The translations under genes and the position numbers were made by a program. From the NCBI GenBank assembly GCA_035275405.1, contig DATEMU010000003.1, forward strand, positions 186,001-250,000: a stretch of 64,000 bases of DNA. Reading direction: 5' to 3'. Shown here piece after piece: positions 1 to 64,000 of this stretch. The stretch's first letter is position 1. Each line of letters opens with the position of its first letter. Source of the stretch: Phycisphaerae bacterium (lineage in GTDB: Bacteria > Planctomycetota > Phycisphaerae > UBA1845 > UTPLA1). The notes below the pieces were generated by a model, which did no database searches, was not told the DNA's origin, and was given only the letters and a program-made list of their open reading frames with translations.

Positions 1-82
1 GCGCGTTCGGTCTACTTTCACTGCTGATGTTTCTTGATTGTCGACGGACCAAGCCGGCCGCGGCGTAGAGCGTATGCGCGAG

Positions 83-1636
83 TCAGCGCCGGGTCTTCAC
101 GGCCGCCTTCTCTGTCGCCGTCGGTTCCGTCAGGACGGGAAACCCGCTCGGCGCTGGCTCGTGGTGGCTGGCGAGTTTGATCCGCTCCCATTTCTTAATG
201 AGCGGCGACAAGATCAGCAATACCACGCCCGACGCGCAGGCGAAATAGACGATTCCTTGAAAAACCGGGCCGAACCCCGCGGCCTTGCCGGTCATTCCAG
301 AAATCACGCCGCCGAGTAAATGGGCGAACGCGGTGCAGAGGAACCAGAAGCCCATCATCAATCCGCCCATTCGTGCGGGGACGAGTTTGGTGATCATCGA
401 GAGGCCGACGGGTGACAGACACAGCTCGCCGGTCGTATGAAAGAAATAGGCGAGGAATAACAAGATGAGCGCGGCCTTCGCTCCGCCGGTGGCCTGATTG
501 GCGGCGATCACCAATGCGATGAACCCGACACCGACCTGGATCAGGGCCAATCCGAACTTCACGGGTGAGGACGGTTCCAATCCCGCCCGACCCAGCCTTG
601 TCCACAGCCACGAAAACAACGGGGCGAGCAAGACGATGAATGCGGCGTTTACGAACTGAAACACGGATGCTTCAATCGTCCGACCGAATACAGTTCGGTT
701 TACGTGGCTTTCCGTAAACAGGTTCATCGAGCTGCCGGCCTGTTCAAAACAGGCCCAGAAAACGATCGAAAAAAACGAGAGGATCAGGGCAGCGAAGATT
801 CCGACTCGTTCCGCGTGATTCCCTCTCGCCGCTTCCCACAAGATATATACGAGAAATGCGCCGCCCACGACTGGAGCGGCCCATTTGATGACGATGTCCG
901 GCTTGGAGACCAGGAAGGCGGCGAGCGGCACGAGCAGGAACGCGCCGATGTAGACGGCGATTCCGTTTGGAACGACGCCCAGAGACTTGTTGGCCAGCGC
1001 CGCGTGATTCGGCGGGAGACCGTGATCGCCGAGGATTTTCTTTCCAAGGACAAAGATGATCAGGCCGAGGACCATTCCAAGCCCCGCGAGACCGAATCCG
1101 TAGTGGAAGCCGTACTTTTGACCAATCTGGCCGCAGAGGATCGGCGCCAGAAAAGCGCCGATGTTGATGCCCATATAGAAGATGGTGAACGCGCCGTCGC
1201 GCCGGGGATCACCCTGGCGATAGAGTTTCCCGACCAATGTCGAGATGTTCGGCTTGAAGAAACCGTTGCCCATGATGATCAGGGCTAGGGACATGAAGAC
1301 GGTGTATGAATTCTTGGGGATGATGCCAAAACCCGCAAAGCAAAGCCCGAATTCCCCGAGGCCCATGAGAATCGCGCCGAGGATGATCGAGCGGCGATAG
1401 CCGATGATCTTGTCCGCGAGCATTCCGCCCAGAAGCGGCGTTGCATAGACCAATCCGTTGTACGCGCCGTAGGACTCGCTGGCCTCCGTTCGATTGAACG
1501 CGAAGGTGTCCATGAAATAGAAGATCAGCAGGGCCCGCATGCCGTAGAAGTTGAAGCGCTCCCACAGTTCGGTGAAGAAGAGCACGAACAGGCCGCTGGG
1601 GTGACCAAGAATTTGACGTTCCGAAACCTGCGACAT
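83..1636 (-). CDS. POT/PTR family proton-coupled peptide transporter
   Basis: Predicted inner-membrane symporter that imports di- and tripeptides with protons (POT/PTR branch of the major facilitator superfamily). The 517-residue protein has about 14 hydrophobic segments. Its first helix carries the family ExxER motif in TELWERFNFYGMR (about residues 22-34), which takes part in proton coupling. A second family-like stretch, FYMGINIGAFLAPILCGQIG, lies near residue 155. Length and layout fit bacterial DtpT-type proteins. The start is the ATG in MSQVSERQ. The gene stands alone on the minus strand. An unrelated OPT-type oligopeptide transporter lies about 18 kb away, so this cell has at least two routes for peptide import. 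Family assignment is secure; the substrate range is inferred. Confidence 0.93.
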   Translation of the reverse strand: MSQVSERQILGHPSGLFVLFFTELWERFNFYGMRALLIFYFMDTFAFNRTEASESYGAYNGLVYATPLLGGMLADKIIGYRRSIILGAILMGLGEFGLCFAGFGIIPKNSYTVFMSLALIIMGNGFFKPNISTLVGKLYRQGDPRRDGAFTIFYMGINIGAFLAPILCGQIGQKYGFHYGFGLAGLGMVLGLIIFVLGKKILGDHGLPPNHAALANKSLGVVPNGIAVYIGAFLLVPLAAFLVSKPDIVIKWAAPVVGGAFLVYILWEAARGNHAERVGIFAALILSFFSIVFWACFEQAGSSMNLFTESHVNRTVFGRTIEASVFQFVNAAFIVLLAPLFSWLWTRLGRAGLEPSSPVKFGLALIQVGVGFIALVIAANQATGGAKAALILLFLAYFFHTTGELCLSPVGLSMITKLVPARMGGLMMGFWFLCTAFAHLLGGVISGMTGKAAGFGPVFQGIVYFACASGVVLLILSPLIKKWERIKLASHHEPAPSGFPVLTEPTATEKAAVKTRR

Positions 1637-1858
1637 GAATCGCCGCCTCCGCTTCTATTTGAACAGGCCCCGGCCATTCGCCGGTCGACTCGCGTAGCCT
1701 ACGGAAACGCCCCCGTCATTGCGAGCCTTTTTCGGACGATCTTCAACAAGGCGGCAGGACCGATAAGGACCGCTTGCGTTTTGACCGGGTGATATCGTTA
1801 CCGTCCGCCGGGGAAAACTAAGTTCAGTCCGCCCTGCTTCGGTCCGCTATACAGAACG

Positions 1859-2101
1859 ATGAACACGGACTCAAACAACACGGATTCTCGCACGAGCGAA
1901 GTACCCGCTTCCGGGCGGCGCTCCTGGACGCGGATTATCACGATGGCCGGTCTGGTCGTTCTCGGCGTTACGCCGTGGGCACAGGCGCAGTTGGCGACGC
2001 CCGATCTGCCGGCGCTTTGCCCGCCGCTGACGGCGTTTGCCACACCGACGCTGTTCGACTACGTGTGGGGCACGACGCCGATCCGCTTTCCGTACCAATA
2101 G
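1859..2101 (+). CDS. Possible small secreted protein (80 aa), antisense overlap with the next gene
   Basis: Not recognised. The 80-residue frame has a convincing signal-peptide layout: a basic stretch (RRSWTR), a hydrophobic core (IITMAGLVVLGVTPW) and an AQAQ cleavage-like site, followed by about 37 mature residues. Its codons favour G or C in the third position, as real genes here do. Its last 134 bases overlap, on the opposite strand, the low-complexity tail of the acyltransferase-like gene, so the two frames cannot both be confidently real in that stretch. No clear Shine-Dalgarno site precedes the ATG. It could be a genuine small exported protein or the front of a degraded longer gene. Confidence 0.35.
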   Translation: MNTDSNNTDSRTSEVPASGRRSWTRIITMAGLVVLGVTPWAQAQLATPDLPALCPPLTAFATPTLFDYVWGTTPIRFPYQ

Positions 2102-3017
2102 GCTCCGCGCCCGACTTCGCGACCCATTCCGGCGCGACCGAGTTCGCCGTGCCGCCGGCCAATGACCACAAGTACTGTTCCGGGCTGCGCAGGATCGCAT
2201 GTTCCAGCGCGCCGATAATCGCCTCCATGAGGCCCGCGTCCGATGCTTCGTCGCGCGGCGGGGCGATGGTCGAGTGCGTCTGAAGCCTAAACGTAAACGG
2301 CCGGGCCTCGCGCACACAGGTCACGACCGCGATCGGCAACTCATGCCAGCGCGCGAGCCGGGCGAGCGTCGGGTAACAACGAAGTGTCCGGCCAAGGAAG
2401 GGGACGGAGATGCACGGACCCCGGCGGCGCTCGTGTTCGCCGATCATCAGAACCGCGCCACCGCGATTGAGAATCGACGGAAGTGAGGTCGTCGCCTCGC
2501 GGCGATCGACGATGCGGACATTGCGATAGGCGACCAGTTCGTCCTGCCAGGCGCGGAGCACCGGATGCGCGAATCGGTCCGCCACGACATGGACCGGGTG
2601 GAAGATCTCGCCGAGCGCGTAGGCGGCGACGGCGGGATTCCCCAGGTAGGCCGTAGTCAACAGACAACCACGACCGCCCGCCGCCAACGCTGTCAGCGAC
2701 GCTTCATTTTCTAGGGCAATTGAATTTCGCCAGCTCGCTTCGCGAAGAAGCCGCCGGGCGAACAGCGCCTCGACGCAGAAGCGCCCGACGTGCTCGTACA
2801 TGGCCGCGATGATCCTTGAGGCTGTGGCGGTCGAGCAATTATCCGGCAGCGCGTCTGAAAGCCGGGTCTCGGCGCGGCGCCGCATCGGCGTATTCAAGCC
2901 ATGAACGGCTCGGGCCATCGAGCGCGCCAGACGATCGGCGGCATCGAGACCGAGGACGCCCAGCGCCGTGCCGACGACGCGGCGGAGATAGGTAAAGCGC
3001 AGGGATTCGAGGTCCAT
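1968..3017 (-). CDS. Divergent LpxL/HtrB-like lipid A acyltransferase family protein
   Basis: Resembles the lysophospholipid/lipid A acyltransferase family, whose members add acyl chains to lipid A precursors at the inner membrane. The supporting stretches are GRGCLLTTAYLGNP (about residues 113-126), HPVHVVADRFAHPVLRAW, GGAVLMIGEHERRRGP, VPFLGRTLRCYPTLARLA and SPEQYLWSLAG near residue 285. In canonical members the first stretch contains the HX4(D/E) catalytic pair (as in HFGNWE); here it reads YLGNPA, so both catalytic residues are replaced. Activity is therefore doubtful or mechanistically altered. About 60 residues of Ser/Ala/Pro-rich tail follow the conserved end and overlap an antisense frame, so the true C-terminus is uncertain. 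Confidence 0.7.
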   Translation of the reverse strand: MDLESLRFTYLRRVVGTALGVLGLDAADRLARSMARAVHGLNTPMRRRAETRLSDALPDNCSTATASRIIAAMYEHVGRFCVEALFARRLLREASWRNSIALENEASLTALAAGGRGCLLTTAYLGNPAVAAYALGEIFHPVHVVADRFAHPVLRAWQDELVAYRNVRIVDRREATTSLPSILNRGGAVLMIGEHERRRGPCISVPFLGRTLRCYPTLARLARWHELPIAVVTCVREARPFTFRLQTHSTIAPPRDEASDAGLMEAIIGALEHAILRSPEQYLWSLAGGTANSVAPEWVAKSGAEPIGTESGSASCPTRSRTASVWQTPSAAGKAPADRASPTAPVPTA

Positions 3018-3078
3018 TCCCTAATTGATCGGCAGGATGGGCAGGGAGACAAGCAGAAAGGGGCGGTTCGCGTATTCC

Positions 3079-3105
3079 ACGGCCGGCAGGGGCGCCGGCC
3101 GCTAC
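3079..3105. repeat. Dispersed 27-bp palindromic repeat R1, copy a
   Basis: A 27-base sequence repeated exactly at 4983-5009. It contains a 7-bp inverted repeat (GGCCGGC ... GCCGGCC) around a six-base centre. It sits about 10 bases downstream of the stop codon of the minus-strand gene 3116-3667, where an RNA hairpin could help end transcription, although no T-run follows. Confidence 0.7.
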
Positions 3106-3115
3106 GCGGCAGAAG

Positions 3116-3667
3116 CTAGCGCCAGAGCTGATCGATACGGGTGAGGCCCGCCGGATCGGTGCGCTCCCACTCCTTGCGGACGAGGCCCAGGCCGTAGACG
3201 CAATACTCGAATTCGTGGCTCAGCGTCGAAAGGACCGAGGCGGGCGGGCGCGAGTCGTCGCTCGACAGACGCGAGGCGATGGCGTAGGAGCGCTTGCCCT
3301 GGTCGAGATAGTTGAGCAGAAAGTCGGCCGCCTGCTTGCGCTGGAGGCGCTTGAGGTTCTCCGGATAAACGCCGGTCCAGAACAGCGTAAAGTCGCCGAT
3401 GTGGCGGTGGACGGCGCGGCGGCGGTCTTCGGTGGTCGCCGTCGGGCCGATCTCCACTTCGCTGACCATCTCGGCGACTTCCTCGATCCGGCGTCGGCTG
3501 CCGTCGCCCAGGAGGTTGATCCGTTCGACGTGGATGAACTCGGTCAGCAGGTCCACGATGTAATCGAGCAGCGACGGGTCACCCAGGCCGATCTGCTTCT
3601 GGAAGCTGTCCTCGACCAGGCCGGCGAACCAACGCCGCAGCGGGTGTGTCTGGGGTATGGGGGCCAT
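3116..3667 (-). CDS. Conserved-looking hypothetical protein, 183 aa
   Basis: No family recognised. The protein is 183 residues, soluble and mostly helical in appearance, with many charged residues and no signal peptide or membrane segment. Features include an N-terminal LRRWFAGLVEDSF segment, a central IEEVAEMVSEVEIG helix, a HIGDFTLFWTGVYPE stretch and a C-terminal FEYCVYGLGLVRKEWE segment. The start is the ATG of MAPIPQTHP. It is flanked upstream by the queA promoter region, transcribed the other way, and followed by repeat R1. The even distribution of hydrophobic positions and good third-position GC support a real gene; nothing in the sequence fixes its role. Confidence 0.7.
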   Translation of the reverse strand: MAPIPQTHPLRRWFAGLVEDSFQKQIGLGDPSLLDYIVDLLTEFIHVERINLLGDGSRRRIEEVAEMVSEVEIGPTATTEDRRRAVHRHIGDFTLFWTGVYPENLKRLQRKQAADFLLNYLDQGKRSYAIASRLSSDDSRPPASVLSTLSHEFEYCVYGLGLVRKEWERTDPAGLTRIDQLWR

Positions 3668-3911
3668 CTACAAGGGCTCCTGACGTTGCGAGCGGTGACG
3701 GGCCGTCGAGGGATGCGCCGTCCACCAAGAGGGAGGGCGCCACCTGATGCCGACGGGCTCCGCTTCATGTATTCTAGGATTCGTGCAAAGCCCGGGTAAA
3801 GCGGCGTCCGCTCAATCGTCCGTCATCTATTTTTTATCGGCGGCGCGTGGGAGCAGCTAATAGCGTGTCGGCCCGGCACTGAGCCCCCGGTGTCAGACTG
3901 CGGATTTTGGC

Positions 3912-3926
3912 GGGAGAACGGCCATC
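3912..3926 (+). promoter_or_regulatory. Shine-Dalgarno site plus ATC start codon of queA
   Basis: GGGAG at 3912-3916 is followed by seven bases and then ATC at 3924. The reading frame between the preceding in-frame stops (3858 and 3861) and the first ATG (4005) contains no ATG, GTG or TTG. Homology with QueA begins immediately after the ATC, so this ribosome-binding site marks ATC as the probable initiation codon. Confidence 0.6.
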
Positions 3927-4964
3927 CAGACCAGCGAGCTACGCTACGAATTACCGCCCGGGCTCATCGCCCAGCGACCGCTGGAACGGCGGGATGAGGC
4001 ACGCATGCTCGTGCTGCATCGGGCGAACGGGCGAATCGAGCACCGGCGATTCGCCGACCTGACGGAGTATTTGACGCCGCGGGATTGCCTGGTCCTGAAT
4101 GTGTCGCGCGTCCTGCCCGCGCGTTTTACGGCGGTGCGTCAGACGGGCGGGGAGATCCCCGGGCTGTTCCTACGGGAGAGTTCGACGGGCTATTGGCGCG
4201 TACTGCTCGCGGGGGGCGGCAGGCTGCGCGACGGCGAGACACTGACTTTTCGGGGCGGGACGTGGACGCTGACGCTGGTGGAGCGGCTGGAGCGCGGAGA
4301 ATGCGAGGTGCGAGTCGAGCCGCCTGACGCAGCGGCGCTGGTGCTGGCGGTCGTGGGGTCGATGCCGGTTCCGCCGTACATCCGCCGGGACGAGGCTGAT
4401 CCGGAAATGGACCGGCTCGATCGCGAGCACTATCAGACGATTTACGCGTTGCGCGACGGCTCGGTCGCGGCGCCGACGGCGGGGCTGCACTTTACGCCGA
4501 GCCTGATGGAGCGAATCCGAGCCATGGCGACGAGATTCGCCGAACTGGTCCTGCATGTCGGGCTGGGTACGTTTCAGCCGATCGAGGTGGGGGACCTGGC
4601 CGATCACAAGATGCACAGCGAGTGGTACGAACTCCCCGCCAAGTGCGCGGAGACGATCGCGCGGACGCGTGCGGGGGGCGGTCGCGTGGTCGCCGTGGGG
4701 ACGACGAGCGTGCGAGTCCTGGAAACGTGCGCCGACGAGTCCGGGGCCCACGCGGGGTCGGGCACGACCCAACTCCTCATCTATCCTCCGTATCGATTCA
4801 AGGCGACGGACGCACTGGTGACGAATTTTCACCTGCCGGAGAGTACGCTGCTGGCCCTTGTGTTTGCCTTCGCGGGGCGCGAGGCGACGCTGGCCGCGTA
4901 TCGAGAGGCGATTGAACGACAATATCGGTTCTTCAGTTACGGAGATGCGATGCTCGTTATTTGA
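3924..4964 (+). CDS. queA: tRNA preQ1(34) S-adenosylmethionine ribosyltransferase-isomerase QueA
   Basis: QueA transfers and isomerises the ribose of S-adenosylmethionine onto preQ1 at tRNA position 34, making epoxyqueuosine. The first ATG (4005) would give 319 residues and lose the family N-terminus. Upstream in frame the codons read QTSELRYELPPGLIAQRPLE, matching the usual QueA start (K-T-S-D-F-x-Y-x-L-P), with ATC at 3924 in the start position. From there the protein is 346 residues, the normal length. Other family signatures are PTAGLHFTPSLMERI, LHVGLGTFQPIEV, HKMHSEWYELP, GTTSVRVLE and TNFHLPESTLLALVFAFAG. QueC, an earlier enzyme of the same pathway, is encoded at 30057-30761. Function is secure; the ATC start is inferred from homology and the ribosome-binding site. 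Confidence 0.95.
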   Translation: MQTSELRYELPPGLIAQRPLERRDEARMLVLHRANGRIEHRRFADLTEYLTPRDCLVLNVSRVLPARFTAVRQTGGEIPGLFLRESSTGYWRVLLAGGGRLRDGETLTFRGGTWTLTLVERLERGECEVRVEPPDAAALVLAVVGSMPVPPYIRRDEADPEMDRLDREHYQTIYALRDGSVAAPTAGLHFTPSLMERIRAMATRFAELVLHVGLGTFQPIEVGDLADHKMHSEWYELPAKCAETIARTRAGGGRVVAVGTTSVRVLETCADESGAHAGSGTTQLLIYPPYRFKATDALVTNFHLPESTLLALVFAFAGREATLAAYREAIERQYRFFSYGDAMLVI

Positions 4965-4982
4965 AAGCGCCCACGGCGATCT

Positions 4983-5009
4983 ACGGCCGGCAGGGGCGCC
5001 GGCCGCTAC
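4983..5009. repeat. Dispersed 27-bp palindromic repeat R1, copy b
   Basis: Exact copy of the 27-mer at 3079-3105, with the same 7-bp inverted repeat. It lies in the 41-bp gap between the convergent queA and the minus-strand gene 5006-6427. Its last bases contain the TAG stop codon of the minus-strand gene (5006-5008), so the repeat appears to define that protein's end. Confidence 0.7.
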
Positions 5010-6427
5010 TTTGGCTTGCGGCCGACGCGGGCGTCTTCTCGGTTGTAGGCTTCTTCCAACTCGGCCATACGCTTCTGCGCGGCATCGATGCGATCTGAGA
5101 ACAGGCGGGAGAGTTCCTGGCCCTCCGCGCGGGTCATGGTGAGCGGGCCGGTCTTTACGAGGAGCGTCCGCCCCGCGCCATCGACGTACAGCCTGGTGGG
5201 ATCGGCGGCGAGTCCTTCGCGATCTTCCAGTCGAAACACTCCGTCATTAGATGGGATGCCCGCGGCGGAGTCTTCGCCCTGGCATTCGATGACCCGTGCC
5301 ACGAGACCGGCGCGACCGTGGTCGAAGGTGACGAAGGCAAAGCTCTGCTTTTTGGCCAGATCATCGATGAGCCGCGGCAGCAGGCGGATCACGGCGCGGG
5401 AGACGTAGGCTTCGGGCAATTGCAGGGCCGGATTGGCCTGCGCCGGGGCGCCCATGGAATACGTTTGATTGGTGAGCAGCACATCGCCGGTGCGGAGGCC
5501 CTCTTCCAGGGCGATGTCGAGATACTCCGGTTGATTGCCCGTCGCCGGGACCAGCGTCGTGACGCTCGTTTTCCAGCGCTCGTGTTTGAGGTCGTAGCTG
5601 ATGAACATGGAATTCTGGAGCCGGCGGGCGCGACCGTCCTTTTCGAAGGTCCAGCCGCGCTCGCGGATGCGGATGCCGGGATATCCGCGGTCCGGCGCTC
5701 CGGCCTTGCTGCTCGGTTCCCAGGTGCTCTCGGCTTGATAGACCGCGACGAAGCCGATGGTCCGTCCCTCTGATTCAAACTTCAGGAACTCCTCCGGCAG
5801 GATGGCCGCCTTGAGTTGTTCGCCGCTGATCGAGCGGAGGAGACGGACGCCGGATTCGAGGGCATCCTTCATCCTGGTTTCGTCCACTTGATCGGCGAGC
5901 AACTGCAACGAGCCGAGGACGCGATGGAAGAGCGGCTCGCTTTGGGCGCGGAGGGCGAGCGGTCCGCTGTAAAGCAGAATGTAGTAGGATTGCGGCTTGT
6001 GTTCGACGACGGCCTCCAGTCGCAGCCGCTTGACTCCCTCGTGGAAGAAGCTGGCGGAGAGGATCGCACCGGGCCGGCCTGCAATCTGCTGCGTTTGTTG
6101 GGCGAGAATGGTTACGTCGCTGAACTCCAATTCAAGCGCGTCGGAAATTCGCTTGAGCATTTCGTCCATGGGGACTTTTTGCGTCGTGGATGACTGTTTG
6201 AGGACGATTTCCTGAGTAAGAGTGGGCGAGACGCGATCGGTCATCTGCAGAAGAGTTACGCCGCGGCGCTCGGGGACGCGCTGGCGCGTGATCTGCCAGC
6301 CTTTGGGCGGGTTGATCGAGTAACCGTAGGTGCCGTCGACGTACGCATCGGCCAACGGGCCGGTGTCCGCCAAGGGGGCAGTTTGTCCCAAGACTGCCAG
6401 CGGAAGAAGAAAGGCAAGTGGGCTCAT
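5006..6427 (-). CDS. Secreted hypothetical protein, 473 aa
   Basis: Not assignable to a named family. The ATG at 6427 is preferred over the longer frame because it gives a clean signal peptide (MSPLAFLLPLAVLGQTAP) and leaves a 22-base gap after the upstream gene. The mature part opens with YVDGTYGYSINPPKGWQIT, a pattern seen at the start of PsbP-like or lipoprotein-like beta domains, then LLQMTDRVSPTLTQEIVL. The C-terminal half has a long charged helix (ALPSSP-free frame, ending SDRIDAAQKRMAELEEAYN) that could form a coiled coil. It probably acts outside the cytoplasmic membrane and is likely co-transcribed with the membrane protein encoded just upstream. Function unknown. Confidence 0.75.
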   Translation of the reverse strand: MSPLAFLLPLAVLGQTAPLADTGPLADAYVDGTYGYSINPPKGWQITRQRVPERRGVTLLQMTDRVSPTLTQEIVLKQSSTTQKVPMDEMLKRISDALELEFSDVTILAQQTQQIAGRPGAILSASFFHEGVKRLRLEAVVEHKPQSYYILLYSGPLALRAQSEPLFHRVLGSLQLLADQVDETRMKDALESGVRLLRSISGEQLKAAILPEEFLKFESEGRTIGFVAVYQAESTWEPSSKAGAPDRGYPGIRIRERGWTFEKDGRARRLQNSMFISYDLKHERWKTSVTTLVPATGNQPEYLDIALEEGLRTGDVLLTNQTYSMGAPAQANPALQLPEAYVSRAVIRLLPRLIDDLAKKQSFAFVTFDHGRAGLVARVIECQGEDSAAGIPSNDGVFRLEDREGLAADPTRLYVDGAGRTLLVKTGPLTMTRAEGQELSRLFSDRIDAAQKRMAELEEAYNREDARVGRKPK

Positions 6428-6449
6428 GTGCAGGCTAATCCGCGTCGGA

Positions 6450-7073
6450 CTAAAAAAGGCGATCCATCCAATCCTGTGCATCCCTGGACACGTACCAATC
6501 CCGGAACGCGACCGATCGGCAAATCCCGCGAAACAGGCCCTGGGGATTGCGGAGGCCGGGCGGACAGATCAGATCAATCCGCAGGGCCAATCCCTCGTCG
6601 GTCCTGGCAAACGCCGAATAGAGGCGGCCGCCGTCGGGCGCCATGCGGACATCCAGACGTCCAGACATCGGCCCCACGTCGATTTCGCGGTCGTCGTCCA
6701 ATCCGTCATCGAGGCTGCGACTACGCAGTCCCGGCGAATCGTCGTCATCCACGACGACTTTGTAAGCCAGAACGAGTGTCGTAGACTGGACGATCTCAGG
6801 GCTATCCCAGGAATACGCCACGACCCCTGCATTTCCGGCAGGATCGGCCCCGAGTTCTTCATTGTTCCATTTTGCAAGCGGCTTGGCGCCCTGAGGCAGC
6901 GAAAGGGAGACCGGCCAATAGGGAGGCGCTACCGGCTCGGCCAACGTCGTGGAAGAAAAACCCTGGTGGGCCAGCACCCAGGCCAGACCGGTGGTCAGGG
7001 CCAGTGCCGCTCCGGCCGAGGCAATCGCCCAGCCCGGCTTGGCCGGTGTTTCTCGCGTGTATTCCCGCCACAT
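6450..7073 (-). CDS. Single-pass membrane protein of unknown function, 207 aa
   Basis: The protein has a short cytoplasmic N-terminus, one transmembrane helix (GWAIASAGAALALTTGLAWV, about residues 14-33) and a roughly 170-residue exported domain with no recognised fold. That domain has an acidic run (VVVDDDDSP ... DDGLDDDREIDVG) and two cysteines late in the sequence (LICPPG, GICRSV) that could form a disulfide. It lies upstream of and close to the secreted protein gene 5006-6427 on the same strand, so the two are probably co-transcribed. Not recognised further. Confidence 0.65.
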   Translation of the reverse strand: MWREYTRETPAKPGWAIASAGAALALTTGLAWVLAHQGFSSTTLAEPVAPPYWPVSLSLPQGAKPLAKWNNEELGADPAGNAGVVAYSWDSPEIVQSTTLVLAYKVVVDDDDSPGLRSRSLDDGLDDDREIDVGPMSGRLDVRMAPDGGRLYSAFARTDEGLALRIDLICPPGLRNPQGLFRGICRSVAFRDWYVSRDAQDWMDRLF

Positions 7074-7139
7074 GCAAGGAGAGCATATTCAGGATGAGGG
7101 GTCGCGGCAATCGTGAAGCAGGGCGGCGCCGAAAAGCCG

Positions 7140-7535
7140 CTAGAAGGGTGCGATGCCCATCAATCGCAAAACCCCGTAATTCACGACCACCAAAAGGAGC
7201 ATCACGATCATGCGAATGACGGCCGCCGTCCTCCTTTGCGTGGCGATGTCATCTTCCGGAGTCGTTTGCGCTGAGGGCATTGCTGCAAGCGGAATCAATG
7301 CGCCCTCGTACTCGACTCCGCGAATCAGGAGCTCTGCCTCGAAGCGATCGATGTCCAGCCGCTCGGCAAATTTCACCAGTGCCCGGCGGCGCAGCCAGGT
7401 GAGCGGGCCGACTTCCATCTCGCCTTTGACCATGTCGCGAAAGAGGCGGCGATGGGCCCCTCGGCGTTGTTGTCGATCCGCCAGCGCCTCGTCGAGCGGC
7501 GCGAGCGATAAAAGTTGATCTACTTCCGCGTCCAT
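7140..7535 (-). CDS. Small membrane-anchored hypothetical protein, 131 aa
   Basis: The first 95 residues are charged and helical (LDEALADRQQRRGAHRRLFR, ERLDIDRFEAELLIRGVEY). A single hydrophobic segment near the C-terminus (VIRMIVMLLLVVVNYGVLRL) makes this a tail-anchored layout with the bulk in the cytoplasm. It is the first gene of the minus-strand run 7535-5006, 66 bases ahead of the next gene. A protein of this shape, next to a single-pass membrane protein and a secreted one, would suit a small envelope complex, but that is inference. No family recognised. Confidence 0.6.
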   Translation of the reverse strand: MDAEVDQLLSLAPLDEALADRQQRRGAHRRLFRDMVKGEMEVGPLTWLRRRALVKFAERLDIDRFEAELLIRGVEYEGALIPLAAMPSAQTTPEDDIATQRRTAAVIRMIVMLLLVVVNYGVLRLMGIAPF

Positions 7536-7696
7536 GTGCTCCCTCCCTTGGACGTTAGGCTATCGTGGACGAGGGAATCCACGCCCGATAGCTCAGCGCA
7601 CGCGCCGGGAGGGCTACTGCTTGTCAATCCGAGGGTTGCGCCGTACCATGTCCGCTGACACCTTGACCGTCCAATAGAAAACGCGATTAGCCCACT

Positions 7697-8995
7697 ATGC
7701 ATCGACATCCGGATTTGCCGAAGGCTTTTGCCGACCTGGGATTGGAAGTGCCCGTTCTTCGAGCCCTTGTGGCGATGGGCTTCACCGAACCCTCTCCGAT
7801 ACAGCGCGAAATCGTGCCCCTCGTCTTGTCGGGGCGCGACGTTCTTGGACAGGCGCGGACGGGCACCGGCAAGACGGCCGCGTTCGGGATGCCGGCGCTG
7901 CAGAAGGTTGATCCGCAGGGCCGGTTGCAGACGGTCGTACTGTCACCGACGCGCGAGTTGGCCGCGCAGATCGTGGGCGAATTCCGCCGCCTGGCGCAGT
8001 TCATGGAAATCCATTGCGTGCCGGTCTACGGCGGCACGGCGATGAAGCAGCAACTACACGCACTCGGCCGCAAGCCGCACGTTATCGTGGGCACCCCCGG
8101 CCGCGTCATGGACATGTTGCAGCGGGGGGCGATCAACTTCGATGGGGTCACGATGGCGATCCTGGACGAAGTGGACCGCATGCTGGACATCGGCTTCCGC
8201 GACGACATCCGCAAGATATTGGGCCGGATCTCCCACGCGCATCAGACGGTCTTCGTCTCGGCGACGATCGATGACGAGATCCGCCGGCTCGCCAAGCAAT
8301 ACATGAACGATCCCGCGGAGATCAATGTCTCGCGCGACGACCTGACGGTCGATGAGGTCGCGCAGTTCTACTGCGTGGTGGAGCCTTGGGACAAGTTCAA
8401 GCTGCTGCGACAGATTCTCCAGGAAGAGGCGCCCAAACTGGCGATCGTATTCACCAACACCAAGCACGGCGCCCGCAAGGTGGCCCAGCGCTTGCACGCC
8501 ATCGGCATCGATTGCCGCGAGATTCACGGCGATCTGGTCCAGCAGAAGCGCGAACGGGTCATGGAGCGGTTCCGCAAGCACCAGATTCCGGTGCTGGTTG
8601 CGACGGACCTGGCCGCGCGGGGGATCGACGTGCAACAGATCACGCACATCATCAATTACGACCTGCCGCAGGACATCCAAGTGTACGTGCATCGGATCGG
8701 CCGGACCGCGCGGATGGGCTCGTCGGGCCGGGCCATCACGTTTGTCACCCGCGAGCAGGGCGGTGATCTGACCGAGATTGAAATGCTCATCAACAAGCAG
8801 ATCGCGAAGCTGGAGGTGCCCGGTTTCGCGCCGACTCCGCCGCCGCGCGAGTCGATGGATCGGCCCCACGGTCCCCCGCGCTCTGCCGAGCCCGCCCTGC
8901 AACCGGCAGGCGCGTTGCCCGCGACGCCGGCTCGCCCCTCCGCCGGGCCCAACTTGGGCGGCAAATTCCCCCTCTCGCGTCGCCGACGGCGCTAG
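7697..8995 (+). CDS. DEAD-box ATP-dependent RNA helicase
   Basis: ATP-dependent RNA helicase of superfamily 2, acting on structured RNA in the cytoplasm. The motifs appear in order: Q motif (GFTEPSPIQREIVP), motif I ARTGTGKT, Ia PTRELAAQ, GG, Ib TPGRVMD, motif II DEVD in place of DEAD, motif III SAT, IV VFTNTKHGA, V ATDLAARGID and VI HRIGRTARMG. The core ends near residue 365 and is followed by a roughly 60-residue Pro/Ala-rich basic tail ending SRRRRR, probably an RNA-contacting extension. The DEVD variant keeps the Asp-Glu pair that binds magnesium, so activity is expected. The gene stands alone on the plus strand, and the exact paralogue (RhlE, CshA, DeaD) cannot be decided. Confidence 0.95.
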   Translation: MHRHPDLPKAFADLGLEVPVLRALVAMGFTEPSPIQREIVPLVLSGRDVLGQARTGTGKTAAFGMPALQKVDPQGRLQTVVLSPTRELAAQIVGEFRRLAQFMEIHCVPVYGGTAMKQQLHALGRKPHVIVGTPGRVMDMLQRGAINFDGVTMAILDEVDRMLDIGFRDDIRKILGRISHAHQTVFVSATIDDEIRRLAKQYMNDPAEINVSRDDLTVDEVAQFYCVVEPWDKFKLLRQILQEEAPKLAIVFTNTKHGARKVAQRLHAIGIDCREIHGDLVQQKRERVMERFRKHQIPVLVATDLAARGIDVQQITHIINYDLPQDIQVYVHRIGRTARMGSSGRAITFVTREQGGDLTEIEMLINKQIAKLEVPGFAPTPPPRESMDRPHGPPRSAEPALQPAGALPATPARPSAGPNLGGKFPLSRRRRR

Positions 8996-9244
8996 CGTCT
9001 TTCGCCGTATTTCGTAGAGCCGATTCGAAACGCCGGTTGTGTTTATAGCCGCCGATGGCCGACCTGTTGGGGTACTATGATCCGGGTAGAATGACCGCGG
9101 CGCGGGAGACGTTCTACACTTGGTGGACTTGTCCGGAATCGGTGTAGTGTGGAAACGTTGGCCATGATCAGAATTTTGAATGCGGAATTTCCGCCATGGC
9201 GGATAAACGTCATGCGGAATGGAAGTAGTCGACGCCGAGGCTCT

Positions 9245-10846
9245 ATGTTGAACATGGGAGCGGGGTTTAGCACGTCCGGCTTCGCGAGGCGCTCCCTTAC
9301 GGTCGCGGCTCTGACTTTGGCGGCAACGGCGTCGACGTTCGCTGTGGCCGGTGAGGGGACGACGACCGCGCCGGCGGCGCATCGCGGCGCCATCGTGACC
9401 ATCGAGGACGAAATCAACGATGTGACGCTCGCCTCCATGAAACGCCGGGTCGAACAGGCCCGCGAGGACGGGGCCGATCTCATCGTCTTCGAGATGAATA
9501 CGCCCGGTGGGCTGGTCAGTAGCGCGCTGGAGATCTGCACCTACATCAAGAATATCACGGACCTCAAGACCGTCGCGTGGGTGAAGCCTTCGGCGTATTC
9601 GGCGGGGGCGATGATTTCGCTGGCCTGCAATGAGGTGGTGATGGCCAGCGCCAGCAAAATGGGCGACTGCGCACCGATTGTCATCTCACCGACGGAGGGG
9701 TTGCAGGAACTGGGCAAGACCGAGCGGGCCAAGGCGGAGAGCCCGATTCTCAAGGAGTTTCGCGACAGCGCCCATCGTCGGGGGTATGACCCCCTGCTTT
9801 GCGAGGCGATGGTTCGCCAGGGTTACGAAATCTGGTGGCTGGAGAAGGGGCCGGGTGGCGAGCGGCGGTTCGTGCTCAAGGACGAGAAAGAAAAACTGCT
9901 CGGCGAGAAAAACAGCCCCTGGCGGCCGGTCGAGAAGATGAAAGATCCCGTTTCCGGCGGGGAGCTCGACGTGCGCCAACCCGTGGTGGAGGACCGCGAT
10001 TTGCTCACCCTCACGCAGAGCGAGGCGGTGGCCTTCGGGTTCGCCAAGGCGATCGTCAGCAGCGAGAACGAACTGCGCTCGCACTACGGCATCACGGGTG
10101 TGCTGGAGCGCTTCACGACGACGTGGTCGGAGGATGTGGCGGACTTTTTGAGTTCGCCGGTCGTTCGCACGATCCTGATGATGCTCATCATGCTTGGCGT
10201 GTATGCCGAGTTCAATGCGCCGGGGCACTTTGTCGGTGGGGCCGTCGCGTTGATCGCCCTGATGGTTTTCCTCGGCGCGCCGTACATCACGGGCGTCGCG
10301 GATGCGTGGGAGATCCTGCTCGTCGTGCTTGGCGTCATCCTGCTGGGAGTGGAGATCTTCGTGCTGCCGGGGTTCGGCGTCGCAGGCATCCTCGGGATTC
10401 TGCTGATTTTCGTCGGGTTTATCGCCACTTTTGTGCCCGCGGAGCCCGGACCGATCATCGTCCCACGCATGCCCGGCACGTGGCTCGGACTGAAGACGGG
10501 GTTACAAGTAGTGTTTGGCGGGCTGCTCCTGGCGATGGTGGGGATGTGGGCGCTGAACAAGTTTCTGCCGAAGATGCCGGGGGCGCGCGGTTTGTTTCTT
10601 GCGCCGGCGTCCGCGACCAATATCGTTGCGGCGGGATTGGACATTCCCGCCGGACCTCAGCAGATTGTGCAATTGGGCGACCGCGGACGCACCTTGACCC
10701 AGCTTCGACCCGCCGGTAAGGCACAGATCAACGGGCGGAGAGTGGATGTCATCGCCCAGGGATTAATGATCGACGACGGACGCGAGGTGGAGATCGTCGA
10801 AATCTCCGGCGGCCGCGTGGTGGTTCGCGAAGTACGGGGAGCATAG
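9245..10846 (+). CDS. NfeD1b-type membrane-bound serine protease (ClpP class)
   Basis: Long NfeD protein: exported ClpP-like serine protease domain, then membrane helices, then a soluble OB-fold domain. Such proteins are encoded with flotillins and are thought to act in membrane quality control. Visible parts are IVTIEDEINDVTLASMKRRV, EMNTPGGLVSSALEI, the nucleophile region AYSAGAMISLA (Ser about residue 119), a candidate catalytic Lys in ERAKAESPILKEF, four or more helices from about residue 320, and the C-terminal OB region GKAQINGRRVDVIAQG. The start at 9245 is chosen because GAGG (9237-9240) precedes it and the upstream frame contains repeat-like sequence; 9212 and 9149 are alternatives. 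It is first in the nfeD-floA operon. Confidence 0.9.
   Translation: MLNMGAGFSTSGFARRSLTVAALTLAATASTFAVAGEGTTTAPAAHRGAIVTIEDEINDVTLASMKRRVEQAREDGADLIVFEMNTPGGLVSSALEICTYIKNITDLKTVAWVKPSAYSAGAMISLACNEVVMASASKMGDCAPIVISPTEGLQELGKTERAKAESPILKEFRDSAHRRGYDPLLCEAMVRQGYEIWWLEKGPGGERRFVLKDEKEKLLGEKNSPWRPVEKMKDPVSGGELDVRQPVVEDRDLLTLTQSEAVAFGFAKAIVSSENELRSHYGITGVLERFTTTWSEDVADFLSSPVVRTILMMLIMLGVYAEFNAPGHFVGGAVALIALMVFLGAPYITGVADAWEILLVVLGVILLGVEIFVLPGFGVAGILGILLIFVGFIATFVPAEPGPIIVPRMPGTWLGLKTGLQVVFGGLLLAMVGMWALNKFLPKMPGARGLFLAPASATNIVAAGLDIPAGPQQIVQLGDRGRTLTQLRPAGKAQINGRRVDVIAQGLMIDDGREVEIVEISGGRVVVREVRGA
9288..9314. repeat. Dispersed 27-bp repeat R2, copy a, inside a signal-peptide region
   Basis: A 27-base sequence (beginning GGCGCTCCCTTACGG and ending CGGCTCTGA) that recurs exactly at 30897-30923. 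Here it is read in frame as the signal-peptide coding region of the NfeD protein, supplying the basic residues and the start of the hydrophobic core (RRSLTVAAL). Confidence 0.75.
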
Positions 10847-10887
10847 GCCTCTGGCCGGTGCGCACGGGCCGGAGGCCCATGCTCCCC
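10836..10887. other. Strong 21-bp stem hairpin between the two nfeD genes
   Basis: The arm at 10836-10856 and the arm at 10867-10887 are inverted repeats of 21 bases with only one G-U wobble and one mismatch, around a 10-base centre that is itself nearly palindromic (GGTGCGCACG). The TAG stop of the first nfeD gene (10844-10846) lies inside the 5' arm. No T-run follows, so it is not a classical intrinsic terminator; it could be a processing or stability element inside the operon mRNA. Confidence 0.75.
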
Positions 10888-10898
10888 TGAGCAGTCGC

Positions 10899-11396
10899 AT
10901 GGATTACTGGCTCATCTGGTCTTTGGTTCTCTTTGCCGTCGGCCTGGTCATCGTCGTGGTCGAGGTGATCGTGCCGTCGGGCGGGATACTGGGCGTGGCG
11001 GCGCTCGGGGCGCTGGTCGGCAGCCTGGTCTGTGCGTATCAACTCAGCGGGTGGGCAGTTGTCGCTTTGGCCGCCATCGAGTTGGTGTGCGTGCCGATCG
11101 TAGTGGTGCTGGCGTTCAAGATCCTCCCGAGGACTTCGCTGGGCCGGCAGCTTATATTGAGCCCGCCCTCGTCGCCGAACACCGGCAGCGCGGTACCGTT
11201 GCCCAACGCCGGCGATGGTTTTTCCGCGCTGTTGGGGGTAGAAGGCAAGGCGGCGACCATGCTTCGGCCGAGCGGCACTGCCGAGTTCAACGGGCGGCGG
11301 ATCAGCGTCGTGACGCGAGGCGAAATGATCTCTTTGGGCAGCAGCGTGCGCGTCATCGAGGTCGAGGGTAATCGAATCGTCGTCGAAGCGGTTTGA
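10899..11396 (+). CDS. NfeD-like membrane protein, short form (165 aa)
   Basis: Short NfeD protein without a protease domain. Hydrophobic segments [36 protein letters not shown] and [20 protein letters not shown] fill the first 80 residues. The C-terminal OB-like domain ([20 protein letters not shown] ... RISVVTRG ... [16 protein letters not shown]) matches the end of the upstream long NfeD, which suggests a shared origin. Such OB domains are known in this family to contact the partner flotillin. It follows the long nfeD by 52 bases, which hold the strong hairpin, and floA follows 35 bases later. Confidence 0.85.
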
Positions 11397-11431
11397 GCGG
11401 AAGTCGTCGGGTTTATCACAAAGGACAGGCC

Positions 11432-12607
11432 ATGAGCATTCTCAGTGCAGCGGAAGGTGATGTCAGCCGGTATCTCTGGTACGGCCTCACGTTTGTCGGC
11501 TTTATCCTCATCCTCGTCGTCGCAATGGTCGTGCTGGCCTTCGGCAAGCTGTGGCTTCGTGCGCGCTTCAGCGGCGCTCCCGTCGGCTTCGGAGCCCTGG
11601 TCGGCATGTTCTTGCGGCGAGTTAACGCCCCGCTGATCGTGGACGCCAGAATCTCCGCTGTACAGGCCGGCGTTACGAACATCACGACGCCTCAGTTGGA
11701 AAGCGTCTACCTCGTCCGTCGAAATCCGGAGGACGTGCGGATCTGTGTGACCGGGCTGATCACCGCACACAAGGCGGGCCTGCCGATCGACATGGATCAA
11801 TTGCAGAGCCACCTTTTCTCCGGTGGAAACGTCAACAACGTCGTCCGGGCCATGGTTGAGGCCACCCGAGCGAGGATTCACCTCGATCTCGACAGCGCCC
11901 GTGCCATCGACCTGGCCGGTCGCGATGTTTTGGACGCGATTCACACGTCGGTCAATCCGAAGGTCATCGACTGCCCGCTCGCCTCGCTCGGACCCGATGC
12001 CCGGCTTGATGCCGTGGCGAAGGATGGGATCCGCCTGCTCATCAAGGCCCGCGTCACGATCCGCACCTGCCTGGAGCGGCTCGTCGGCGGGGCCACGGAG
12101 GAGACGATCATTGCCCGCGTGGGGCAGGGTATCGTGAGCGCCGTCGGATCCTCGAAGTCCTACAAGGACGTTTTGGAAAACCCGGATCATATTTCGCGAG
12201 TGGTGCTCAATCAGGGATTGGACGCCGCGACGGCGTTTGAAATCGTATCAGTTGATATCGCAGATGTGAGCGTGGCGGGCGTCACCGAGCGGGCGAACGT
12301 GGGTGCGTTCCTGGATACCGAGCGGGCCTTGGCGGACAAGCAGCAACGCCAGGCCGAGGCCGAGGGCAAGCGGGCCATGGCCATTGCCCGCGAGGCCGAG
12401 ATGCGGGCCCTCGTCGAAGAGAATAAGGCCAAGCTCGTCCTCGCCGAGGCGCAAGTGCCGCAGGCGATCGCCGATTCCTTCCGCTCGGGCAACCTGGGCA
12501 TCATGGACTACTATCGCATGAGGAATATCCAATCGGATACAGCGATGCGCGAATCGATCAGTAAGGACGGCGATCAAAAGGGACGACCCGGCGATAAGCC
12601 AGTGTAG
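11432..12607 (+). CDS. floA: Flotillin-like protein FloA
   Basis: Bacterial flotillin of the FloA/YqfA type, a membrane scaffold that organises functional microdomains. After a short N-terminus there is one hydrophobic hairpin segment ([20 protein letters not shown]), then the SPFH-like region ([72 protein letters not shown]). A long charged alpha-helical part follows ([20 protein letters not shown], with EA and AE repeats), expected to drive oligomerisation. The ATG at 11432 is chosen because AAGGACAGG lies just upstream; an in-frame TTG at 11393 would overlap the previous stop. The 391-residue length is close to known FloA proteins, with a slightly longer tail. Confidence 0.93.
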
Positions 12608-12615
12608 AGACTGTC

Positions 12616-13200
12616 GTGACGGCAAACGTGGAAATAGCTCAGGTACTGGCGGCGTCGGATTGGCAGACAATCGCTGCGATCGTCGTCTTTACCGTAATCA
12701 GCATCGTTGCGAACTGGGTCAAGAAGCGATCCGAAGCCAATGCTCCTTCGTCCCCGGCGCAGGCCGATGCGGATGAAGAATTCGAGCCAGTAGAGGTCTT
12801 CGATGAATCTCGACCGATCCGCCGGGCTCCTCCTATCGCTCGTCCGACGGCTCCACCCATCCCGGTCGCCGGGCCCCGGCGCATGACGCCGTATGGGGAG
12901 AGACCGGAGCTTATTCGATCGCGAACGTCGGAAGCCCAGGATCGCGTCAATTCCGTGCTGCAGATGCCTAAGGTATCCGTTGCACCCGCCATCCGTGTGG
13001 CGGAAAAAGCGCGGCCTCAAAAAGCGGCGCGAGTGGCCGTTCCGCAGGCGGCAGTTCCCGAGGCGGACTTGGTCAACGGCAAGGGGATTCTGGATCTGCA
13101 TAATCCCAGATCGCTTCGGCAGGCGGTCGTCGCTGCGGAGTTGCTCAAGCCCCCCATGGCCCTTCGGGGAACACCTGACCTGCCGGGCCTCACCCCTTGA
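12616..13200 (+). CDS. Hypothetical membrane-anchored protein of the nfeD-floA operon
   Basis: Starts with GTG eight bases after the floA stop. The layout is one N-terminal transmembrane helix (WQTIAAIVVFTVISIVANWV, about residues 16-35), a long Pro/Ala/Arg-rich, probably disordered cytoplasmic stretch, and a short conserved-looking C-terminal segment (ILDLHNPRSLRQAVVAAELL followed by KPPMALRG). My recollection is that a similar C-terminal segment occurs in planctomycete proteins encoded beside flotillins, which would make this a lineage-specific partner of FloA; that needs a database check. No catalytic motif is present. Likely a small membrane adaptor that exposes a peptide to a cytoplasmic partner. 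Confidence 0.75.
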   Translation: MTANVEIAQVLAASDWQTIAAIVVFTVISIVANWVKKRSEANAPSSPAQADADEEFEPVEVFDESRPIRRAPPIARPTAPPIPVAGPRRMTPYGERPELIRSRTSEAQDRVNSVLQMPKVSVAPAIRVAEKARPQKAARVAVPQAAVPEADLVNGKGILDLHNPRSLRQAVVAAELLKPPMALRGTPDLPGLTP

Positions 13201-13757
13201 AATCAGCTTCAAGGTGTGCATAGTTACCCGCTTGGCGTGCGAAGGCTGGCGATAAGTGGGTACTATTGTCCGATCGATACCCATGAGCAGAAAGTGGGGT
13301 AATTACCTAGAAAAGTGGGTGCGAGTGATATTCAGAGTTAACAGTCGTGATATATCATGTTCGATGTCAAGCGATGGCGAAAAGTTATTGGTCCGTAACA
13401 TTCAAATAACCATATGCCATTAAGCATTTTATGGTCGTATAAGTACAATTACGTAGGTATGGTGGAAACATTTATCGTTAGCTTAAATTTGCCATCCTTG
13501 ATTCTTGTGCTATATTCGACTTGACAGCAGCAACCCCAAGCTCCCCCCGAGTCCTCGCAGATGAGGGCGATGTAAGACCGGGCAGGCAACTGAGAGCGAA
13601 ACCTGCCGCCGGTCCAACAGAGTGGAATTGCCCAGTGTTGAGTTGAGTCTCTGACGCGACGCGTCACCGGTACGTCGTATCGGGCGATCGTCCCCCCGTT
13701 GGAGTGCTCAAGTCGGCATCGGGAAGTGGCCCGAGGAGGTCACGGGAGTAAAGAGCC
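13201..13757. other. 557-bp AT-rich intergenic region upstream of the sigma factor gene
   Basis: No supported gene. The part from about 13260 to 13520 is strikingly AT-rich compared with the neighbouring genes, with stretches such as GTGATATATCATG, CATTAAGCATTTTATGG and TACAATTACG. The part from about 13540 to 13757 returns to high GC and would be the 5' leader of the sigma-factor mRNA. A candidate promoter is listed separately. The AT-rich stretch could bind a regulator or nucleoid protein, or be of foreign origin. Confidence 0.6.
13489..13516 (+). promoter_or_regulatory. Candidate sigma-70 promoter for the sigma factor gene
   Basis: TTGCCA at 13489-13494 and TATATT at 13511-13516 are separated by 16 bases and lie at the end of the AT-rich region. 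If used, transcription would start near 13523 and leave a leader of about 235 bases before the ATG at 13758. Match by eye only. Confidence 0.35.
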
Positions 13758-14747
13758 ATGACACCGCTGAACCAGGGAAACGAGCCGGCCCGCCGCGAGA
13801 CCTTCATTCCGACCGCTCGAGGCCCCGTGGGCTCCATCGTGGACAAGCTGAGCCAGGAGGATCGAGTTCGTTTGCGGCAGATCCTCTCCGAACCGATCGA
13901 GTATCTGGATCACGAGAGCTTCTCCAGGAATTCTACGGCGCACGAGCTGTTTTCGGCCGTTTCGCGTTCGAGCCACCGGCCTCAACCGTGGTGCAATCTG
14001 GCGGAACTCGGTCCAATAGACGGTCAACCCGCCGTGAAGTGCGTCACGCTGAACACGGCCCAGGAGCTGCGGCTGTTTCTGCGAATGAACTATGCCCGAT
14101 TTCGCATGTCGCGGATCCTTAAGGAATACGCGGACAATCGGCTCACGGCCAAGGCGGCAGGAGAGCTTCTGTGGTGGCATTCGCAGGCCATCGCGGCGCG
14201 GTGCGAGATCGTGCAAGCCAACGTGCCGTTGGTGCTGGCCATGGCCAAGCGTACTCGGATGGGCAACATCGATTACGCCGAACTGATCAGCGAAGGAAAC
14301 ATGGCCCTGTTGCGGAGCGTGGACAAGTTCGACTGCTCGCGCGGATTCAAATTCAGTACGTACGCATGCCGGGCGATTCTCAAGAGCTTCAGCCGCGTGG
14401 CCATGAAGACCAGCCGGTATCGCGGCCGCTTCCCGACGGAATTCGACCCGTCGCTGGAGAAGAGTGACTTCCTCGATTTGCAACGGGTCGGCGTCGAGGC
14501 CGACTGCGTGGACGAGCTTCGGGGGATCCTCCTGCAGAACACGGCGGAGCTAAACGACGTCGAATATAAGGTCATTCAGGCCCGCTTTGCGCTGGGTCAG
14601 GTGACCGACGAGGTCGGCGGGGGGCCCAAGACGCTGGAGCAGGTCGGTCTGCTCATCGGCGTGACGAAAGAGCGCGTGCGACAGATACAGAACCGGGCCC
14701 TGGCGAAGCTGCGCAGCAAGCTGCAGGATGATTTCCTGGCGGCGTAG
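13758..14747 (+). CDS. Sigma-70 family RNA polymerase sigma factor (non-primary)
   Basis: Sigma factor of the sigma-70 family. Region 2 is clear: EIVQANVPLVLAMAKRTRMG, IDYAELISEGNMALLRSVDK, FDCSRGFKFSTYACRAILK (about residues 153-215). Region 4.2, which reads the -35 element, is TLEQVGLLIGVTKERVRQIQ followed by NRALAKLRSKL near the C-terminus. A typical region 3 is not evident between them; the linker (about residues 220-262) is short and unlike RpoD. The N-terminal 110 residues lack a recognisable region 1.1 or 1.2. This is thus a specialised, not the housekeeping, factor. It follows an AT-rich leader and is closed by a long hairpin. No anti-sigma gene is adjacent. Confidence 0.88.
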   Translation: MTPLNQGNEPARRETFIPTARGPVGSIVDKLSQEDRVRLRQILSEPIEYLDHESFSRNSTAHELFSAVSRSSHRPQPWCNLAELGPIDGQPAVKCVTLNTAQELRLFLRMNYARFRMSRILKEYADNRLTAKAAGELLWWHSQAIAARCEIVQANVPLVLAMAKRTRMGNIDYAELISEGNMALLRSVDKFDCSRGFKFSTYACRAILKSFSRVAMKTSRYRGRFPTEFDPSLEKSDFLDLQRVGVEADCVDELRGILLQNTAELNDVEYKVIQARFALGQVTDEVGGGPKTLEQVGLLIGVTKERVRQIQNRALAKLRSKLQDDFLAA

Positions 14748-14770
14748 CGTTGGCCCGGCGAAAATATACG

Positions 14771-14817
14771 CGGCCGCGAGTGACGGGGCTGGATCAGCCT
14801 TGCGTCGCTCGCGGCCG
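14771..14817. terminator. Bidirectional hairpin terminator between convergent genes
   Basis: Arms 14771-14785 and 14803-14817 form a 15-bp stem with one G-U pair. Inside the loop GGCTG and CAGCC can extend the structure. The plus side continues with TTTGCGTTTG and the minus side with TATTTTCG, so the hairpin could stop transcription from both the sigma factor gene and the convergent PDZ gene (stop at 14901). Confidence 0.7.
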
Positions 14818-14900
14818 TTTGCGTTTGTCGCCTCCGGTTGGTGGAGGGAGGCGGCAACCGCGTGGGTGGAGTGGGAGTCTGTGATTTCCAGCGGTCGCCG

Positions 14901-16175
14901 TTACGGCGTTTCTGACTTCTCCTGGAACTTCTGGTATTTCTTGAAGAGGTTGGGATTGGCGGAGCGCAGGGCTTCGGCACTGTCGTAGTTCTCGACCAGT
15001 TCGTCGTCGCCCTTGCGGATCGTGACGCGAATTTTTCCGTCGGGAGTTGTCTCGAAGCTGGTGCTCGGCTTATGGAAGCCGAAGGCGAAGCCGCCCTTGC
15101 CGTCGTGGAACTGCCGAATGGCGTCCTCGTAGTGCTTCATCGCTTCTTCAGAGTTTTTCAGGGCATCCTGCCACTGACCGTCCTGGTAGAACTTGAACTT
15201 CCGCGGACCGAACTTAGCCGGGCCGTGACTCATGGACTTGTGGGCGTCCGGATCACGGGCCTTGAGGTCGTCCTCGTTTTCATAGGTCGTGGTTGTGGTG
15301 TCTTTTTTCCCATCCTCGATTTTCGTCCGCGTGACGGTGATCCGGCCGTCCTGTTCGCGAACGATGTTCAGCGTTTCGCCCTTGTTCTTGAACACGTAAA
15401 CCTGTTGACCGTCGCCGCCATCGGGGCCGGGGATCGGGAAGTTGAACTGGAAGTCCATATCGCCGACGTCGGGGATGGCGTGAAAGGCGTCGGGCAGGTC
15501 CTTCATGTTGAGACCCTTAAAGACCCAGTTGCCCTGGTCGTCTTTTTCCAACATGCCGCCGCGGCCGAAGACTTTGCCGTGGGCGAGGTCTTCCATCGGC
15601 GTTTCGTACTTGTATTCGAGGGATTCAAAATCGTCGGGCCGTGTGCCCACTGTGACTTGAACCTGCTGCGACTGACCGCCGCGGAGGAGCGAAAAGGTGT
15701 GCACTTCGTTGGGGGTGAAAGCGCGGACACGCTCCAGAAAATCGCCGATGTCCGCGGAGGCCTGTTGGCCGTCGATCTGGGTGATCACGTCGAACTGCTG
15801 GAGACCGGCCGTATCGGCGGGGGAGCCTTCGGCGACGTTGAGGACCATCTGCCCGGCTTCGCCTTCGATCTTGAGGTGCGAGGCCAGTGGCTTGGGGACC
15901 GGGCCGAACTGGATACCCAGCCAGGGTCCGCCGGGTTCGATATTGCCGACCGGGGCGACGTCTTCGTCGTCCTCGTCGAGTTTGCGCACGATCATTTTCG
16001 GGGCCTGCCCGGCCGAGGCTTGATCGTCGGCAGCGAGCCAGACGATCGAATACTCGTCGGACGGATTGGCAGGATCGCCGGCGGCCGCGAGGAGCGCGCA
16101 GTCTTTGCCGCCTGCGGCCAAAGCCGGGAGGGTCAGGGTGAATGTCAGTATCCACGTCAGGGGGAGAGAGATCAT
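14901..16175 (-). CDS. Exported PDZ-domain protein, 424 aa
   Basis: N-terminal signal peptide (MISLPLTWILTFTLTLPALA). A PDZ domain spans about residues 84-178: WLGIQFGPVPKPLASHL, GQMVLNVAEGSPADTAGLQ, FDVITQIDGQ and VHTFSLLRGGQSQQVQVTVG. No HtrA-type protease domain is attached. The C-terminal 240 residues are charged and carry repeated beta-like strands (GETLNIVREQDGRITVTRTK and, near the end, TSFETTPDGKIRVTIRKGD). It probably binds exposed C-termini of envelope proteins. It follows the ECF sigma and anti-sigma genes on the same strand with about 90 bases between, so it may belong to that regulon. Confidence 0.82.
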   Translation of the reverse strand: MISLPLTWILTFTLTLPALAAGGKDCALLAAAGDPANPSDEYSIVWLAADDQASAGQAPKMIVRKLDEDDEDVAPVGNIEPGGPWLGIQFGPVPKPLASHLKIEGEAGQMVLNVAEGSPADTAGLQQFDVITQIDGQQASADIGDFLERVRAFTPNEVHTFSLLRGGQSQQVQVTVGTRPDDFESLEYKYETPMEDLAHGKVFGRGGMLEKDDQGNWVFKGLNMKDLPDAFHAIPDVGDMDFQFNFPIPGPDGGDGQQVYVFKNKGETLNIVREQDGRITVTRTKIEDGKKDTTTTTYENEDDLKARDPDAHKSMSHGPAKFGPRKFKFYQDGQWQDALKNSEEAMKHYEDAIRQFHDGKGGFAFGFHKPSTSFETTPDGKIRVTIRKGDDELVENYDSAEALRSANPNLFKKYQKFQEKSETP

Positions 16176-16265
16176 GTTCGTATTCCTTTTAATTGGCCAT
16201 CGATCACGGCGGTCAGAGCCCGCCCTATGCCGAAGGACCGTGTCCGGGCTCGCACATCGCGGCGC

Positions 16266-16874
16266 TTAGAAGTCGCCGGATATAGGAGTGATCTTGGTGG
16301 CCTGGGTGTTCCTTTCAAAAATATAGATGACGTCCTGATTTTTGTTATTTTTGCCACGGACGCCGATGAGGTCGCGGTACACGTCCTGGCGGCGTTGCTG
16401 AGGCAGGGAGTCGTATTCGCGATAATCGACGAATTGCCCGGTCCGGCCCATATCGGCGGGCGAAATTTGCGGTCTGCCATGGCCGATCTGCGACTGAACG
16501 GCGATCGGGCCGGCGGGAGTCAGGAGGGTAGCGCCGGTCCAGAGATTGGGCAGGAATGACAGCGCGATGACGGCGGCCGCCGTGAAGACGGCCCCCGCAG
16601 CGGCGAGCCGAATGCCGCGGAATCGTCCGGCGGCCACCGTCTTCGCGCTTTCGAGGTCGCGCCGGATGGCGCGGATCGCCAGGCGATCGATCTCTGTGTA
16701 TTCATCCAGGAGACGCCGGGCGGCGGCATTCGTACGGAGGATCTCGGTCAACTCCGCGCGCTCGTCCGCCGTCAACTCGCCGTCAATCGATCGGCAGATG
16801 AGGCGTTCGGTGGGCTCGTCCACTCCTGCCGGGATGTCAAATTCCTCGTTCATGGCCTTCATTTCTCTGCACAT
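16266..16874 (-). CDS. Putative membrane anti-sigma factor
   Basis: Predicted partner of the ECF sigma factor encoded immediately upstream, with which it overlaps (up to 38 bases), a usual sign of translational coupling. The N-terminal cytoplasmic part (RLICRSIDGELTADERAELT, EILRTNAAARRLLDEYTEID) resembles the helical anti-sigma domain in which a D-G-E-L-x-x-x-E-R-x-E-L stretch is typical, but lacks the HxxxCxxC zinc motif. One transmembrane helix follows (AAAGAVFTAAAVIALSFLPN, about residues 92-112), then a short exported domain. Start uncertain: ATG at 16874, 16862 or 16853. Sequestration of the sigma factor at the membrane is the expected role. Confidence 0.72.
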   Translation of the reverse strand: MCREMKAMNEEFDIPAGVDEPTERLICRSIDGELTADERAELTEILRTNAAARRLLDEYTEIDRLAIRAIRRDLESAKTVAAGRFRGIRLAAAGAVFTAAAVIALSFLPNLWTGATLLTPAGPIAVQSQIGHGRPQISPADMGRTGQFVDYREYDSLPQQRRQDVYRDLIGVRGKNNKNQDVIYIFERNTQATKITPISGDF

Positions 16875-17472
16875 TCAGATCCGCCAAGGCGGATCGCAAC
16901 AATCGTCTTGCCCGGACCAGCCGCGTCTCGACCGTGTCCACGGGGAGGGACAGCGCTTCGCCGATCTGGGCGTAGCTCCAATCCTCCATGTGGCGGAGGA
17001 GGAAGGGCTCGCGATAGATCGGCGGCAGGCCACGGATGGCATTCAGCACTCGCCGGTGCTGTTCGGTCTGCATGACCGAACGCGCCGGATCGGATTGCGT
17101 GTCGCCGACGAGTTCGATGCCATCGGCCGAAGATTGCCGCTTGCGATCCCGAGCGGCCTTCTGGCCGGCGTCGATGGCGGCGTTTCGGGCCGTCGTACAT
17201 AACCAGCCCCGCCAACGGGCGGGATCTTCGAGCGAGCCGATCTGCTCGCAGACGCGGGTCCAAACATGTTGGGCCACGTCGTCGACCAGTCCGGGGTGGC
17301 CGAGCGTCGAATAGACGATGCTACGGACCAATCGATCATGGCGTCGCACGAGGGCGTCCAGCGCGGATCGGTCACCCCGCTGCGCGGCCTCGATCAGCCG
17401 GCAGTCGATGTCCTCCACCGTCAAAACCGGCGCTGCGTCCACTCCATCATTCATAGACGTAGGGTGAGCCAT
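16837..17472 (-). CDS. ECF-type RNA polymerase sigma factor
   Basis: Extracytoplasmic-function sigma factor. Region 2 (CRLIEAAQRGDRSALDALVR, RHDRLVRSIVYSTLGHPGLV, DDVAQHVWTRVCEQIGSLED) and region 4 (IRGLPPIYREPFLLRHMEDW, SYAQIGEALSLPVDTVETRL, VRARRLLRSAL) are complete, with the usual short linker. I start at the ATG at 17472 (MAHPTSMNDG), because the longer frame adds 41 residues of unlikely composition. The stop overlaps the anti-sigma gene. The role is presumably the envelope or stress response that the adjacent exported PDZ protein suggests, but the inducing signal cannot be read from the sequence. Confidence 0.9.
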   Translation of the reverse strand: MAHPTSMNDGVDAAPVLTVEDIDCRLIEAAQRGDRSALDALVRRHDRLVRSIVYSTLGHPGLVDDVAQHVWTRVCEQIGSLEDPARWRGWLCTTARNAAIDAGQKAARDRKRQSSADGIELVGDTQSDPARSVMQTEQHRRVLNAIRGLPPIYREPFLLRHMEDWSYAQIGEALSLPVDTVETRLVRARRLLRSALADLNVQRNEGHERGI

Positions 17473-17639
17473 GTCGCTGTCATATCTATCGTGGGGCGAC
17501 GGCCCGGTGTTCGATCGCCGATAGTAATAATAGCGGGCCTTTGTGCCAAAATAGCTGTGGCTACTATAGTTACAGCATCTGAATCCGTAGGGCATTGATT
17601 CCGCGAGTCAAATTGTCGCCATTCGCGAGAGACAGTTGA

Positions 17640-19646
17640 ATGATCAAAAATAGCCTCCCTGCCCGCCCTCTTCCAATTCTGACTTCCGCAGTTCTCGTTG
17701 CCACCCTCACCGCGCGGGTCGTGGCACAAGGCGCAACTTCGCCGTCGACGAGCGGCGGAGACTGGTCGCGAATCGTGCCCGGCGACGCCCGGTTTTATGT
17801 CGAGCTGCGCAATCTTGGGGAGATACGCACCTTCTGGCAGGGGATTGGAATCTGGCACACCGTCCGCGAGATGGCACAGGACAAGGCGCAGCCGACGAGC
17901 CGGCCGTGGCCGAGCCGGGCGGAAGAATTACTGGGCCTGGGGTCCGAAGATGCGATCACGCACCTCTTGGGGCATCGATCGGCGCTCATCGCGGCTGAGT
18001 CCTCGCAGTGGAATGGCGGGGTGGTGCTGGCCGAGTTGGAAAGTACTCCCGATCTGGAAGCGCTGCTCAAACGGTGGGAGGCGCGACAGCAAGCGGACGA
18101 AGGGCCCGTCAAGCGTTACACGCTGGCCGGCGGCATTCTGCTGGCGGTCTCCGATCGCACCCTCGTACTCGGCCCGGCCGATGATCCGGATGGACTGTGG
18201 GGTCGCACCGTGCTGCTGCTCGGAGGGCGGCGCGGCCCTTCGTTGGCGGCCCGGTCCGATTACGGCGCGCTACGGTCACGGCTGTCGGGCGATCCACAGG
18301 GCCTGCTCTTTTCGGCGTGGCAACCGGATGATCCTTACGCCTTCGCGGGCTGTACGCGGCTGGTGGCCACGGCGCAGGTAGCGGCTTCGGAAATCAACTG
18401 CGATCTGATGGGTCAACTTCCGGCGCCGCGTCCCGACGAATCGCCGCTGTCGGCGGCGGACCTCGCCGCGCTGCCCGCGTCGACGTTGGCCGTCTGGGCC
18501 GGGCCGGTCGATTTTGCCGGGATCATTCGCAAGAACGCAGAGGGCCGATTCGGCAGCCCCGAGACGCTGGCGGGGATTTTTCTCGACGTCCTGACCGCAA
18601 GCCGGTTCGGGGATACGTCGTTTATAGAGCAACTGGGGCCCACGGTCCGCCTCGTCGCAGCGATCGATCCGGGCGCCGCGGGCGGGGCCGTGGACCTGCC
18701 GGCCCTGACGCTGTTGATTGAGTCGAAAAAACGAACGGAGATTATTGAACATCTCGACGGGCTGCTGGGAATTTTTGTGGCGATGCTTCAATACGCGCCG
18801 AGCCCCTCGTCGGAGCCGGCGCCCGGCGCGTCGGTGGAGCTTCAGCGCTGTGAGGATGTCGAACTCCACAGCATTCGGATCGGCCCCTTCCTCGCTCATC
18901 GATTTCGCCTCGAATTCCTTGACAACATCGAACTGGCCTGGGCCTACGTCGATGACGCGCTCTTGCTCTCCACATCGCGCCGCCATTCGGAGCAGATCGT
19001 CCGCGCCCTGCGCCGCAAGGCCGATCGTCTGGACAGGTTTCCCGACGCCATAGCGATTTTTCCCCCCAGCGGCCGCCGGGAAGAGATGACTGAGTGCTTC
19101 TATCTTCGCGGCCGCGCGCTCTCGGAGATGTTGTCCAACTGGCTGGCCTCTCTGGAGGGAAGCGAGTCGCCGGCGAGGCAACCGGAATGGTGGCGAACGT
19201 GGCTGGACGAGCGCCTGGGCCAACGCGACAAGCTCGGGCTGGCTCTTGGGGCGGATCCCGCCGATCCTCGGCGCGCCGTGGTTCTGGAGATCGACGAGGG
19301 TTCGCCCGCCGCCGGTTATTTGGAAATTGGCGATCGCATTATCGGGGTCGGTGGATCACCGGTCGCGACGGCGCAGGAGATTGCGCGGCGCTATCGCCGT
19401 CGCGGCGGGGCGACGGAGTTCTCGCTGGATGTTGTGCGCGGGGAAAAGACGATCCGCGTCCAGATCCCCGTTGCCCCGTCGCCGATGACCGGGCTCGACG
19501 ATTTCGATCCCGTGCGGGCGCTGCGGCAGATTGCGACGCTTTCGCGGCATGCGGAGTCGGTGAGTGTGTGGCGCTTTGCGTCGCGGAGAGACCGATTGGA
19601 TGCGCAGGTGCGGGTGCGATGGCAGCCGCCGGGGCCATCGCGCTAA
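17640..19646 (+). CDS. Large secreted protein with C-terminal PDZ domain
   Basis: Begins with a signal peptide (MIKNSLPARPLPILTSAVLV ... VVAQ) and continues for over 600 residues in the periplasm. The first 500 residues, starting WSRIVPGDARFYVELRNLGE, alternate strands and helices without a recognised domain; the opening resembles exported planctomycete proteins that start with a statement of per-object 'level' domains, but I cannot name one. A PDZ domain occupies about residues 530-610: AVVLEIDEGSPAAGYLEIGD, IIGVGGSPVATAQEI, FSLDVVRGEKTIRVQIPV. No protease triad is seen. It is divergent from the ECF sigma gene, whose start lies 167 bases away, and ends with a 4-base overlap (CTAA) with the convergent OPT transporter gene. 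Confidence 0.78.
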   Translation: MIKNSLPARPLPILTSAVLVATLTARVVAQGATSPSTSGGDWSRIVPGDARFYVELRNLGEIRTFWQGIGIWHTVREMAQDKAQPTSRPWPSRAEELLGLGSEDAITHLLGHRSALIAAESSQWNGGVVLAELESTPDLEALLKRWEARQQADEGPVKRYTLAGGILLAVSDRTLVLGPADDPDGLWGRTVLLLGGRRGPSLAARSDYGALRSRLSGDPQGLLFSAWQPDDPYAFAGCTRLVATAQVAASEINCDLMGQLPAPRPDESPLSAADLAALPASTLAVWAGPVDFAGIIRKNAEGRFGSPETLAGIFLDVLTASRFGDTSFIEQLGPTVRLVAAIDPGAAGGAVDLPALTLLIESKKRTEIIEHLDGLLGIFVAMLQYAPSPSSEPAPGASVELQRCEDVELHSIRIGPFLAHRFRLEFLDNIELAWAYVDDALLLSTSRRHSEQIVRALRRKADRLDRFPDAIAIFPPSGRREEMTECFYLRGRALSEMLSNWLASLEGSESPARQPEWWRTWLDERLGQRDKLGLALGADPADPRRAVVLEIDEGSPAAGYLEIGDRIIGVGGSPVATAQEIARRYRRRGGATEFSLDVVRGEKTIRVQIPVAPSPMTGLDDFDPVRALRQIATLSRHAESVSVWRFASRRDRLDAQVRVRWQPPGPSR

Positions 19647-21862
19647 AAGGCCCGGGACTTTCTTCCTCCAATCACCAGGAGCACCAGCACAAGCAGACCG
19701 AAGGGGATCATTGGCAGCCACGCGGAGTTTGCGGCCTCGCCAAACACCGTTACGCCGATCTCGAGCTTTTTGGACAGATCGGTTGCGAAAGCGGCGAAAA
19801 CGGCGCAAACAATCCCGGCGATCGACCCGCCCGCGATATAGCCGCTGGAGAGCAGAACGCCCGGGCTCATCTCGGACTCGGCGGCGGATCGCCGTGCCAG
19901 CCGATCCGCGAAATATCGCGCCATGCCGCCAAAGAAGATCGGGGTTGAGGAAGCAAGCGGCAGATAGACCCCGACTGCAAAGGGAAGAGAAGGAATGCCC
20001 GCCAGTTCCAGAACGATGGCGATGGACACGCCGAGAAGCACCAGGTCCCACGGCAACTTTTGTGTCAGGATGCCGTCCACGATAAAAGACATCAGTGCGG
20101 CCTTGGGCGCGTTGTACTTGTCGACGCGCGTTCCATCATCCTGCGCCTTCAGCTTGCCGTTGATGCCAGGATCAACGAGATAGGAAATCTCTCCCGCGTC
20201 GTTTACGAGGTATTTGCCTTGCGGGACGCCGGCGATTTCTCCCGCCCGCGCCTGCAGGACAAGGTATTCCTTGGAATCACTCGCCGCATACGCTCCGGCC
20301 GGTCTTTCCTTCGCCGTCGAATCAAGCTTTGACGCGTCGATCGCGACAGGCGGCAAATCTTTTTTGGAATAGACCGTGGCGGTGTCGTTGAGCAGCAGCA
20401 AGGTCCATCCAATAACCAATGCCGAGGTCAGCGCCCCGACCAGGATGGCAATTTGCTGGCTGCGCGGCGTTGCGCCGACGATGTAGCCGGTCTTCAAGCA
20501 TTGGGCCACCGTTCCGCCGTTCGAGCAGGCGATGCAGACAATTGCGGCGATGGACAATGCGGTGAGCCGGTAACCGGGCCCGGTCCAGCCGACGGCGACA
20601 AAGATCAGGCAGGTTAGTAGCAGCGTCGCAACCGTCATTCCTGAAATGGGATTGGACGACGAGCCGATCTCGCCCGTGAGCCGGGCGGAGACCGTGACAA
20701 ATAGGAAGCCGAAGAAGACGATGAGGAGCGCCTCCAGCGGATGATCAACATTCAACATGGGAGCGAGATAGATGGCAATGACCAGGGCGAGACATCCGAG
20801 GATCACCACTTTCATGGACATGTCGCGATCCATTCGGGAACCCACGCGACCGGTGGAGACTCCGCCCTTTGCCGCGAGGTCTCCGAAGCCCGCCTTGACC
20901 GAACCGAGGATCGTCGGAAGGGATTGAATCATGCTGATGATTCCGCCCGCCGCTACGGCTCCCGCGCCAATGTAAAGGACATAGTCGTGCCAGATTTCGT
21001 CCAGGCTCATCTGACTGATGGGTTTCTCGGCGGGAAAGAGCGGTTCGGCCAATCCCTCGCCAAACAGTTTGATGGCGGGAGTGAGGAGCCAGGACGCCAT
21101 AATGCCGCCGCCGACCATGATGCAGGCGATTCTCGGTCCGATTACGTAGCCTACGCCGAGCAGCGCGGGCGAAGCCTCGAGGGCCACGGACGCCCCTTTG
21201 AAATTGAAGATTGTGCTGCCATCGGCGCGGGTAAAATGCAGAAGGCGGCTCGGAATGTCCTTCCACATCTTCAGCCCCATCATCATGATCTGATACAGGA
21301 AGGCCAGCCCGAAACCCCCGAACACAGTGGCCGCGCTCGATCCACCCTTCTCGCCGACGATCAGGACGTCCGCACAGGCGACACCTTCGGGATAAACCAG
21401 TTTGCCGTGCTGCTTCACAATGAAAACCCGCCGCAACGGGATCATCATGAGCACGCCAAGCAGCCCGCCCAGGACGGCGACGAGCATGACGCGCACGACC
21501 TCCAAGTCATACCCCAGGATTAGTAGCGCCGGCATGGTGACGCCCACGCCGAAGGCGATGGATTCCCCTGCCGAACCGGTCGTCTGAACAATGTTGTTTT
21601 CCAAAATGGTGGCGTTGCGACCGACGAATGGTTTGGCAGCGCGAAAGAGCGTGATCGACAACACGGCGATCGGAATCGACGCTGAGACGGTCATTCCGAC
21701 TTTGAGTACCAGATAGAGCGACGATGCGCCGAAAATGATCCCAAGGATCGCCCCGACGATGACCGGCGCGAAGCCCATTTCCGGGATGAGTGATTCTGCC
21801 GGTACGTAGGGCCGATGCTCCGGGACTTGCCCCGTTCCGCTTGCTGCTGCGTCGTCTTTCAT
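19643..21862 (-). CDS. OPT family oligopeptide transporter
   Basis: Polytopic inner-membrane transporter of the OPT superfamily, which moves oligopeptides or metal-chelate peptides. Typical N-terminal stretch: RPYVPAESLIPEMGFAPVIV, then VGAILGIIFGASSLYLVLKVG and NIVQTTGSAGESIAFGVGVT. About 15 hydrophobic helices are visible, with GKLVYPEGVACADVLIVGEK in a cytoplasmic loop. A polar insertion of about 110 residues (around 520-630, from YSKKDLPPVAIDASK) is larger than in simple members. The start is set at 21862 because GGGAAC precedes it by eight bases; an upstream ATG (21916) adds 18 residues of doubtful sequence. The last four bases overlap the convergent gene. Confidence 0.92.
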   Translation of the reverse strand: MKDDAAASGTGQVPEHRPYVPAESLIPEMGFAPVIVGAILGIIFGASSLYLVLKVGMTVSASIPIAVLSITLFRAAKPFVGRNATILENNIVQTTGSAGESIAFGVGVTMPALLILGYDLEVVRVMLVAVLGGLLGVLMMIPLRRVFIVKQHGKLVYPEGVACADVLIVGEKGGSSAATVFGGFGLAFLYQIMMMGLKMWKDIPSRLLHFTRADGSTIFNFKGASVALEASPALLGVGYVIGPRIACIMVGGGIMASWLLTPAIKLFGEGLAEPLFPAEKPISQMSLDEIWHDYVLYIGAGAVAAGGIISMIQSLPTILGSVKAGFGDLAAKGGVSTGRVGSRMDRDMSMKVVILGCLALVIAIYLAPMLNVDHPLEALLIVFFGFLFVTVSARLTGEIGSSSNPISGMTVATLLLTCLIFVAVGWTGPGYRLTALSIAAIVCIACSNGGTVAQCLKTGYIVGATPRSQQIAILVGALTSALVIGWTLLLLNDTATVYSKKDLPPVAIDASKLDSTAKERPAGAYAASDSKEYLVLQARAGEIAGVPQGKYLVNDAGEISYLVDPGINGKLKAQDDGTRVDKYNAPKAALMSFIVDGILTQKLPWDLVLLGVSIAIVLELAGIPSLPFAVGVYLPLASSTPIFFGGMARYFADRLARRSAAESEMSPGVLLSSGYIAGGSIAGIVCAVFAAFATDLSKKLEIGVTVFGEAANSAWLPMIPFGLLVLVLLVIGGRKSRAF

Positions 21863-22118
21863 ACGAGTGTGTTCCCATGCACGGTCAGGATGCGAACGCG
21901 GCTTCCGTGCGGCCAAGCCGAGCGAAGTGTCGCTAGGTGAGCCGATAAACGCAAGCGGGAAGGCTTGGATCGGTCCGGCCTCCCGGATATACTGATAAGG
22001 GTGTATGTTTCGGCGGCAACTCTCCTGGCCGCCGCTCTAAGATGGGGGGGCGGTCGTTCCGATCAGCGGACCGGCTTGAGCTTTCAGAGGGGTTCCCGTT
22101 CCTTCGCTAAAAGGGTTT

Positions 22119-24662
22119 ATGATGATGGTGTTCAGTTTTATCGCTGCGAAGTCCCACAAAATCGGCGTTCTGGGGTTATCCCTTCTCCTGGCAATGACCG
22201 CCTCCACTGCGGTGGCCCAGCACGGTCACGACGCCGAGTTCTGCGACGAGCCGGTCATCCTCGGTTGCGGAAAGGCCCATGCGATGGCCGCCCATGCCGC
22301 ACAGCAGGACGTTTCGCAGCCGATTCCCGGCCTTCGCGAGGCCATGTCTGACACCGACGTCCTGCACCATACGCTGGACATCGAGATTTCCAACCTGAAC
22401 ACCGGCGCCAACACCTGCACGATCGCGGGCAGCAATGCCACGCTGATCGAGAGCAAATCGCCGGCGCTGACGGAGTACACCTTCCGTCTGCGCAACCAGT
22501 ATGTCATCACCAGCGTGATCATCACCGATGAGTTCGGCGCGAACCCGGTGGATATCACAGCCGGAGTGAACACCGCTTCGACGACCTCGCGGATCGCCAC
22601 TCTTGACCGAACCTACACCGACGGTGAGCGGTTCATTATCACCATCGCATATAACGGGACTTCCGCCTCGCGCGGGTTCGGCTCGATCGATGTGGGCACT
22701 CAAGGCGGCACGCCAGTCGTCGCGACGCTGAGCGAGGCGTATTACGCCTACACCTGGTGGCCCTGCAAAGACGGCGACGTCCAGGTGCCCGGCGACAACT
22801 CCGACAAGTTCACGATGGATTTTTATCTCACTGCGCCAAACAACTATGTCGTGCCCTCCAATGGACTTCAGATGGGCGCCCCCGTGAACCTCGGCGGAGG
22901 CCGGTTGAAGTATCACTGGCACACTGACTATCCCATCTCCACGTATCTCGTCTCTTTCGCGGCAACGAACTACACGAAATGGGAGCAGACCTATTTCTAT
23001 CCCACGGGACCGAATCCGGAAGATGTCGGCGAAATGCCGGTGGAGTTCTACATCTATCCCGGCAACGACTCGCCGGGCAACCGGACGGCCTGGGAAAATG
23101 TCGTCAACATGCTCGGCGTTTTCCGCACGGTTTTCGGCGAATACCCGTTCATCAACGAAAAGTACGGCCACTACAACTTCAACTTCGGCGGCGGCATGGA
23201 GCACCAGACCATTACGGGCCTGGGCACCTTCAGCGAAAGCACGATCGCCCATGAACTTGGCCACCAGTGGTGGGGCGACATGATTACCTGCAAGAACTGG
23301 AACAGTATTTACCTGAATGAGGGTTTCGCCACCTACAGCGAATGTCTCTGGTACGAGCGGAAGGCCGATCCGGACAACCCCAACTTCGCCGCCTACAAGT
23401 CCGCCGTTCTGGCGCGCAAGCCGTCGAGCGTGGGCGGGACGGTCTATGTCTCCGACGCCGGGACGGCCGACATGAATACCATCTTTTCCAGCACGAACAG
23501 CTATCGCAAGGGCGCCTGGGTCCTGCACATGCTTCGCGGCGTCGTCGGCGATGCGGCCTTCTTCGAAATTCTGGCCGACTATCGCGCCGCGTTCGAATTC
23601 TCCGCCGCCTCGGCGCAGGAATTCGCCAGCCTCGCCTCGGCCTCCAGCGGCCAGGACTTGTCCACCTTCTTCGACCAATGGGTGATGAGGCCCGGCGCGC
23701 CGACATACCAGTACGGCTGGCAGTCGATCAACGTCAACGGCCAGAACTACCTCCTGGCGCACATCAACCAGACTCATACCGCCGCCGGATACCCCCTGGT
23801 CTTTGAAATGCCTGTTCCGCTCCGTCTCACCATCGGGGGAAGCCCGCAAACCGTCACCGTGCTGAACAACGGAAATGGAATAAACGAGAATCCCCAAGTG
23901 GATGAAGGTCCAGAGTGGTTTGTCGTGCCGGTCAGCGGGCCGGTTACGGCGTTGGCGTTCGACCCGGATGAATGGATCCTGCGCCTCGCGGCGCCGAGCA
24001 GCGTTGCGTATGTCGCCGGTCCGCCAAAGATCGTGCAGACGGCCCCGTCGCCGGGCGGAACTCTAACGGGGACGCCCAGCCAACTTACGGTCTGGTTTCA
24101 CACCAACGTGAACGCGGTCGACGCAAATTTCTCGCTGGTGGGCAATGCCGGCGGTCCACAAACGACCTGGATCTCTTCGGGCGCGAACGTCAACCCCGTC
24201 GTCATTAACACGTTCTCACCGCTTGCACCCGATACTTACACGCTCACCGTTACCTCCGGCGTAACCGCGGTCAACAGCGGAATGGCTCTGGACGGCGAGA
24301 TCGCGAATCCGGTCAGCCCGGCCTCGCTGCCCTCCGGCGACGGCACCGTGGGCGGCAACGCGGTAATTCAATTCAATGTGTGCAACGTCTCTGTCGCGCC
24401 GGCGTCGCTGCCCGCGACGTTTGTCGACCGAGCGTATAATAAGACGGTTTCCGCCAGCGGTGGAAACGGCGCCTACAGTTTTGCGGTGACAGCCGGCAAT
24501 CTCCCACCGGGGCTCACGCTGACCCCCGCCGGCAACTTGACCGGCTCGGCCACACAAGGCGGGACGTTCAACTTCACCGTAACAGCCACGGATACCTCAG
24601 GGTGCTCAAGCAACCGGGCGTATTCAATTGTGGTTCGAGCTCGTGTGATCGATCCGATTTGA
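22119..24662 (+). CDS. Secreted M1-family zinc metallopeptidase, tandem copy 1 (Ig-like C-terminus)
   Basis: Exported zinc aminopeptidase-like protein of family M1. Signal peptide ends near AVAQHGHD. The catalytic domain carries the exopeptidase-type motif as GGMEHQTITG (GAMEN in most members) and the zinc site HELGHQWWGD with H378, E379, H382 and the third ligand E401 in NEGFA (HExxH-x18-E). Past about residue 640 come an Ig-like domain (PPKIVQTAPSPGGTLTGTPS) and a second one of putative-Ig type (YSFAVTAGNLPPGLTLTPAG), which replace the ERAP1-like C-terminal domain. AAAAGGG lies just before the cluster of three start ATGs (22119, 22122, 22125). A paralogue follows directly. Role: extracellular peptide breakdown, by inference. 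Confidence 0.9.
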   Translation: MMMVFSFIAAKSHKIGVLGLSLLLAMTASTAVAQHGHDAEFCDEPVILGCGKAHAMAAHAAQQDVSQPIPGLREAMSDTDVLHHTLDIEISNLNTGANTCTIAGSNATLIESKSPALTEYTFRLRNQYVITSVIITDEFGANPVDITAGVNTASTTSRIATLDRTYTDGERFIITIAYNGTSASRGFGSIDVGTQGGTPVVATLSEAYYAYTWWPCKDGDVQVPGDNSDKFTMDFYLTAPNNYVVPSNGLQMGAPVNLGGGRLKYHWHTDYPISTYLVSFAATNYTKWEQTYFYPTGPNPEDVGEMPVEFYIYPGNDSPGNRTAWENVVNMLGVFRTVFGEYPFINEKYGHYNFNFGGGMEHQTITGLGTFSESTIAHELGHQWWGDMITCKNWNSIYLNEGFATYSECLWYERKADPDNPNFAAYKSAVLARKPSSVGGTVYVSDAGTADMNTIFSSTNSYRKGAWVLHMLRGVVGDAAFFEILADYRAAFEFSAASAQEFASLASASSGQDLSTFFDQWVMRPGAPTYQYGWQSINVNGQNYLLAHINQTHTAAGYPLVFEMPVPLRLTIGGSPQTVTVLNNGNGINENPQVDEGPEWFVVPVSGPVTALAFDPDEWILRLAAPSSVAYVAGPPKIVQTAPSPGGTLTGTPSQLTVWFHTNVNAVDANFSLVGNAGGPQTTWISSGANVNPVVINTFSPLAPDTYTLTVTSGVTAVNSGMALDGEIANPVSPASLPSGDGTVGGNAVIQFNVCNVSVAPASLPATFVDRAYNKTVSASGGNGAYSFAVTAGNLPPGLTLTPAGNLTGSATQGGTFNFTVTATDTSGCSSNRAYSIVVRARVIDPI
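23544..23687. repeat. 144-bp tract shared with the second M1 gene, copy 1
   Basis: This stretch matches 26162-26305 at every position but one (GGCC versus GACC in the codon for Ala/Thr in the ILADYRA / ILTDYRA region). The flanking coding sequence of the two genes differs at many synonymous positions, so this tract is more alike than its surroundings, as expected after recent gene conversion. Confidence 0.8.
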
Positions 24663-24760
24663 TTCGGTACCCTCCGACCGCCGGTTCGAAGTTCGCGGAG
24701 TTTGCAGAATGTCGTTGGGGGCCTTCTGCACCTTTAGCGGTAAAGGAGTTTCCTTACGTG

Positions 24761-27205
24761 ATGAACTACGCTCCAATCGTTTTCAAATGGCGGCGGCCAA
24801 TTTCGGCCGCTTGCGTCGCATGGGTGCTCGGCTCCACCGCGTCGTTCGTTTTCGCCCAGGACGGCCATGATGTCGAATCCTGCGACGAGCCAGTGATCCT
24901 CGGTTGCGGAAAGGCCCAGGCCCTGGCAGCCGCGCACGCCGCCCAGGATCTCTCGGAACCCGTTCCGGGGCTTCGGGAGGCCATGACCGAAACGGATGTC
25001 CTGCACCATACGCTGGACATCGAAATCTCCAACTTCGACACGGTGAATAACCACTGCACGATCGCAGGTAGCAACGCCACACTGATCGAGAGTAATTCGC
25101 CGGCGCTGACCCAGTACACGTTTCGCTTACGCAACCAATACGTCATCACCAGCGTGATTATCACCGATGAGTTCGGCGGAAATCCCGTCGATATTACCGC
25201 CGGCCTGACGACGCCCTCCACCACGACGCGCGTGGTCACGCTCGATCAAAGCTACGCGGAGGGCGAGCGGTTCATCATCACGATCAGCTACAACGGAAGC
25301 TCGGAATCGCGAGGCTTCGGGTCCATCGACGTCAAGACGCAATCCGGCACGCCCGTCGTGGCCACGCTGAGCGAAGCCTACTATGCGTACACCTGGTGGC
25401 CGTGCAAGGATGGCGATGTCCAGGTGCCCGGAGACAACTCCGACAAGTTTACGATGGACTTTTATCTCACCGCGCCAAACAACTACGTCGTGCCTTCGAA
25501 TGGGTTGCAGATGGGAGCGCCGCTCAACCTCGGAGGCGGTCGCCTGAAGTACCACTGGCATACCGATTATCCGATTTCCACCTATCTCGTGTCTTTCGCG
25601 GCGACCAACTACACCCAATGGTCGCAGACCTACAATTACCCGGGCGGCACCATGCCGGTCGAGTTCTACATCTACCCCGGCAACGACACGCCGGGCAACC
25701 GAACGGCCTGGGAAAATGTTATCAACATGCTCGCCGTCTTCCGCACCGTCTACGGCGAATACCCTTTCATCAACGAGAAATACGGCCACTACAACTTCAA
25801 CTTCGGTGGTGGCATGGAACACCAGACCATCACCGGCCTGGGGACGTTCAGCGAGAGCACGATCGCCCACGAGCTGGGCCACCAGTGGTGGGGGGACATG
25901 ATCACCTGCAAGAACTGGAACAGCATTTATCTGAACGAAGGCTTCGCTACCTACAGCGAATGTCTCTGGTATGAGCGAAAGGTCGATCCGGAAAATCCCG
26001 ACTTCGCCGCCTACAAATCCGCCATCCTCGCTCGCAAGCCATCGAGCGCTGGTGGGACGGTCTATGTGTCCGACGCGGGAACAGCCAGTATGAACACGAT
26101 TTTCAGCAGCGATAACAGCTATCGCAAGGGCGCGTGGGTGCTGCATATGCTCCGTGGGGCCGTCGGCGATGCGGCCTTCTTCGAAATTCTGACCGACTAT
26201 CGCGCCGCGTTCGAATTCTCCGCCGCCTCGGCGCAGGAATTCGCCAGCCTCGCCTCGGCCTCCAGCGGCCAGGACTTGTCCACCTTCTTCGACCAATGGG
26301 TGATGCGACCCGGTGCTCCGACGTATCAGTACGGATGGCAGTCGGTCAACGTCAACAGCCAGAATTACCTTTTGGCGCACATCAATCAGACACAAACCAC
26401 AACGGATTACCCCAAGGTCTTCGAAATGCCCGTCCCGCTTCGCCTCACCATCGGCGGAAGCCCGCAGACCGTGACGGTTATGAACGATGGAAACGGAGTT
26501 CTGGAAGTCCCCGAGCAGGCGGATGAAGGCGCGGAGTGGTTTGTGGTGCCGGTAAGCGGGAACGTGACCGCCCTGGCCTTTGATCCGGATGAATGGATCC
26601 TGCGCGTCGCGACACCGAGCAGCGTTGCCTATGTCCCCGGTCCGCCGAAGATCGTGCAAACGGTTCCCGCGCCGGGCGCGGGCGTGGTGCAGACCATTAG
26701 TCCGAGCCAACTCACGGTCTGGTTCCATACTCCAGTCAATACGGCCAACGCACACTATTCACTGGTCGGTGACGTGAACGGCCCGCAGACCGTGTCCATC
26801 GTCTCCGGAGCCAATGTCAATCCCGTCGTCATCAACACCGCCGCCCCCTTGCCGCCGGACAATTATTCGTTGACCGTGACGAGCGGCGGCGTGACGGCGG
26901 TGAACAGCGGTTTGGCGCTCGACGGCGAAGTCGCCGATCCGCTCGATCCGGCCTCGCTGCCGTCCGGCGACGGCACGATCGGGGGTAACGCGGTCATTCG
27001 CTTCGAGGTGACGCCGTGCAGCGTGCTGGCCGACATCGACGCCGATTGCGACAAAGACCCGATCGACATCGATCTCTTTGTGGACGTTCTCCTGGAGAAC
27101 GACACGGATCCCGGCCATATGGCCCGCAGTGATGTCAACAACAGCGGGCTGCCGCCCGATGCGCTCGACATTCAGCCGTTCATCGACGAACACTTGACGC
27201 CGTAG
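24761..27205 (+). CDS. Secreted M1-family zinc metallopeptidase, tandem copy 2 (dockerin-like C-terminus)
   Basis: Paralogue of the preceding gene, starting about 100 bases after it. The signal peptide ends near FVFAQDGHD. The zinc site HELGHQWWGD (H370, E371, H374) and the third ligand in NEGFA (E393) are intact, and GGMEHQTITG is conserved. Copy 2 lacks an eight- to nine-residue insert found in copy 1 near WEQTYFYPTGPNPED. After the first Ig-like domain the ending differs: a pair of EF-hand-like loops (DIDADCDKDPIDIDLFVDVL and MARSDVNNSGLPPDALDIQP) forms a dockerin-like module. AAGGAG at 24743-24748 lies 9 bases from an in-frame GTG (24758) and 12 from the ATG (24761), so either may be used. 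Confidence 0.9.
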   Translation: MNYAPIVFKWRRPISAACVAWVLGSTASFVFAQDGHDVESCDEPVILGCGKAQALAAAHAAQDLSEPVPGLREAMTETDVLHHTLDIEISNFDTVNNHCTIAGSNATLIESNSPALTQYTFRLRNQYVITSVIITDEFGGNPVDITAGLTTPSTTTRVVTLDQSYAEGERFIITISYNGSSESRGFGSIDVKTQSGTPVVATLSEAYYAYTWWPCKDGDVQVPGDNSDKFTMDFYLTAPNNYVVPSNGLQMGAPLNLGGGRLKYHWHTDYPISTYLVSFAATNYTQWSQTYNYPGGTMPVEFYIYPGNDTPGNRTAWENVINMLAVFRTVYGEYPFINEKYGHYNFNFGGGMEHQTITGLGTFSESTIAHELGHQWWGDMITCKNWNSIYLNEGFATYSECLWYERKVDPENPDFAAYKSAILARKPSSAGGTVYVSDAGTASMNTIFSSDNSYRKGAWVLHMLRGAVGDAAFFEILTDYRAAFEFSAASAQEFASLASASSGQDLSTFFDQWVMRPGAPTYQYGWQSVNVNSQNYLLAHINQTQTTTDYPKVFEMPVPLRLTIGGSPQTVTVMNDGNGVLEVPEQADEGAEWFVVPVSGNVTALAFDPDEWILRVATPSSVAYVPGPPKIVQTVPAPGAGVVQTISPSQLTVWFHTPVNTANAHYSLVGDVNGPQTVSIVSGANVNPVVINTAAPLPPDNYSLTVTSGGVTAVNSGLALDGEVADPLDPASLPSGDGTIGGNAVIRFEVTPCSVLADIDADCDKDPIDIDLFVDVLLENDTDPGHMARSDVNNSGLPPDALDIQPFIDEHLTP
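26162..26305. repeat. 144-bp tract shared with the first M1 gene, copy 2
   Basis: Partner of 23544-23687, with a single base difference in 144. Lies in the C-terminal half of the catalytic domain, encoding the segment from VGDAAFFEIL to FFDQWVM. Confidence 0.8.
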
Positions 27206-27796
27206 GTCCAACACAGGCGAGATCTTCACCTCTCTATATTTCCGCAGAGCAGCGACGGTCTGCGCAGCGTGTTTCCCCGGCGTGCGGGAGGTCGCCATGA
27301 CCCCGTCCCGAGAGCGTGCGTTTGGATTCCTGAAGACGGGCGGGGGGCGCATTTTTTTTGGCCGGAAAATAGTGGAAAATAATGGAAGCACCCAAGCGGG
27401 GGGACGCTGAGGGGTGTTCAGCATGGGTCCCTCCGGTGGGTGGACGAGGCTGAAGGAGGCGGAACCGCCCTAATGCGGAAGTTGGAATGCGGAATGCGGA
27501 ATCTAAGAGCATCACGATCCGCCACGGCAAGTAATCTTCTGTACGCAGATTTTTTTGGATGCGCAAACGAGCGCAATCGAGCGCAAAATTGAGGCTCGAT
27601 TGCTTGAATGCGCTTGAAAATCTTGAAATTCGCTGGCACGGCGCGGAATCTCCTTGGCCGACGGACGGAGCGGTCGTCGCGCGGCGGCTCGGCGATACCT
27701 ATTAATTACCTAATATAGCACTGATTTCGGGAAAGGCAAGCCGAGAAGGCGGATTTTTTTAGCGGCATGACGAGGCCTTTGCCGTCGGTTGCGGTT
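27206..27796. other. 591-bp convergent intergenic region with repeats
   Basis: No gene is supported. It separates the 3' ends of the second M1 gene and the minus-strand zinc-ribbon gene. It holds a heptamer run of GCGGAAT units around 27489-27506 and the first copy of a bipartite repeat (27543-27647), plus an AT-rich end (ATTAATTACCTAATATAG near 27702) just beyond the minus-strand stop. A GCGGAAT-type stretch also occurs upstream of the NfeD gene near 9176-9222. Confidence 0.6.
27543..27647. repeat. Bipartite intergenic repeat, copy 1
   Basis: In order: ACGCA (27543), a run of seven T (27550-27556), three 10-base units beginning GCGCAA at 27561, 27571 and 27581, then CGCTTGAAAATCTTGAAATT from 27611 and GGCGCGGA at 27640-27647. 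The same parts recur in the same order at 60266-60417, with the second block (27611-27647) colinear at equal spacing. Both copies lie between convergent genes. Confidence 0.75.
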
Positions 27797-28324
27797 TCAA
27801 GGATCGGGCGGCGGTGGCGGGGCCGATACCGCTTGCGCGCCGCATTCTGGACAGCGTAACGCTTCGTTTCCAAGTAGATTGTAACCGCATTTCGGGCAAC
27901 GTCCTGTGACAATTCTCTTGCGATCGCAATACCAGAACCAACCAGTGAGAATCGCTATCGCAATTACAAGCGTCCACAACGGGAGCCTAATCGACAATAC
28001 TATTTGGTCGGTTCCATCGCCTTTGGGAGACTCAATATTATCCTCTTCGCCGACATGTATGCGATTTACACTTACTGTGGGTGCTCGTAGGCCAAAATCT
28101 TGTCTCATTCCAGTATCAAGAAAGGACCCTTCGTCCTCAAACGGTTTTCTGTACAGGGGATCACGAATGAAATAGATGATGCCGCGCGAGAGGCCGACAT
28201 TATATCGACTTCCCCAATACCCGCATCTCCTTGTTGCCGACCAAGGCCAGACCACCAGAGCAACGAGTAGAGTAACAAGGGACATCCATTTAGCAATCGT
28301 TCTACTTGTGCTCAAAATCTGCAT
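27797..28324 (-). CDS. Membrane protein with C-terminal zinc-ribbon, 175 aa
   Basis: An N-terminal hydrophobic segment (WMSLVTLLVALVVWPWSA) and a second one (LWTLVIAIAILTGWFWYC, about residues 116-133) bracket a roughly 80-residue exported loop. The C-terminus is a CxxC...CxxC zinc ribbon (CPKCGYNLLGNEALRCPEC). From experience, short membrane proteins ending in this kind of ribbon are frequent in planctomycetes, usually in many copies and without known function. The gene is more AT-rich than its neighbours, which may mean recent arrival or relaxed selection. It lies nine bases downstream of the uvrC stop on the same strand and may be read through from it. Confidence 0.75.
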   Translation of the reverse strand: MQILSTSRTIAKWMSLVTLLVALVVWPWSATRRCGYWGSRYNVGLSRGIIYFIRDPLYRKPFEDEGSFLDTGMRQDFGLRAPTVSVNRIHVGEEDNIESPKGDGTDQIVLSIRLPLWTLVIAIAILTGWFWYCDRKRIVTGRCPKCGYNLLGNEALRCPECGAQAVSAPPPPPDP

Positions 28325-28332
28325 AGCCGGTC

Positions 28333-29877
28333 TTATTGGGTATCGTCGGCAGGCCGCGGATTCACGTCTTCATAGTTGATGGGCGGCGGGGTGTCGGCGG
28401 GTTCGGGGTCGTACACGGGCGTGGAAGCGGATTCAAGATTGGCCGGTGCCGGCGAGCCGGGATCGGGCGGAGGCGAAGTACCTGTGACGGGCGCGCGGCG
28501 GCCCCGGCGCGGGGGGCGCTTGCCGGCTTTGATGTCTTCGTCGAACTGCCGCTTGCTGCGCAGGATGTGGTGGTAGTGCTGACCGAAGCGGTGGGCCTCG
28601 TCGCGGACTTGCTGCAATAGTCGTAGCGCCGGGTCGTTGCGCGGGAGCTTGATCGCGCGCTGGCGGGCCTGCACGAAGATTTCCTCCTCGCGCTTGGCGA
28701 GGGAGATGACCATCGGCGGTTTGACGAACATCTCGCTGCACGCCTCCAGGGCGGCGTGAAGCTGGCCGAGACCGCCGTCGATGAGGATCACGTCGGGGTA
28801 GAGTTCCTCGCCCTCGGCGGCGTGGCGGTAGCGGCGCTGCACGACCTCGCGGATCATGGCGTAGTCGTCCTGGCCCTCGACGGTCTTGATGCGAAAGCGC
28901 TTGTAGCCGTTCTTGAAGGCCAGACCGTCGATGAAGCAGACGAGGGCGCCGACGGATTCTTCGCCCTGGAGGTTGGCGATGTCGATGCCTTCGATGATCC
29001 GCGGAGCGTGCTCCAACTCCAGGACCTTGGCGAGGCGCTCCAGGCCCTTGCGGGGGTCGACGTAGAAGGACTCGGGCTGGATCTCCTCGTCGAGTTCGTC
29101 ACCGGTCATCTTGAGGTGCTGGATGGCCTTGATGCGATCGCGGACCCTGGCGGCCTCTTCGAAGTCGAGGGCGTCGGCGGCGGCCTTCATCTCCGCCTCC
29201 ATCTCCTTGAGGACGACGCTCCGCTTGGAGGCCATGAAGCGTTTGAGTCGCTCGATGTCCTTGCGGTAGTCCTCGCGGCTGATGCGATCGGCACAGGGGG
29301 CGGTGCACTGGTTGATGGCGTGCAGCAGGCAGGGGCGGAAGAAACGGCGCTTGTCGTCGTCCTCGCGGATGTCCAGCTCGCAGGTGCGGAACTTGAAGAC
29401 CTTTTGCAGGGCGTTGACGGCGTCGCGGAGGCTGCCGGCGGAGGTGAAGGGACCGTAGAGTTTCGTTCCCTTGTTGTGCGGCGTTCGCGTGACGAAGACG
29501 CCGGGGAAATCGTCGCTCGTGGTGATTTCGAGGAACGGGAAGGTCTTGCCGTCCTTGAGCGCGGCGTTGTGCGGCGGCTGAATATCCTTGATGAGGCGGG
29601 CCTCCTGGAGCAGGGCACCCACCTCGGTCTCGCATTCGAGGAAGTCGATGTCGGTGACCTTGGCGATCATGCGGGCGATATCTGGCCCGCGGGAGTTTAA
29701 GAGGTCTGCGGAGTCCTGAAAGTAAGACCCGACACGGGCGCAGAGGTCCTTGGCTTTGCCGACGTAGAGGACGCGGCCCTTGGCGTCCTTCATGAGATAG
29801 ACGCCGGGGGTTTTGGGGAAGCGGCAGATCTTGGCGCGGAGTTGTTCGGGGCTGGTGTCGCTATTCGGCGAGGACAT
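28333..29877 (-). CDS. uvrC: UvrABC excinuclease subunit C, short form without HhH domain
   Basis: UvrC makes both incisions during nucleotide-excision repair. The N-terminal GIY-YIG nuclease is present (GVYLMKDAKGRVLYVGKAKD), then a Cys-containing region (PCLLHAINQCTAPC), the UVR helix pair (EAEMKAAADALDFEEAARVR) and the RNase H-like second nuclease (IEGIDIANLQGEESVGALVC, DVILIDGGLGQLHAA, EAHRFGQHYHHILRSKRQF). The protein stops there: instead of the usual tandem helix-hairpin-helix DNA-binding domain it has about 75 residues of Pro/Arg-rich tail, and is 514 residues rather than about 600. Both catalytic domains look intact. It is the fourth gene of a minus-strand run after the dehydrogenase, pgeF and queC genes. 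Confidence 0.93.
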   Translation of the reverse strand: MSSPNSDTSPEQLRAKICRFPKTPGVYLMKDAKGRVLYVGKAKDLCARVGSYFQDSADLLNSRGPDIARMIAKVTDIDFLECETEVGALLQEARLIKDIQPPHNAALKDGKTFPFLEITTSDDFPGVFVTRTPHNKGTKLYGPFTSAGSLRDAVNALQKVFKFRTCELDIREDDDKRRFFRPCLLHAINQCTAPCADRISREDYRKDIERLKRFMASKRSVVLKEMEAEMKAAADALDFEEAARVRDRIKAIQHLKMTGDELDEEIQPESFYVDPRKGLERLAKVLELEHAPRIIEGIDIANLQGEESVGALVCFIDGLAFKNGYKRFRIKTVEGQDDYAMIREVVQRRYRHAAEGEELYPDVILIDGGLGQLHAALEACSEMFVKPPMVISLAKREEEIFVQARQRAIKLPRNDPALRLLQQVRDEAHRFGQHYHHILRSKRQFDEDIKAGKRPPRRGRRAPVTGTSPPPDPGSPAPANLESASTPVYDPEPADTPPPINYEDVNPRPADDTQ

Positions 29878-29988
29878 GTTCGTATTCTAACGGCGCGGCA
29901 AAGGGCAATCAGAACCGGGTACGCAAGTGCCTGCAAAGAAGCGCCCGGCTCAAGATCGGGTACCGATTCGCGAGGTAGCGTTGGCTTT

Positions 29989-30006
29989 CCCGCCCTTGCG
30001 GGCGGG
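29989..30006. repeat. Short palindrome with 3-nt loop downstream of queC
   Basis: CCCGCCC, three bases (TTG) and CGGGCGGG form a compact hairpin in the gap between queC and uvrC. It is of the same build (7-bp arms, 3-base loop) as several palindromes at 61499-61586, and may be one of a dispersed set. Confidence 0.5.
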
Positions 30007-30056
30007 GTTCTGACAGGCGGACGCCTTCGTGCGCGGTGCGGCGGGCCGCGCCCGCC

Positions 30057-30761
30057 CTACGCACCGGCGGCGACCGGTTGGAGGAGAATCGGATCGGGCA
30101 CCGCCGCGTCGAGGAAGCCGCGGTTGCGGGTGGCGCAACCGAGGCAGTGGCCGCAGGGGGTTTCGCCGGAGGCGAGGCACGACCACGTCAATTCGAAGGG
30201 CGTTTGCAGGCGGCGGCCGAGGCGGATGATGTCGGCGCGGTTCATTTCGATCAGCGGCGTTTCCAGCGTGATCGCGCGGTCGGGGGCGCCGACGGCGTAG
30301 AGGTGGCGACAGAGCAGGGCGAAGTCCCGCGAGTATTCCGGGAAAAGGGCGCCCGATTGCGGGCCGGGGGGGCCGGGGTTTTCGCAGACACCGAGGAAGA
30401 TTTTCGTCGCGCCGTTGGTGTGCGCCCACGTAAACGCCGCCTGGACGAGCGCGCCGATCAGGCCGGGAATGATGGCGTTCGATTCGCTCTCCCGGAGGGT
30501 CAGCGCATCCTCGGCGATTCGCTCGCGGCCGACGCGAATGATCCCGCCGATCTGCTCAAAATGCGGCATCTCTACCACCAGGCGCTCCGCGGCCTCGAAA
30601 TGGTCGGCCTGTTTTTCGAAGAGGCCTGTTTCCTGATCTTCAGCGCGATGACCGACGCGAACGTGCAGCATCGCCAGTTCGTGCTCGTCGGCGACCATGG
30701 AGGTCAGGACGGCGCTGTGGAGACCGCCGGAGTTGAGGACAATCGCTTTTTCCTTGGGCAT
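30057..30761 (-). CDS. queC: 7-cyano-7-deazaguanine synthase QueC (altered PP-loop)
   Basis: QueC converts 7-carboxy-7-deazaguanine to preQ0 using ATP and ammonia, early in queuosine synthesis. The 234-residue protein matches the family by length, by the C-terminal zinc site (SCLASGETPCGHCLGCATR) and by segments such as IIPGLIGALVQAAF and IEMNRADIIRLGRRL. The N-terminal PP-loop reads LNSGGLHSAVLTS, whereas the family consensus is SGGxDS: the Asp is His here, a residue in the ATP-binding loop. Either the lineage tolerates this or the enzyme is specialised. QueA, a later step, is encoded 25 kb away at 3924. Confidence 0.85.
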   Translation of the reverse strand: MPKEKAIVLNSGGLHSAVLTSMVADEHELAMLHVRVGHRAEDQETGLFEKQADHFEAAERLVVEMPHFEQIGGIIRVGRERIAEDALTLRESESNAIIPGLIGALVQAAFTWAHTNGATKIFLGVCENPGPPGPQSGALFPEYSRDFALLCRHLYAVGAPDRAITLETPLIEMNRADIIRLGRRLQTPFELTWSCLASGETPCGHCLGCATRNRGFLDAAVPDPILLQPVAAGA

Positions 30762-30896
30762 GTTCTGTTATCGGCGCAAGTAGGGAGCGGGTTTTGCAAT
30801 CGCCGCCTACGTGCGTCCGAAAACGAACATGAAGAGGCGATTTGAAGGCATCGTTGGCTCAAATCGCGAAGACTTCTTGCCGTCGCAGCGTTACCC

Positions 30897-30923
30897 GGCG
30901 CTCCCTTACGGTCGCGGCTCTGA
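30897..30923. repeat. Dispersed 27-bp repeat R2, copy b, at the end of pgeF
   Basis: Exact copy of 9288-9314. Read on the minus strand it encodes the last residues of the PgeF protein (SEPRP) and supplies its TAA stop codon, so the repeat forms the gene's 3' end. Confidence 0.75.
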
Positions 30924-31727
30924 TCGAAATCCCGCAATGAGGGCGAAGCGGCCGGTGTCCGGACCGTCGCGGCGGTGGGAGAAGAAGCGCGGGTCGGTCA
31001 TCGTGGAGGGGGCGGCGACGGCGATGTGGTCCGGGCGAATGCCGGCGTCGAGGAGCTGGGCGACGTTGGCGGCACGCAGGTCGAAGCATCCCGGCGCGCC
31101 GGGATCGCCCTTCGCGTGAAAGAAGCGCGTCGCGCCAGGGAGCCGGGCCAGAGCGATTCGACGGACCACTTCGCCGACTTCGTACTCGCCGGGGCCGGCG
31201 CAGGGGCCGATGCCGACGAGAAGGTCGTGCGGACGGACCTTGAAGTTTGCCGAAAGCTGCTCGACGAGTTCCATCGCGATGTGGGCAACGGTGCCTCGCC
31301 AACTGGCGTGGGCCGTGCCAAAGATGCGGCGGCGCGGATCGACGGCGAGGATAAGGGGACAATCGGCGGAGAATTGCATGATCGGCACGTCCGGCAGGTC
31401 GCAGACGAGGCCGTCGACGAATTGGATCGCGGTGTCGCGGCCTTCGCGGCCAGCGCCGACGTCAGAGGGGCCGACGCGAAGGACGTGGGGGCTGTGAATC
31501 TGATCGGGCGCGGTGAGGTTGGCGAACGGCAGGCCGAGGTGCTCGCAGACACGGCGGCGGCGCTCAACTGCAAGATGATTGTCAGGGCCGCGGTGCGGGG
31601 ACATGTTCCAGGGACGTGTCGTAAAAGCGTGAGCGAAGCCATCGATATTATCGAACTGCGGGAATGAAAGAAGAGCGGAGTCTTCGAGGGGACGGCTGGC
31701 CAGTTCGATCGTCCGGGTTTCGTTCAT
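30906..31727 (-). CDS. pgeF: PgeF/YfiH (LACC1-like) peptidoglycan-editing or purine-nucleoside enzyme
   Basis: Member of the multicopper-polyphenol-oxidase-like DUF152 family, whose members act as purine nucleoside phosphorylases or deaminases and in E. coli help exclude wrong amino acids from peptidoglycan. The metal-site residues are visible: QIHSPHV, SADCPLILAVD and GTAHASWRGTVAHI. The ATG at 31727 (MNETRTIELA) is chosen over a frame 100 residues longer with implausible composition; it overlaps the stop of the upstream dehydrogenase gene as ATGA. The C-terminal SEPRP and stop come from repeat R2. Translationally coupled to the gene upstream. Confidence 0.87.
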   Translation of the reverse strand: MNETRTIELASRPLEDSALLSFPQFDNIDGFAHAFTTRPWNMSPHRGPDNHLAVERRRRVCEHLGLPFANLTAPDQIHSPHVLRVGPSDVGAGREGRDTAIQFVDGLVCDLPDVPIMQFSADCPLILAVDPRRRIFGTAHASWRGTVAHIAMELVEQLSANFKVRPHDLLVGIGPCAGPGEYEVGEVVRRIALARLPGATRFFHAKGDPGAPGCFDLRAANVAQLLDAGIRPDHIAVAAPSTMTDPRFFSHRRDGPDTGRFALIAGFRSEPRP

Positions 31728-32677
31728 GCGTTTTTGAGGAGGACTTTGATGTGGCCGGGTTCCGCGGCCAGCGCCAACGCCGCCGGTCCTTCGGACAGCG
31801 CAAGTTGCCGCGTGATCATGCTCGCGACGTCGATTTCCTTTCGGGCGAGCATGTTGAGAGCGTCGCGCATGGGACCGCAGCGACTGCCGATCAGCGAGAC
31901 TTCGTTGACGACGAGTGGGATGAGGTCGGCATCGGCGCGGCCTGCGCACGTCGTCTTCATCACGATGGTTCCTCGCGGACGGACGAGGCGAAGGGCGAGG
32001 GGCAGCCCCTCCGGAGAGCCGGTGCAATCAACGACGACGTCGAAGGTGCCCCATTGGTTCAAGTCGGCGACGGTCGCATTGCGAATGCGCTTCTTGTCCA
32101 TCATGGCCAGCGTCGCGGGGTTGCGACCGACGGCCGTGAGTTTGCAGCCGGTGCGGGCGAGGACCTGGGCGACAAGCAGACCGAGGCGTCCCGTACCGAG
32201 GACGGCGATGTTCATTCGCGTCTCGACCTTGACCTGGCGCGTGACCTGAATCGCGGCGGCGAGGGGCTCGGCGAAAACAGCCTCTTCATCTGTGACGCTA
32301 TCGGGCACATCCAGGCAATTGCGTTCGGGTAGGGCCACGAATTCGGAGAAACAGCCGGGGCGGCCCTGGATGCCCATAACGGTGCGATTTCGGCAGTGGT
32401 TGGACAGACCGCTGGCGCACATGTCGCATTTGCCGCAGACGCAGTTGATCTCGCCGACGACGCGCTTTTTGGCGAGCGTGGTCGATCCGGAGACGACGGT
32501 GCCTACGAATTCGTGGCCGAGGATTCCGGTGTAGCCGCCATACCCTTTAAGGATTTCCAGGTCGGTCGAGCAGATGCCGGCGAGACGGACCTGGATGAGG
32601 ACCTCCCCAGGTGCGGGGGCGGCTTGCGGCACCTCCTTGACGATGGCCTTTCCGGATTCGACGACGAGCGCGCGCAT
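31724..32677 (-). CDS. Zinc-dependent medium-chain alcohol/threonine dehydrogenase-like protein
   Basis: Medium-chain dehydrogenase/reductase that oxidises a secondary alcohol or sugar alcohol with NAD(P). Catalytic-zinc ligands are seen in GICSTDLE and GHEFVGTV, and the structural-zinc site in CVCGKCDMCASGLSNHC. The Rossmann motif is LGTGRLGLLVAQVLA near residue 160. At 317 residues it is somewhat shorter than the usual 340-350. It heads the minus-strand run MDR-pgeF-queC-uvrC and is divergent from wecB, with 166 bases between the two starts. The substrate is not indicated; a role in sugar metabolism for the neighbouring polysaccharide locus is possible. Confidence 0.85.
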   Translation of the reverse strand: MRALVVESGKAIVKEVPQAAPAPGEVLIQVRLAGICSTDLEILKGYGGYTGILGHEFVGTVVSGSTTLAKKRVVGEINCVCGKCDMCASGLSNHCRNRTVMGIQGRPGCFSEFVALPERNCLDVPDSVTDEEAVFAEPLAAAIQVTRQVKVETRMNIAVLGTGRLGLLVAQVLARTGCKLTAVGRNPATLAMMDKKRIRNATVADLNQWGTFDVVVDCTGSPEGLPLALRLVRPRGTIVMKTTCAGRADADLIPLVVNEVSLIGSRCGPMRDALNMLARKEIDVASMITRQLALSEGPAALALAAEPGHIKVLLKNA

Positions 32678-32811
32678 TTCAGAGGAGTCCTTTCAGCGCG
32701 GCATGATATCCGACCGGACCGAGAACGCGAAGGGAAGGCGAGGCGTAGTCATGATGCGGATGAGGTCGAAGTGTCGTAAACTGATGGCGGCGTCGAGGAT
32801 GGTCGAGGAGA

Positions 32812-32846
32812 ATAAGTCCAATAGGACCGATAGGACCTATTTCATG
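32812..32846. repeat. 35-bp element ending at the wecB start codon, copy 1
   Basis: Runs from ATAAGTCCAATAGGACC through a second TAGGACC unit to the ATG of wecB. It agrees at 30 of 35 positions with 33942-33976, which ends at the ATG of the next gene. It has an internal 10-base period (ATAGGACCG-ATAGGACCTA) and contains the AGGA likely used as ribosome-binding site. Confidence 0.7.
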
Positions 32847-33974
32847 CTGAAGTTGATGTGTGTTTGCGGGGCGCGGCCGAATTTCATGAAGATCGCGCCG
32901 CTGGTGGACGCCTTTGCGAAGACGGGGCGAATCGAAACGATCCTGGTCCATACCGGCCAGCACTACGACGAGAAGATGAGCAAGCTCTTCTTCACGGACT
33001 TGGGCATCCCCGAGCCGGACATCAATCTTGAGGTGGGGTCCGGCAGCCATGCATCCCAGACGGCGGAGATTATTCGCCGATTCGAGCCGGTCGTCCTGCA
33101 GCACAGGCCGGACTGGGTCGTCGTGGTGGGCGACGTGAACAGCACGATCGCCTGCGCGCTGGTGGCGTGCAAGCTCGGCATCAAGGTCGCGCACGTGGAG
33201 GCGGGGCTGCGGAGCTTTGATCGGACGATGCCGGAGGAGATCAATCGGCTGCTGACGGACTCGATCTCGGATCTGCTACTGGTGAGCGAACCGAGCGGGG
33301 TGGAGAACTTGAAGCGCGAGGGGGTGGCCGACGAGAAAGTGCATTTCGTGGGCAATGTGATGATCGATACGCTGATGCGGCATCGCGCCCGGGCGGATCA
33401 ATCGAAGATCCTCGAGGCCATGACGTTGGAACGCACGCGGTATGCCGTCGTGACGCTCCACCGACCAAGCAACGTGGACGATCCGGCGACGCTGGGTTCG
33501 ATCCTGGGCGCCTTCGAGCAGATCGCGCGCGAGATGGCGATCGTATTTCCCATGCACCCGCGGACGCGAAAGAACATCGGGGCGATGGATCTGGAGAAGC
33601 GGATGACGGCGATTTCGGGACTGACGACGCCGGAGCCGCTGGGGTATCTCGATTTTCTCAAGTTGATGGCCGACTCGGCGATCGTCCTGACCGACTCGGG
33701 TGGGGTGCAAGAGGAGACGACCATTCTGGGCGTGCCGTGCCTTACACTCCGGTTGAACACGGAACGACCCGTGACGATCACCGAGGGCACCAACCGGCTG
33801 ACGAGTCCGGAGACCGGTGCGATTGTGGCCGCCTATCGTGACCAATTGGCGCGGTTCAGGGGTCGCGATTCAGGAGACGCGAAACGACCGGCGTTGTGGG
33901 ACGGCAATGCGGCGGAGCGAATCGCGCAAGTGTTCTTGAATATAAGTCGTATAAGACCGATTGGACCTATTTGA
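32844..33974 (+). CDS. wecB: Non-hydrolysing UDP-N-acetylglucosamine 2-epimerase
   Basis: Interconverts UDP-GlcNAc and UDP-ManNAc, feeding ManNAc-type sugars into surface polysaccharide. The start at 32844 gives a 376-residue protein with the expected N-terminus [19 protein letters not shown]; an upstream frame of 90 residues is rejected as unlike the family. Signature stretches are [65 protein letters not shown] and [20 protein letters not shown]. It is the first plus-strand gene of the polysaccharide locus. No UDP-ManNAc dehydrogenase is seen nearby. Its TGA overlaps the ATG of the next gene. Confidence 0.95.
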
Positions 33975-33976
33975 TG
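33942..33976. repeat. 35-bp element ending at the fcl-like start codon, copy 2
   Basis: Differs from the element at 32812-32846 at five of 35 positions and, like it, ends exactly on a start codon. It spans the last codons and stop of wecB, so wecB's C-terminus ([10 protein letters not shown]) is encoded by the repeat. Confidence 0.7.
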
Positions 33977-34927
33977 GACCTGACACGACAGCGAATCGTC
34001 CTGACCGGCGGGGCGGGGTTTCTCGGGCAACAGGTATATGCGCAGCTCTTCGCGGCGGGCGTCTCGCCGGATCAGATCGCCATCCCACGGCGGACGGAGT
34101 ATGACCTGACGAAATCGTACCAGGTCGCGCGGATGTACGCGGATTTCAAGCCGACAGTGGTGATTCACCTGGCGGCGGAGGTCGGGGGTATCGGGGCGAA
34201 TCGCGAAAACCCGGGGCGGTTTTTTTACGCGACCCTGGCGATGGGGATGCACCTAATCGAACGGGGGCGACAAGCGGGCGTGAAGAAATTCGTGCAGATC
34301 GGGACGGTCTGCGCCTATCCGAAGCATACGCCGGTCCCGTTCAAGGAGGAGGACCTTTGGGCCGGTTATCCCGAAGAGACGAATGCGCCCTACGGTGTCG
34401 CCAAGAAGGCACTTCTGGTCATGTTGCAGGCGTATCGTGCGCAATATGGTTTCAACGGCGTGTACCTGTTGCCGGTGAATCTCTATGGTCCGGGCGATAA
34501 CTTCGATCTGGCGTCGAGTCACGTGATTCCGGCGTTGATTCGCAAGTTCGTAGAGGCCAAGGCGCGGGGCGAGAAGAAGGTGGACGTCTGGGGGACGGGG
34601 ACGGCGAGCCGGGAATTCCTCTACGTCGAGGATTGTGCGCGGGCGATCCTCCTCGCGGCGGAGCGCTATGATGAAGCGGAGCCGATCAACATTGGATCGG
34701 GCAGCGAAATTACGATTCGCGATCTGGCAACAAAGATCCAACAGCTCGTGGGGTACGAAGGGCAAATCGTGTGGGACCCCACGCAACCGGACGGCCAGCC
34801 CCGGCGCTGCCTGGATTGTTCGCGGGCGAGGGAGCGGTTGGGGTTCACCGCGGAGATCGACTTGGACGAAGGTTTACGGCGCACCGTCGAATGGTATCAG
34901 TCATCGCGGGGCCATGACGCCCGTTGA
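33974..34927 (+). CDS. fcl: GDP-L-fucose synthase-like short-chain dehydrogenase/epimerase
   Basis: Extended SDR enzyme that in the closest family epimerises and reduces GDP-4-keto-6-deoxymannose to GDP-L-fucose. Signatures: N-terminal dinucleotide site [28 protein letters not shown], a serine/threonine in [17 protein letters not shown], the YxxxK pair in YGVAKK, and [20 protein letters not shown]. The partner enzyme GMD is not seen in this window, so the substrate may come from elsewhere or differ. The start is the ATG at 33974, overlapping the wecB stop. The 3' end overlaps the NusG-like gene by 14 bases. Confidence 0.85.
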
Positions 34928-35513
34928 GGTAGAATCCGACTTGAGTCCGCTCGTCGTTGCACAAGATCCCGACGCCGTCTTGCCGGTCGAGGCGATACCG
35001 GACAATCTTCCCGGCTCATGGTGGGTTGCGCACACAAAGCCGCGCAATGAAAAGGCGCTGGCGGCCGACTTGTCAAAGCTCGGGATTTTTCATTATCTAC
35101 CGCTGCGGAAGCGGGAGACGCGCAGCCGAAAGACGCGGCGGATCTCGCGCAGCCTGCTTCCGGTCTTTCCGGGCTATCTGTTTTTCAACGGTCGGGAGGA
35201 GCAGCGTCATCGGGCACTGGCCACGCATCGCATCGCAAACGTTTTGGCCGTGACCGCGCAAGATCGGTTGATTACCGAATTGCGACAGGTCCATCAGGCG
35301 CTCTTGGCGGGGGTGGACGTACGCTGGCATCGCGAGATTCAGGTGGGTCAGGCAGCGCGGGTGATGGAGGGCCCATTGGTCGGCGTCGAAGGAGTCATTT
35401 CCGCAAGGCGCTCCAAACTTCGGCTGGTCCTGAACGTCGAGATGTTGGGTCAGTCGATCAGTGTTGAAGTATCGGCCCATCAACTCGAGCCCGTCGGCGA
35501 ATCGCGCCTCTGA
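34914..35513 (+). CDS. NusG-like transcription antiterminator of the polysaccharide locus
   Basis: NusG/RfaH/LoaP-type elongation factor expected to bind RNA polymerase and allow read-through of a long operon. The N-terminal NGN domain is clear: [50 protein letters not shown]. The C-terminal KOW domain is [20 protein letters not shown] followed by [20 protein letters not shown]. Starting at ATG 34914 it has 199 residues. It sits third in the locus, and the structured leader 35514-35755 follows it directly, as in capsule loci where a dedicated NusG paralogue acts on a nearby leader. A second, housekeeping NusG would be expected elsewhere. The longer upstream frame is a shadow of the fcl-like gene. 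Confidence 0.85.
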
Positions 35514-35755
35514 CTGCGTCAGACCGCCCCTGAAGTGATCACTAACTGAACGAACCGAGCGGCGCAACGTGCGTAATAGTAAAAAGTTGCGCGCCTGTCG
35601 ATGCCGGTTTCGATGATGTAGTGCATGTGGGGGATAACCGATATCATGGGGGCTTAATTTGCAGGGTTTCTTTGCGTAACTCCTGCAATGACAAGGAATT
35701 CTGACAGCCGCCCGACGACGGCTGACGGGGACGGAGTCTGCCCGGAGGTAGCCAA
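35514..35755 (+). promoter_or_regulatory. Structured leader between the antiterminator gene and the epimerase gene
   Basis: A 242-base gap in an otherwise tightly packed operon. Visible hairpins are GCGCAAC (35562-35568) with GTTGCGC (35586-35592), GCAGG (35660-35664) with CCTGC (about 35681-35685), and CAGCCG (35705-35710) with CGGCTG (35719-35724). GGAGG shortly before the ATG at 35756 is a good ribosome-binding site. Possible target of the preceding NusG-like protein, by position only. Confidence 0.5.
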
Positions 35756-36700
35756 ATGGCGACGGCATTAGTCACTGGAGCCGCAGGGTTCATTGGGTCT
35801 CACCTTTGCGAAGCGTTGCTGGCGGCGGGGTGGCGCGTCGTGGGGTTGGACTCGTTTGATTCGTTTTACGAACCGGCGGTGAAACGCCGAAACCTCACAA
35901 CTTGCACCGAAAATCCCCGATTCTCGTTGATAGAGGGCGATATTCGGGATACCGAAGCGGTTGAGAACGCCGTTCGCGGGGTGGACATGGTGGTGCACCT
36001 GGCGGCTCGGGCCGGCGTACGACCCTCCATCGAGCAACCGCTCTTGTATCAGGACGTCAATGTCCACGGGACTTGCGTCATTCTCGAGGCCATGCGGAAA
36101 TTCGGTGTCCGGCGCATGGTCTTCGCGGGCAGTTCCAGTGTTTATGGGAACAACTCCAAGGTCCCCTTCAGCGAGTCCGACAACGTCGATCACCCCATTT
36201 CGCCCTATGCGGCCACCAAAAAGGCCGGCGAGTTGATGTGTCATACCTACCATCACTTGTTCGGAATGGACATCACCTGCCTCCGCTTCTTCACCGTGTA
36301 CGGCGCCCGGCAGCGACCGGACCTGGCGATTCATAAGTTTACGCGACTGATCGAGGAGGGCAGACCAATTCCCGTCTTCGGCGACGGAAGCATGATGCGG
36401 GACCATACCTATATTGGGGACATCGTTTCGGGAGTTCTGCGTGCAATTGAGCGGTGCAGCGGGTATCATATTTATAATCTGGGAGAATCTCAGCCAGTCT
36501 CCCTATCCGATCTGATTGCGGCCATCGAGACCGCATTGGGCAAAAGGGCCGTAATTCAGCGCTTACCCCCGCAGCCGGGCGACGTCGAGCGGACGTACGC
36601 GGACATCGCGCGGGCGCGAGCGGAGATCGGCTATGAGCCGCGGACGGCGCTGGCCGAAGGACTGGCACGGTTTGTCGAGTGGTTCCGCGCGAATCGCTGA
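35756..36700 (+). CDS. NAD-dependent epimerase, UDP-glucuronate 4-epimerase-like
   Basis: Extended SDR epimerase acting on a nucleotide sugar; the closest resemblance is to UDP-glucuronate 4-epimerases, which supply galacturonate. Signatures: TGAAGFIGSHLCEALLAAGW, VVHLAARAGVRPSIEQPLLY, FAGSSSVYGNNSKVPFSESD, the YxxxK in YAATKKAGELM, and RFFTVYGARQRPDLAIHKF. The length of 314 residues is normal. Preceded by a strong GGAGG site. The APSIEQP-like segment and FTVYG..RPDMA-type stretch are the reason for preferring the uronate family over GalE. Confidence 0.87.
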   Translation: MATALVTGAAGFIGSHLCEALLAAGWRVVGLDSFDSFYEPAVKRRNLTTCTENPRFSLIEGDIRDTEAVENAVRGVDMVVHLAARAGVRPSIEQPLLYQDVNVHGTCVILEAMRKFGVRRMVFAGSSSVYGNNSKVPFSESDNVDHPISPYAATKKAGELMCHTYHHLFGMDITCLRFFTVYGARQRPDLAIHKFTRLIEEGRPIPVFGDGSMMRDHTYIGDIVSGVLRAIERCSGYHIYNLGESQPVSLSDLIAAIETALGKRAVIQRLPPQPGDVERTYADIARARAEIGYEPRTALAEGLARFVEWFRANR

Positions 36701-36742
36701 TCGCGCGGGTACGTCAGAGGAGCGCGAACCTCACTTCATCAG

Positions 36743-38398
36743 ATGTCGGATGCAACTCCACAATCGGAAGCGATCGCCCCGGCCATGGTCGGACCGCGGG
36801 TGGTGGGCCTCTCCATGGGGCAGGCCAATCGGCTGATCGTCAACACGCTGTCGAATTACGCGTTGACGTTCGTGTCGATGATCGCGGCGCTGGTAATGAC
36901 GCCGATCGTCGTTCGGCATCTGGGTCAGGCGGGATACGGTGTCGCGGCAATCGTGTTGGCGCCCTTCGGCGTGTTCGAGACGCTGGCGGGCTCCTTTGGG
37001 CGCGCGCTGCACCGATTTATCCCGATGAGCCTGGCCGAACCGGATCATCGCAATCTGCATCGTGTTTTTTCAACGGGGGTTTGCGGCTATGTTCTCATCG
37101 GGGTGATGGGAGCGCTGTTCGTTCAGGCATTTTCCGGGGTTCTCCTGGGGGGCGACGACGTCCGTCCGCAATTGATCAAGGATGGAGCGCTGGCCTTTCA
37201 CGTGCTCGCCGTCTGGCTCCTCCTGGGCTTTCCGTTATGGGCATATCGAAGGGGTCTCGAATCGATCCAACGATTCGATCTGATGAACCTGGCCCACGGC
37301 ACCATCACCGTGCTGCGGATGGTTGTCGTCATGGTCGTTTTCGTATTGGGCTATGGGAGCGTGACGTTCTTTGTCGCTTCTCAGCTTCTGGGCCTGCTCC
37401 TCTCCAATTGGATCTGCCGTCGGCAACTGCATCGATGCCTTCCCGACCTGGTGTTTTCGCCGCGGCTGGTCGATCGAAGGACACTTTGGGTCATGGGGTC
37501 GTTTGCACTGGCGACGATTCTGGGCACCCTCGGCGAGATCATTGGGGGCCACGGATATCGAATCTTCGTGGGGAAGGCGATCGGATTGCACGAACTTGGC
37601 GAGTTTGCCGCAATCATGACGCTTCAGACGACGATTTTTCGACTGGTGGACGAACTGACGCTGGCCTTCGCCCCGGCGGTGAGCGCGCTGGACGTGCAGG
37701 GAAAGGGCGTCAACGTCGCGAAGTTGCTGGTTTCGGGGACCAAGGTATCCATTCTGGTCGCCCTATCAATGGCCGTGGTTCCGCTGGCGGTGTCCAAGCC
37801 CTTTCTGAATCTGTGGCTGGGCCCCGCCTTCGCCCGGCGCGATACCCTTTTTTGCTTCCTGCTCATTGCGCTGATTCCCTTCTGCATGGGCAATCCCGCC
37901 ATGCATGTTCTTTACGGATTGGGCAAGGCCTCCGTGTGCGGTCCGATTCAGTTTCTACGAAGTTTCGTGGGCCTGATCGCGGCCTTTGTCTATGTCGTGT
38001 CTTTCCAGCAAGGCCTGACCGGGGCGTGTATCATCATGTTCGGCGCGCAGGGGATCGGGGGAATCGTCTTGATGCTTCAGGGGTGTTCGGTGACCGGTGT
38101 GCCGTGGGCCCAGGCCTTGCGAAAAACACTTCTTCGCCCGTTTGCTATTGCGTTACTGGGCGCTGCCGTGACGTATTTCGTGCTGCTCGCGGTCGGCGAC
38201 GATACGTGGTGGAAGATCGGCGTGAGCGTGGCCAGCGGTGAGGCGGTATTTGTCTCCCTGGTGCTGATCGCGGGGGTCGGCGTTGAGGAATGGCAGCGGA
38301 TCATTTCGTTCCTGGCTGCGGCCCGTTCGGGAATTCAGCGGCTACTTCGACCGGGAGAATCACCCGGCGGAAACGGCCCAACTTCGCATGTGGACTAG
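36743..38398 (+). CDS. Polysaccharide flippase-like membrane protein (Wzx/MATE-type), copy 1
   Basis: Multi-helix membrane protein of the oligosaccharide flippase/MOP type that would move lipid-linked repeat units across the inner membrane. About 12-14 hydrophobic segments. The opening LIVNTLSNYALTFVSMIAAL and the following PIVVRHLGQAGYGVAAIVLA match the start of the second flippase (39685-41253), so the two are paralogues. The C-terminal tail of about 30 residues is Pro/Gly-rich. A long alternative frame overlapping most of it (36679-38241) has poor composition and is a shadow. The gene is followed by a hairpin at 38397-38426. Confidence 0.87.
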   Translation: MSDATPQSEAIAPAMVGPRVVGLSMGQANRLIVNTLSNYALTFVSMIAALVMTPIVVRHLGQAGYGVAAIVLAPFGVFETLAGSFGRALHRFIPMSLAEPDHRNLHRVFSTGVCGYVLIGVMGALFVQAFSGVLLGGDDVRPQLIKDGALAFHVLAVWLLLGFPLWAYRRGLESIQRFDLMNLAHGTITVLRMVVVMVVFVLGYGSVTFFVASQLLGLLLSNWICRRQLHRCLPDLVFSPRLVDRRTLWVMGSFALATILGTLGEIIGGHGYRIFVGKAIGLHELGEFAAIMTLQTTIFRLVDELTLAFAPAVSALDVQGKGVNVAKLLVSGTKVSILVALSMAVVPLAVSKPFLNLWLGPAFARRDTLFCFLLIALIPFCMGNPAMHVLYGLGKASVCGPIQFLRSFVGLIAAFVYVVSFQQGLTGACIIMFGAQGIGGIVLMLQGCSVTGVPWAQALRKTLLRPFAIALLGAAVTYFVLLAVGDDTWWKIGVSVASGEAVFVSLVLIAGVGVEEWQRIISFLAAARSGIQRLLRPGESPGGNGPTSHVD

Positions 38399-38426
38399 TG
38401 TGCGATTCCGGGAGCAGACGCACACT
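38397..38426. other. Hairpin at the 3' end of the first flippase gene
   Basis: AGTGTGCG (38397-38404) pairs with CGCACACT (38419-38426) around a 14-base loop, starting at the flippase stop codon. A 150-bp gap follows before the next start. No T-run; perhaps a stability or attenuation element. Confidence 0.5.
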
Positions 38427-38548
38427 TCGCGTTCAGGAAGTCGGCGCTTGGTGGCCCGTTGGCGTTCCCGCGGACAAAAAAAAGCGCGCCTCATCGAACT
38501 GAAGATCGCATTCCGTTAGGATATCAAGTAACTAAGGGGGATGATCGC

Positions 38549-39625
38549 GTGAGAAATTCGTTGATGGATCAAGGGCAAGTCCGCCTCATGGATGGGCGAG
38601 GACAAGGTCTCGGACCGCCAAAACGCCGGGCGACGGAAGGCGTCCGGGCCGAGGCATTTCAACCGTTTTTCATCGTCGGCTGTCAGCGTTCAGGGACGAC
38701 CGCGTTGGCCGTGATGTTCGATCGGCACTCCGCGCTGGCCGTGCCTTCGGAGACCGAATTCTTCAGGAAGTTTGCGCGTTCGGATCGCCTCCGCCGACTC
38801 CCGATGACGCACGAGCAACTCCTGTCCAGGGCGTGCGACGATTTCTATATTCGCTTGACCGGCGTTCGTTTCGAGGATGCCATCGAACGGTTTCGCCAAT
38901 ATCCCGCGACCTACAGTTACCTTTTTCGTGCATTGTTGGAAACGCACGCGGCCAAGGAGGGAAAGCGTCGTTCGGGGGAAAAGACGTGCGATCATCTGTA
39001 TGCCGTCGATGAAATTCTGCGGGAATATTCCGAGGCCAAGGTGATCTGCATCATCCGCGACGGGCGCGACGTCGTACGCTCCATCAGCGCGGCGTGGGGG
39101 CTGAAAAGGTGGAACGTGCTTTGTCGGCAATGGATTGCCTTTGCGCGCCTGGCGGGAAAGCTGCAACGGAGACTCCCGCCGGATCGATTTACACTGGTGA
39201 GGTACACCGATCTCATGCGCGAACCGGAACGGGAAATGCGCCGCTTGTGCGCGTTCATCGGCGAGCAGTTCGAGCCGGCGCAGATCGAGACGGGGGGAGG
39301 ATCGACGACGGTTCCGACCTACGAATTGGCCTGGAAGGGTAAGGCCAGGGAAGGCCCCGATCCGACACGCGTAGAAGCGTGGAGGAAGTGTGAAGATCGT
39401 GAACTGATCGCCAGGCTCAATTTCTACATGGGCCGAACGCTTCGCGAATGGGGCTATCCCGACACCGAGGTCGTGGGCATTCCCTGGACCCGAAGGCTGC
39501 TTTGGTGGATGCAATACGTCCCTTGTTGGCGCGGAGTTTTTCCGATCGCATTGCGCGTTCATCGCGTGATTCGGTCGATACGCGGCCCCGCCCAAAGTCC
39601 CTCCACCCCGAACGTCAGCGCCTAG
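38549..39625 (+). CDS. Sulfotransferase family protein
   Basis: PAPS-dependent sulfotransferase. The 5'-phosphosulfate loop is FIVGCQRSGTTALAVMFDRH (about residues 41-60), and the 3'-phosphate-binding stretch is VICIIRDGRDVVRSISAAW. A conserved RYTDLMREPEREMRRLCAFI segment follows, typical of this family. The start is taken as GTG at 38549 because AAGGGGG (38534-38540) lies eight bases ahead; the upstream ATG frame (38459) is unlike the family. Located between two flippase genes, it probably sulfates the surface polysaccharide, or its lipid-linked units, in the cytoplasm. Confidence 0.88.
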   Translation: MRNSLMDQGQVRLMDGRGQGLGPPKRRATEGVRAEAFQPFFIVGCQRSGTTALAVMFDRHSALAVPSETEFFRKFARSDRLRRLPMTHEQLLSRACDDFYIRLTGVRFEDAIERFRQYPATYSYLFRALLETHAAKEGKRRSGEKTCDHLYAVDEILREYSEAKVICIIRDGRDVVRSISAAWGLKRWNVLCRQWIAFARLAGKLQRRLPPDRFTLVRYTDLMREPEREMRRLCAFIGEQFEPAQIETGGGSTTVPTYELAWKGKAREGPDPTRVEAWRKCEDRELIARLNFYMGRTLREWGYPDTEVVGIPWTRRLLWWMQYVPCWRGVFPIALRVHRVIRSIRGPAQSPSTPNVSA

Positions 39626-39684
39626 ACTGCGTCAATCGTTCCGGAATCGCTCCTCTTACCATGCCTGATTGGAAGTGAGGCCCC

Positions 39685-41253
39685 GTGAGGCTGGCTGACC
39701 GGATTATCATCAACGTCATCTCGAACTACGGGCTGACGGCACTGGGTATCGTGGCCAATCTGGTCATGGTGCCGGTGGTCATCAATGGCCTGGGGCGTAG
39801 TGGGTTCGGTCTGGCCACCATGATCCTCGCTGCACTGGGGGTGTTTGACCTTTTAGCCAACACCGTGGGCCGCGCCCTGGAGCGCCAACTCCCACCGTTG
39901 CTTGCGGACGACGATCGGGAACAATTCGGGCGGACATTCAATACCGGGCTGTTGGCGTTCGCGGCCATCGGGGCCCTGGGGGCGTTGGTCATCCTGGCGA
40001 TCAAGGACTGGCTAACGGGAGATGCGCACAAGGAACTTGGTTTCGAGGGGGATGCTACGTTGACGTGTTGGCTCTTGGCAGCCTACATGGTCGTGGGGTA
40101 TCCGTGGGTTTGCTACCAGAAGACGCTGGGAGCGATGCAGCGTTACGACTTGATCGGTTTGTTCAGCGGGAGCACGACGCTGGTGCGGATCGTCATCGTG
40201 ATGGGGCTGTTCTGGGCGGGGTACGGCAGCATCAGTCTATTCGCCGGGTCCCTGTTCGCGGCGCTTTGGCTCACGAATATTCTGTGCCGCGGATCGCTTC
40301 GACGATTGAGGCCGGGAATTTCGGAATCATTCAGCCAGGTCGATCGCGCGACTGTGCGACGTGTCGGAAAGTTCGCGGCGGCGACGCTATTCGTGGTGAT
40401 CGGCAACGCGCTGGTGACCCAGGGGTTCACGATCCTGGTCGGCAAGCAGTTGGGAATGGGGGCGCTCGGAGGACTCGCCGCCGTTCTGACCATTCGCACG
40501 CTGTTGTGGACCTTGATTTACAACGTGGCCGGCGTCCTGACGCCGGCTGTCAGTAATCTCGAAGCCCTTGGACACGATCAGAATATCGCCAAGCTCTTCC
40601 TGTCCGGCGCGAAATACTCGGCGATGATGGCGGTGATGATCTGCGGCGTGCCGCTGATGATCGCAGCGCCGTTTCTGGAGCTTTGGTTGGGTGCGGAGTT
40701 CAAGGGGCTGGACTGGCTGCTGTACATGTTACTGGTTGTGCAGATTCCACTCTCTCCTGCGCTCACTTCCCAACAAGTGTTGTTAGGCCTGGGCCGCGTA
40801 AGGATCACCGGGCTGGTGGTCTTTGCCAGAGGAGCCTTGGCGATTCTTCTGGCCGCGGGTTACTTACAGTGGATTGGGCAGAGCCTGGAGGGATCGGCGG
40901 CTTGCGTGTTCGGCATGCAATTCATCGGGGGAATGACGCTCTTCTTCATTGCCTCATCCGTCCTGAAGATCGGCTGGTTCCGGGCCGTTAAGGAAGTTCT
41001 CGGGCGTCCCCTCGCGATCGGCGTTGTAGGCGGCATCGTGACCTGGCTGATGTCGAATCGGCTCGGCACGGAGAGCTGGTGGCCGCTCATCGCCGCGACG
41101 GCGGCGGGAGAACTGGTTTTTCTGGTGTTGGCTCTGACGATTGGATTCAACCGCGAAGAACGGGCAAAGCTGCACTCCTTCGCTGGCCGCGCGAAGAACC
41201 GTTTGATGCCGACGCTCGAGTCGACCGTACGCGCCGCGGAGCGCGAGTCATGA
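39685..41253 (+). CDS. Polysaccharide flippase-like membrane protein (Wzx/MATE-type), copy 2
   Basis: Second MOP-type exporter, beginning with GTG at 39685 (GGAAGTGAGG lies just upstream). The opening INVISNYGLTALGIVANLVM and the segments PVVINGLGRSGFGLATMILA and LLANTVGRALERQLPPLLA parallel the first flippase at equivalent positions. The predicted topology is again about 12-14 helices. Two exporters in one locus suggest two repeat-unit types, or a specialised exporter for the sulfated form. The last four bases overlap the start of the next gene (ATGA), so translation is probably coupled. Confidence 0.87.
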   Translation: MRLADRIIINVISNYGLTALGIVANLVMVPVVINGLGRSGFGLATMILAALGVFDLLANTVGRALERQLPPLLADDDREQFGRTFNTGLLAFAAIGALGALVILAIKDWLTGDAHKELGFEGDATLTCWLLAAYMVVGYPWVCYQKTLGAMQRYDLIGLFSGSTTLVRIVIVMGLFWAGYGSISLFAGSLFAALWLTNILCRGSLRRLRPGISESFSQVDRATVRRVGKFAAATLFVVIGNALVTQGFTILVGKQLGMGALGGLAAVLTIRTLLWTLIYNVAGVLTPAVSNLEALGHDQNIAKLFLSGAKYSAMMAVMICGVPLMIAAPFLELWLGAEFKGLDWLLYMLLVVQIPLSPALTSQQVLLGLGRVRITGLVVFARGALAILLAAGYLQWIGQSLEGSAACVFGMQFIGGMTLFFIASSVLKIGWFRAVKEVLGRPLAIGVVGGIVTWLMSNRLGTESWWPLIAATAAGELVFLVLALTIGFNREERAKLHSFAGRAKNRLMPTLESTVRAAERES

Positions 41254-43961
41254 GCGGACGGGCGATGTGGCTGTCGGTCCTCCTCGCAGGCCCTCCGGCG
41301 CTGGGCCAGGGACTGGCGGAATCCCTACCCGCTCGAGGCAATGCCTGGCACATCGCGAGCGGAGACGTGATCGGCGATTCGGCGACCGAGATCGTGTACG
41401 CCTGTTACGACGGCGCCGTCTGTTGCCAATCGACCTCCGACGCAACCGCAGGGTGGAAATATGAAACGCGGGCGTTTCCGTACGATCTTGCCGTCGTCGA
41501 CGTGGACGACGACGGAAAGTGCGAAGTCCTGGTCGCCTCGGCCGATGGCCGATTAAGCTGCGTGGGGTCACAGGGGTCGTTGCGATGGACTATGGAGGCA
41601 GCGGCGCCGCTGTATCAAGTTGCGGTGATTCGTGCGCCCGGCGGGGTGCGCGTCGTTACCGGAGGCGTCGATCGCAAGCTCTATGTCGTCGATGCATCGG
41701 GGCGGCTGGAAAAGACGATTCCCTGGTTCAAACCAATTCGATTGATTCGCAGCGGCGATCTGGACGGCGATCAACGGCCGGAGTTGGTGGTCGCGAGCTG
41801 GAGCGGAGAAGTACAGGCCCTCCGCTGGCCGGAAGGGACGGAATGGTGGCGGAGAGATTTGCGTCGCGAATCGACGCCGGGCGCGAGGCCAGGGATCTGG
41901 TTTGCGCATTCGCTGGTCATCGGGGACCTGGAGGGTGATGGGCCTTGCGAACTGATCTTCGGGACGGGAAACGATCGCCGTCCGGGCGTTCGAGTACTGT
42001 CCGGGGACGGATCGCTCCGTTGGGAAACGTCCGAGGATATCGGCTCGTCGGACGGCGGCACCATGGGCCACACCGCAGTCGCCTTGTGCAATTTGGGCGG
42101 GCCCATGGGACGTCAGGTCGTGGCGCTGGACGGTCGCTACCTCTTTCTCATCGATCGATCGGGGCGATCGTGGGCGAAAGCCGCCGCCCCCGTCTCTTTC
42201 ACGAACCTGTGCCAGGAAGAACCCGGAACCGCCGGATCATCGGTCTTTCTCTCTTCGTCGTCGAACGGGGATGATCGAGTTTATCGTGTCCGGTTGGAGA
42301 AGGGGTGGGAAAAATCGTTTGAGGCGCTGCGACGCGAAGGAAGGATGCAGCGGATCACGGATGATCTCGACCGGATCCGAAATCAGATCATGGACTATCG
42401 CGGTTCCGCGCCGGCCGGGCCGCGCTACGTGCAAGTCGTGGGATTCGGAAGCGTCGCCACCGCGCCCCAGTTAGATTCTTTTTTTCAATTGATCGCCCAT
42501 TACCGCCGGGTTCTTCCCTATCCCAATTGCGTGTTTGCGATCAACGTATCGGCGAATGTGGAGAAGCCCGTCCCGGGTTTTCCCAGTGACGGGTCGACCG
42601 GCGGACATTCCATTTCATCCGCTCAGCTCATTGAGGTCGTCAGGAAATGTGAAAAGGCCGAAGTGCCATTCATCTTCACGGTCGCCCACGGGTGTCTTCC
42701 GTGGATCCCGCTGGATCTGGTGGAAACGATCGCCACCGAAGGCCGCAAGTCGTGTCTGGGGTTTCTCAGCAGCGAGGATGACGGCAATGAAGAACAGGTT
42801 GCTCATTTCCTGTTGGATTACTGGATGCCGCTGATGGAGATTTGCAGGCGCACGGGCAAGAAGGGAGTTCTGGTGGAGAAACATGCGTGGTGGGCTACGG
42901 TCCCCGCCATGAAACGATTTCGCAGCCTGTTCGACGGAACGTATCGGGATGTGCTCGTGATGAGCGTGGAAGACAGCAATTCACGCTCTCCGGAATTGAA
43001 TCTGATGGGTCGGCTGGGATTGTATCTATCGGGTTGCGCCGAAATGTCAGCCCGGACCATTCTCGATGAGATGTGCTGGAATCGCCAATGGGAGTGGGAG
43101 GCGCCCACCACCGGGCACCCGTTCCTGCGGCGGCAGATCGTGCAAGGGCTCCTGGGGGCTCGCTATTACGAATACATGCTTCCGTTACAGTCGTACGAAT
43201 GGGGCCGGCGCGGTGGCTTCTCCGTCATCGGTGCGGAATCCGCGGAGTTGATTATTCATATGTTGGGCAAGGGCTTACTCATCCCCCCGGTGCCGAGCGA
43301 CATGGCGGGAATCTCGCCGGTGATGCTCCGAATGCGCGAGCCCAATGAGAGATTCACGAAAGAAGCCTTCAATATCCACGGCCATGATTCGTTCGTACCC
43401 GATCGGGAGGAGAATGAATCGCCCTTCGAGGGGCTCGCATGCCACCGGGGCGCAGCGCCCGTGCGACCGTCTTATGTCGGGGGCTATTTGCTTGGAATTG
43501 AACGTCACGCCGCCGGATTCATACCCAGTACGCCCTTCGGAATCCCTGCCCTCGTTCCACAAAGTGTCGAACGGAGCCGATGCAGTTGGGCAAAAAGCGA
43601 CTGGGAGACGGACGGACGATGGTGGTTTGAGGGGACGGAAAGGCGGTCGGGGCTCGAGGCACGGTCGAGCGTCCTGCAGAGTTTTGAACAAAGCGCTCTC
43701 GACCTCCCGCTCCGCGTGGAAGGCGCGGTGTTCATGCAGGTCCAAAAACTCGGCCCCGATATCTTACGGGCCACGCTGGTTGATACGGGATTTCTGAATC
43801 CTGCCGATCGGGCCGTCTCGATACGCGTCCGAACAGGCTTGCGTGTGAACAAGGTCGTGGATCTGATGAGTGGGACACCGTTGGAAGTCAATGCGGGGTT
43901 GATCGCGCTTATCGTACCGGCCGGAGCGTTTCGAATCATCGAATTTCATGGACAATTCTGA
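41250..43961 (+). CDS. Secreted beta-propeller plus hydrolase-like protein, 903 aa
   Basis: Signal peptide MSGRAMWLSVLLAGPPALGQ. Residues about 25-360 form an FG-GAP/VCBS or PQQ-type propeller, with calcium-loop-like blades VDVDDDGKCEVLVAS, DLDGDQRPELVVAS and DLEGDGPCELIFGTG. The following ~500 residues have no certain family; CVFAINVSANVEKPVPGFPS, FIFTVAHGCLPWIPLDLVE, GVLVEKHAWWATVPAMKR and VLVMSVEDSNSRSPELNLMG read like strand ends of a TIM-barrel glycosidase with carboxylates. The propeller-then-large-catalytic-domain plan and the size recall lambda-carrageenases (GH150), enzymes that cut sulfated galactan; that is a hypothesis. Its place beside a sulfotransferase would fit. Start ATG 41250 overlaps the flippase stop; the upstream frame is a shadow. 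Confidence 0.6.
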   Translation: MSGRAMWLSVLLAGPPALGQGLAESLPARGNAWHIASGDVIGDSATEIVYACYDGAVCCQSTSDATAGWKYETRAFPYDLAVVDVDDDGKCEVLVASADGRLSCVGSQGSLRWTMEAAAPLYQVAVIRAPGGVRVVTGGVDRKLYVVDASGRLEKTIPWFKPIRLIRSGDLDGDQRPELVVASWSGEVQALRWPEGTEWWRRDLRRESTPGARPGIWFAHSLVIGDLEGDGPCELIFGTGNDRRPGVRVLSGDGSLRWETSEDIGSSDGGTMGHTAVALCNLGGPMGRQVVALDGRYLFLIDRSGRSWAKAAAPVSFTNLCQEEPGTAGSSVFLSSSSNGDDRVYRVRLEKGWEKSFEALRREGRMQRITDDLDRIRNQIMDYRGSAPAGPRYVQVVGFGSVATAPQLDSFFQLIAHYRRVLPYPNCVFAINVSANVEKPVPGFPSDGSTGGHSISSAQLIEVVRKCEKAEVPFIFTVAHGCLPWIPLDLVETIATEGRKSCLGFLSSEDDGNEEQVAHFLLDYWMPLMEICRRTGKKGVLVEKHAWWATVPAMKRFRSLFDGTYRDVLVMSVEDSNSRSPELNLMGRLGLYLSGCAEMSARTILDEMCWNRQWEWEAPTTGHPFLRRQIVQGLLGARYYEYMLPLQSYEWGRRGGFSVIGAESAELIIHMLGKGLLIPPVPSDMAGISPVMLRMREPNERFTKEAFNIHGHDSFVPDREENESPFEGLACHRGAAPVRPSYVGGYLLGIERHAAGFIPSTPFGIPALVPQSVERSRCSWAKSDWETDGRWWFEGTERRSGLEARSSVLQSFEQSALDLPLRVEGAVFMQVQKLGPDILRATLVDTGFLNPADRAVSIRVRTGLRVNKVVDLMSGTPLEVNAGLIALIVPAGAFRIIEFHGQF

Positions 43962-45225
43962 CGCAGTGGGACAGTCCGGTGATTCTGGCCGCATGGGCCC
44001 TCGACGTCTGAGGCGGTCGCGCCGCCGCTTCGCGCTAGCGGCGATTCTGCTGGCGTGCGTCGTGGCACTGGCGCTGTCGGAGGCCGTGCTACGGTTGTTT
44101 GTACCTGTCACGGACGTGCCTTTTCAGTTCTGGGATCCGGTAGTGGGTCCACGGCGGCTTCCCAATCAGGCGGGAAATTATTTTAGCGGGGCGTCGGTAC
44201 GCGCCCGTTACCATTTCAATACGCAGGGTTGGAACTATCCCGATGACTTTTCATTTGCGCGGCCCGCCGGGACGCGGCGCGTCTGCATTGTTGGAGACTC
44301 CTACGTTGAGGCGCTGCAAGTGAATTGCGACAAGCAAATGGCCGTGGTGTTGGAGCGCCTGCTTTCGCGACCGGGTCGTCCCGTGCAGTGCTATCCCTTC
44401 GGGGTGTCCGGCTACGGAACGGCGCAGGAATACCAGATCATTCGCCACTACGCACTCGATTATGCGCCCGATGTGGTGATCGTGTTTTTTACGTCAAACG
44501 ACGTCTACGACGCGTCACCCTATCTGAGTCCGATCGATTCAGCCTACGCGCGCTATCGACTTGACGCCTCCGGGGAGCTGGAGCGCATGCCGATGACGCC
44601 CTGGGCCCCTTCGGGGTTGCGAAGGTTCGCCGCAAAGTTCGCGTTGGCGCGATACACGCTCATTCAAAATCGCCTGTTGAGTCCCCGTCGCGCAACGGGT
44701 CCGGGTGGCGTCACGCTTCGAGAGGCGTCGGACGACACGCGTGAGGACCAGTTTCCCGGCATAGGAATGAGTCAGGACGAGCGCGGAAAGATGAGCTGGC
44801 TGCTCGTGGAGCGCCTCTTGTCAGCCGCGCAATCTGATTGCCAGGCGCGCGGCGCGACGCTGGTAGTGGTGTATCGGGGGAATCTGCCCGAGATCGAGGC
44901 GGCGGAGGGCGGGCCTGCCTATCAGCCGATGACGAAGGAAAATGATCCGTACTGCCTCGATCAACGGATCTTCGAGATGGGTCGCGACTTTCTGGAACCC
45001 ATGGCTGCCCGATTGAAGATCCCGTATCTGGATTTCACGACGGCGCTGGTGGACGAAGTGAAATCCACGGGTCGCCCCCATAATTTTTCGGACGACGATC
45101 ATTTCAACGAATTGGGTCATGCCGCGGCCGCCAGGGCAATGGCGGGACTCGTCGAGCACATTATCAGCGGGCCGGACGGGGAGCGGTCGCAGCCGCCGGC
45201 CCCGGCGGAAAGCCCCCATCGCTGA
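43948..45225 (+). CDS. Membrane-anchored SGNH/GDSL hydrolase-like protein
   Basis: One N-terminal transmembrane helix (FALAAILLACVVALALSEAV, about residues 28-47) after a basic stretch, then a periplasmic SGNH-fold domain. Block I is IVGDSYVEA (nucleophile Ser about residue 118), block III is FFTSNDVYD, and block V is the DxxH-type SDDDHFNELGH near residue 390. Such proteins in polysaccharide loci act as O-acetyl transferases or esterases of the polymer (AlgX/PatB-like). The start overlaps the previous stop by 14 bases. The function on sugars is inferred from context. Confidence 0.82.
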   Translation: MDNSDAVGQSGDSGRMGPRRLRRSRRRFALAAILLACVVALALSEAVLRLFVPVTDVPFQFWDPVVGPRRLPNQAGNYFSGASVRARYHFNTQGWNYPDDFSFARPAGTRRVCIVGDSYVEALQVNCDKQMAVVLERLLSRPGRPVQCYPFGVSGYGTAQEYQIIRHYALDYAPDVVIVFFTSNDVYDASPYLSPIDSAYARYRLDASGELERMPMTPWAPSGLRRFAAKFALARYTLIQNRLLSPRRATGPGGVTLREASDDTREDQFPGIGMSQDERGKMSWLLVERLLSAAQSDCQARGATLVVVYRGNLPEIEAAEGGPAYQPMTKENDPYCLDQRIFEMGRDFLEPMAARLKIPYLDFTTALVDEVKSTGRPHNFSDDDHFNELGHAAAARAMAGLVEHIISGPDGERSQPPAPAESPHR

Positions 45226-45311
45226 GGCTAGAATGCGGGCGCTGTCGGAGGTGGGAATTCCCGTTTATCTTTGCCGTCTGACTCGGCCGACGACCTTTAC
45301 AGGTATTTGCG

Positions 45312-46685
45312 ATGACGTCCTCGAATAATATTGTGCCGCCGGCGCCGGCGAATCTCTATCGTGCGCCGCGCGTGCGCCGCGAAGTGCTCTCGCCGTTCGT
45401 ACTTTCTTCAGCGAGTCAGACTCACGGTCCCGCCGAGGGGAGACTCCCGACTTTTCTTGGGTTTCTTACCGCCGTCTACCTGGTCTCAGTTGCTACACTA
45501 AGTTCCGCGGTTTTGGAGGCGTCTTGGATTCCCCAAGTGGTCGGCGTCGTCCTGGGGGTCTGCTGGCTGGTCGTAGGGCTCTTCATTAAAGGCCAGGAGA
45601 TTCGCTGGGTTTGGCCCATTTCGCTCTACCTTCTGTTTGCCGTTTGGGCGGTGACCGGACTTTTTGTCACGGCGGAACTGACTTTTTTCACCATGCTCAT
45701 CACGACGCTCGCAAAGGTGGCGGGCGTGACCTGGATCTGCCTTCAATGCGTTCAGACGCGGCGCGACGTGTTGTTCTGTTACTTTCTTCTTGGATTTGCC
45801 AGCTTGATCGTGTTGTACCAGGGCATTGATGCGATCGTCCACTCCATCGAATTCGCCGGCGAAAAGGGAGCCAAAGACGTGCGTGCGGGGACCACCCTCC
45901 TGGCCAATGCCAACGATCTTGGCGAATTCGGTGTGATTACGCTGGTGGGCGTAACCGCCTGTGTCATGGGCTACAAGAACACCTTCGTGCGGGTCGTCTC
46001 CCTGGGATTCGGAGTCGCCGCCCTCTATATCATTGCGGCGTCCGGGTCGCGGACGGCGATGCTGGGGACGGTGACCTTCGCCACGGCGTTGTACTTCTTC
46101 CACTTCAGAAACGCGGGGGCGGCCAGTGCCGGGCGCCGGGTGCTCCTGGTGTTCTTATCGCTCTTCCTTGTGGCGGCCAGCGCGTATTTCGTGGCCAAAC
46201 TGCCGTTTTTCTACCGACTACAGGAGGTCTTCTCCAGCAGGGAGAACCTCGAAAAGGAGCCTCGCGTTGAATACTTTTTCCGGGCGATTGAGAGCACGGC
46301 ACAACACCCAGTTTTCGGATTGGGATTAGGAGGATTCGCGATGGCGCGCTTGGGAGTCGGCGCGGGGGGTAAGGGACATTATTCGCATTCGACAGTATCG
46401 GAAACCCTGTCATGCACCGGCATTCCCGGATTCCTGCTGTACTATGGAGCGCAGTTTGCGTTCTTCCGGATTCTGCAGAGAACTCGAAGACTGCCGCTTC
46501 CGAAGCCCGACAAGACGATGGTGAATATTATTATGGCTCACTTTTGGGTCTACCTGTTTTTCAGCACGGTCGTCTCGATGGACAGCCATCGGCTCGCCTG
46601 GCCCCTCGTCGGGGGATTACTCGGCTACGTCTGGAGTCTCAACAAGAGGTATGCCGCGGCGAGTCCGTCCTACGCGACGGCCTAA
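45312..46685 (+). CDS. O-antigen polymerase/ligase (Wzy or WaaL)-like membrane protein
   Basis: About ten hydrophobic helices and one large extracytoplasmic loop between residues about 325 and 370 (containing EYFFRAIESTAQHPVFGLGL and GHYSHSTVSETL), the layout of O-antigen ligase/polymerase proteins. In that loop an R and an H (EYFFRA, HYSHS) match the family's usual catalytic region. It polymerises lipid-linked repeat units or ligates chains on the periplasmic side. At 457 residues it has normal length, with an N-terminal 45-residue Pro-rich cytoplasmic extension. It is encoded between the SGNH protein and the first glycosyltransferase. Confidence 0.85.
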   Translation: MTSSNNIVPPAPANLYRAPRVRREVLSPFVLSSASQTHGPAEGRLPTFLGFLTAVYLVSVATLSSAVLEASWIPQVVGVVLGVCWLVVGLFIKGQEIRWVWPISLYLLFAVWAVTGLFVTAELTFFTMLITTLAKVAGVTWICLQCVQTRRDVLFCYFLLGFASLIVLYQGIDAIVHSIEFAGEKGAKDVRAGTTLLANANDLGEFGVITLVGVTACVMGYKNTFVRVVSLGFGVAALYIIAASGSRTAMLGTVTFATALYFFHFRNAGAASAGRRVLLVFLSLFLVAASAYFVAKLPFFYRLQEVFSSRENLEKEPRVEYFFRAIESTAQHPVFGLGLGGFAMARLGVGAGGKGHYSHSTVSETLSCTGIPGFLLYYGAQFAFFRILQRTRRLPLPKPDKTMVNIIMAHFWVYLFFSTVVSMDSHRLAWPLVGGLLGYVWSLNKRYAAASPSYATA

Positions 46686-46746
46686 GGGCCCGACGAAGAG
46701 AACAATTGAATTCGTTTGACGCCCTTCGTTCCTTTCCCTGGTCGTT

Positions 46747-47886
46747 ATGAAAATCGCCATCGTTCTGGACTCGCTGGCTCGCGGCGGCGCCGAGCGACAA
46801 GCCATGTTCGCCGCGCGCGAACTGACGCGACACGGCCGGGACGTCGAGTTGATCTACTACCATCGCATCGAAGACGGTTATGACCCGGCGATCATGGAGG
46901 ATACCCGCGTCACGTACCTGCCCAAGGACGGCGCTTATTGGGGCCATCTGCTGCGGCTGAAGAATCACCTCAAGCGAGGCCGCTTCGATATTGTGCACGG
47001 GTTCAAGAGCAGCCCGACGCTTTACGCCGCGCCCGCAGGACGATGGGCCGGCGCGGCGGTCGTCCTGGGGGGCATTCGGTGCGAATATGACGATACGGGG
47101 TTGGTCCGCCTCGGACATCGAGTCGCGAACCGGATGCTCGACGGCTGGGTGGTAAACTCACGGGCAACGACCGAGTCGCTGGTCCGCGAGTTGGGCGTGA
47201 ACCCGGACCGGGTCTTCGTCGTACCAAACGGGATAGAGCCGCAATCGTTTCAAACACCTTTGTCGCCCGAAGAAGCCAAACATCGCCTGGGGATACCCCC
47301 GCATTGCGGGGTCGTGTCGATATTCGCGGCAATACGACCGCAGAAGAACCATGGACTGTTCATTGAAATGGCATCGCGAGTGCTCAAGCGGCTGCCCCAC
47401 ACCCGGTTTCTTGTCATTGGGGACGGCGAAAAACGCGCGGAGTTCGAGCGGCAGGCTGAAGTGATCAGTATCGCCAGGAGCGTTCTGTTCCTGGGCAACC
47501 GCGCGGATATTCCCGAACTGCTCGCCGCGACGGATATATCCGTGCTCACGTCCCATTATGAAGGGCTTGCCAACGCCCTCTTGGAGGCGATGGCGGTGGG
47601 AATACCGGTCGTCACGACCGGGTACGCCGGTGCGGATGAACTGGTAAGTGACGGCCATGAGGGGTACATCACGCCGATGGGCGACGCCGAGGCGATGGCT
47701 CAACAAATTATCGAGTTACTGGAAGATCCCGCCCATCGGCGGCGGCTGGGAGAAAACGGCCGGCGAACGGTGGCCGCGCGATTTGAAATGCCCACCATGG
47801 CGAATAATCTGTACGGCGTTTACGAACGTTGCTTTGCGGAGTCCAAGCGAAAACGACGCGCCTCTTTTTCCGGCGCGACGTCCTGA
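46747..47886 (+). CDS. GT4-family glycosyltransferase
   Basis: Retaining glycosyltransferase of the GT-B fold, family 4. The N-terminal domain opens MKIAIVLDSLARGGAERQAM with the glycine-rich acceptor loop. The C-terminal donor site contains VFVVPNGIEPQSFQ, FLVIGDGEKRAEFERQ, FLGNRADIPELLAATDISV and the catalytic E-x7-E-type SHYEGLANALLEAMAVGIPV. It adds a sugar to a lipid-linked acceptor on the cytoplasmic face. The product overlaps no neighbour; the first asparagine-synthase-type gene begins 32 bases after its stop. Confidence 0.92.
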   Translation: MKIAIVLDSLARGGAERQAMFAARELTRHGRDVELIYYHRIEDGYDPAIMEDTRVTYLPKDGAYWGHLLRLKNHLKRGRFDIVHGFKSSPTLYAAPAGRWAGAAVVLGGIRCEYDDTGLVRLGHRVANRMLDGWVVNSRATTESLVRELGVNPDRVFVVPNGIEPQSFQTPLSPEEAKHRLGIPPHCGVVSIFAAIRPQKNHGLFIEMASRVLKRLPHTRFLVIGDGEKRAEFERQAEVISIARSVLFLGNRADIPELLAATDISVLTSHYEGLANALLEAMAVGIPVVTTGYAGADELVSDGHEGYITPMGDAEAMAQQIIELLEDPAHRRRLGENGRRTVAARFEMPTMANNLYGVYERCFAESKRKRRASFSGATS

Positions 47887-47918
47887 CGATCACTTCTCGC
47901 CCTACTGGAATCAGTACT

Positions 47919-49793
47919 ATTTGCGGAATTTGCGGCATCGTTGATTTTGCGTCCGGCGGACCGGATGAAGCTGTTGTTGGGAAAATGGTGCGCGCACTAT
48001 CGCATCGCGGACCGGACGACAGCGGAGTCTGGGTGAAAGGGCCGGCGGGGCTGGGACAGGCGCGACTCAGCATCATCGACTTGTCGCCGACCGGGCATCA
48101 GCCGATGTCCACGGATGACGGCCGTTACACAATTACTTACAACGGTGAGATCTACAACTTTCCGGAGATTCGGCGCGAGTTGGAGGGGGAGGGGGTCCGA
48201 TTTCGCGGCCGCTCGGACACGGAAGTGGCGTTGAATGCGTACGCACGCTGGGGATCCGCGGCTTTCTCCCGATTCAACGGCATGTTCGCCATCGCGTTGT
48301 GGGATGATCGCGAGCAGCGCATTTGCCTGGTACGCGATCGATTCGGGATCAAACCGCTTTACTATCACGCGTTCGCCGGCGGAATCGTTTTTGGCTCGGA
48401 AATGAAGGCCATCCTGGCGTCATGCCGGGCCCGGCGCACGATGGACTGGCACGCACTGTCCGAATACATGTACTATGGGAATCCGCTCGGGCCACATACC
48501 TTCTTCGAGAATATTCGCCGCCTTCTGGCGGGAGAGTACCTCACCGTGGATCGCAATGGACTGAACATCGCGGCCTATTGGAGAGTGGAGGACATCCCGG
48601 CCGTTGCAGACAACATCGAGCAAGCGACCGGCCGCGTGCGCGAACTGATGGACAAGGCCGTCGAGCGTCATTTGATCAGCGACGTGCCGGTAGGCGTGTT
48701 CCTGAGCGGCGGAATAGATTCATCGACAGTGACGGCCCTGGCCTCGCGCCATCATTCGGGACGGCTACGGACCTACTCGGTCGGTTTTGATGTGGAACAC
48801 GGGATCAACGAGCTTCCCAAGGCGCGGCGGGTAGCCGAACGATTCGGCACCGAACATCAGGAGCTTCGAATCGCGGGCAAGAACATGCCCGACATTATTG
48901 AGCGGCTGGTGCGCTGCCACGACGAGCCCTTCGCCGATTCGGCCAACCTCGCGTTGTACCTGCTCTGCGAAGCACTAAAGGGATCCGTCAAAGTGATCCT
49001 GCAAGGGGACGGCGGGGACGAGATCTTCGCGGGGTATCGGCGCTATAACGTCCTTTCGTTTGAGAGATTCTGGCGCGGCGTGTCGCGTCCCGCGATGGCG
49101 GCGGCGGCGCTCATCTTCCGCGGCCCGACCTATTATCGAGCCACCCGCTTCTTCCGGGCGATGAGCGACCCGGACCCGGCGATGCGCATGGCGCTGATGC
49201 TGACCGAGGAGCCGTTTGACGATCCGCCGACGCGCGTCCTTTCCAAAGAGGCGATGCAGCGCGTTTCGACGCTGGATCCCTTCGAGCGTTACAGAGAACT
49301 CTACGCGCGGCTGCGGCATCTCGATCCGGTGCAGAGAATGCTCCACGCCGATTGCCAGATTTTGTTAACCGACCAGTTTCTAGAAAAGGTCGATCGCGCG
49401 ACGATGGCGCACAGTATTGAGGTTCGAGTGCCGTTCCTCGATGCCGAAATGACGCAGTATGTCATGGGGCTGCCGTCGGCGATGAAGGTCAAGCGCGGCC
49501 AGAAGAAGTGGATTCTGCGAAAAGCCATGCGCGGCATCGTGCCGGACGAGATTCTCGACGGCCCCAAAACGGGATTCGGGGTGCCGTTCAAGGACTGGAT
49601 GGGCGGGTCGCTGGCCGAGTACGCGAAATCGGTCCTCTTGGATCCGGCGACGACGTCTTGGGGGCTGTTCGAGCCACGCGCTCTGGAGCAGGCGTTTCAA
49701 GAGCACTTGGCGGGGACGCGAAACAACGGCTTTTTGCTGTATAAATTGCTGAACCTCGCGCTGTGGCGCCGGTTTTACCTCTGCGAGAACTAA
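47919..49793 (+). CDS. asnB: Asparagine synthase-type glutamine amidotransferase, copy 1 (ATT start)
   Basis: Class II glutamine-dependent amidotransferase with the asparagine-synthase domain. The N-terminal catalytic Cys must be residue 2; the frame reads CGICGIVDFASGG directly after ATT at 47919. Between a TTG inside the previous gene (47829) and this point there is no ATG, GTG or TTG, so ATT is the likely start; the 30-residue longer product would bury the Cys. Glutaminase motifs: SHRGPDDSG, NGEIYNF, SDTEV, FNGMFAIALWD. The synthetase PP-loop SGGIDSS lies near residue 263. In polysaccharide loci such proteins amidate uronic-acid carboxylates. 624 residues; a related copy lies at 50930-52861. 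Confidence 0.92.
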   Translation: MCGICGIVDFASGGPDEAVVGKMVRALSHRGPDDSGVWVKGPAGLGQARLSIIDLSPTGHQPMSTDDGRYTITYNGEIYNFPEIRRELEGEGVRFRGRSDTEVALNAYARWGSAAFSRFNGMFAIALWDDREQRICLVRDRFGIKPLYYHAFAGGIVFGSEMKAILASCRARRTMDWHALSEYMYYGNPLGPHTFFENIRRLLAGEYLTVDRNGLNIAAYWRVEDIPAVADNIEQATGRVRELMDKAVERHLISDVPVGVFLSGGIDSSTVTALASRHHSGRLRTYSVGFDVEHGINELPKARRVAERFGTEHQELRIAGKNMPDIIERLVRCHDEPFADSANLALYLLCEALKGSVKVILQGDGGDEIFAGYRRYNVLSFERFWRGVSRPAMAAAALIFRGPTYYRATRFFRAMSDPDPAMRMALMLTEEPFDDPPTRVLSKEAMQRVSTLDPFERYRELYARLRHLDPVQRMLHADCQILLTDQFLEKVDRATMAHSIEVRVPFLDAEMTQYVMGLPSAMKVKRGQKKWILRKAMRGIVPDEILDGPKTGFGVPFKDWMGGSLAEYAKSVLLDPATTSWGLFEPRALEQAFQEHLAGTRNNGFLLYKLLNLALWRRFYLCEN

Positions 49794-49794
49794 T

Positions 49795-50916
49795 TTGACC
49801 GCCGCCGCCCCACCTCCCGATTTGGCGATCCTCGGTTCATATCCGCCGCCCTACGGAGGCGTGGCGGTGCACGTGCAGCGGCTCTGCCCGCTGCTGGAGG
49901 CCCGCGGCGTTCGCTTCGTCGTGTACAATGCGACGGGCGACTTCGGCGACGGGCGGCGCGTCGTGTCGGTCTTTTCTCAGCGCCGATCGTGGATCATTCG
50001 TTACGCCTTCACGAGCCGCGAGCGAGCGGTCTTTCTGATGTCCGATCGATTGACGACGTGGGTGGCGGCGGCGCTGATGGTGATGTTGCGGGGGAAACGC
50101 GTCGCGATCCGGCTGCGAAATGCGGCACTGCCCGATTGGATCACGCAATCGGGTTGGCGCCGCCGCCTGGCCGGATTCGCCCTGCGCCGAATGACGGCCG
50201 TCGTTTGTGTTAGCCCTTTGTTGATGAAATCCGCCCGCTCGTTGGGTGTTCCGTCAGATCGACTTCATTTGTCTCCGGGATTCTTGCCGCCGGCGGATGC
50301 CCAGGCCGATGGAAACGCGGTGAATCCGGAGGTTCTGGATTTCGTTCATCGGCGCGGGCCGATTATTGCGGCGAATGGCAAGGTCGATTGGTATCGAGGC
50401 GAGGATCTTTACGGATTGGACCACCTGTTGGAACTGGCGGCGCGGCTGAAGCCCGATTATCCCAACATCGGCGTCGTTGCGTGCATGTGGAATCATTTGC
50501 CGGGCGACGACGACTACATTCAGAAATTGAGGGAGGAGGCACGCCGCCGCGGCGTCAGCGATGCGGTGCTCTTCAACACCCGCAGCGGCGTTTTCGTACC
50601 GGTCCTCGCCGAGGCCGACGTCTTCATCCGGCCGACCAACACCGACGGTGACGCGAATAGCGTCCGCGAAGGACTGTATTTTGGCATACCGACGATCGCG
50701 AGTGATGCGGTCGAGCGACCGCCGGGGACCATCCTCTTTCGCACGCGCGACATAGACGACATGGAGGCCAAAGTCCGCACGGTCCTTCAAAGACGCGGGC
50801 CGGACGAGCGTCCCTCGCCCGAACTCAGGGCCGAGGATCGAGCGAGAATTGATCGTTACCTCGATTTACTGGAATCCCTGGCCCGGGGCGGCACGTCGCC
50901 GGCGCGACTAGTTTAG
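49795..50916 (+). CDS. GT4-like glycosyltransferase
   Basis: Second glycosyltransferase of the locus, GT-B fold. It starts with TTG at 49795, one base after the previous stop. The N-terminal LAILGSYPPPYGGVAVHVQR matches the acceptor loop (G-G-V-x-x-H) of family 4; the C-terminal half has VDWYRGEDLYGLDHLLELAA, VLFNTRSGVFVPVLAEADVF and the acidic RPTNTDGDANSVREGLYFGI in place of a classic E-x7-E. It probably transfers a sugar at the cytoplasmic face; donor unknown. With the first GT4, these are the only two glycosyltransferases visible in the locus. Confidence 0.82.
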   Translation: MTAAAPPPDLAILGSYPPPYGGVAVHVQRLCPLLEARGVRFVVYNATGDFGDGRRVVSVFSQRRSWIIRYAFTSRERAVFLMSDRLTTWVAAALMVMLRGKRVAIRLRNAALPDWITQSGWRRRLAGFALRRMTAVVCVSPLLMKSARSLGVPSDRLHLSPGFLPPADAQADGNAVNPEVLDFVHRRGPIIAANGKVDWYRGEDLYGLDHLLELAARLKPDYPNIGVVACMWNHLPGDDDYIQKLREEARRRGVSDAVLFNTRSGVFVPVLAEADVFIRPTNTDGDANSVREGLYFGIPTIASDAVERPPGTILFRTRDIDDMEAKVRTVLQRRGPDERPSPELRAEDRARIDRYLDLLESLARGGTSPARLV

Positions 50917-50929
50917 AGAACCCAACCAT

Positions 50930-52861
50930 ATGTGCGGAATCTGCGGATATGTCGGCGTCCATCGGCCGGAGCTGCTGGAGCCAATGTGTCTGGCCATGAG
51001 CCATCGCGGGCCCGACGACATGGGCACGTGGCATGACCAGGCTGGGCCGGTCGGACTGGGGCATCGCCGTCTTTCGATCATCGACCTCAGCCCGGCCGGA
51101 CATCAGCCGATGACGAACGAGGATGGGTCAGTCTGGATCTCGTATAACGGCGAGATCTACGACTTCCAGAGGCATCGCGAGCGATTGGTTGCCCAGGGCC
51201 ATCAGTTCCGAAGTCAGAGCGACACCGAAGTACTGGTGCATTTGTACGAGGAACTGGGGCCGGATTTTGTAGGCGAACTAAACGGGATCTTCGCTATCGC
51301 CCTCTGGGATTCGCGGCAGCGGCAGTTGTTGTTGGCGCGGGACCACGCGGGAATCAAACCCCTGTACTACTGGCAGGATGGCGAGAAGCTCTATTTCGCG
51401 TCGGAGATCAAGGCCTTGACGCGGATTCCCGAACTGCCGCGCGAATTGAATGAGAACGCCGTGCCGCAGTATCTGACGCTCCTGTGGGTGCCCGGTGAGG
51501 AGACGATGCTCAAGGCCGTGCGCAAGATTGAGCCCGGGCATTTGCTGCTATGGAAGGACGGGCGAATCACGACGCGGCAGTGGTTTTCACTGGATTACGA
51601 GCCCGATGAGTCGGTCAGCGAGGCGGAGTGGATTGAGCGCGTTCACGATACATTCATGCGGACGACGCGGCGGCAGATGGTGTCGGACGTGCCGCTGGGC
51701 GCGTTTCTCTCCGGTGGGACCGATTCGTCGGCGATCGTTGCGTGCATGAGACAATCGTTCCCGGATCGACCGATCAGTTGTTATACCTACACCTTCGACG
51801 CGGCCGACATGGCCCGCGATCAATTCGAATACGATTACCCCTATGCGCAGGAAGTGGCTCGGATCTTGAACGTGCGGCTGAAGTCGTTTCATCTGCGACC
51901 GGACGTCATTTCCATTCTCCCCAAGCTCGTCTATCACATGGACGAACCGGACGCGGACCAGTCCATCTTTCCTGCATACTTGATTTCGAAGCTCGCGCGG
52001 GAGGATGGGACGACGGTGCTTCTGTCGGGAACGGGCGGCGACGAGGTCTTCTTCGGCTATCGCAGCCATCAGGCGCTTCGACGGATGGAGAAACTGCGCT
52101 GGATACCGCGCTGGCTGATGTCGCCGGCCCTCGCGGCGGCGAGCGGGGTCAGCACATCGCTGATGGGGGCGCAAAGCGCGCTGCCTCGGCGGCTGCGCAA
52201 GTTTCGCAGCGGGCTCATGGGCAATGGGGTAGAGCGGTTTCTGGCGCTGTCGGACTGGTCGAGCCCGACGGCCCGCGAGCGGATTTACACGAATGGATTA
52301 GCCTCGCGGCTGGACGGGACGCGTACCGCGTCGGCGGTCCTCCAGAAATACTACGACAGCTTTCGCGGTACGGGCGAGTTGAACCGGCGCTCGCACATCC
52401 TGATCCAGACGTTTCTGGCGGCGCACAACTTCAACTATACGGATAAGACGAGCATGGCGGCGTCGGTCGAGACCCGCGTCCCCTATCTGGACGTGGAACT
52501 GATGCGGCTTTGCGCGCAAATCCCGGAGCGGTATAAGCTGAAGGGATTAGAGACGAAGTATCTTCTGAAGGAGGCGATGCTGCCGTACCTTCCGCGATCG
52601 GTGCTCTATCGAAGCAAGACGGGTTTCGGCGCCCCCCTGCGAAAATGGGTGGCGGAAGATTTGCGGGATTGCCTCCAGGAACAGCTGGGCCCCCGGCGGC
52701 TGGGGAGCCGCGGCCTTTTTGAACGTACCGCCATTGGGCACATCCTGAAAGAAAACGAAGAAAACAAGGCGGATCACGCCTACTTGATTTACGCGCTATT
52801 GAATCTGGAGTTATGGTTACAAACGTTTGTCGATCGGGCCGGCGAGCCGGTCAGTCTATGA
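50930..52861 (+). CDS. asnB: Asparagine synthase-type glutamine amidotransferase, copy 2
   Basis: Same family as 47919-49793 but from a canonical ATG: MCGICGYVGVHRPELLE. Motifs: SHRGPDDMG, YNGEIYDF, SDTEVLVHLYEELGPDF, LNGIFAIALWD, and the PP-loop AFLSGGTDSSAIVA near residue 258; a further YTDKTSMAASVETRVPYLDV segment is typical. 643 residues. No Shine-Dalgarno site is obvious. Paired amidotransferases occur in exosortase-associated and other EPS loci, where they are thought to amidate sugar carboxylates; amino-acid synthesis is the alternative. The relationship to copy 1 is family-level, not a recent duplication by eye. Confidence 0.93.
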   Translation: MCGICGYVGVHRPELLEPMCLAMSHRGPDDMGTWHDQAGPVGLGHRRLSIIDLSPAGHQPMTNEDGSVWISYNGEIYDFQRHRERLVAQGHQFRSQSDTEVLVHLYEELGPDFVGELNGIFAIALWDSRQRQLLLARDHAGIKPLYYWQDGEKLYFASEIKALTRIPELPRELNENAVPQYLTLLWVPGEETMLKAVRKIEPGHLLLWKDGRITTRQWFSLDYEPDESVSEAEWIERVHDTFMRTTRRQMVSDVPLGAFLSGGTDSSAIVACMRQSFPDRPISCYTYTFDAADMARDQFEYDYPYAQEVARILNVRLKSFHLRPDVISILPKLVYHMDEPDADQSIFPAYLISKLAREDGTTVLLSGTGGDEVFFGYRSHQALRRMEKLRWIPRWLMSPALAAASGVSTSLMGAQSALPRRLRKFRSGLMGNGVERFLALSDWSSPTARERIYTNGLASRLDGTRTASAVLQKYYDSFRGTGELNRRSHILIQTFLAAHNFNYTDKTSMAASVETRVPYLDVELMRLCAQIPERYKLKGLETKYLLKEAMLPYLPRSVLYRSKTGFGAPLRKWVAEDLRDCLQEQLGPRRLGSRGLFERTAIGHILKENEENKADHAYLIYALLNLELWLQTFVDRAGEPVSL

Positions 52862-52895
52862 ACAAGAGAATCCTCTCGGCTTGGGGTAACGGAAA

Positions 52896-53726
52896 ATGGC
52901 CCTGAAGACCGACGTGAAAACTTATTGGGAAGCCAAGGTCTGTGGCACGACCTATGGCCGCAACCGTGCGGACGAGTCCGTGGATTTGGAGCGGATGGCG
53001 GAGACTCGCTACCGCCTTGAACCCTATATCCCCCCTTTTGCCGATTTTCCGTCGGCGCGGGGGAAGCGGATGTTGGAAATCGGTGTCGGCGGCGGAGTTG
53101 ATTTTTCCAATTGGGTCAAGAACGGTGCGGACGCGACGGGGGTGGATCTGACCGAGGCGGGAATTAAAATGGCCAGAGCGCGGCTCGAAAGCATGCCACG
53201 CGCCGTTGGGAAGGCGGGGGGGAAATATCGGCTACTCGTCGCCGATGGGGAGAACCTGGCCTTTCCCGACGCGACTTTTGATTTTGTTTACTCTTGGGGC
53301 GTCCTGCACCACTCGCCCGACACGGCCAAGGCGTTTTCGGAAGTCAGCCGAGTCCTCAAACCGGGCGGGACGTTTAAGGGAATGGTCTATCACGCGCGGA
53401 GCATGGTGAATTACATGTTGTGGCTGCGCTGGGGGTTGATGAGTGGCAAGCTCATCTCGGTTCGTCGGGCTGTGTTTGAAAACCTTGAGAGCCCTGGCAC
53501 GAAGGTTTATTCCGTCGACGAAATCCGAACTTTGCTTGCGACGGTCGGGTTTAAGGATATCCATGCGTTGAGCCATCTGAGTTTCGGCGATCTGCTCATG
53601 AATAAGCCCTCAACCCGATATCAGTCCCCCCTTTACCGGATCGTATGGAAGCTGTATCCCCGATGGTTCATTAGGCTGCTGGGCCACCGCTTCGGCGGGA
53701 ATCTGATGTTCGTCGCTACCAGGTGA
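52896..53726 (+). CDS. SAM-dependent methyltransferase
   Basis: Class I methyltransferase with motif I MLEIGVGGGVDFSNW (about residues 59-73), a ribose-binding acidic residue in GVDLTEAG, motif II FPDATFDFVYSWGVLHHSPD and motif III SEVSRVLKPGGTF. The C-terminal ~100 residues contain helices that may bind acceptor sugar or membrane (MVNYMLWLRWGLMSGKLISV). GGAAA precedes the ATG. Target unknown; the locus suggests an O-methylated sugar. It lies between the second amidotransferase and the bi-domain oxidoreductase. Confidence 0.85.
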   Translation: MALKTDVKTYWEAKVCGTTYGRNRADESVDLERMAETRYRLEPYIPPFADFPSARGKRMLEIGVGGGVDFSNWVKNGADATGVDLTEAGIKMARARLESMPRAVGKAGGKYRLLVADGENLAFPDATFDFVYSWGVLHHSPDTAKAFSEVSRVLKPGGTFKGMVYHARSMVNYMLWLRWGLMSGKLISVRRAVFENLESPGTKVYSVDEIRTLLATVGFKDIHALSHLSFGDLLMNKPSTRYQSPLYRIVWKLYPRWFIRLLGHRFGGNLMFVATR

Positions 53727-53763
53727 GTGCCAAAGCCGCGCCATATCGGTTAACTTTCCAATC

Positions 53764-55911
53764 GTGAAACAAGTCCTTCAGAACCTTAAGACTGGCGTGA
53801 TCGAGCTGGAAGAGCTGCCCTGTCCGCTGGTTCGCGACGGGCACCTGTTGATACAGACTCGTTCGACGCTTATCTCCGCGGGAACGGAGCGTATGCTCGT
53901 TGAACTGGGCAAGGGCAGCCTATTGGCCAAGGCCCGCGCTCAGCCTGACAAAGTCAAACAGGTCCTCGACAAGATCAGAACCGACGGCCTCTTGCCGACG
54001 CTGGAGGCCGTATTCTCGCGTCTGGATGAGCCGCTGCCGCTGGGGTACTGCAACAGCGGCGTGGTGATTGAGGTGGGTAAGGGTGTCGAGGGGTTCTCCG
54101 TTGGCGATCGGGTGGCGAACAACGGGGCGCACGCGGAGATGGTTTGCGTTCCGCGAAACTTGTGCGCGAAGATTTCCGAGGGCGTTGACGATGACTCCGC
54201 GAGCTTCGCGATACTCGGGGCCATCGGGCTTCAGGGCATTCGGCTGATTGAACCGAGCATCGGCGAATCCGTCGTCGTCATTGGCCTGGGGCTGATTGGG
54301 CTGATGACCGTGCAGATGCTGATCGCCGGGGGATGCAAAGTACTGGGAATCGATCCCAGTCCGGCGCGGCAGGAGTTGGCGCGGGGATTTGGTGCGGAGA
54401 CGGCGGCGTCAGGCGAAGGAAGCGATCCCGTGTCGGCCGCGCTCGCCTTTTCCGACGGCCGGGGCGTCGACGGCGTGGTGATCACGGCGTCGTCGCGAAG
54501 CAGCGACATCATGCACCAGGCGGCGGCGATGTGCCGAAAGCGCGGGCGGATCGTCCTGGTCGGCGTCGTCGGTCTGGAGCTTTCGCGCACCGACTATTAC
54601 AAGAAAGAACTATCTTTTCAGGTTTCTTGTTCCTATGGACCGGGTCGCTACGACGCCGACTACGAGGAAAAGGGCCGGGATTACCCCCTGGGCTTCGTTC
54701 GCTGGACGGCCCAAAGGAACTTCGAGGCCGTGCTGGCCCTGATGGCGTCCGGGAAATTGAACGTTGCGCCATTGATCAGTCGGCGGATCGCGCACGGTGA
54801 CGCGGCGGAGGCGTACCGCACGCTGACCGACGACCGGGCTGCGTTGGGAATCGTCCTGACCTATCCGCAAGCGCCGCCTTCGACGCAGCGCGTGGTGACG
54901 GTGACGTCTTCTGCAAGGACGAGCGCGCCCAAGGGCGGCGCGGTGCTCGGTCTGATCGGAGCGGGCACCTTTGCCAAGCGGGCTTTGCTCCCGCACCTCA
55001 AGGGTTGCCCGGTTCGGCTGCGGATTGTGGCGAGCGCCGGGGGCGTGAGCGGCGGTCACCTGGCCCGGAAGTTCGGGTTTGAGCGGGTGACTACGGATTA
55101 TCAGGAAGTGCTTCGCGATCCGGAGGTCAACCTCGTCTATATCGCGACTCGCCACCATCTGCACGCGCGGATGACGCTGGAGGCGCTGGCCGCGGGTAAG
55201 CACGTGACCGTTGAGAAGCCGCTTTGTTTGACGCTGCAGGAGCTGGCGGAGATTGCGGCCGCGCATGCCCAATCGCACGGACAGCAGCTCTTCGTCGGGT
55301 TCAATCGGCGGTTCGCGCTGCCGACGGTAAAGATGAACGAACTTCTCCGCAGCCGCACGCAACCGCTGTGCGCGAGCATCATGGTCAACGCCGGGATCGT
55401 CGGCGCCGACGCCTGGGTGCAGGACGCGGAGCAGGGCGGCGGCCGGATCGTCGGCGAAGCCTGCCATTTCATTGACCTGATCTCCCATCTGGCGGCCTCG
55501 CCGATCACTCGCGTCATGACGACGACCATCGGCAGGGGGCCGGGCGATTCCACTCGCGACGATAAGGCAACCATCACGCTGACGCTTGCGGATGGTTCGA
55601 TGGGCACCGTTCATTACTTCGGCAACGGCGACAAGAGTTACCCCAAGGAAACTATCGATGTGTTTTGTGAAGGACGTGTCCTTCGGCTGGAAAATTTTCG
55701 CGTCCTTCGGGGATACGGCTGGCCCGGCTTTGCGAAATACCGCCTCTTCAAGATCAACAAGGGCTTTCACGAGACGGCCTTCAGCATTACACAAACGGTC
55801 GCCCGCGGCGGGCCGGCATTGATGCCGTTTGACGGAATTGTCAACGTGATGAAGGCGACGTTCGCGGCCGTTGAATCGGCGCGGACGGGCCAACCGATCG
55901 ACCTCCCGTAA
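53764..55911 (+). CDS. Bi-domain oxidoreductase (zinc-type dehydrogenase fused to Gfo/Idh/MocA)
   Basis: Fusion of a medium-chain dehydrogenase (about residues 1-360) and a Gfo/Idh/MocA oxidoreductase (about 395-700). The first half has LPLGYCNSGVVIEVGKGVEG, VVVIGLGLIGLMTVQMLIAG and RIVLVGVVGLE; the second has VLGLIGAGTFAKRALLPHL, VYIATRHHLHARMTLEALAA, GKHVTVEKPLCLTLQELAEI and GGGRIVGEACHFIDLISHL. The first half lacks an obvious full set of zinc ligands, so it may bind only NAD(P). Proteins of this plan occur in surface-polysaccharide clusters, often beside heparinase-like lyases, as here. GTG start. Probably makes a modified uronate or deoxysugar nucleotide; substrate unknown. Confidence 0.9.
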   Translation: MKQVLQNLKTGVIELEELPCPLVRDGHLLIQTRSTLISAGTERMLVELGKGSLLAKARAQPDKVKQVLDKIRTDGLLPTLEAVFSRLDEPLPLGYCNSGVVIEVGKGVEGFSVGDRVANNGAHAEMVCVPRNLCAKISEGVDDDSASFAILGAIGLQGIRLIEPSIGESVVVIGLGLIGLMTVQMLIAGGCKVLGIDPSPARQELARGFGAETAASGEGSDPVSAALAFSDGRGVDGVVITASSRSSDIMHQAAAMCRKRGRIVLVGVVGLELSRTDYYKKELSFQVSCSYGPGRYDADYEEKGRDYPLGFVRWTAQRNFEAVLALMASGKLNVAPLISRRIAHGDAAEAYRTLTDDRAALGIVLTYPQAPPSTQRVVTVTSSARTSAPKGGAVLGLIGAGTFAKRALLPHLKGCPVRLRIVASAGGVSGGHLARKFGFERVTTDYQEVLRDPEVNLVYIATRHHLHARMTLEALAAGKHVTVEKPLCLTLQELAEIAAAHAQSHGQQLFVGFNRRFALPTVKMNELLRSRTQPLCASIMVNAGIVGADAWVQDAEQGGGRIVGEACHFIDLISHLAASPITRVMTTTIGRGPGDSTRDDKATITLTLADGSMGTVHYFGNGDKSYPKETIDVFCEGRVLRLENFRVLRGYGWPGFAKYRLFKINKGFHETAFSITQTVARGGPALMPFDGIVNVMKATFAAVESARTGQPIDLP

Positions 55912-55916
55912 CTCAA

Positions 55917-56981
55917 GTGCCTCTGTCATTCCATCCCAGGATTGTTTCTCCCGGCCGGGCCCTGCTGACGCAGCGCGATGGAACACTCTATATCGGCAAC
56001 GGATACTCGATCTGGCGGTCCAAAGACGACGGCAAATCGTGGCAACCCCGCGCGCAGATACCGTCGTCGGCGAAGCGAAAGGTCATACAGCTGTCGCGGA
56101 TGCTCTCGCGACTCTTCCGCCACGAAGTGCGGGCACTCGGCGTGCTGACCGACGGATCGCTCGTGGCCTCCAATCGCGAGTGGGTGTATTTCTGCGGCCC
56201 GGCCGAATCGATGATGACGCGGGCCATTCTCGATGAGGGCCGGCAGCGATTGTCGCCGCCGATGTGCGTGACCGTGGGGCCGAACGATCGAATCCTGTGG
56301 GGCGAGTACGATTCGAGAGCCGCCCACGGCAAGCCCGTACGGCTTTTTGTTTCCGACGACGGCGGTCGGCGCTACGACGTGGCCCGCGTGTTTGAGGGGG
56401 GGAGTATTCTTCACATCCACAACCTCTTCTACGACGCCGGGTTGGAGAAATACTGGCTGCTCGCGGGCGATCAAGACCACGAACCGGGCATTGGACTTCT
56501 GAGCAGCGATCTCAAGGATTTCGATTGGGTCGGAAAGGGCAAGCAAGTCTATCGCGCCGTGGACGTCTTCGACTTCGGCGATCGGCTGGTCTATGGGATG
56601 GACACCGAAAAAGAGGCCAACGCGGTGCTCTCGCTGGACAAGGCAACGGGCAGAGTCGAGCGGATCGCGGAGATCGACGGTAGCTGCATCTATTCATGCC
56701 GGTTTGGGCGATGGTACGTTCTTTCGACAACGGTCGAGCGCTCCGCCGTCAACCAGTCACGGAATGCGGGATTGTATGTTTCGCGCGACGGGGCCACGTG
56801 GAGCCGCGTCTATGAGGCTGAGAAAGACGGCTGGAACATGCAGTACTTTCAATATGGTTCAATTATTCTGCCGCGAGGCGGGAGCGATCGAGAAACGATC
56901 TTGTTCAGCGGGCAGGCGGTGCGCGGCATCGACGGAAAGGTCCTGACGGCCGATCTGTCGCAGTGGCGGGACGACAAATAG
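55917..56981 (+). CDS. Asp-box (sialidase/BNR-type) beta-propeller protein
   Basis: Starts with GTG five bases after the preceding stop. It has a run of BNR/Asp-box-like repeats: YSIWRSKDDGKSWQPRAQI, RLFVSDDGGRRYDVARVFEG and LYVSRDGATWSRVYEAE (each with S-x-D-x-G-x-x-W), typical of a six-bladed sialidase-fold propeller. No signal peptide is seen, so it may be cytoplasmic or exported by an unrecognised route. Arg-triad residues of true sialidases are not evident. Encoded between the bi-domain oxidoreductase and the heparinase-like protein. It may bind or cut sugars; activity is uncertain. Confidence 0.75.
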   Translation: MPLSFHPRIVSPGRALLTQRDGTLYIGNGYSIWRSKDDGKSWQPRAQIPSSAKRKVIQLSRMLSRLFRHEVRALGVLTDGSLVASNREWVYFCGPAESMMTRAILDEGRQRLSPPMCVTVGPNDRILWGEYDSRAAHGKPVRLFVSDDGGRRYDVARVFEGGSILHIHNLFYDAGLEKYWLLAGDQDHEPGIGLLSSDLKDFDWVGKGKQVYRAVDVFDFGDRLVYGMDTEKEANAVLSLDKATGRVERIAEIDGSCIYSCRFGRWYVLSTTVERSAVNQSRNAGLYVSRDGATWSRVYEAEKDGWNMQYFQYGSIILPRGGSDRETILFSGQAVRGIDGKVLTADLSQWRDDK

Positions 56982-57036
56982 CGCGAAGTGGAGTCGGGTC
57001 ATTTCTTTTCGCCCATCCTTTCAACTCATACGCCTG

Positions 57037-59019
57037 ATGGGAATCCGATGGATTCTCTACCGGGCCGCCTACGCCTTTCGCAGCAAGTCCGGACTGCTCA
57101 GGCGGCGGTTTCCGGCCCCCGCGCGGCGGTCGGTCTCGCTCGGCGACGTGGTGGGCGAGTCCGGGCTGGCCCATCCAGCCGCCTACGTCGAGCATCGTTC
57201 GTCCATCCGCGGACGATTTTTTTTTGATCCCGGAGCGCTGCCCGCACCGGCGCTCCTGGGCGACGTGACGGGGCCGCGGGGCCGCGATCGCACGATTCAA
57301 ATCGCCGACGATCTTGCGCGCGGGCGATTTCTGTATTTCAGCCGGCAGTCCCACGAACTCGGGTGGCCGACGGACTGGCTGCTCAATCCCCTGACGGGCG
57401 GCCGGCACGAGGCGCGGACGCATTGGTGCGACTATGAGACCTTTTCGCCGGAACGAGGCGACATCAAGGAAGTCTGGGAGCCGTCGCGATTCGCCTGCGC
57501 ATACTGGTTGGTTCGGGCGTATGCACTGACGGGCGACGAGAAGTACCCGCGGGCATTCTGGGAACTGTTCGAATCGTGGTGCGAGCAGAACCCGCCGAAT
57601 CGCGGGCCGAACTGGAAGTGCGGGCAGGAGACGGCGATCCGGCTTTTTGCATGGTGTTTCGCGCTCCATGGCTTGTGGAAATCGCCCGCGACGACGCCCG
57701 ATCGAGTCGCGGCGATGGTCACGAGCATCGCGCTGCAGGCGCGGCGGATCGCGGGCAATATCGATTACGCCGTCTCGCAGAAGAACAATCACGGCATCAG
57801 CGAGGCGGTCGGGCTCCTGACGGTCGGGCTGGTGTTCCCGGAGCTTCGCGGGGCGGACGAGTGGCGACAGGAGGGGCGGCGGATTTTCGAGCAGGAAGTC
57901 CTGCGCCAGGTCTATGCCGACGGGGCGTTCGTGCAACATTCGATGAATTACCATCGCGTGCTGCTGCACGATTGCCTGTGGGCGATCCGGCTGGCCGATC
58001 GGTGCGGCGAGCCGATTGCGGAAGAGGTTCGGCGGCGTGTCGCGGCGGCGGCGGAGTTCCTCTTTCAGATGCATGACCCGGCCACCGGACACGTGCCGAA
58101 TTACGGGCCCAATGACGGCGCGCTGCTCCTGCCGCTGGATTCGTGCGACTACCGGGACTTCCGGCCCACGATTCAGGCCGCGTGTTACCTCGCGGACCGT
58201 CGGCGGGTACTGGAGCGCGGCCCCTGGGATGAAACGATGCTGTGGCTCTTTGGGGCGGGCGCGCTGGACGGGCCGCTGGCGCAACGGTCCCCGGAATCGA
58301 AACGGTTTGATGAGGGGGGCTATTATACGCTGCGCAATGGTCACTCGTGGTGCATGATCCGCTGCCATTCGTATCGCGATCGGCCGGCTCATGTCGATCC
58401 GCTGCACCTGGACCTGTGGCATCGCGGGGTCAACGTGCTCGGCGACAGCGGGACGTACAAGTATTATCTCGCCGGCTCGCCCGCCCTGGAGCATTATTTC
58501 AAGGACATCGCCGCGCACAACACCGTCGAGATCGACGGCCGGGGACCGTTGGAGCTTTTTACGCGGTTCACGTGGCTGCCCTGGCCGCGGGGGCGCTGCA
58601 GGGAGTACGGGCCGGGAGTTTTTGCCGGAGAACATCTGGCGTACGAGAGAGATCCCTGGCATGTCACCCATCGCCGCCGCGTTCGGGTTCTTGGAGAGGG
58701 CCGGTGGGAGGTGACCGACGAACTTGCGGGAACCGGCCGGCATCAAGCGACATTGCGGTGGCACCTGCTCGACGTCCCGTACACGTTCGAACGCGGGGCC
58801 GGGCGGTTGACGCTGGAGGCCGCGTGCGGGCGCGTGGGAATTGAAATCGAGGGACCGCCCGGCTTGGCGCTCGATATTCATCGAGGAAAAGAGGAGCCCG
58901 GCAAGACGTCGGGCTGGATGTCGCTTTACTACGGCGAACTGCTGCCGCGACCGACGCTGGAGGCCCGCGTTGACTGCTCGTTGCCCGCGACGATTGTCAC
59001 GCGGATTCATTTGCCCTAG
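57037..59019 (+). CDS. Heparinase II/III-like polysaccharide lyase
   Basis: 660-residue protein with an alpha-toroid domain followed by a beta-sandwich of the heparinase II/III family, which cleaves uronate-containing polymers by beta-elimination. Visible: WPTDWLLNPLTGGRHEARTH, the conserved QKNNHGISEAVGL with Asn-His, FVQHSMNYHRVLLHDCLW carrying Tyr-His of the catalytic set, and the C-terminal sandwich VDPLHLDLWHRGVNVLGDSG and AAHNTVEIDGRGPLELFTRF. No clear signal peptide is present, so it may act inside the cell or be exported otherwise. Such lyases inside polysaccharide biosynthesis loci may trim or recycle the product. Confidence 0.88.
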   Translation: MGIRWILYRAAYAFRSKSGLLRRRFPAPARRSVSLGDVVGESGLAHPAAYVEHRSSIRGRFFFDPGALPAPALLGDVTGPRGRDRTIQIADDLARGRFLYFSRQSHELGWPTDWLLNPLTGGRHEARTHWCDYETFSPERGDIKEVWEPSRFACAYWLVRAYALTGDEKYPRAFWELFESWCEQNPPNRGPNWKCGQETAIRLFAWCFALHGLWKSPATTPDRVAAMVTSIALQARRIAGNIDYAVSQKNNHGISEAVGLLTVGLVFPELRGADEWRQEGRRIFEQEVLRQVYADGAFVQHSMNYHRVLLHDCLWAIRLADRCGEPIAEEVRRRVAAAAEFLFQMHDPATGHVPNYGPNDGALLLPLDSCDYRDFRPTIQAACYLADRRRVLERGPWDETMLWLFGAGALDGPLAQRSPESKRFDEGGYYTLRNGHSWCMIRCHSYRDRPAHVDPLHLDLWHRGVNVLGDSGTYKYYLAGSPALEHYFKDIAAHNTVEIDGRGPLELFTRFTWLPWPRGRCREYGPGVFAGEHLAYERDPWHVTHRRRVRVLGEGRWEVTDELAGTGRHQATLRWHLLDVPYTFERGAGRLTLEAACGRVGIEIEGPPGLALDIHRGKEEPGKTSGWMSLYYGELLPRPTLEARVDCSLPATIVTRIHLP

Positions 59020-59054
59020 TGCGCCGTCCGCCGCTGGGGGCGGACGCTACTGCC

Positions 59055-60134
59055 ATGCCTTCCACACCCTACTGGACCAATCGCCTCGCCCGCCCCGACG
59101 AAACGGCCGCCATCCTCGGCCTCGTTCGCGCGGTTCATGGCGATGCGCATCCGGAACTCAATGAGAGGTATTTTTCGTGGCGCTATCTGAGCGATACGCC
59201 GTTTCGCGCGGACATCCTCATGGCGGAGCACGAGGGCCGGCCCATCGGCATTCAGCCGGTGGCGATCTTCGATTGGCAGTGGGGCGCGACGCGGCTTGCG
59301 GGGGCGATGTATACCGGCGTGCTGACGCATCCCGATCATCGCCGGCGCGGGGTGTTTCGGTCGCTGATCGACAGCTCGAACGAGCACGCGGCCGCGCGCG
59401 GGGCGCAGTTCAGCATGACGCTGCCCAATGACGCTTCGCTGCCCGGGTTTCTGAATTTCGGCGACTGGCAGTATCCCGGGCTGATTCCGCTCGCCCTCAA
59501 AGTCGTCGATGGCGCGGCGATGCTGCGGCCGAAGATCGGTGGGCTTCTCGCCGGGCTGGTCGGTTGGGCGCCGAATCTGGCGTTTCGCCGCCGGGCCGAT
59601 GAGGGAGGGATGGGGGACATCGTCTGCGAGACGGCCGCGGTCGCTCCGGCGGAACTCGATGAGGTATTCAGTGCGTTTTCCCATGGCTGCGATCGCCTGA
59701 TGATCCGCCGCACCGCGGCGTATTGGAACTGGCGGTATTTGACCCGGCCGGGATCGAGCTATCGCACCCTTGTCGCGCGGCGCGCCGGGCGTGTGGTGGG
59801 GGCCGTCATCACGGCGGTCGGGCGGCGGATGGGGCTGGATGTCGGGCTGATCGCGGACATCGTCGGCGAGGGCGGCGTGACCGTGCTGCGGCGGTTGATT
59901 CGCGCGGCGGAAGAAGAACTCGTCGGGCGCGGGCTGGGCCTGGTGACGTGCCAGGCGACAAGCCCGCTGCTGCAGGAAGCACTGGCCGCCGAGGGATACT
60001 GGCGGCCCGAGCCGCGGAAGCTGCCGAAGAAGTTTCATTTCGTGTATCGACCGACGGGCGTGGCGGGGTTGCCCAAGGCCCCGGCGAGCATTGCTGACTG
60101 GCACCTGACGTTTGGGGATTCGGATAATATGTAG
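59055..60134 (+). CDS. GNAT-family N-acyltransferase-like protein
   Basis: Two GNAT-like halves in 359 residues. The first contains the acetyl-CoA-binding signature TGVLTHPDHRRRGVFRSLID (R-x-x-G-x-x-R/G-like); the second (from about residue 215) has WNWRYLTRPGSSYRTLVARR and VGAVITAVGRRMGLDV, a weaker repeat of the fold. The start is set at ATG 59055 (MPSTPYWTNRL); an earlier GTG (59019) overlaps the previous stop. Similar two-half proteins are seen with EPS loci, where an N-acetyl or N-acyl sugar is made. Last gene of the polysaccharide run, closed by a terminator. Confidence 0.82.
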   Translation: MPSTPYWTNRLARPDETAAILGLVRAVHGDAHPELNERYFSWRYLSDTPFRADILMAEHEGRPIGIQPVAIFDWQWGATRLAGAMYTGVLTHPDHRRRGVFRSLIDSSNEHAAARGAQFSMTLPNDASLPGFLNFGDWQYPGLIPLALKVVDGAAMLRPKIGGLLAGLVGWAPNLAFRRRADEGGMGDIVCETAAVAPAELDEVFSAFSHGCDRLMIRRTAAYWNWRYLTRPGSSYRTLVARRAGRVVGAVITAVGRRMGLDVGLIADIVGEGGVTVLRRLIRAAEEELVGRGLGLVTCQATSPLLQEALAAEGYWRPEPRKLPKKFHFVYRPTGVAGLPKAPASIADWHLTFGDSDNM

Positions 60135-60167
60135 CGCACTCGTTCATAGGAAGTTCCTTCGTGACAG

Positions 60168-60193
60168 ACCCGCAGCGGCCCGCGGGTTTTTTT
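60168..60193 (+). terminator. Rho-independent terminator of the polysaccharide locus
   Basis: ACCCGC (60168-60173), an 8-base loop and GCGGGT (60182-60187), followed by a run of seven T including the last stem base, 34 bases after the GNAT stop. This is the best classical terminator in the window and fits the end of the long plus-strand operon. Confidence 0.8.
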
Positions 60194-60199
60194 GTTGGT

Positions 60200-60228
60200 G
60201 GAACAAGACGGAACAGGACGGAACGGGG
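60200..60228. repeat. Short 10-bp tandem repeat
   Basis: GGAACAAGAC at 60200-60209 is followed by GGAACAGGAC at 60210-60219 and a partial third unit. It lies directly downstream of the terminator, ahead of the bipartite repeat. Confidence 0.5.
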
Positions 60229-60265
60229 CTACTGATGGCGGTCGCCGAGGCGGGTAAACTCCTGC

Positions 60266-60417
60266 ACGCATTTTTTTAGCGCAACTGACTGCAATTGAGC
60301 GCAACGTCTGAGCAGGAGAGGCGACTGGAGTTGAACGGAGGCGCGGGTGGTGCAAACGATCAAACTTTTCAGGTTGAAAACGCTTGAAAATCTTGAAATT
60401 CATCGTCATGGCGCGGA
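60266..60417. repeat. Bipartite intergenic repeat, copy 2
   Basis: ACGCA (60266), a run of seven T (60271-60277), three 10-base units (GCGCAACTGA at 60279, CTGCAATTGA at 60289, GCGCAACGTC at 60299), a ~70-base spacer, then CGCTTGAAAATCTTGAAATT from 60381 and GGCGCGGA at 60410-60417. Order matches 27543-27647; the spacer between blocks is 52 bases longer here. As there, it lies between convergent genes. Confidence 0.75.
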
Positions 60418-60515
60418 TCGTCCGGGGCCGCGTTCGTCGGGTAATCAACCGAGGTACGCGGCCTGCCTTCTTTTTTCCTTCTGAATACATCCTTGCTCAG
60501 CGCTCCCTTAAAAAT

Positions 60516-60552
60516 GAGGGATTGAGGGAGCAGGGATTAAGGGATTGAGGGG
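60516..60552. repeat. Degenerate 8-bp tandem repeat
   Basis: About five imperfect units of the type AGGGATTG / AGGGATTA / AGGGAGC in a row, in the convergent gap before the PEP-CTERM gene. Confidence 0.5.
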
Positions 60553-60617
60553 CCGGAGATTGCGGATTTCGGTATTCCCGTCACGACGGGTGATCTGAGG
60601 GCGGAGACGGTTTTGCA

Positions 60618-61220
60618 TCAGCGGCGGGGGCGTCGGCGGGCGGCCATAATCAAGCCGGCATTGCCAAGCATTACAAACGTGGATGGTTCCGGGATGGCCT
60701 GAAATGTCGTATCGGAAAATCCAACTTCGAAGAACAGAACTCCCCCGCTTGTCTGAATCGGGGCAAAGGGATCGCCCCATTGAAGCAAGAGTGCGCTGCC
60801 GCTAACGGGCCCCACCGCATCCAACATATTCCATGTCGAGAAAGCTGGATTGGACGGTCCCGCAATGAGGGCGGACCCGCCTTCTATGGATCGTGCGTAC
60901 TCGACTGTACTTGAGCTGTTGGATACCGATGTGTGAGTGGGTGTAAGGATGTCAAAGGTGCCCAAGCCGGCAATTAATATTGATGAGGCTTGGTGAGGAA
61001 TTTTAAGAGACCCAAAAAAGGGAACCCGGTCGTCGGTATCGCCGACCGATGTGATCTTAAAGTCCCTCAAAGAGAACGGCTCACCGTCCAGCGTTCCCGC
61101 TCCAACCCCCGCATGGACAAACGAAATCAGCGTCGCCTGCGCAGATGCCGTAGTCGTAGACAATAGAGCGATTGCGAGCAATCCGGCCCTGAGCGCGCCC
61201 ATCGTCATCACCGATTGCAT
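60618..61220 (-). CDS. PEP-CTERM sorting-domain protein
   Basis: Exported protein of 200 residues. ATG at 61220 is chosen because AGGAGGAG lies five bases ahead; it gives a signal peptide (MTMGALRAGLLAIALLSTTT, ASAQA). The C-terminus is a PEP-CTERM anchor: PEPSTF, a hydrophobic helix (VMLGNAGLIMAA) and a basic tail (RRRPRR). Exosortases recognise this signal and sort such proteins to the cell surface, usually in organisms with EPS loci. No exosortase gene is in the window. The mature domain is otherwise unrecognised. The gene is convergent with the end of the EPS locus. Confidence 0.87.
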   Translation of the reverse strand: MQSVMTMGALRAGLLAIALLSTTTASAQATLISFVHAGVGAGTLDGEPFSLRDFKITSVGDTDDRVPFFGSLKIPHQASSILIAGLGTFDILTPTHTSVSNSSSTVEYARSIEGGSALIAGPSNPAFSTWNMLDAVGPVSGSALLLQWGDPFAPIQTSGGVLFFEVGFSDTTFQAIPEPSTFVMLGNAGLIMAARRRPRR

Positions 61221-61713
61221 CCGGACTCCTCCTAGAAGACAGGACAGATCACCCACCTCTGGTCACAGCGAAGGGGATTAGCAGCCCCCATCAGTATAAC
61301 AGAATCGACTGAGCGATTCTTCCTGTTGCCTGGCAAATCTGAACCGTGGTGATTACCGGTCGGACGTCAGATCAAGCTGGCCGAAGCTGGCTGCGAGTCA
61401 GAATCGAAAAGAGTGGTTGGGCCGGGCCCGATGACCCCGCATTGAAATGCGTGGCAATAGCCGGCCGGCTGAAGGCCGGCCCCGGCGTTTGGTGAATTCG
61501 ATCCCTTCGGGATCGATCAGAATTTGGGCGGGGCTTGTGAACAGGGGCGTTGCCCCTGCCTACTTTCGGTCAGCCCTTCGGGCTGAAAATTAGTCGGCAG
61601 ATCTCGTAGACTCGACCCTTTCAGCCAAGGGTTCAACCGGCCCTATTGATTCGGCTTGCCTTATCGATGGGGCTCGTAGACGCGCGGGATGCGGGTTTTT
61701 AGACTTTCGGGCC
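61221..61713. other. Intergenic region with a cluster of palindromes before recQ
   Basis: No gene is supported. The part from 61460 to 61586 holds four palindromes in series: GCCGGCC/GGCCGGC (61460-61480), CGATCCC-TTC-GGGATCG (61499-61515), CAGGGGC-GTT-GCCCCTG (61542-61558) and TCAGCCC-TTC-GGGCTGA (61570-61586). Three have 7-base arms and 3-base loops. The rest shows nothing recognisable beyond likely promoter space for recQ and the divergent PEP-CTERM gene. Confidence 0.65.
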
Positions 61714-63921
61714 ATGGCCACCGTTTCGGCGCGGGAAATATCGACGAACGATCGCATCATCGAGACCGTGAAGCGGTATTGGGGGTTCGACGCGCTGCGA
61801 CCGCATCAGGAACAGGCGATTCTGGCGGGTTTGCAGCAGCGGGATTCGCTGGTGGTGTTGCCGACGGGGGGCGGGAAGTCGCTTTGCTATCAGGCGCCGG
61901 CGGCGATTGCCGCGCGGACGGACGTTGTCGTGTCGCCGCTGATCTCGCTGATGAAGGACCAGGTCGATGGGCTGCGGCAGTGCGGCTATCCGGCGACGGC
62001 GCTGCACAGCGGGATGACGGCGGCGCAGCAACGCAAGGAAGAAGAGACGATCGCCGCGGGGAAGTACCGGCTGGTGTTCGCCGCGCCGGAGCGGATGGTC
62101 AATTCCTGGTTTCTGCGACTGATTGAACGGATCAACGTCCGAGCCTTCGCCATCGATGAGGCGCACTGCATCAGCCATTGGGGGCATGACTTCCGACCGG
62201 AGTATCGGCAACTGGCCCTGCTCAAGGACCGGTTTCCGAAGGCGAGCATCCATGCCTATACGGCGACGGCGACGGAGCGAGTGCGGCTGGACATTGTCGA
62301 GCAGCTTCGGCTTCAGAATCCGGCGATTCTGGTGGGCGATTTCGACCGGCCGAATCTGGTGTTTCGCGTCGTGCCGCGCGTCGACGTGTACAGCCAGGCG
62401 CTGGACGTGGTCCGGCGGCACAAGAACCAGGCGGTCATCATCTATTGCATCAGCCGGCGCGACACGGAGGAGATGGCCGCGCATCTGCGGCAGCATGGCT
62501 GCAAGGCGGAGCACTATCACGCGGGCATGACGCCCGACGAGCGGCGGCGGACGCAGGAGGCGTTCAGCGAGGAAAAGCTGGACGTGATTGTCGCAACGGT
62601 CGCGTTTGGCATGGGGATTGACCGGAGCGATGTGCGGTGCGTGATCCATGCGGCGATGCCGAAGTCGATTGAGCACTATCAGCAGGAAGCGGGCCGCGCC
62701 GGGCGCGACGGGTTGGAGGCGGAGTGCGTGCTCTTTTATTCGGCGGCGGACGTGATGCGCTGGGAGTCGCTGATTGAGAAGAGCGCGGCGGAGGCGGAAA
62801 ACCCGGAGGAGGTGATCGAGGCCTCCGGAGAGTTGCTGGGGCACATGCAGCGGCTGGCCAGCGGGGCGCGCTGCCGGCATCGGGCGCTGTCGGAGTATTT
62901 TGGTCAGGCGTACCCACGGGACAACTGCAATGCGTGCGATGTGTGTCTGGGGGAGATGGAGGAGGTGGCCGAGGCGACGGTCCTGGCGCAGAAGATTCTG
63001 TCGTGCGTGGCACGGGTGGATCAGCGGTTTGGGGCCGGGCATGTCACGGACGTGCTACTGGGGGCGAATACGGACATGATCCGGCGCTGCCGGCACGATC
63101 AGCTCAGCACGTATGGGCTGCTGAAGGAGTCCGACAAGAAGGAACTGACGAATCTGGTGCATCAGCTTGTCGATCAGGGGGTGCTGGTGCGGACGCCCGG
63201 CGATCGACCGATCCTGCAGTTGAACGAGGCCTCGTGGGAGGTCATGCGCGGGCAGCGGGCGGTGCGGTTATGCAAGCCGCGGTCGAAGCCGGTGAAGCGG
63301 GCGCGGATCGATGAGGTTTCGTGGGAGGGCGTAGACGCCGAGTTGTTCGAGAGCCTGCGGCAACTTCGGCACGGCATCGCAAAGGAGCGCGGAGTACCGG
63401 CCTTTGTTATCTTCGGGGATGCGGCGGTGCGGGAGATGGCGCGACGGAGACCCGGGACGTTGGCGGCATTTTCGTGCGTTCCCGGCGTGGGTCAACGCAA
63501 GTTGGCGGACCTGGGCGACCGGTTTGTCGCGCAGATCCGGGCGCACTGCGAAGCGAACGGTCTGAGCCTTGATGAGACGATGACGAGCGCGCCGCCCCGG
63601 CCGACGAGCAAGATCAGCCCGTCACGTTTGGCGGCGCAGGAGATGTTTCGGCAGGGGGCGTCGATTGAGACCGTGATGGCGGCCCTCGGCCGGGCCCGCA
63701 GCACGACGTCGGAGTATCTCGCCGAATTCATCATGCAGACGGCGCCGGCGAGTATTGAGGCGTGGGTGGACCGGCAGACGTATGCCCGCGTGGCGAATGC
63801 GGTTCGGCAGGTCGGGGCGGGACCGCTCAAGCCCGTTTTTGAAAAACTGGATGGGCAGGTTCCCTACGACACCATCCGGCTGGTCGCGCGGCACTTGGAG
63901 ACGGTGGGAGATGCGACCTAG
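61714..63921 (+). CDS. recQ: RecQ-type ATP-dependent DNA helicase
   Basis: 3'-5' DNA helicase of the RecQ family. Motif 0/Q region FDALRPHQEQAILAG, Walker A TGGGKS (residues 51-56), Walker B DEAH (about 148-151) followed by the RecQ-typical CISHWGHDFRPEY, ATATERV, and motif VI EAGRAGRDGLEAECVLFYS. The zinc site is CRHRALSEYFGQ ... CNACDVC. An RQC/winged-helix segment is followed by an HRDC domain (FESLRQLRHGIAKERGVPAF) and a C-terminal helix-turn-helix-like region (SRLAAQEMFRQGASIETVMA), giving 735 residues, longer than E. coli RecQ. The start is the ATG at 61714. It acts at stalled forks and in recombination. Confidence 0.95.
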   Translation: MATVSAREISTNDRIIETVKRYWGFDALRPHQEQAILAGLQQRDSLVVLPTGGGKSLCYQAPAAIAARTDVVVSPLISLMKDQVDGLRQCGYPATALHSGMTAAQQRKEEETIAAGKYRLVFAAPERMVNSWFLRLIERINVRAFAIDEAHCISHWGHDFRPEYRQLALLKDRFPKASIHAYTATATERVRLDIVEQLRLQNPAILVGDFDRPNLVFRVVPRVDVYSQALDVVRRHKNQAVIIYCISRRDTEEMAAHLRQHGCKAEHYHAGMTPDERRRTQEAFSEEKLDVIVATVAFGMGIDRSDVRCVIHAAMPKSIEHYQQEAGRAGRDGLEAECVLFYSAADVMRWESLIEKSAAEAENPEEVIEASGELLGHMQRLASGARCRHRALSEYFGQAYPRDNCNACDVCLGEMEEVAEATVLAQKILSCVARVDQRFGAGHVTDVLLGANTDMIRRCRHDQLSTYGLLKESDKKELTNLVHQLVDQGVLVRTPGDRPILQLNEASWEVMRGQRAVRLCKPRSKPVKRARIDEVSWEGVDAELFESLRQLRHGIAKERGVPAFVIFGDAAVREMARRRPGTLAAFSCVPGVGQRKLADLGDRFVAQIRAHCEANGLSLDETMTSAPPRPTSKISPSRLAAQEMFRQGASIETVMAALGRARSTTSEYLAEFIMQTAPASIEAWVDRQTYARVANAVRQVGAGPLKPVFEKLDGQVPYDTIRLVARHLETVGDAT

Positions 63922-64000
63922 TGTGATGGCTCTGTTGAACGCGCGGGATCAGGGGTGGGTCGCCGCGGCGACTTGGACATGTGCTCCACGGCCTCGCTGC

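Follow-up and report, generated by a model that had tools for sequence, protein, structure and literature searches.

The asparagine synthase-type gene (asnB) of the window, the whole 64,000-nucleotide stretch of DNA analysed here, appears to start at an ATT codon at 47919, an assignment well supported by comparison with related sequences. We consider it probable that this gene is translated from AUU as a gene-specific weak start discriminated against by IF3, within a small set that also contains infC and queA. To our knowledge, very few natural bacterial genes beyond infC are known with AUU, AUC or AUA starts (together AUH).

The asnB start codon in the window

The earlier note had claimed that ATT precedes CGICGIVDF and that the only canonical start upstream is a TTG within the glycosyltransferase gene, which would add 30 residues. 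Both claims were borne out. The frame reads ATT and then TGC GGA ATT TGC GGC ATC GTT GAT TTT, and the TTG, 30 codons 5' and inside the GT4 gene, is the lone in-frame ATG, GTG or TTG before the upstream stop. The product matched TIGR01536 over profile positions 1-517 of 517 with 505.2 bits (cut-off 267.1), and the XrtA/PEP-CTERM amidotransferase model TIGR03108 with 517.1 bits, under its cut-off of 816.9. In an alignment with PDB 7ylz, residue 1 falls on Met1, and both proteins continue with Cys-Gly. The Cys codon stands directly 3' of the initiator codon (ATT-TGC), the arrangement by which membership of TIGR01536 was judged; we take this N-terminal Cys to be the catalytic residue, as family knowledge has it. 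The product resembles TIGR01536 and TIGR03108 proteins in its full-length match, N-terminal Cys and synthetase domain, and differs from them in starting at ATT instead of ATG and in scoring below the TIGR03108 cut-off. The features are listed in Table 1.

Table 1. Positions of asnB, queA and infC features (window coordinates unless a contig is given)
Feature	Position	Strand	Remarks
asnB, asparagine synthase-type CDS (class II glutamine amidotransferase + synthetase), 624 aa	47919..49793	+	exopolysaccharide-type gene cluster; TIGR01536, PF00733, PF13537, PF13522
ATT, assigned initiation codon of asnB	47919..47921	+	homologous to the family's Met codon
TGC, presumed catalytic N-terminal Cys of asnB	47922..47924	+	Cys-Gly shared with PDB 7ylz
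GGAA, weak Shine-Dalgarno-like motif of asnB	47907..47910	+	8 nt before ATT
TTG, sole in-frame upstream candidate for asnB, rejected as start	47829..47831	+	leader unconserved; in relatives, a stop 9-13 codons upstream and no canonical start
GT4 glycosyltransferase gene preceding asnB	46747..47886	+	conserved upstream of all six orthologs
Glycosyltransferase gene following asnB	49795..50916	+	TTG start, 1 nt past the asnB stop
Second AsnB-type paralog	50930..52861	+	ATG start; internal control
queA	3924..4964	+	NF001140, 411 bits (cut-off 324); match begins at profile position 2
ATC, assigned initiation codon of queA (MQTSELRYELPPGLIAQ)	3924-3926	+	GGGAG at 3912-3916, 7 nt upstream
infC (L001, G000:C11)	start ~C11:70624	-	ATT start after AAAGGAAGGTGA

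Elsewhere in the window, 22119-24662 and 24602-27205 encode adjacent, very similar large proteins with an HELGHQWWGD motif, apparently metallopeptidases arisen by tandem duplication. Close to the exopolysaccharide-type cluster, the product of 60618-61256 has a PEP-CTERM-like sorting signal (PEPSTFVMLGNAGLIMAARRRPRR) at its C-terminus.

The asnB start codon in relatives

The ortholog set consisted of asnB from the window genome (G000) and from G001, G002, G008, G012, G013 and G015, all of one bacterial family; the seven genes form a well-supported clade in the ortholog tree. The homologous start codon is ATT in G000, G002 and G013 (3 of the 7, across two genera), ATG in G001, G008 and G015, and GTG in G012. 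Relatives with ATG replacing ATT, which the earlier note had listed, combined with no expression of this copy, as a possible objection, do exist, and any selection for a weak start would not be universal among the orthologs; the two other genomes that keep ATT, G002 and G013, belong to a different genus from the window genome. In these two (loci L006 and L005), no ATG, GTG or TTG occurs back to a stop that lies 9 codons upstream in G002 and 13 in G013, and a GGGAG motif precedes the ATT by 7 nt. Their proteins are 87% identical to each other and each about 62% identical to the window protein. The reading frame is intact, and dN of 0.08 against dS of 0.91 between them indicates that asnB is under purifying selection.

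ATT persists over the two genera at dS of about 0.9-1.9. Conservation in the alignment begins sharply at the ATT, and the 5' sequence does not align. Other sampled family members outside the ortholog group start with ATG or GTG, and one with TTG, but never with ATT; four further paralogs on contig C3 of the window genome, including the one at 50930, start with ATG. The two ATT lineages are basal in the ortholog tree, so that ATT may be ancestral and ATG and GTG may have arisen by later reversion.

queA, a second gene with a non-canonical start

The earlier note had paired asnB with queA as two conserved genes in 64 kb requiring an AUC or AUU start, and the comparison agrees. No in-frame ATG, GTG or TTG is present in the window queA from the ATC back to the stop, and the first canonical codon downstream is found only 27 codons into the conserved domain. 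Of 16 family genomes, 12 have ATC, ATT or ATA as the queA start, three have ATG and one has GTG; five of the 12 (G000, G002, G007, G011 and G013) have no canonical in-frame codon back to the stop. The third base varies among ATC, ATT and ATA, and G is avoided in most of the family. An order-wide pattern search returned ATH in 7/7 matching genes of the window's family and ATG, GTG or TTG in 30/30 comparable genes of families f2-f7. In family f8 the position is mostly Phe, with one ATC, so the N-terminus differs there. This distribution indicates that the AUH start of queA is characteristic of the family and not peculiar to this locus. A text search of limited literature scope found no report of queA with AUC or AUU starts, an absence that is not proof.

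infC, IF3 and the initiator tRNA

The infC gene of the window genome has an ATT start itself, as do those of G001, G002, G007, G008, G009, G010, G011, G012, G013 and G015; a conserved AAAGGAAGG-type motif precedes it in most of the family. Many genomes from other families of the order have ATC. In G003, G005, G006, G014 and G016 the ATT is lost, and a reading of the sequence suggests that TTG or ATG is used instead (apparently TTG in genus g7 and in G005). The comparison of infC and IF3 proposed in the earlier note showed that most discrimination residues are kept. Aligned to E. coli IF3, the protein retains R25, Q33 and Y75, and R66 of E. coli is replaced by Lys in the window genome and most of the family. 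Presumably these residues matter for start-codon discrimination. The pattern GGGCTCATAACCC has one match genome-wide, inside a tRNA at C14:211972-212044. This tRNA, identified as the initiator from pattern and position alone, carries the standard anticodon arm GGG-CTCATAA-CCC. Neither the initiator tRNA nor IF3 looks abnormal, and the discrimination machinery seems to bear no sign of degradation.

The start codons of infC and queA co-vary in a manner that is suggestive. In 10 of the 11 genomes with AUU infC, queA has an AUH start, the exception being G008 with ATG. Among the five genomes with apparent TTG or ATG infC, queA starts with ATG or GTG in three and with AUC in the other two, where an in-frame GTG or ATG lies 3-4 codons upstream; three of the five share one genus, so that few independent events are represented. 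AUH infC alone does not predict AUH queA, as other families combine infC ATC with queA ATG, GTG or TTG.

Start-codon choice across the genome

The earlier note had also raised relaxed start-codon choice, and had suggested a genome scan for conserved N-termini at ATT or ATC. For glmS, an N-terminal Cys likewise dictates where translation must begin, and that codon is ATG in 30/30 genomes, the window genome included. A hexamer coding scan (1.18 Mb, about 1/4 of the genome; 788 confident C3 genes) and an ortholog scan (175 pairs with 0.8 Mb of G001, of which 69 were undecidable) each yielded queA alone as a clear AUH start. The scans thus recovered queA and found no broad AUH use in the quarter of the genome covered; together with the ATG starts of the AsnB-type paralogs and the normal tRNA and IF3, they give no support to relaxed choice. 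The coding scan is blind to AUH genes having an upstream canonical codon, such as asnB with its TTG. Because of such cases, the undecided pairs (69 of 175) and the fraction of the genome scanned, the genome may hold a few more AUH genes. A strong Shine-Dalgarno motif precedes 25% of first canonical starts in C3 versus 9% in the background, a signal too weak to inform the choice of start. In a membrane protein gene at G000:C3:830595 (minus strand), the coding signal runs 35 codons 5' of the best ATG, GTG or TTG start, and a non-canonical start is possible there.

Discussion

In the proposed mechanism, the ordinary fMet initiator tRNA would start at the AUU at 47919, its CAU anticodon being mismatched at the third codon position, and deformylase and methionine aminopeptidase would then expose the catalytic Cys of the asnB product. 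IF3 would discriminate against this AUU; therefore, asnB output is expected to be low and to rise when IF3 is scarce, as for infC. The AUH set of the family would be small, comprising infC (AUU), queA (AUC/AUU/AUA) and window-type asnB. Translation from AUU, low expression and the response to IF3 are all inferred here. IF3-sensitive control, the other explanation offered in the earlier note, fits in that the ATT start is conserved in the family's infC, the gene for IF3; the control of asnB by IF3 is still a prediction. One study describes a codon-anticodon preference of IF3 by which weak third-base pairs are rejected, with drop-off and reinitiation at the second codon (PMC10158994). It may be speculated that such drop-off and second-codon reinitiation on asnB would give a chain beginning directly at Cys. 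Counting against our reading, the Shine-Dalgarno-like motif of the window asnB is weak, and no functional tie of this exopolysaccharide-cluster asnB to IF3 or queA is apparent.

Two AUU-start genes are found in E. coli, infC and pcnB, and infC is autoregulated by IF3, which represses it through that codon (PMC9410913). The window genome resembles this case in the AUU start of asnB and the ATT of its own infC. It differs in that the genes concerned are an exopolysaccharide-cluster amidotransferase and queA, whose IF3 response is predicted. In S. aureus, infC (AUA), cvfC1 (AUU) and ccpN (AUA) have conserved weak starts with extended Shine-Dalgarno motifs, and initiation at the cvfC1 and ccpN codons gave less reporter output than AUG did (PMC13009471). 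The AUH starts described here, clearly conserved in queA and present in 3 of 7 asnB orthologs, are similar to those of this set and of B. subtilis ccpN (AUA); those genes, however, have strong extended Shine-Dalgarno motifs and were measured by profiling and reporters, whereas the window asnB has a weak motif. What marks genes of the infC, pcnB and ccpN kind is an AUH codon lacking a usable canonical start: this is found for asnB in G002 and G013, while G000 has only the TTG 30 codons upstream. The genes asnB and queA appear to be new members of this kind of gene.

A change from ATG to ATT may also have been tolerated through neutral drift, in an enzyme needed in small amounts and free of IF3 regulation. 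The mixture of ATT, ATG and GTG among the orthologs and the weak motif of the window asnB are consistent with this, but ATT has been maintained over two genera at the divergence given above, and queA ranges over ATC, ATT and ATA with third-base G avoided; we regard drift as a real but rather unlikely explanation. Equally tentative, and slightly more doubtful, is the idea of an IF3-governed start-codon regulon, in which infC would autoregulate via AUU and queA, with asnB in some genera, would be selected for AUH so that output tracks IF3; the co-variation of infC and queA start codons speaks for it.

An organism-wide relaxation, in which altered IF3 or initiator tRNA allows broad AUU/AUC/AUA use, would account for two AUH starts in 64 kb plus infC, and the Lys at R66 might be cited for it. 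The glmS and paralog starts, the scans that yielded only queA in about a quarter of the genome and the standard, single initiator anticodon arm argue against it, and infC still has AUU, which implies that start-codon discrimination is working; we consider such relaxation improbable. Propeptides occur in other Ntn-type amidotransferases, for example Bacillus PurF and GltB, and TTG 47829 is a legal in-frame start, so a start there or at a near-cognate codon (CTG 47883) with autocatalytic removal of 12-30 residues was weighed. This form is very unlikely on comparative grounds: the leader is unconserved, the stops in G002 and G013 leave no canonical start, the remaining orthologs place ATG or GTG at the ATT position, and the TTG falls within the upstream gene. 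A pseudogene or an assembly error that erased the ATG is very unlikely too and scarcely credible, since the draft-like assembly (19 contigs, 96% complete) is set against an intact 624-aa frame with its catalytic motifs, purifying selection in G002 and G013, and the identical ATT in two separate genomes.

Gene callers limited to ATG, GTG and TTG would shorten queA by 27 residues here and lengthen asnB by 30, masking the catalytic N-terminal Cys. A clade that keeps AUH starts in queA, and in asnB in some genera, would provide a natural test of whether the level of IF3 regulates other genes.
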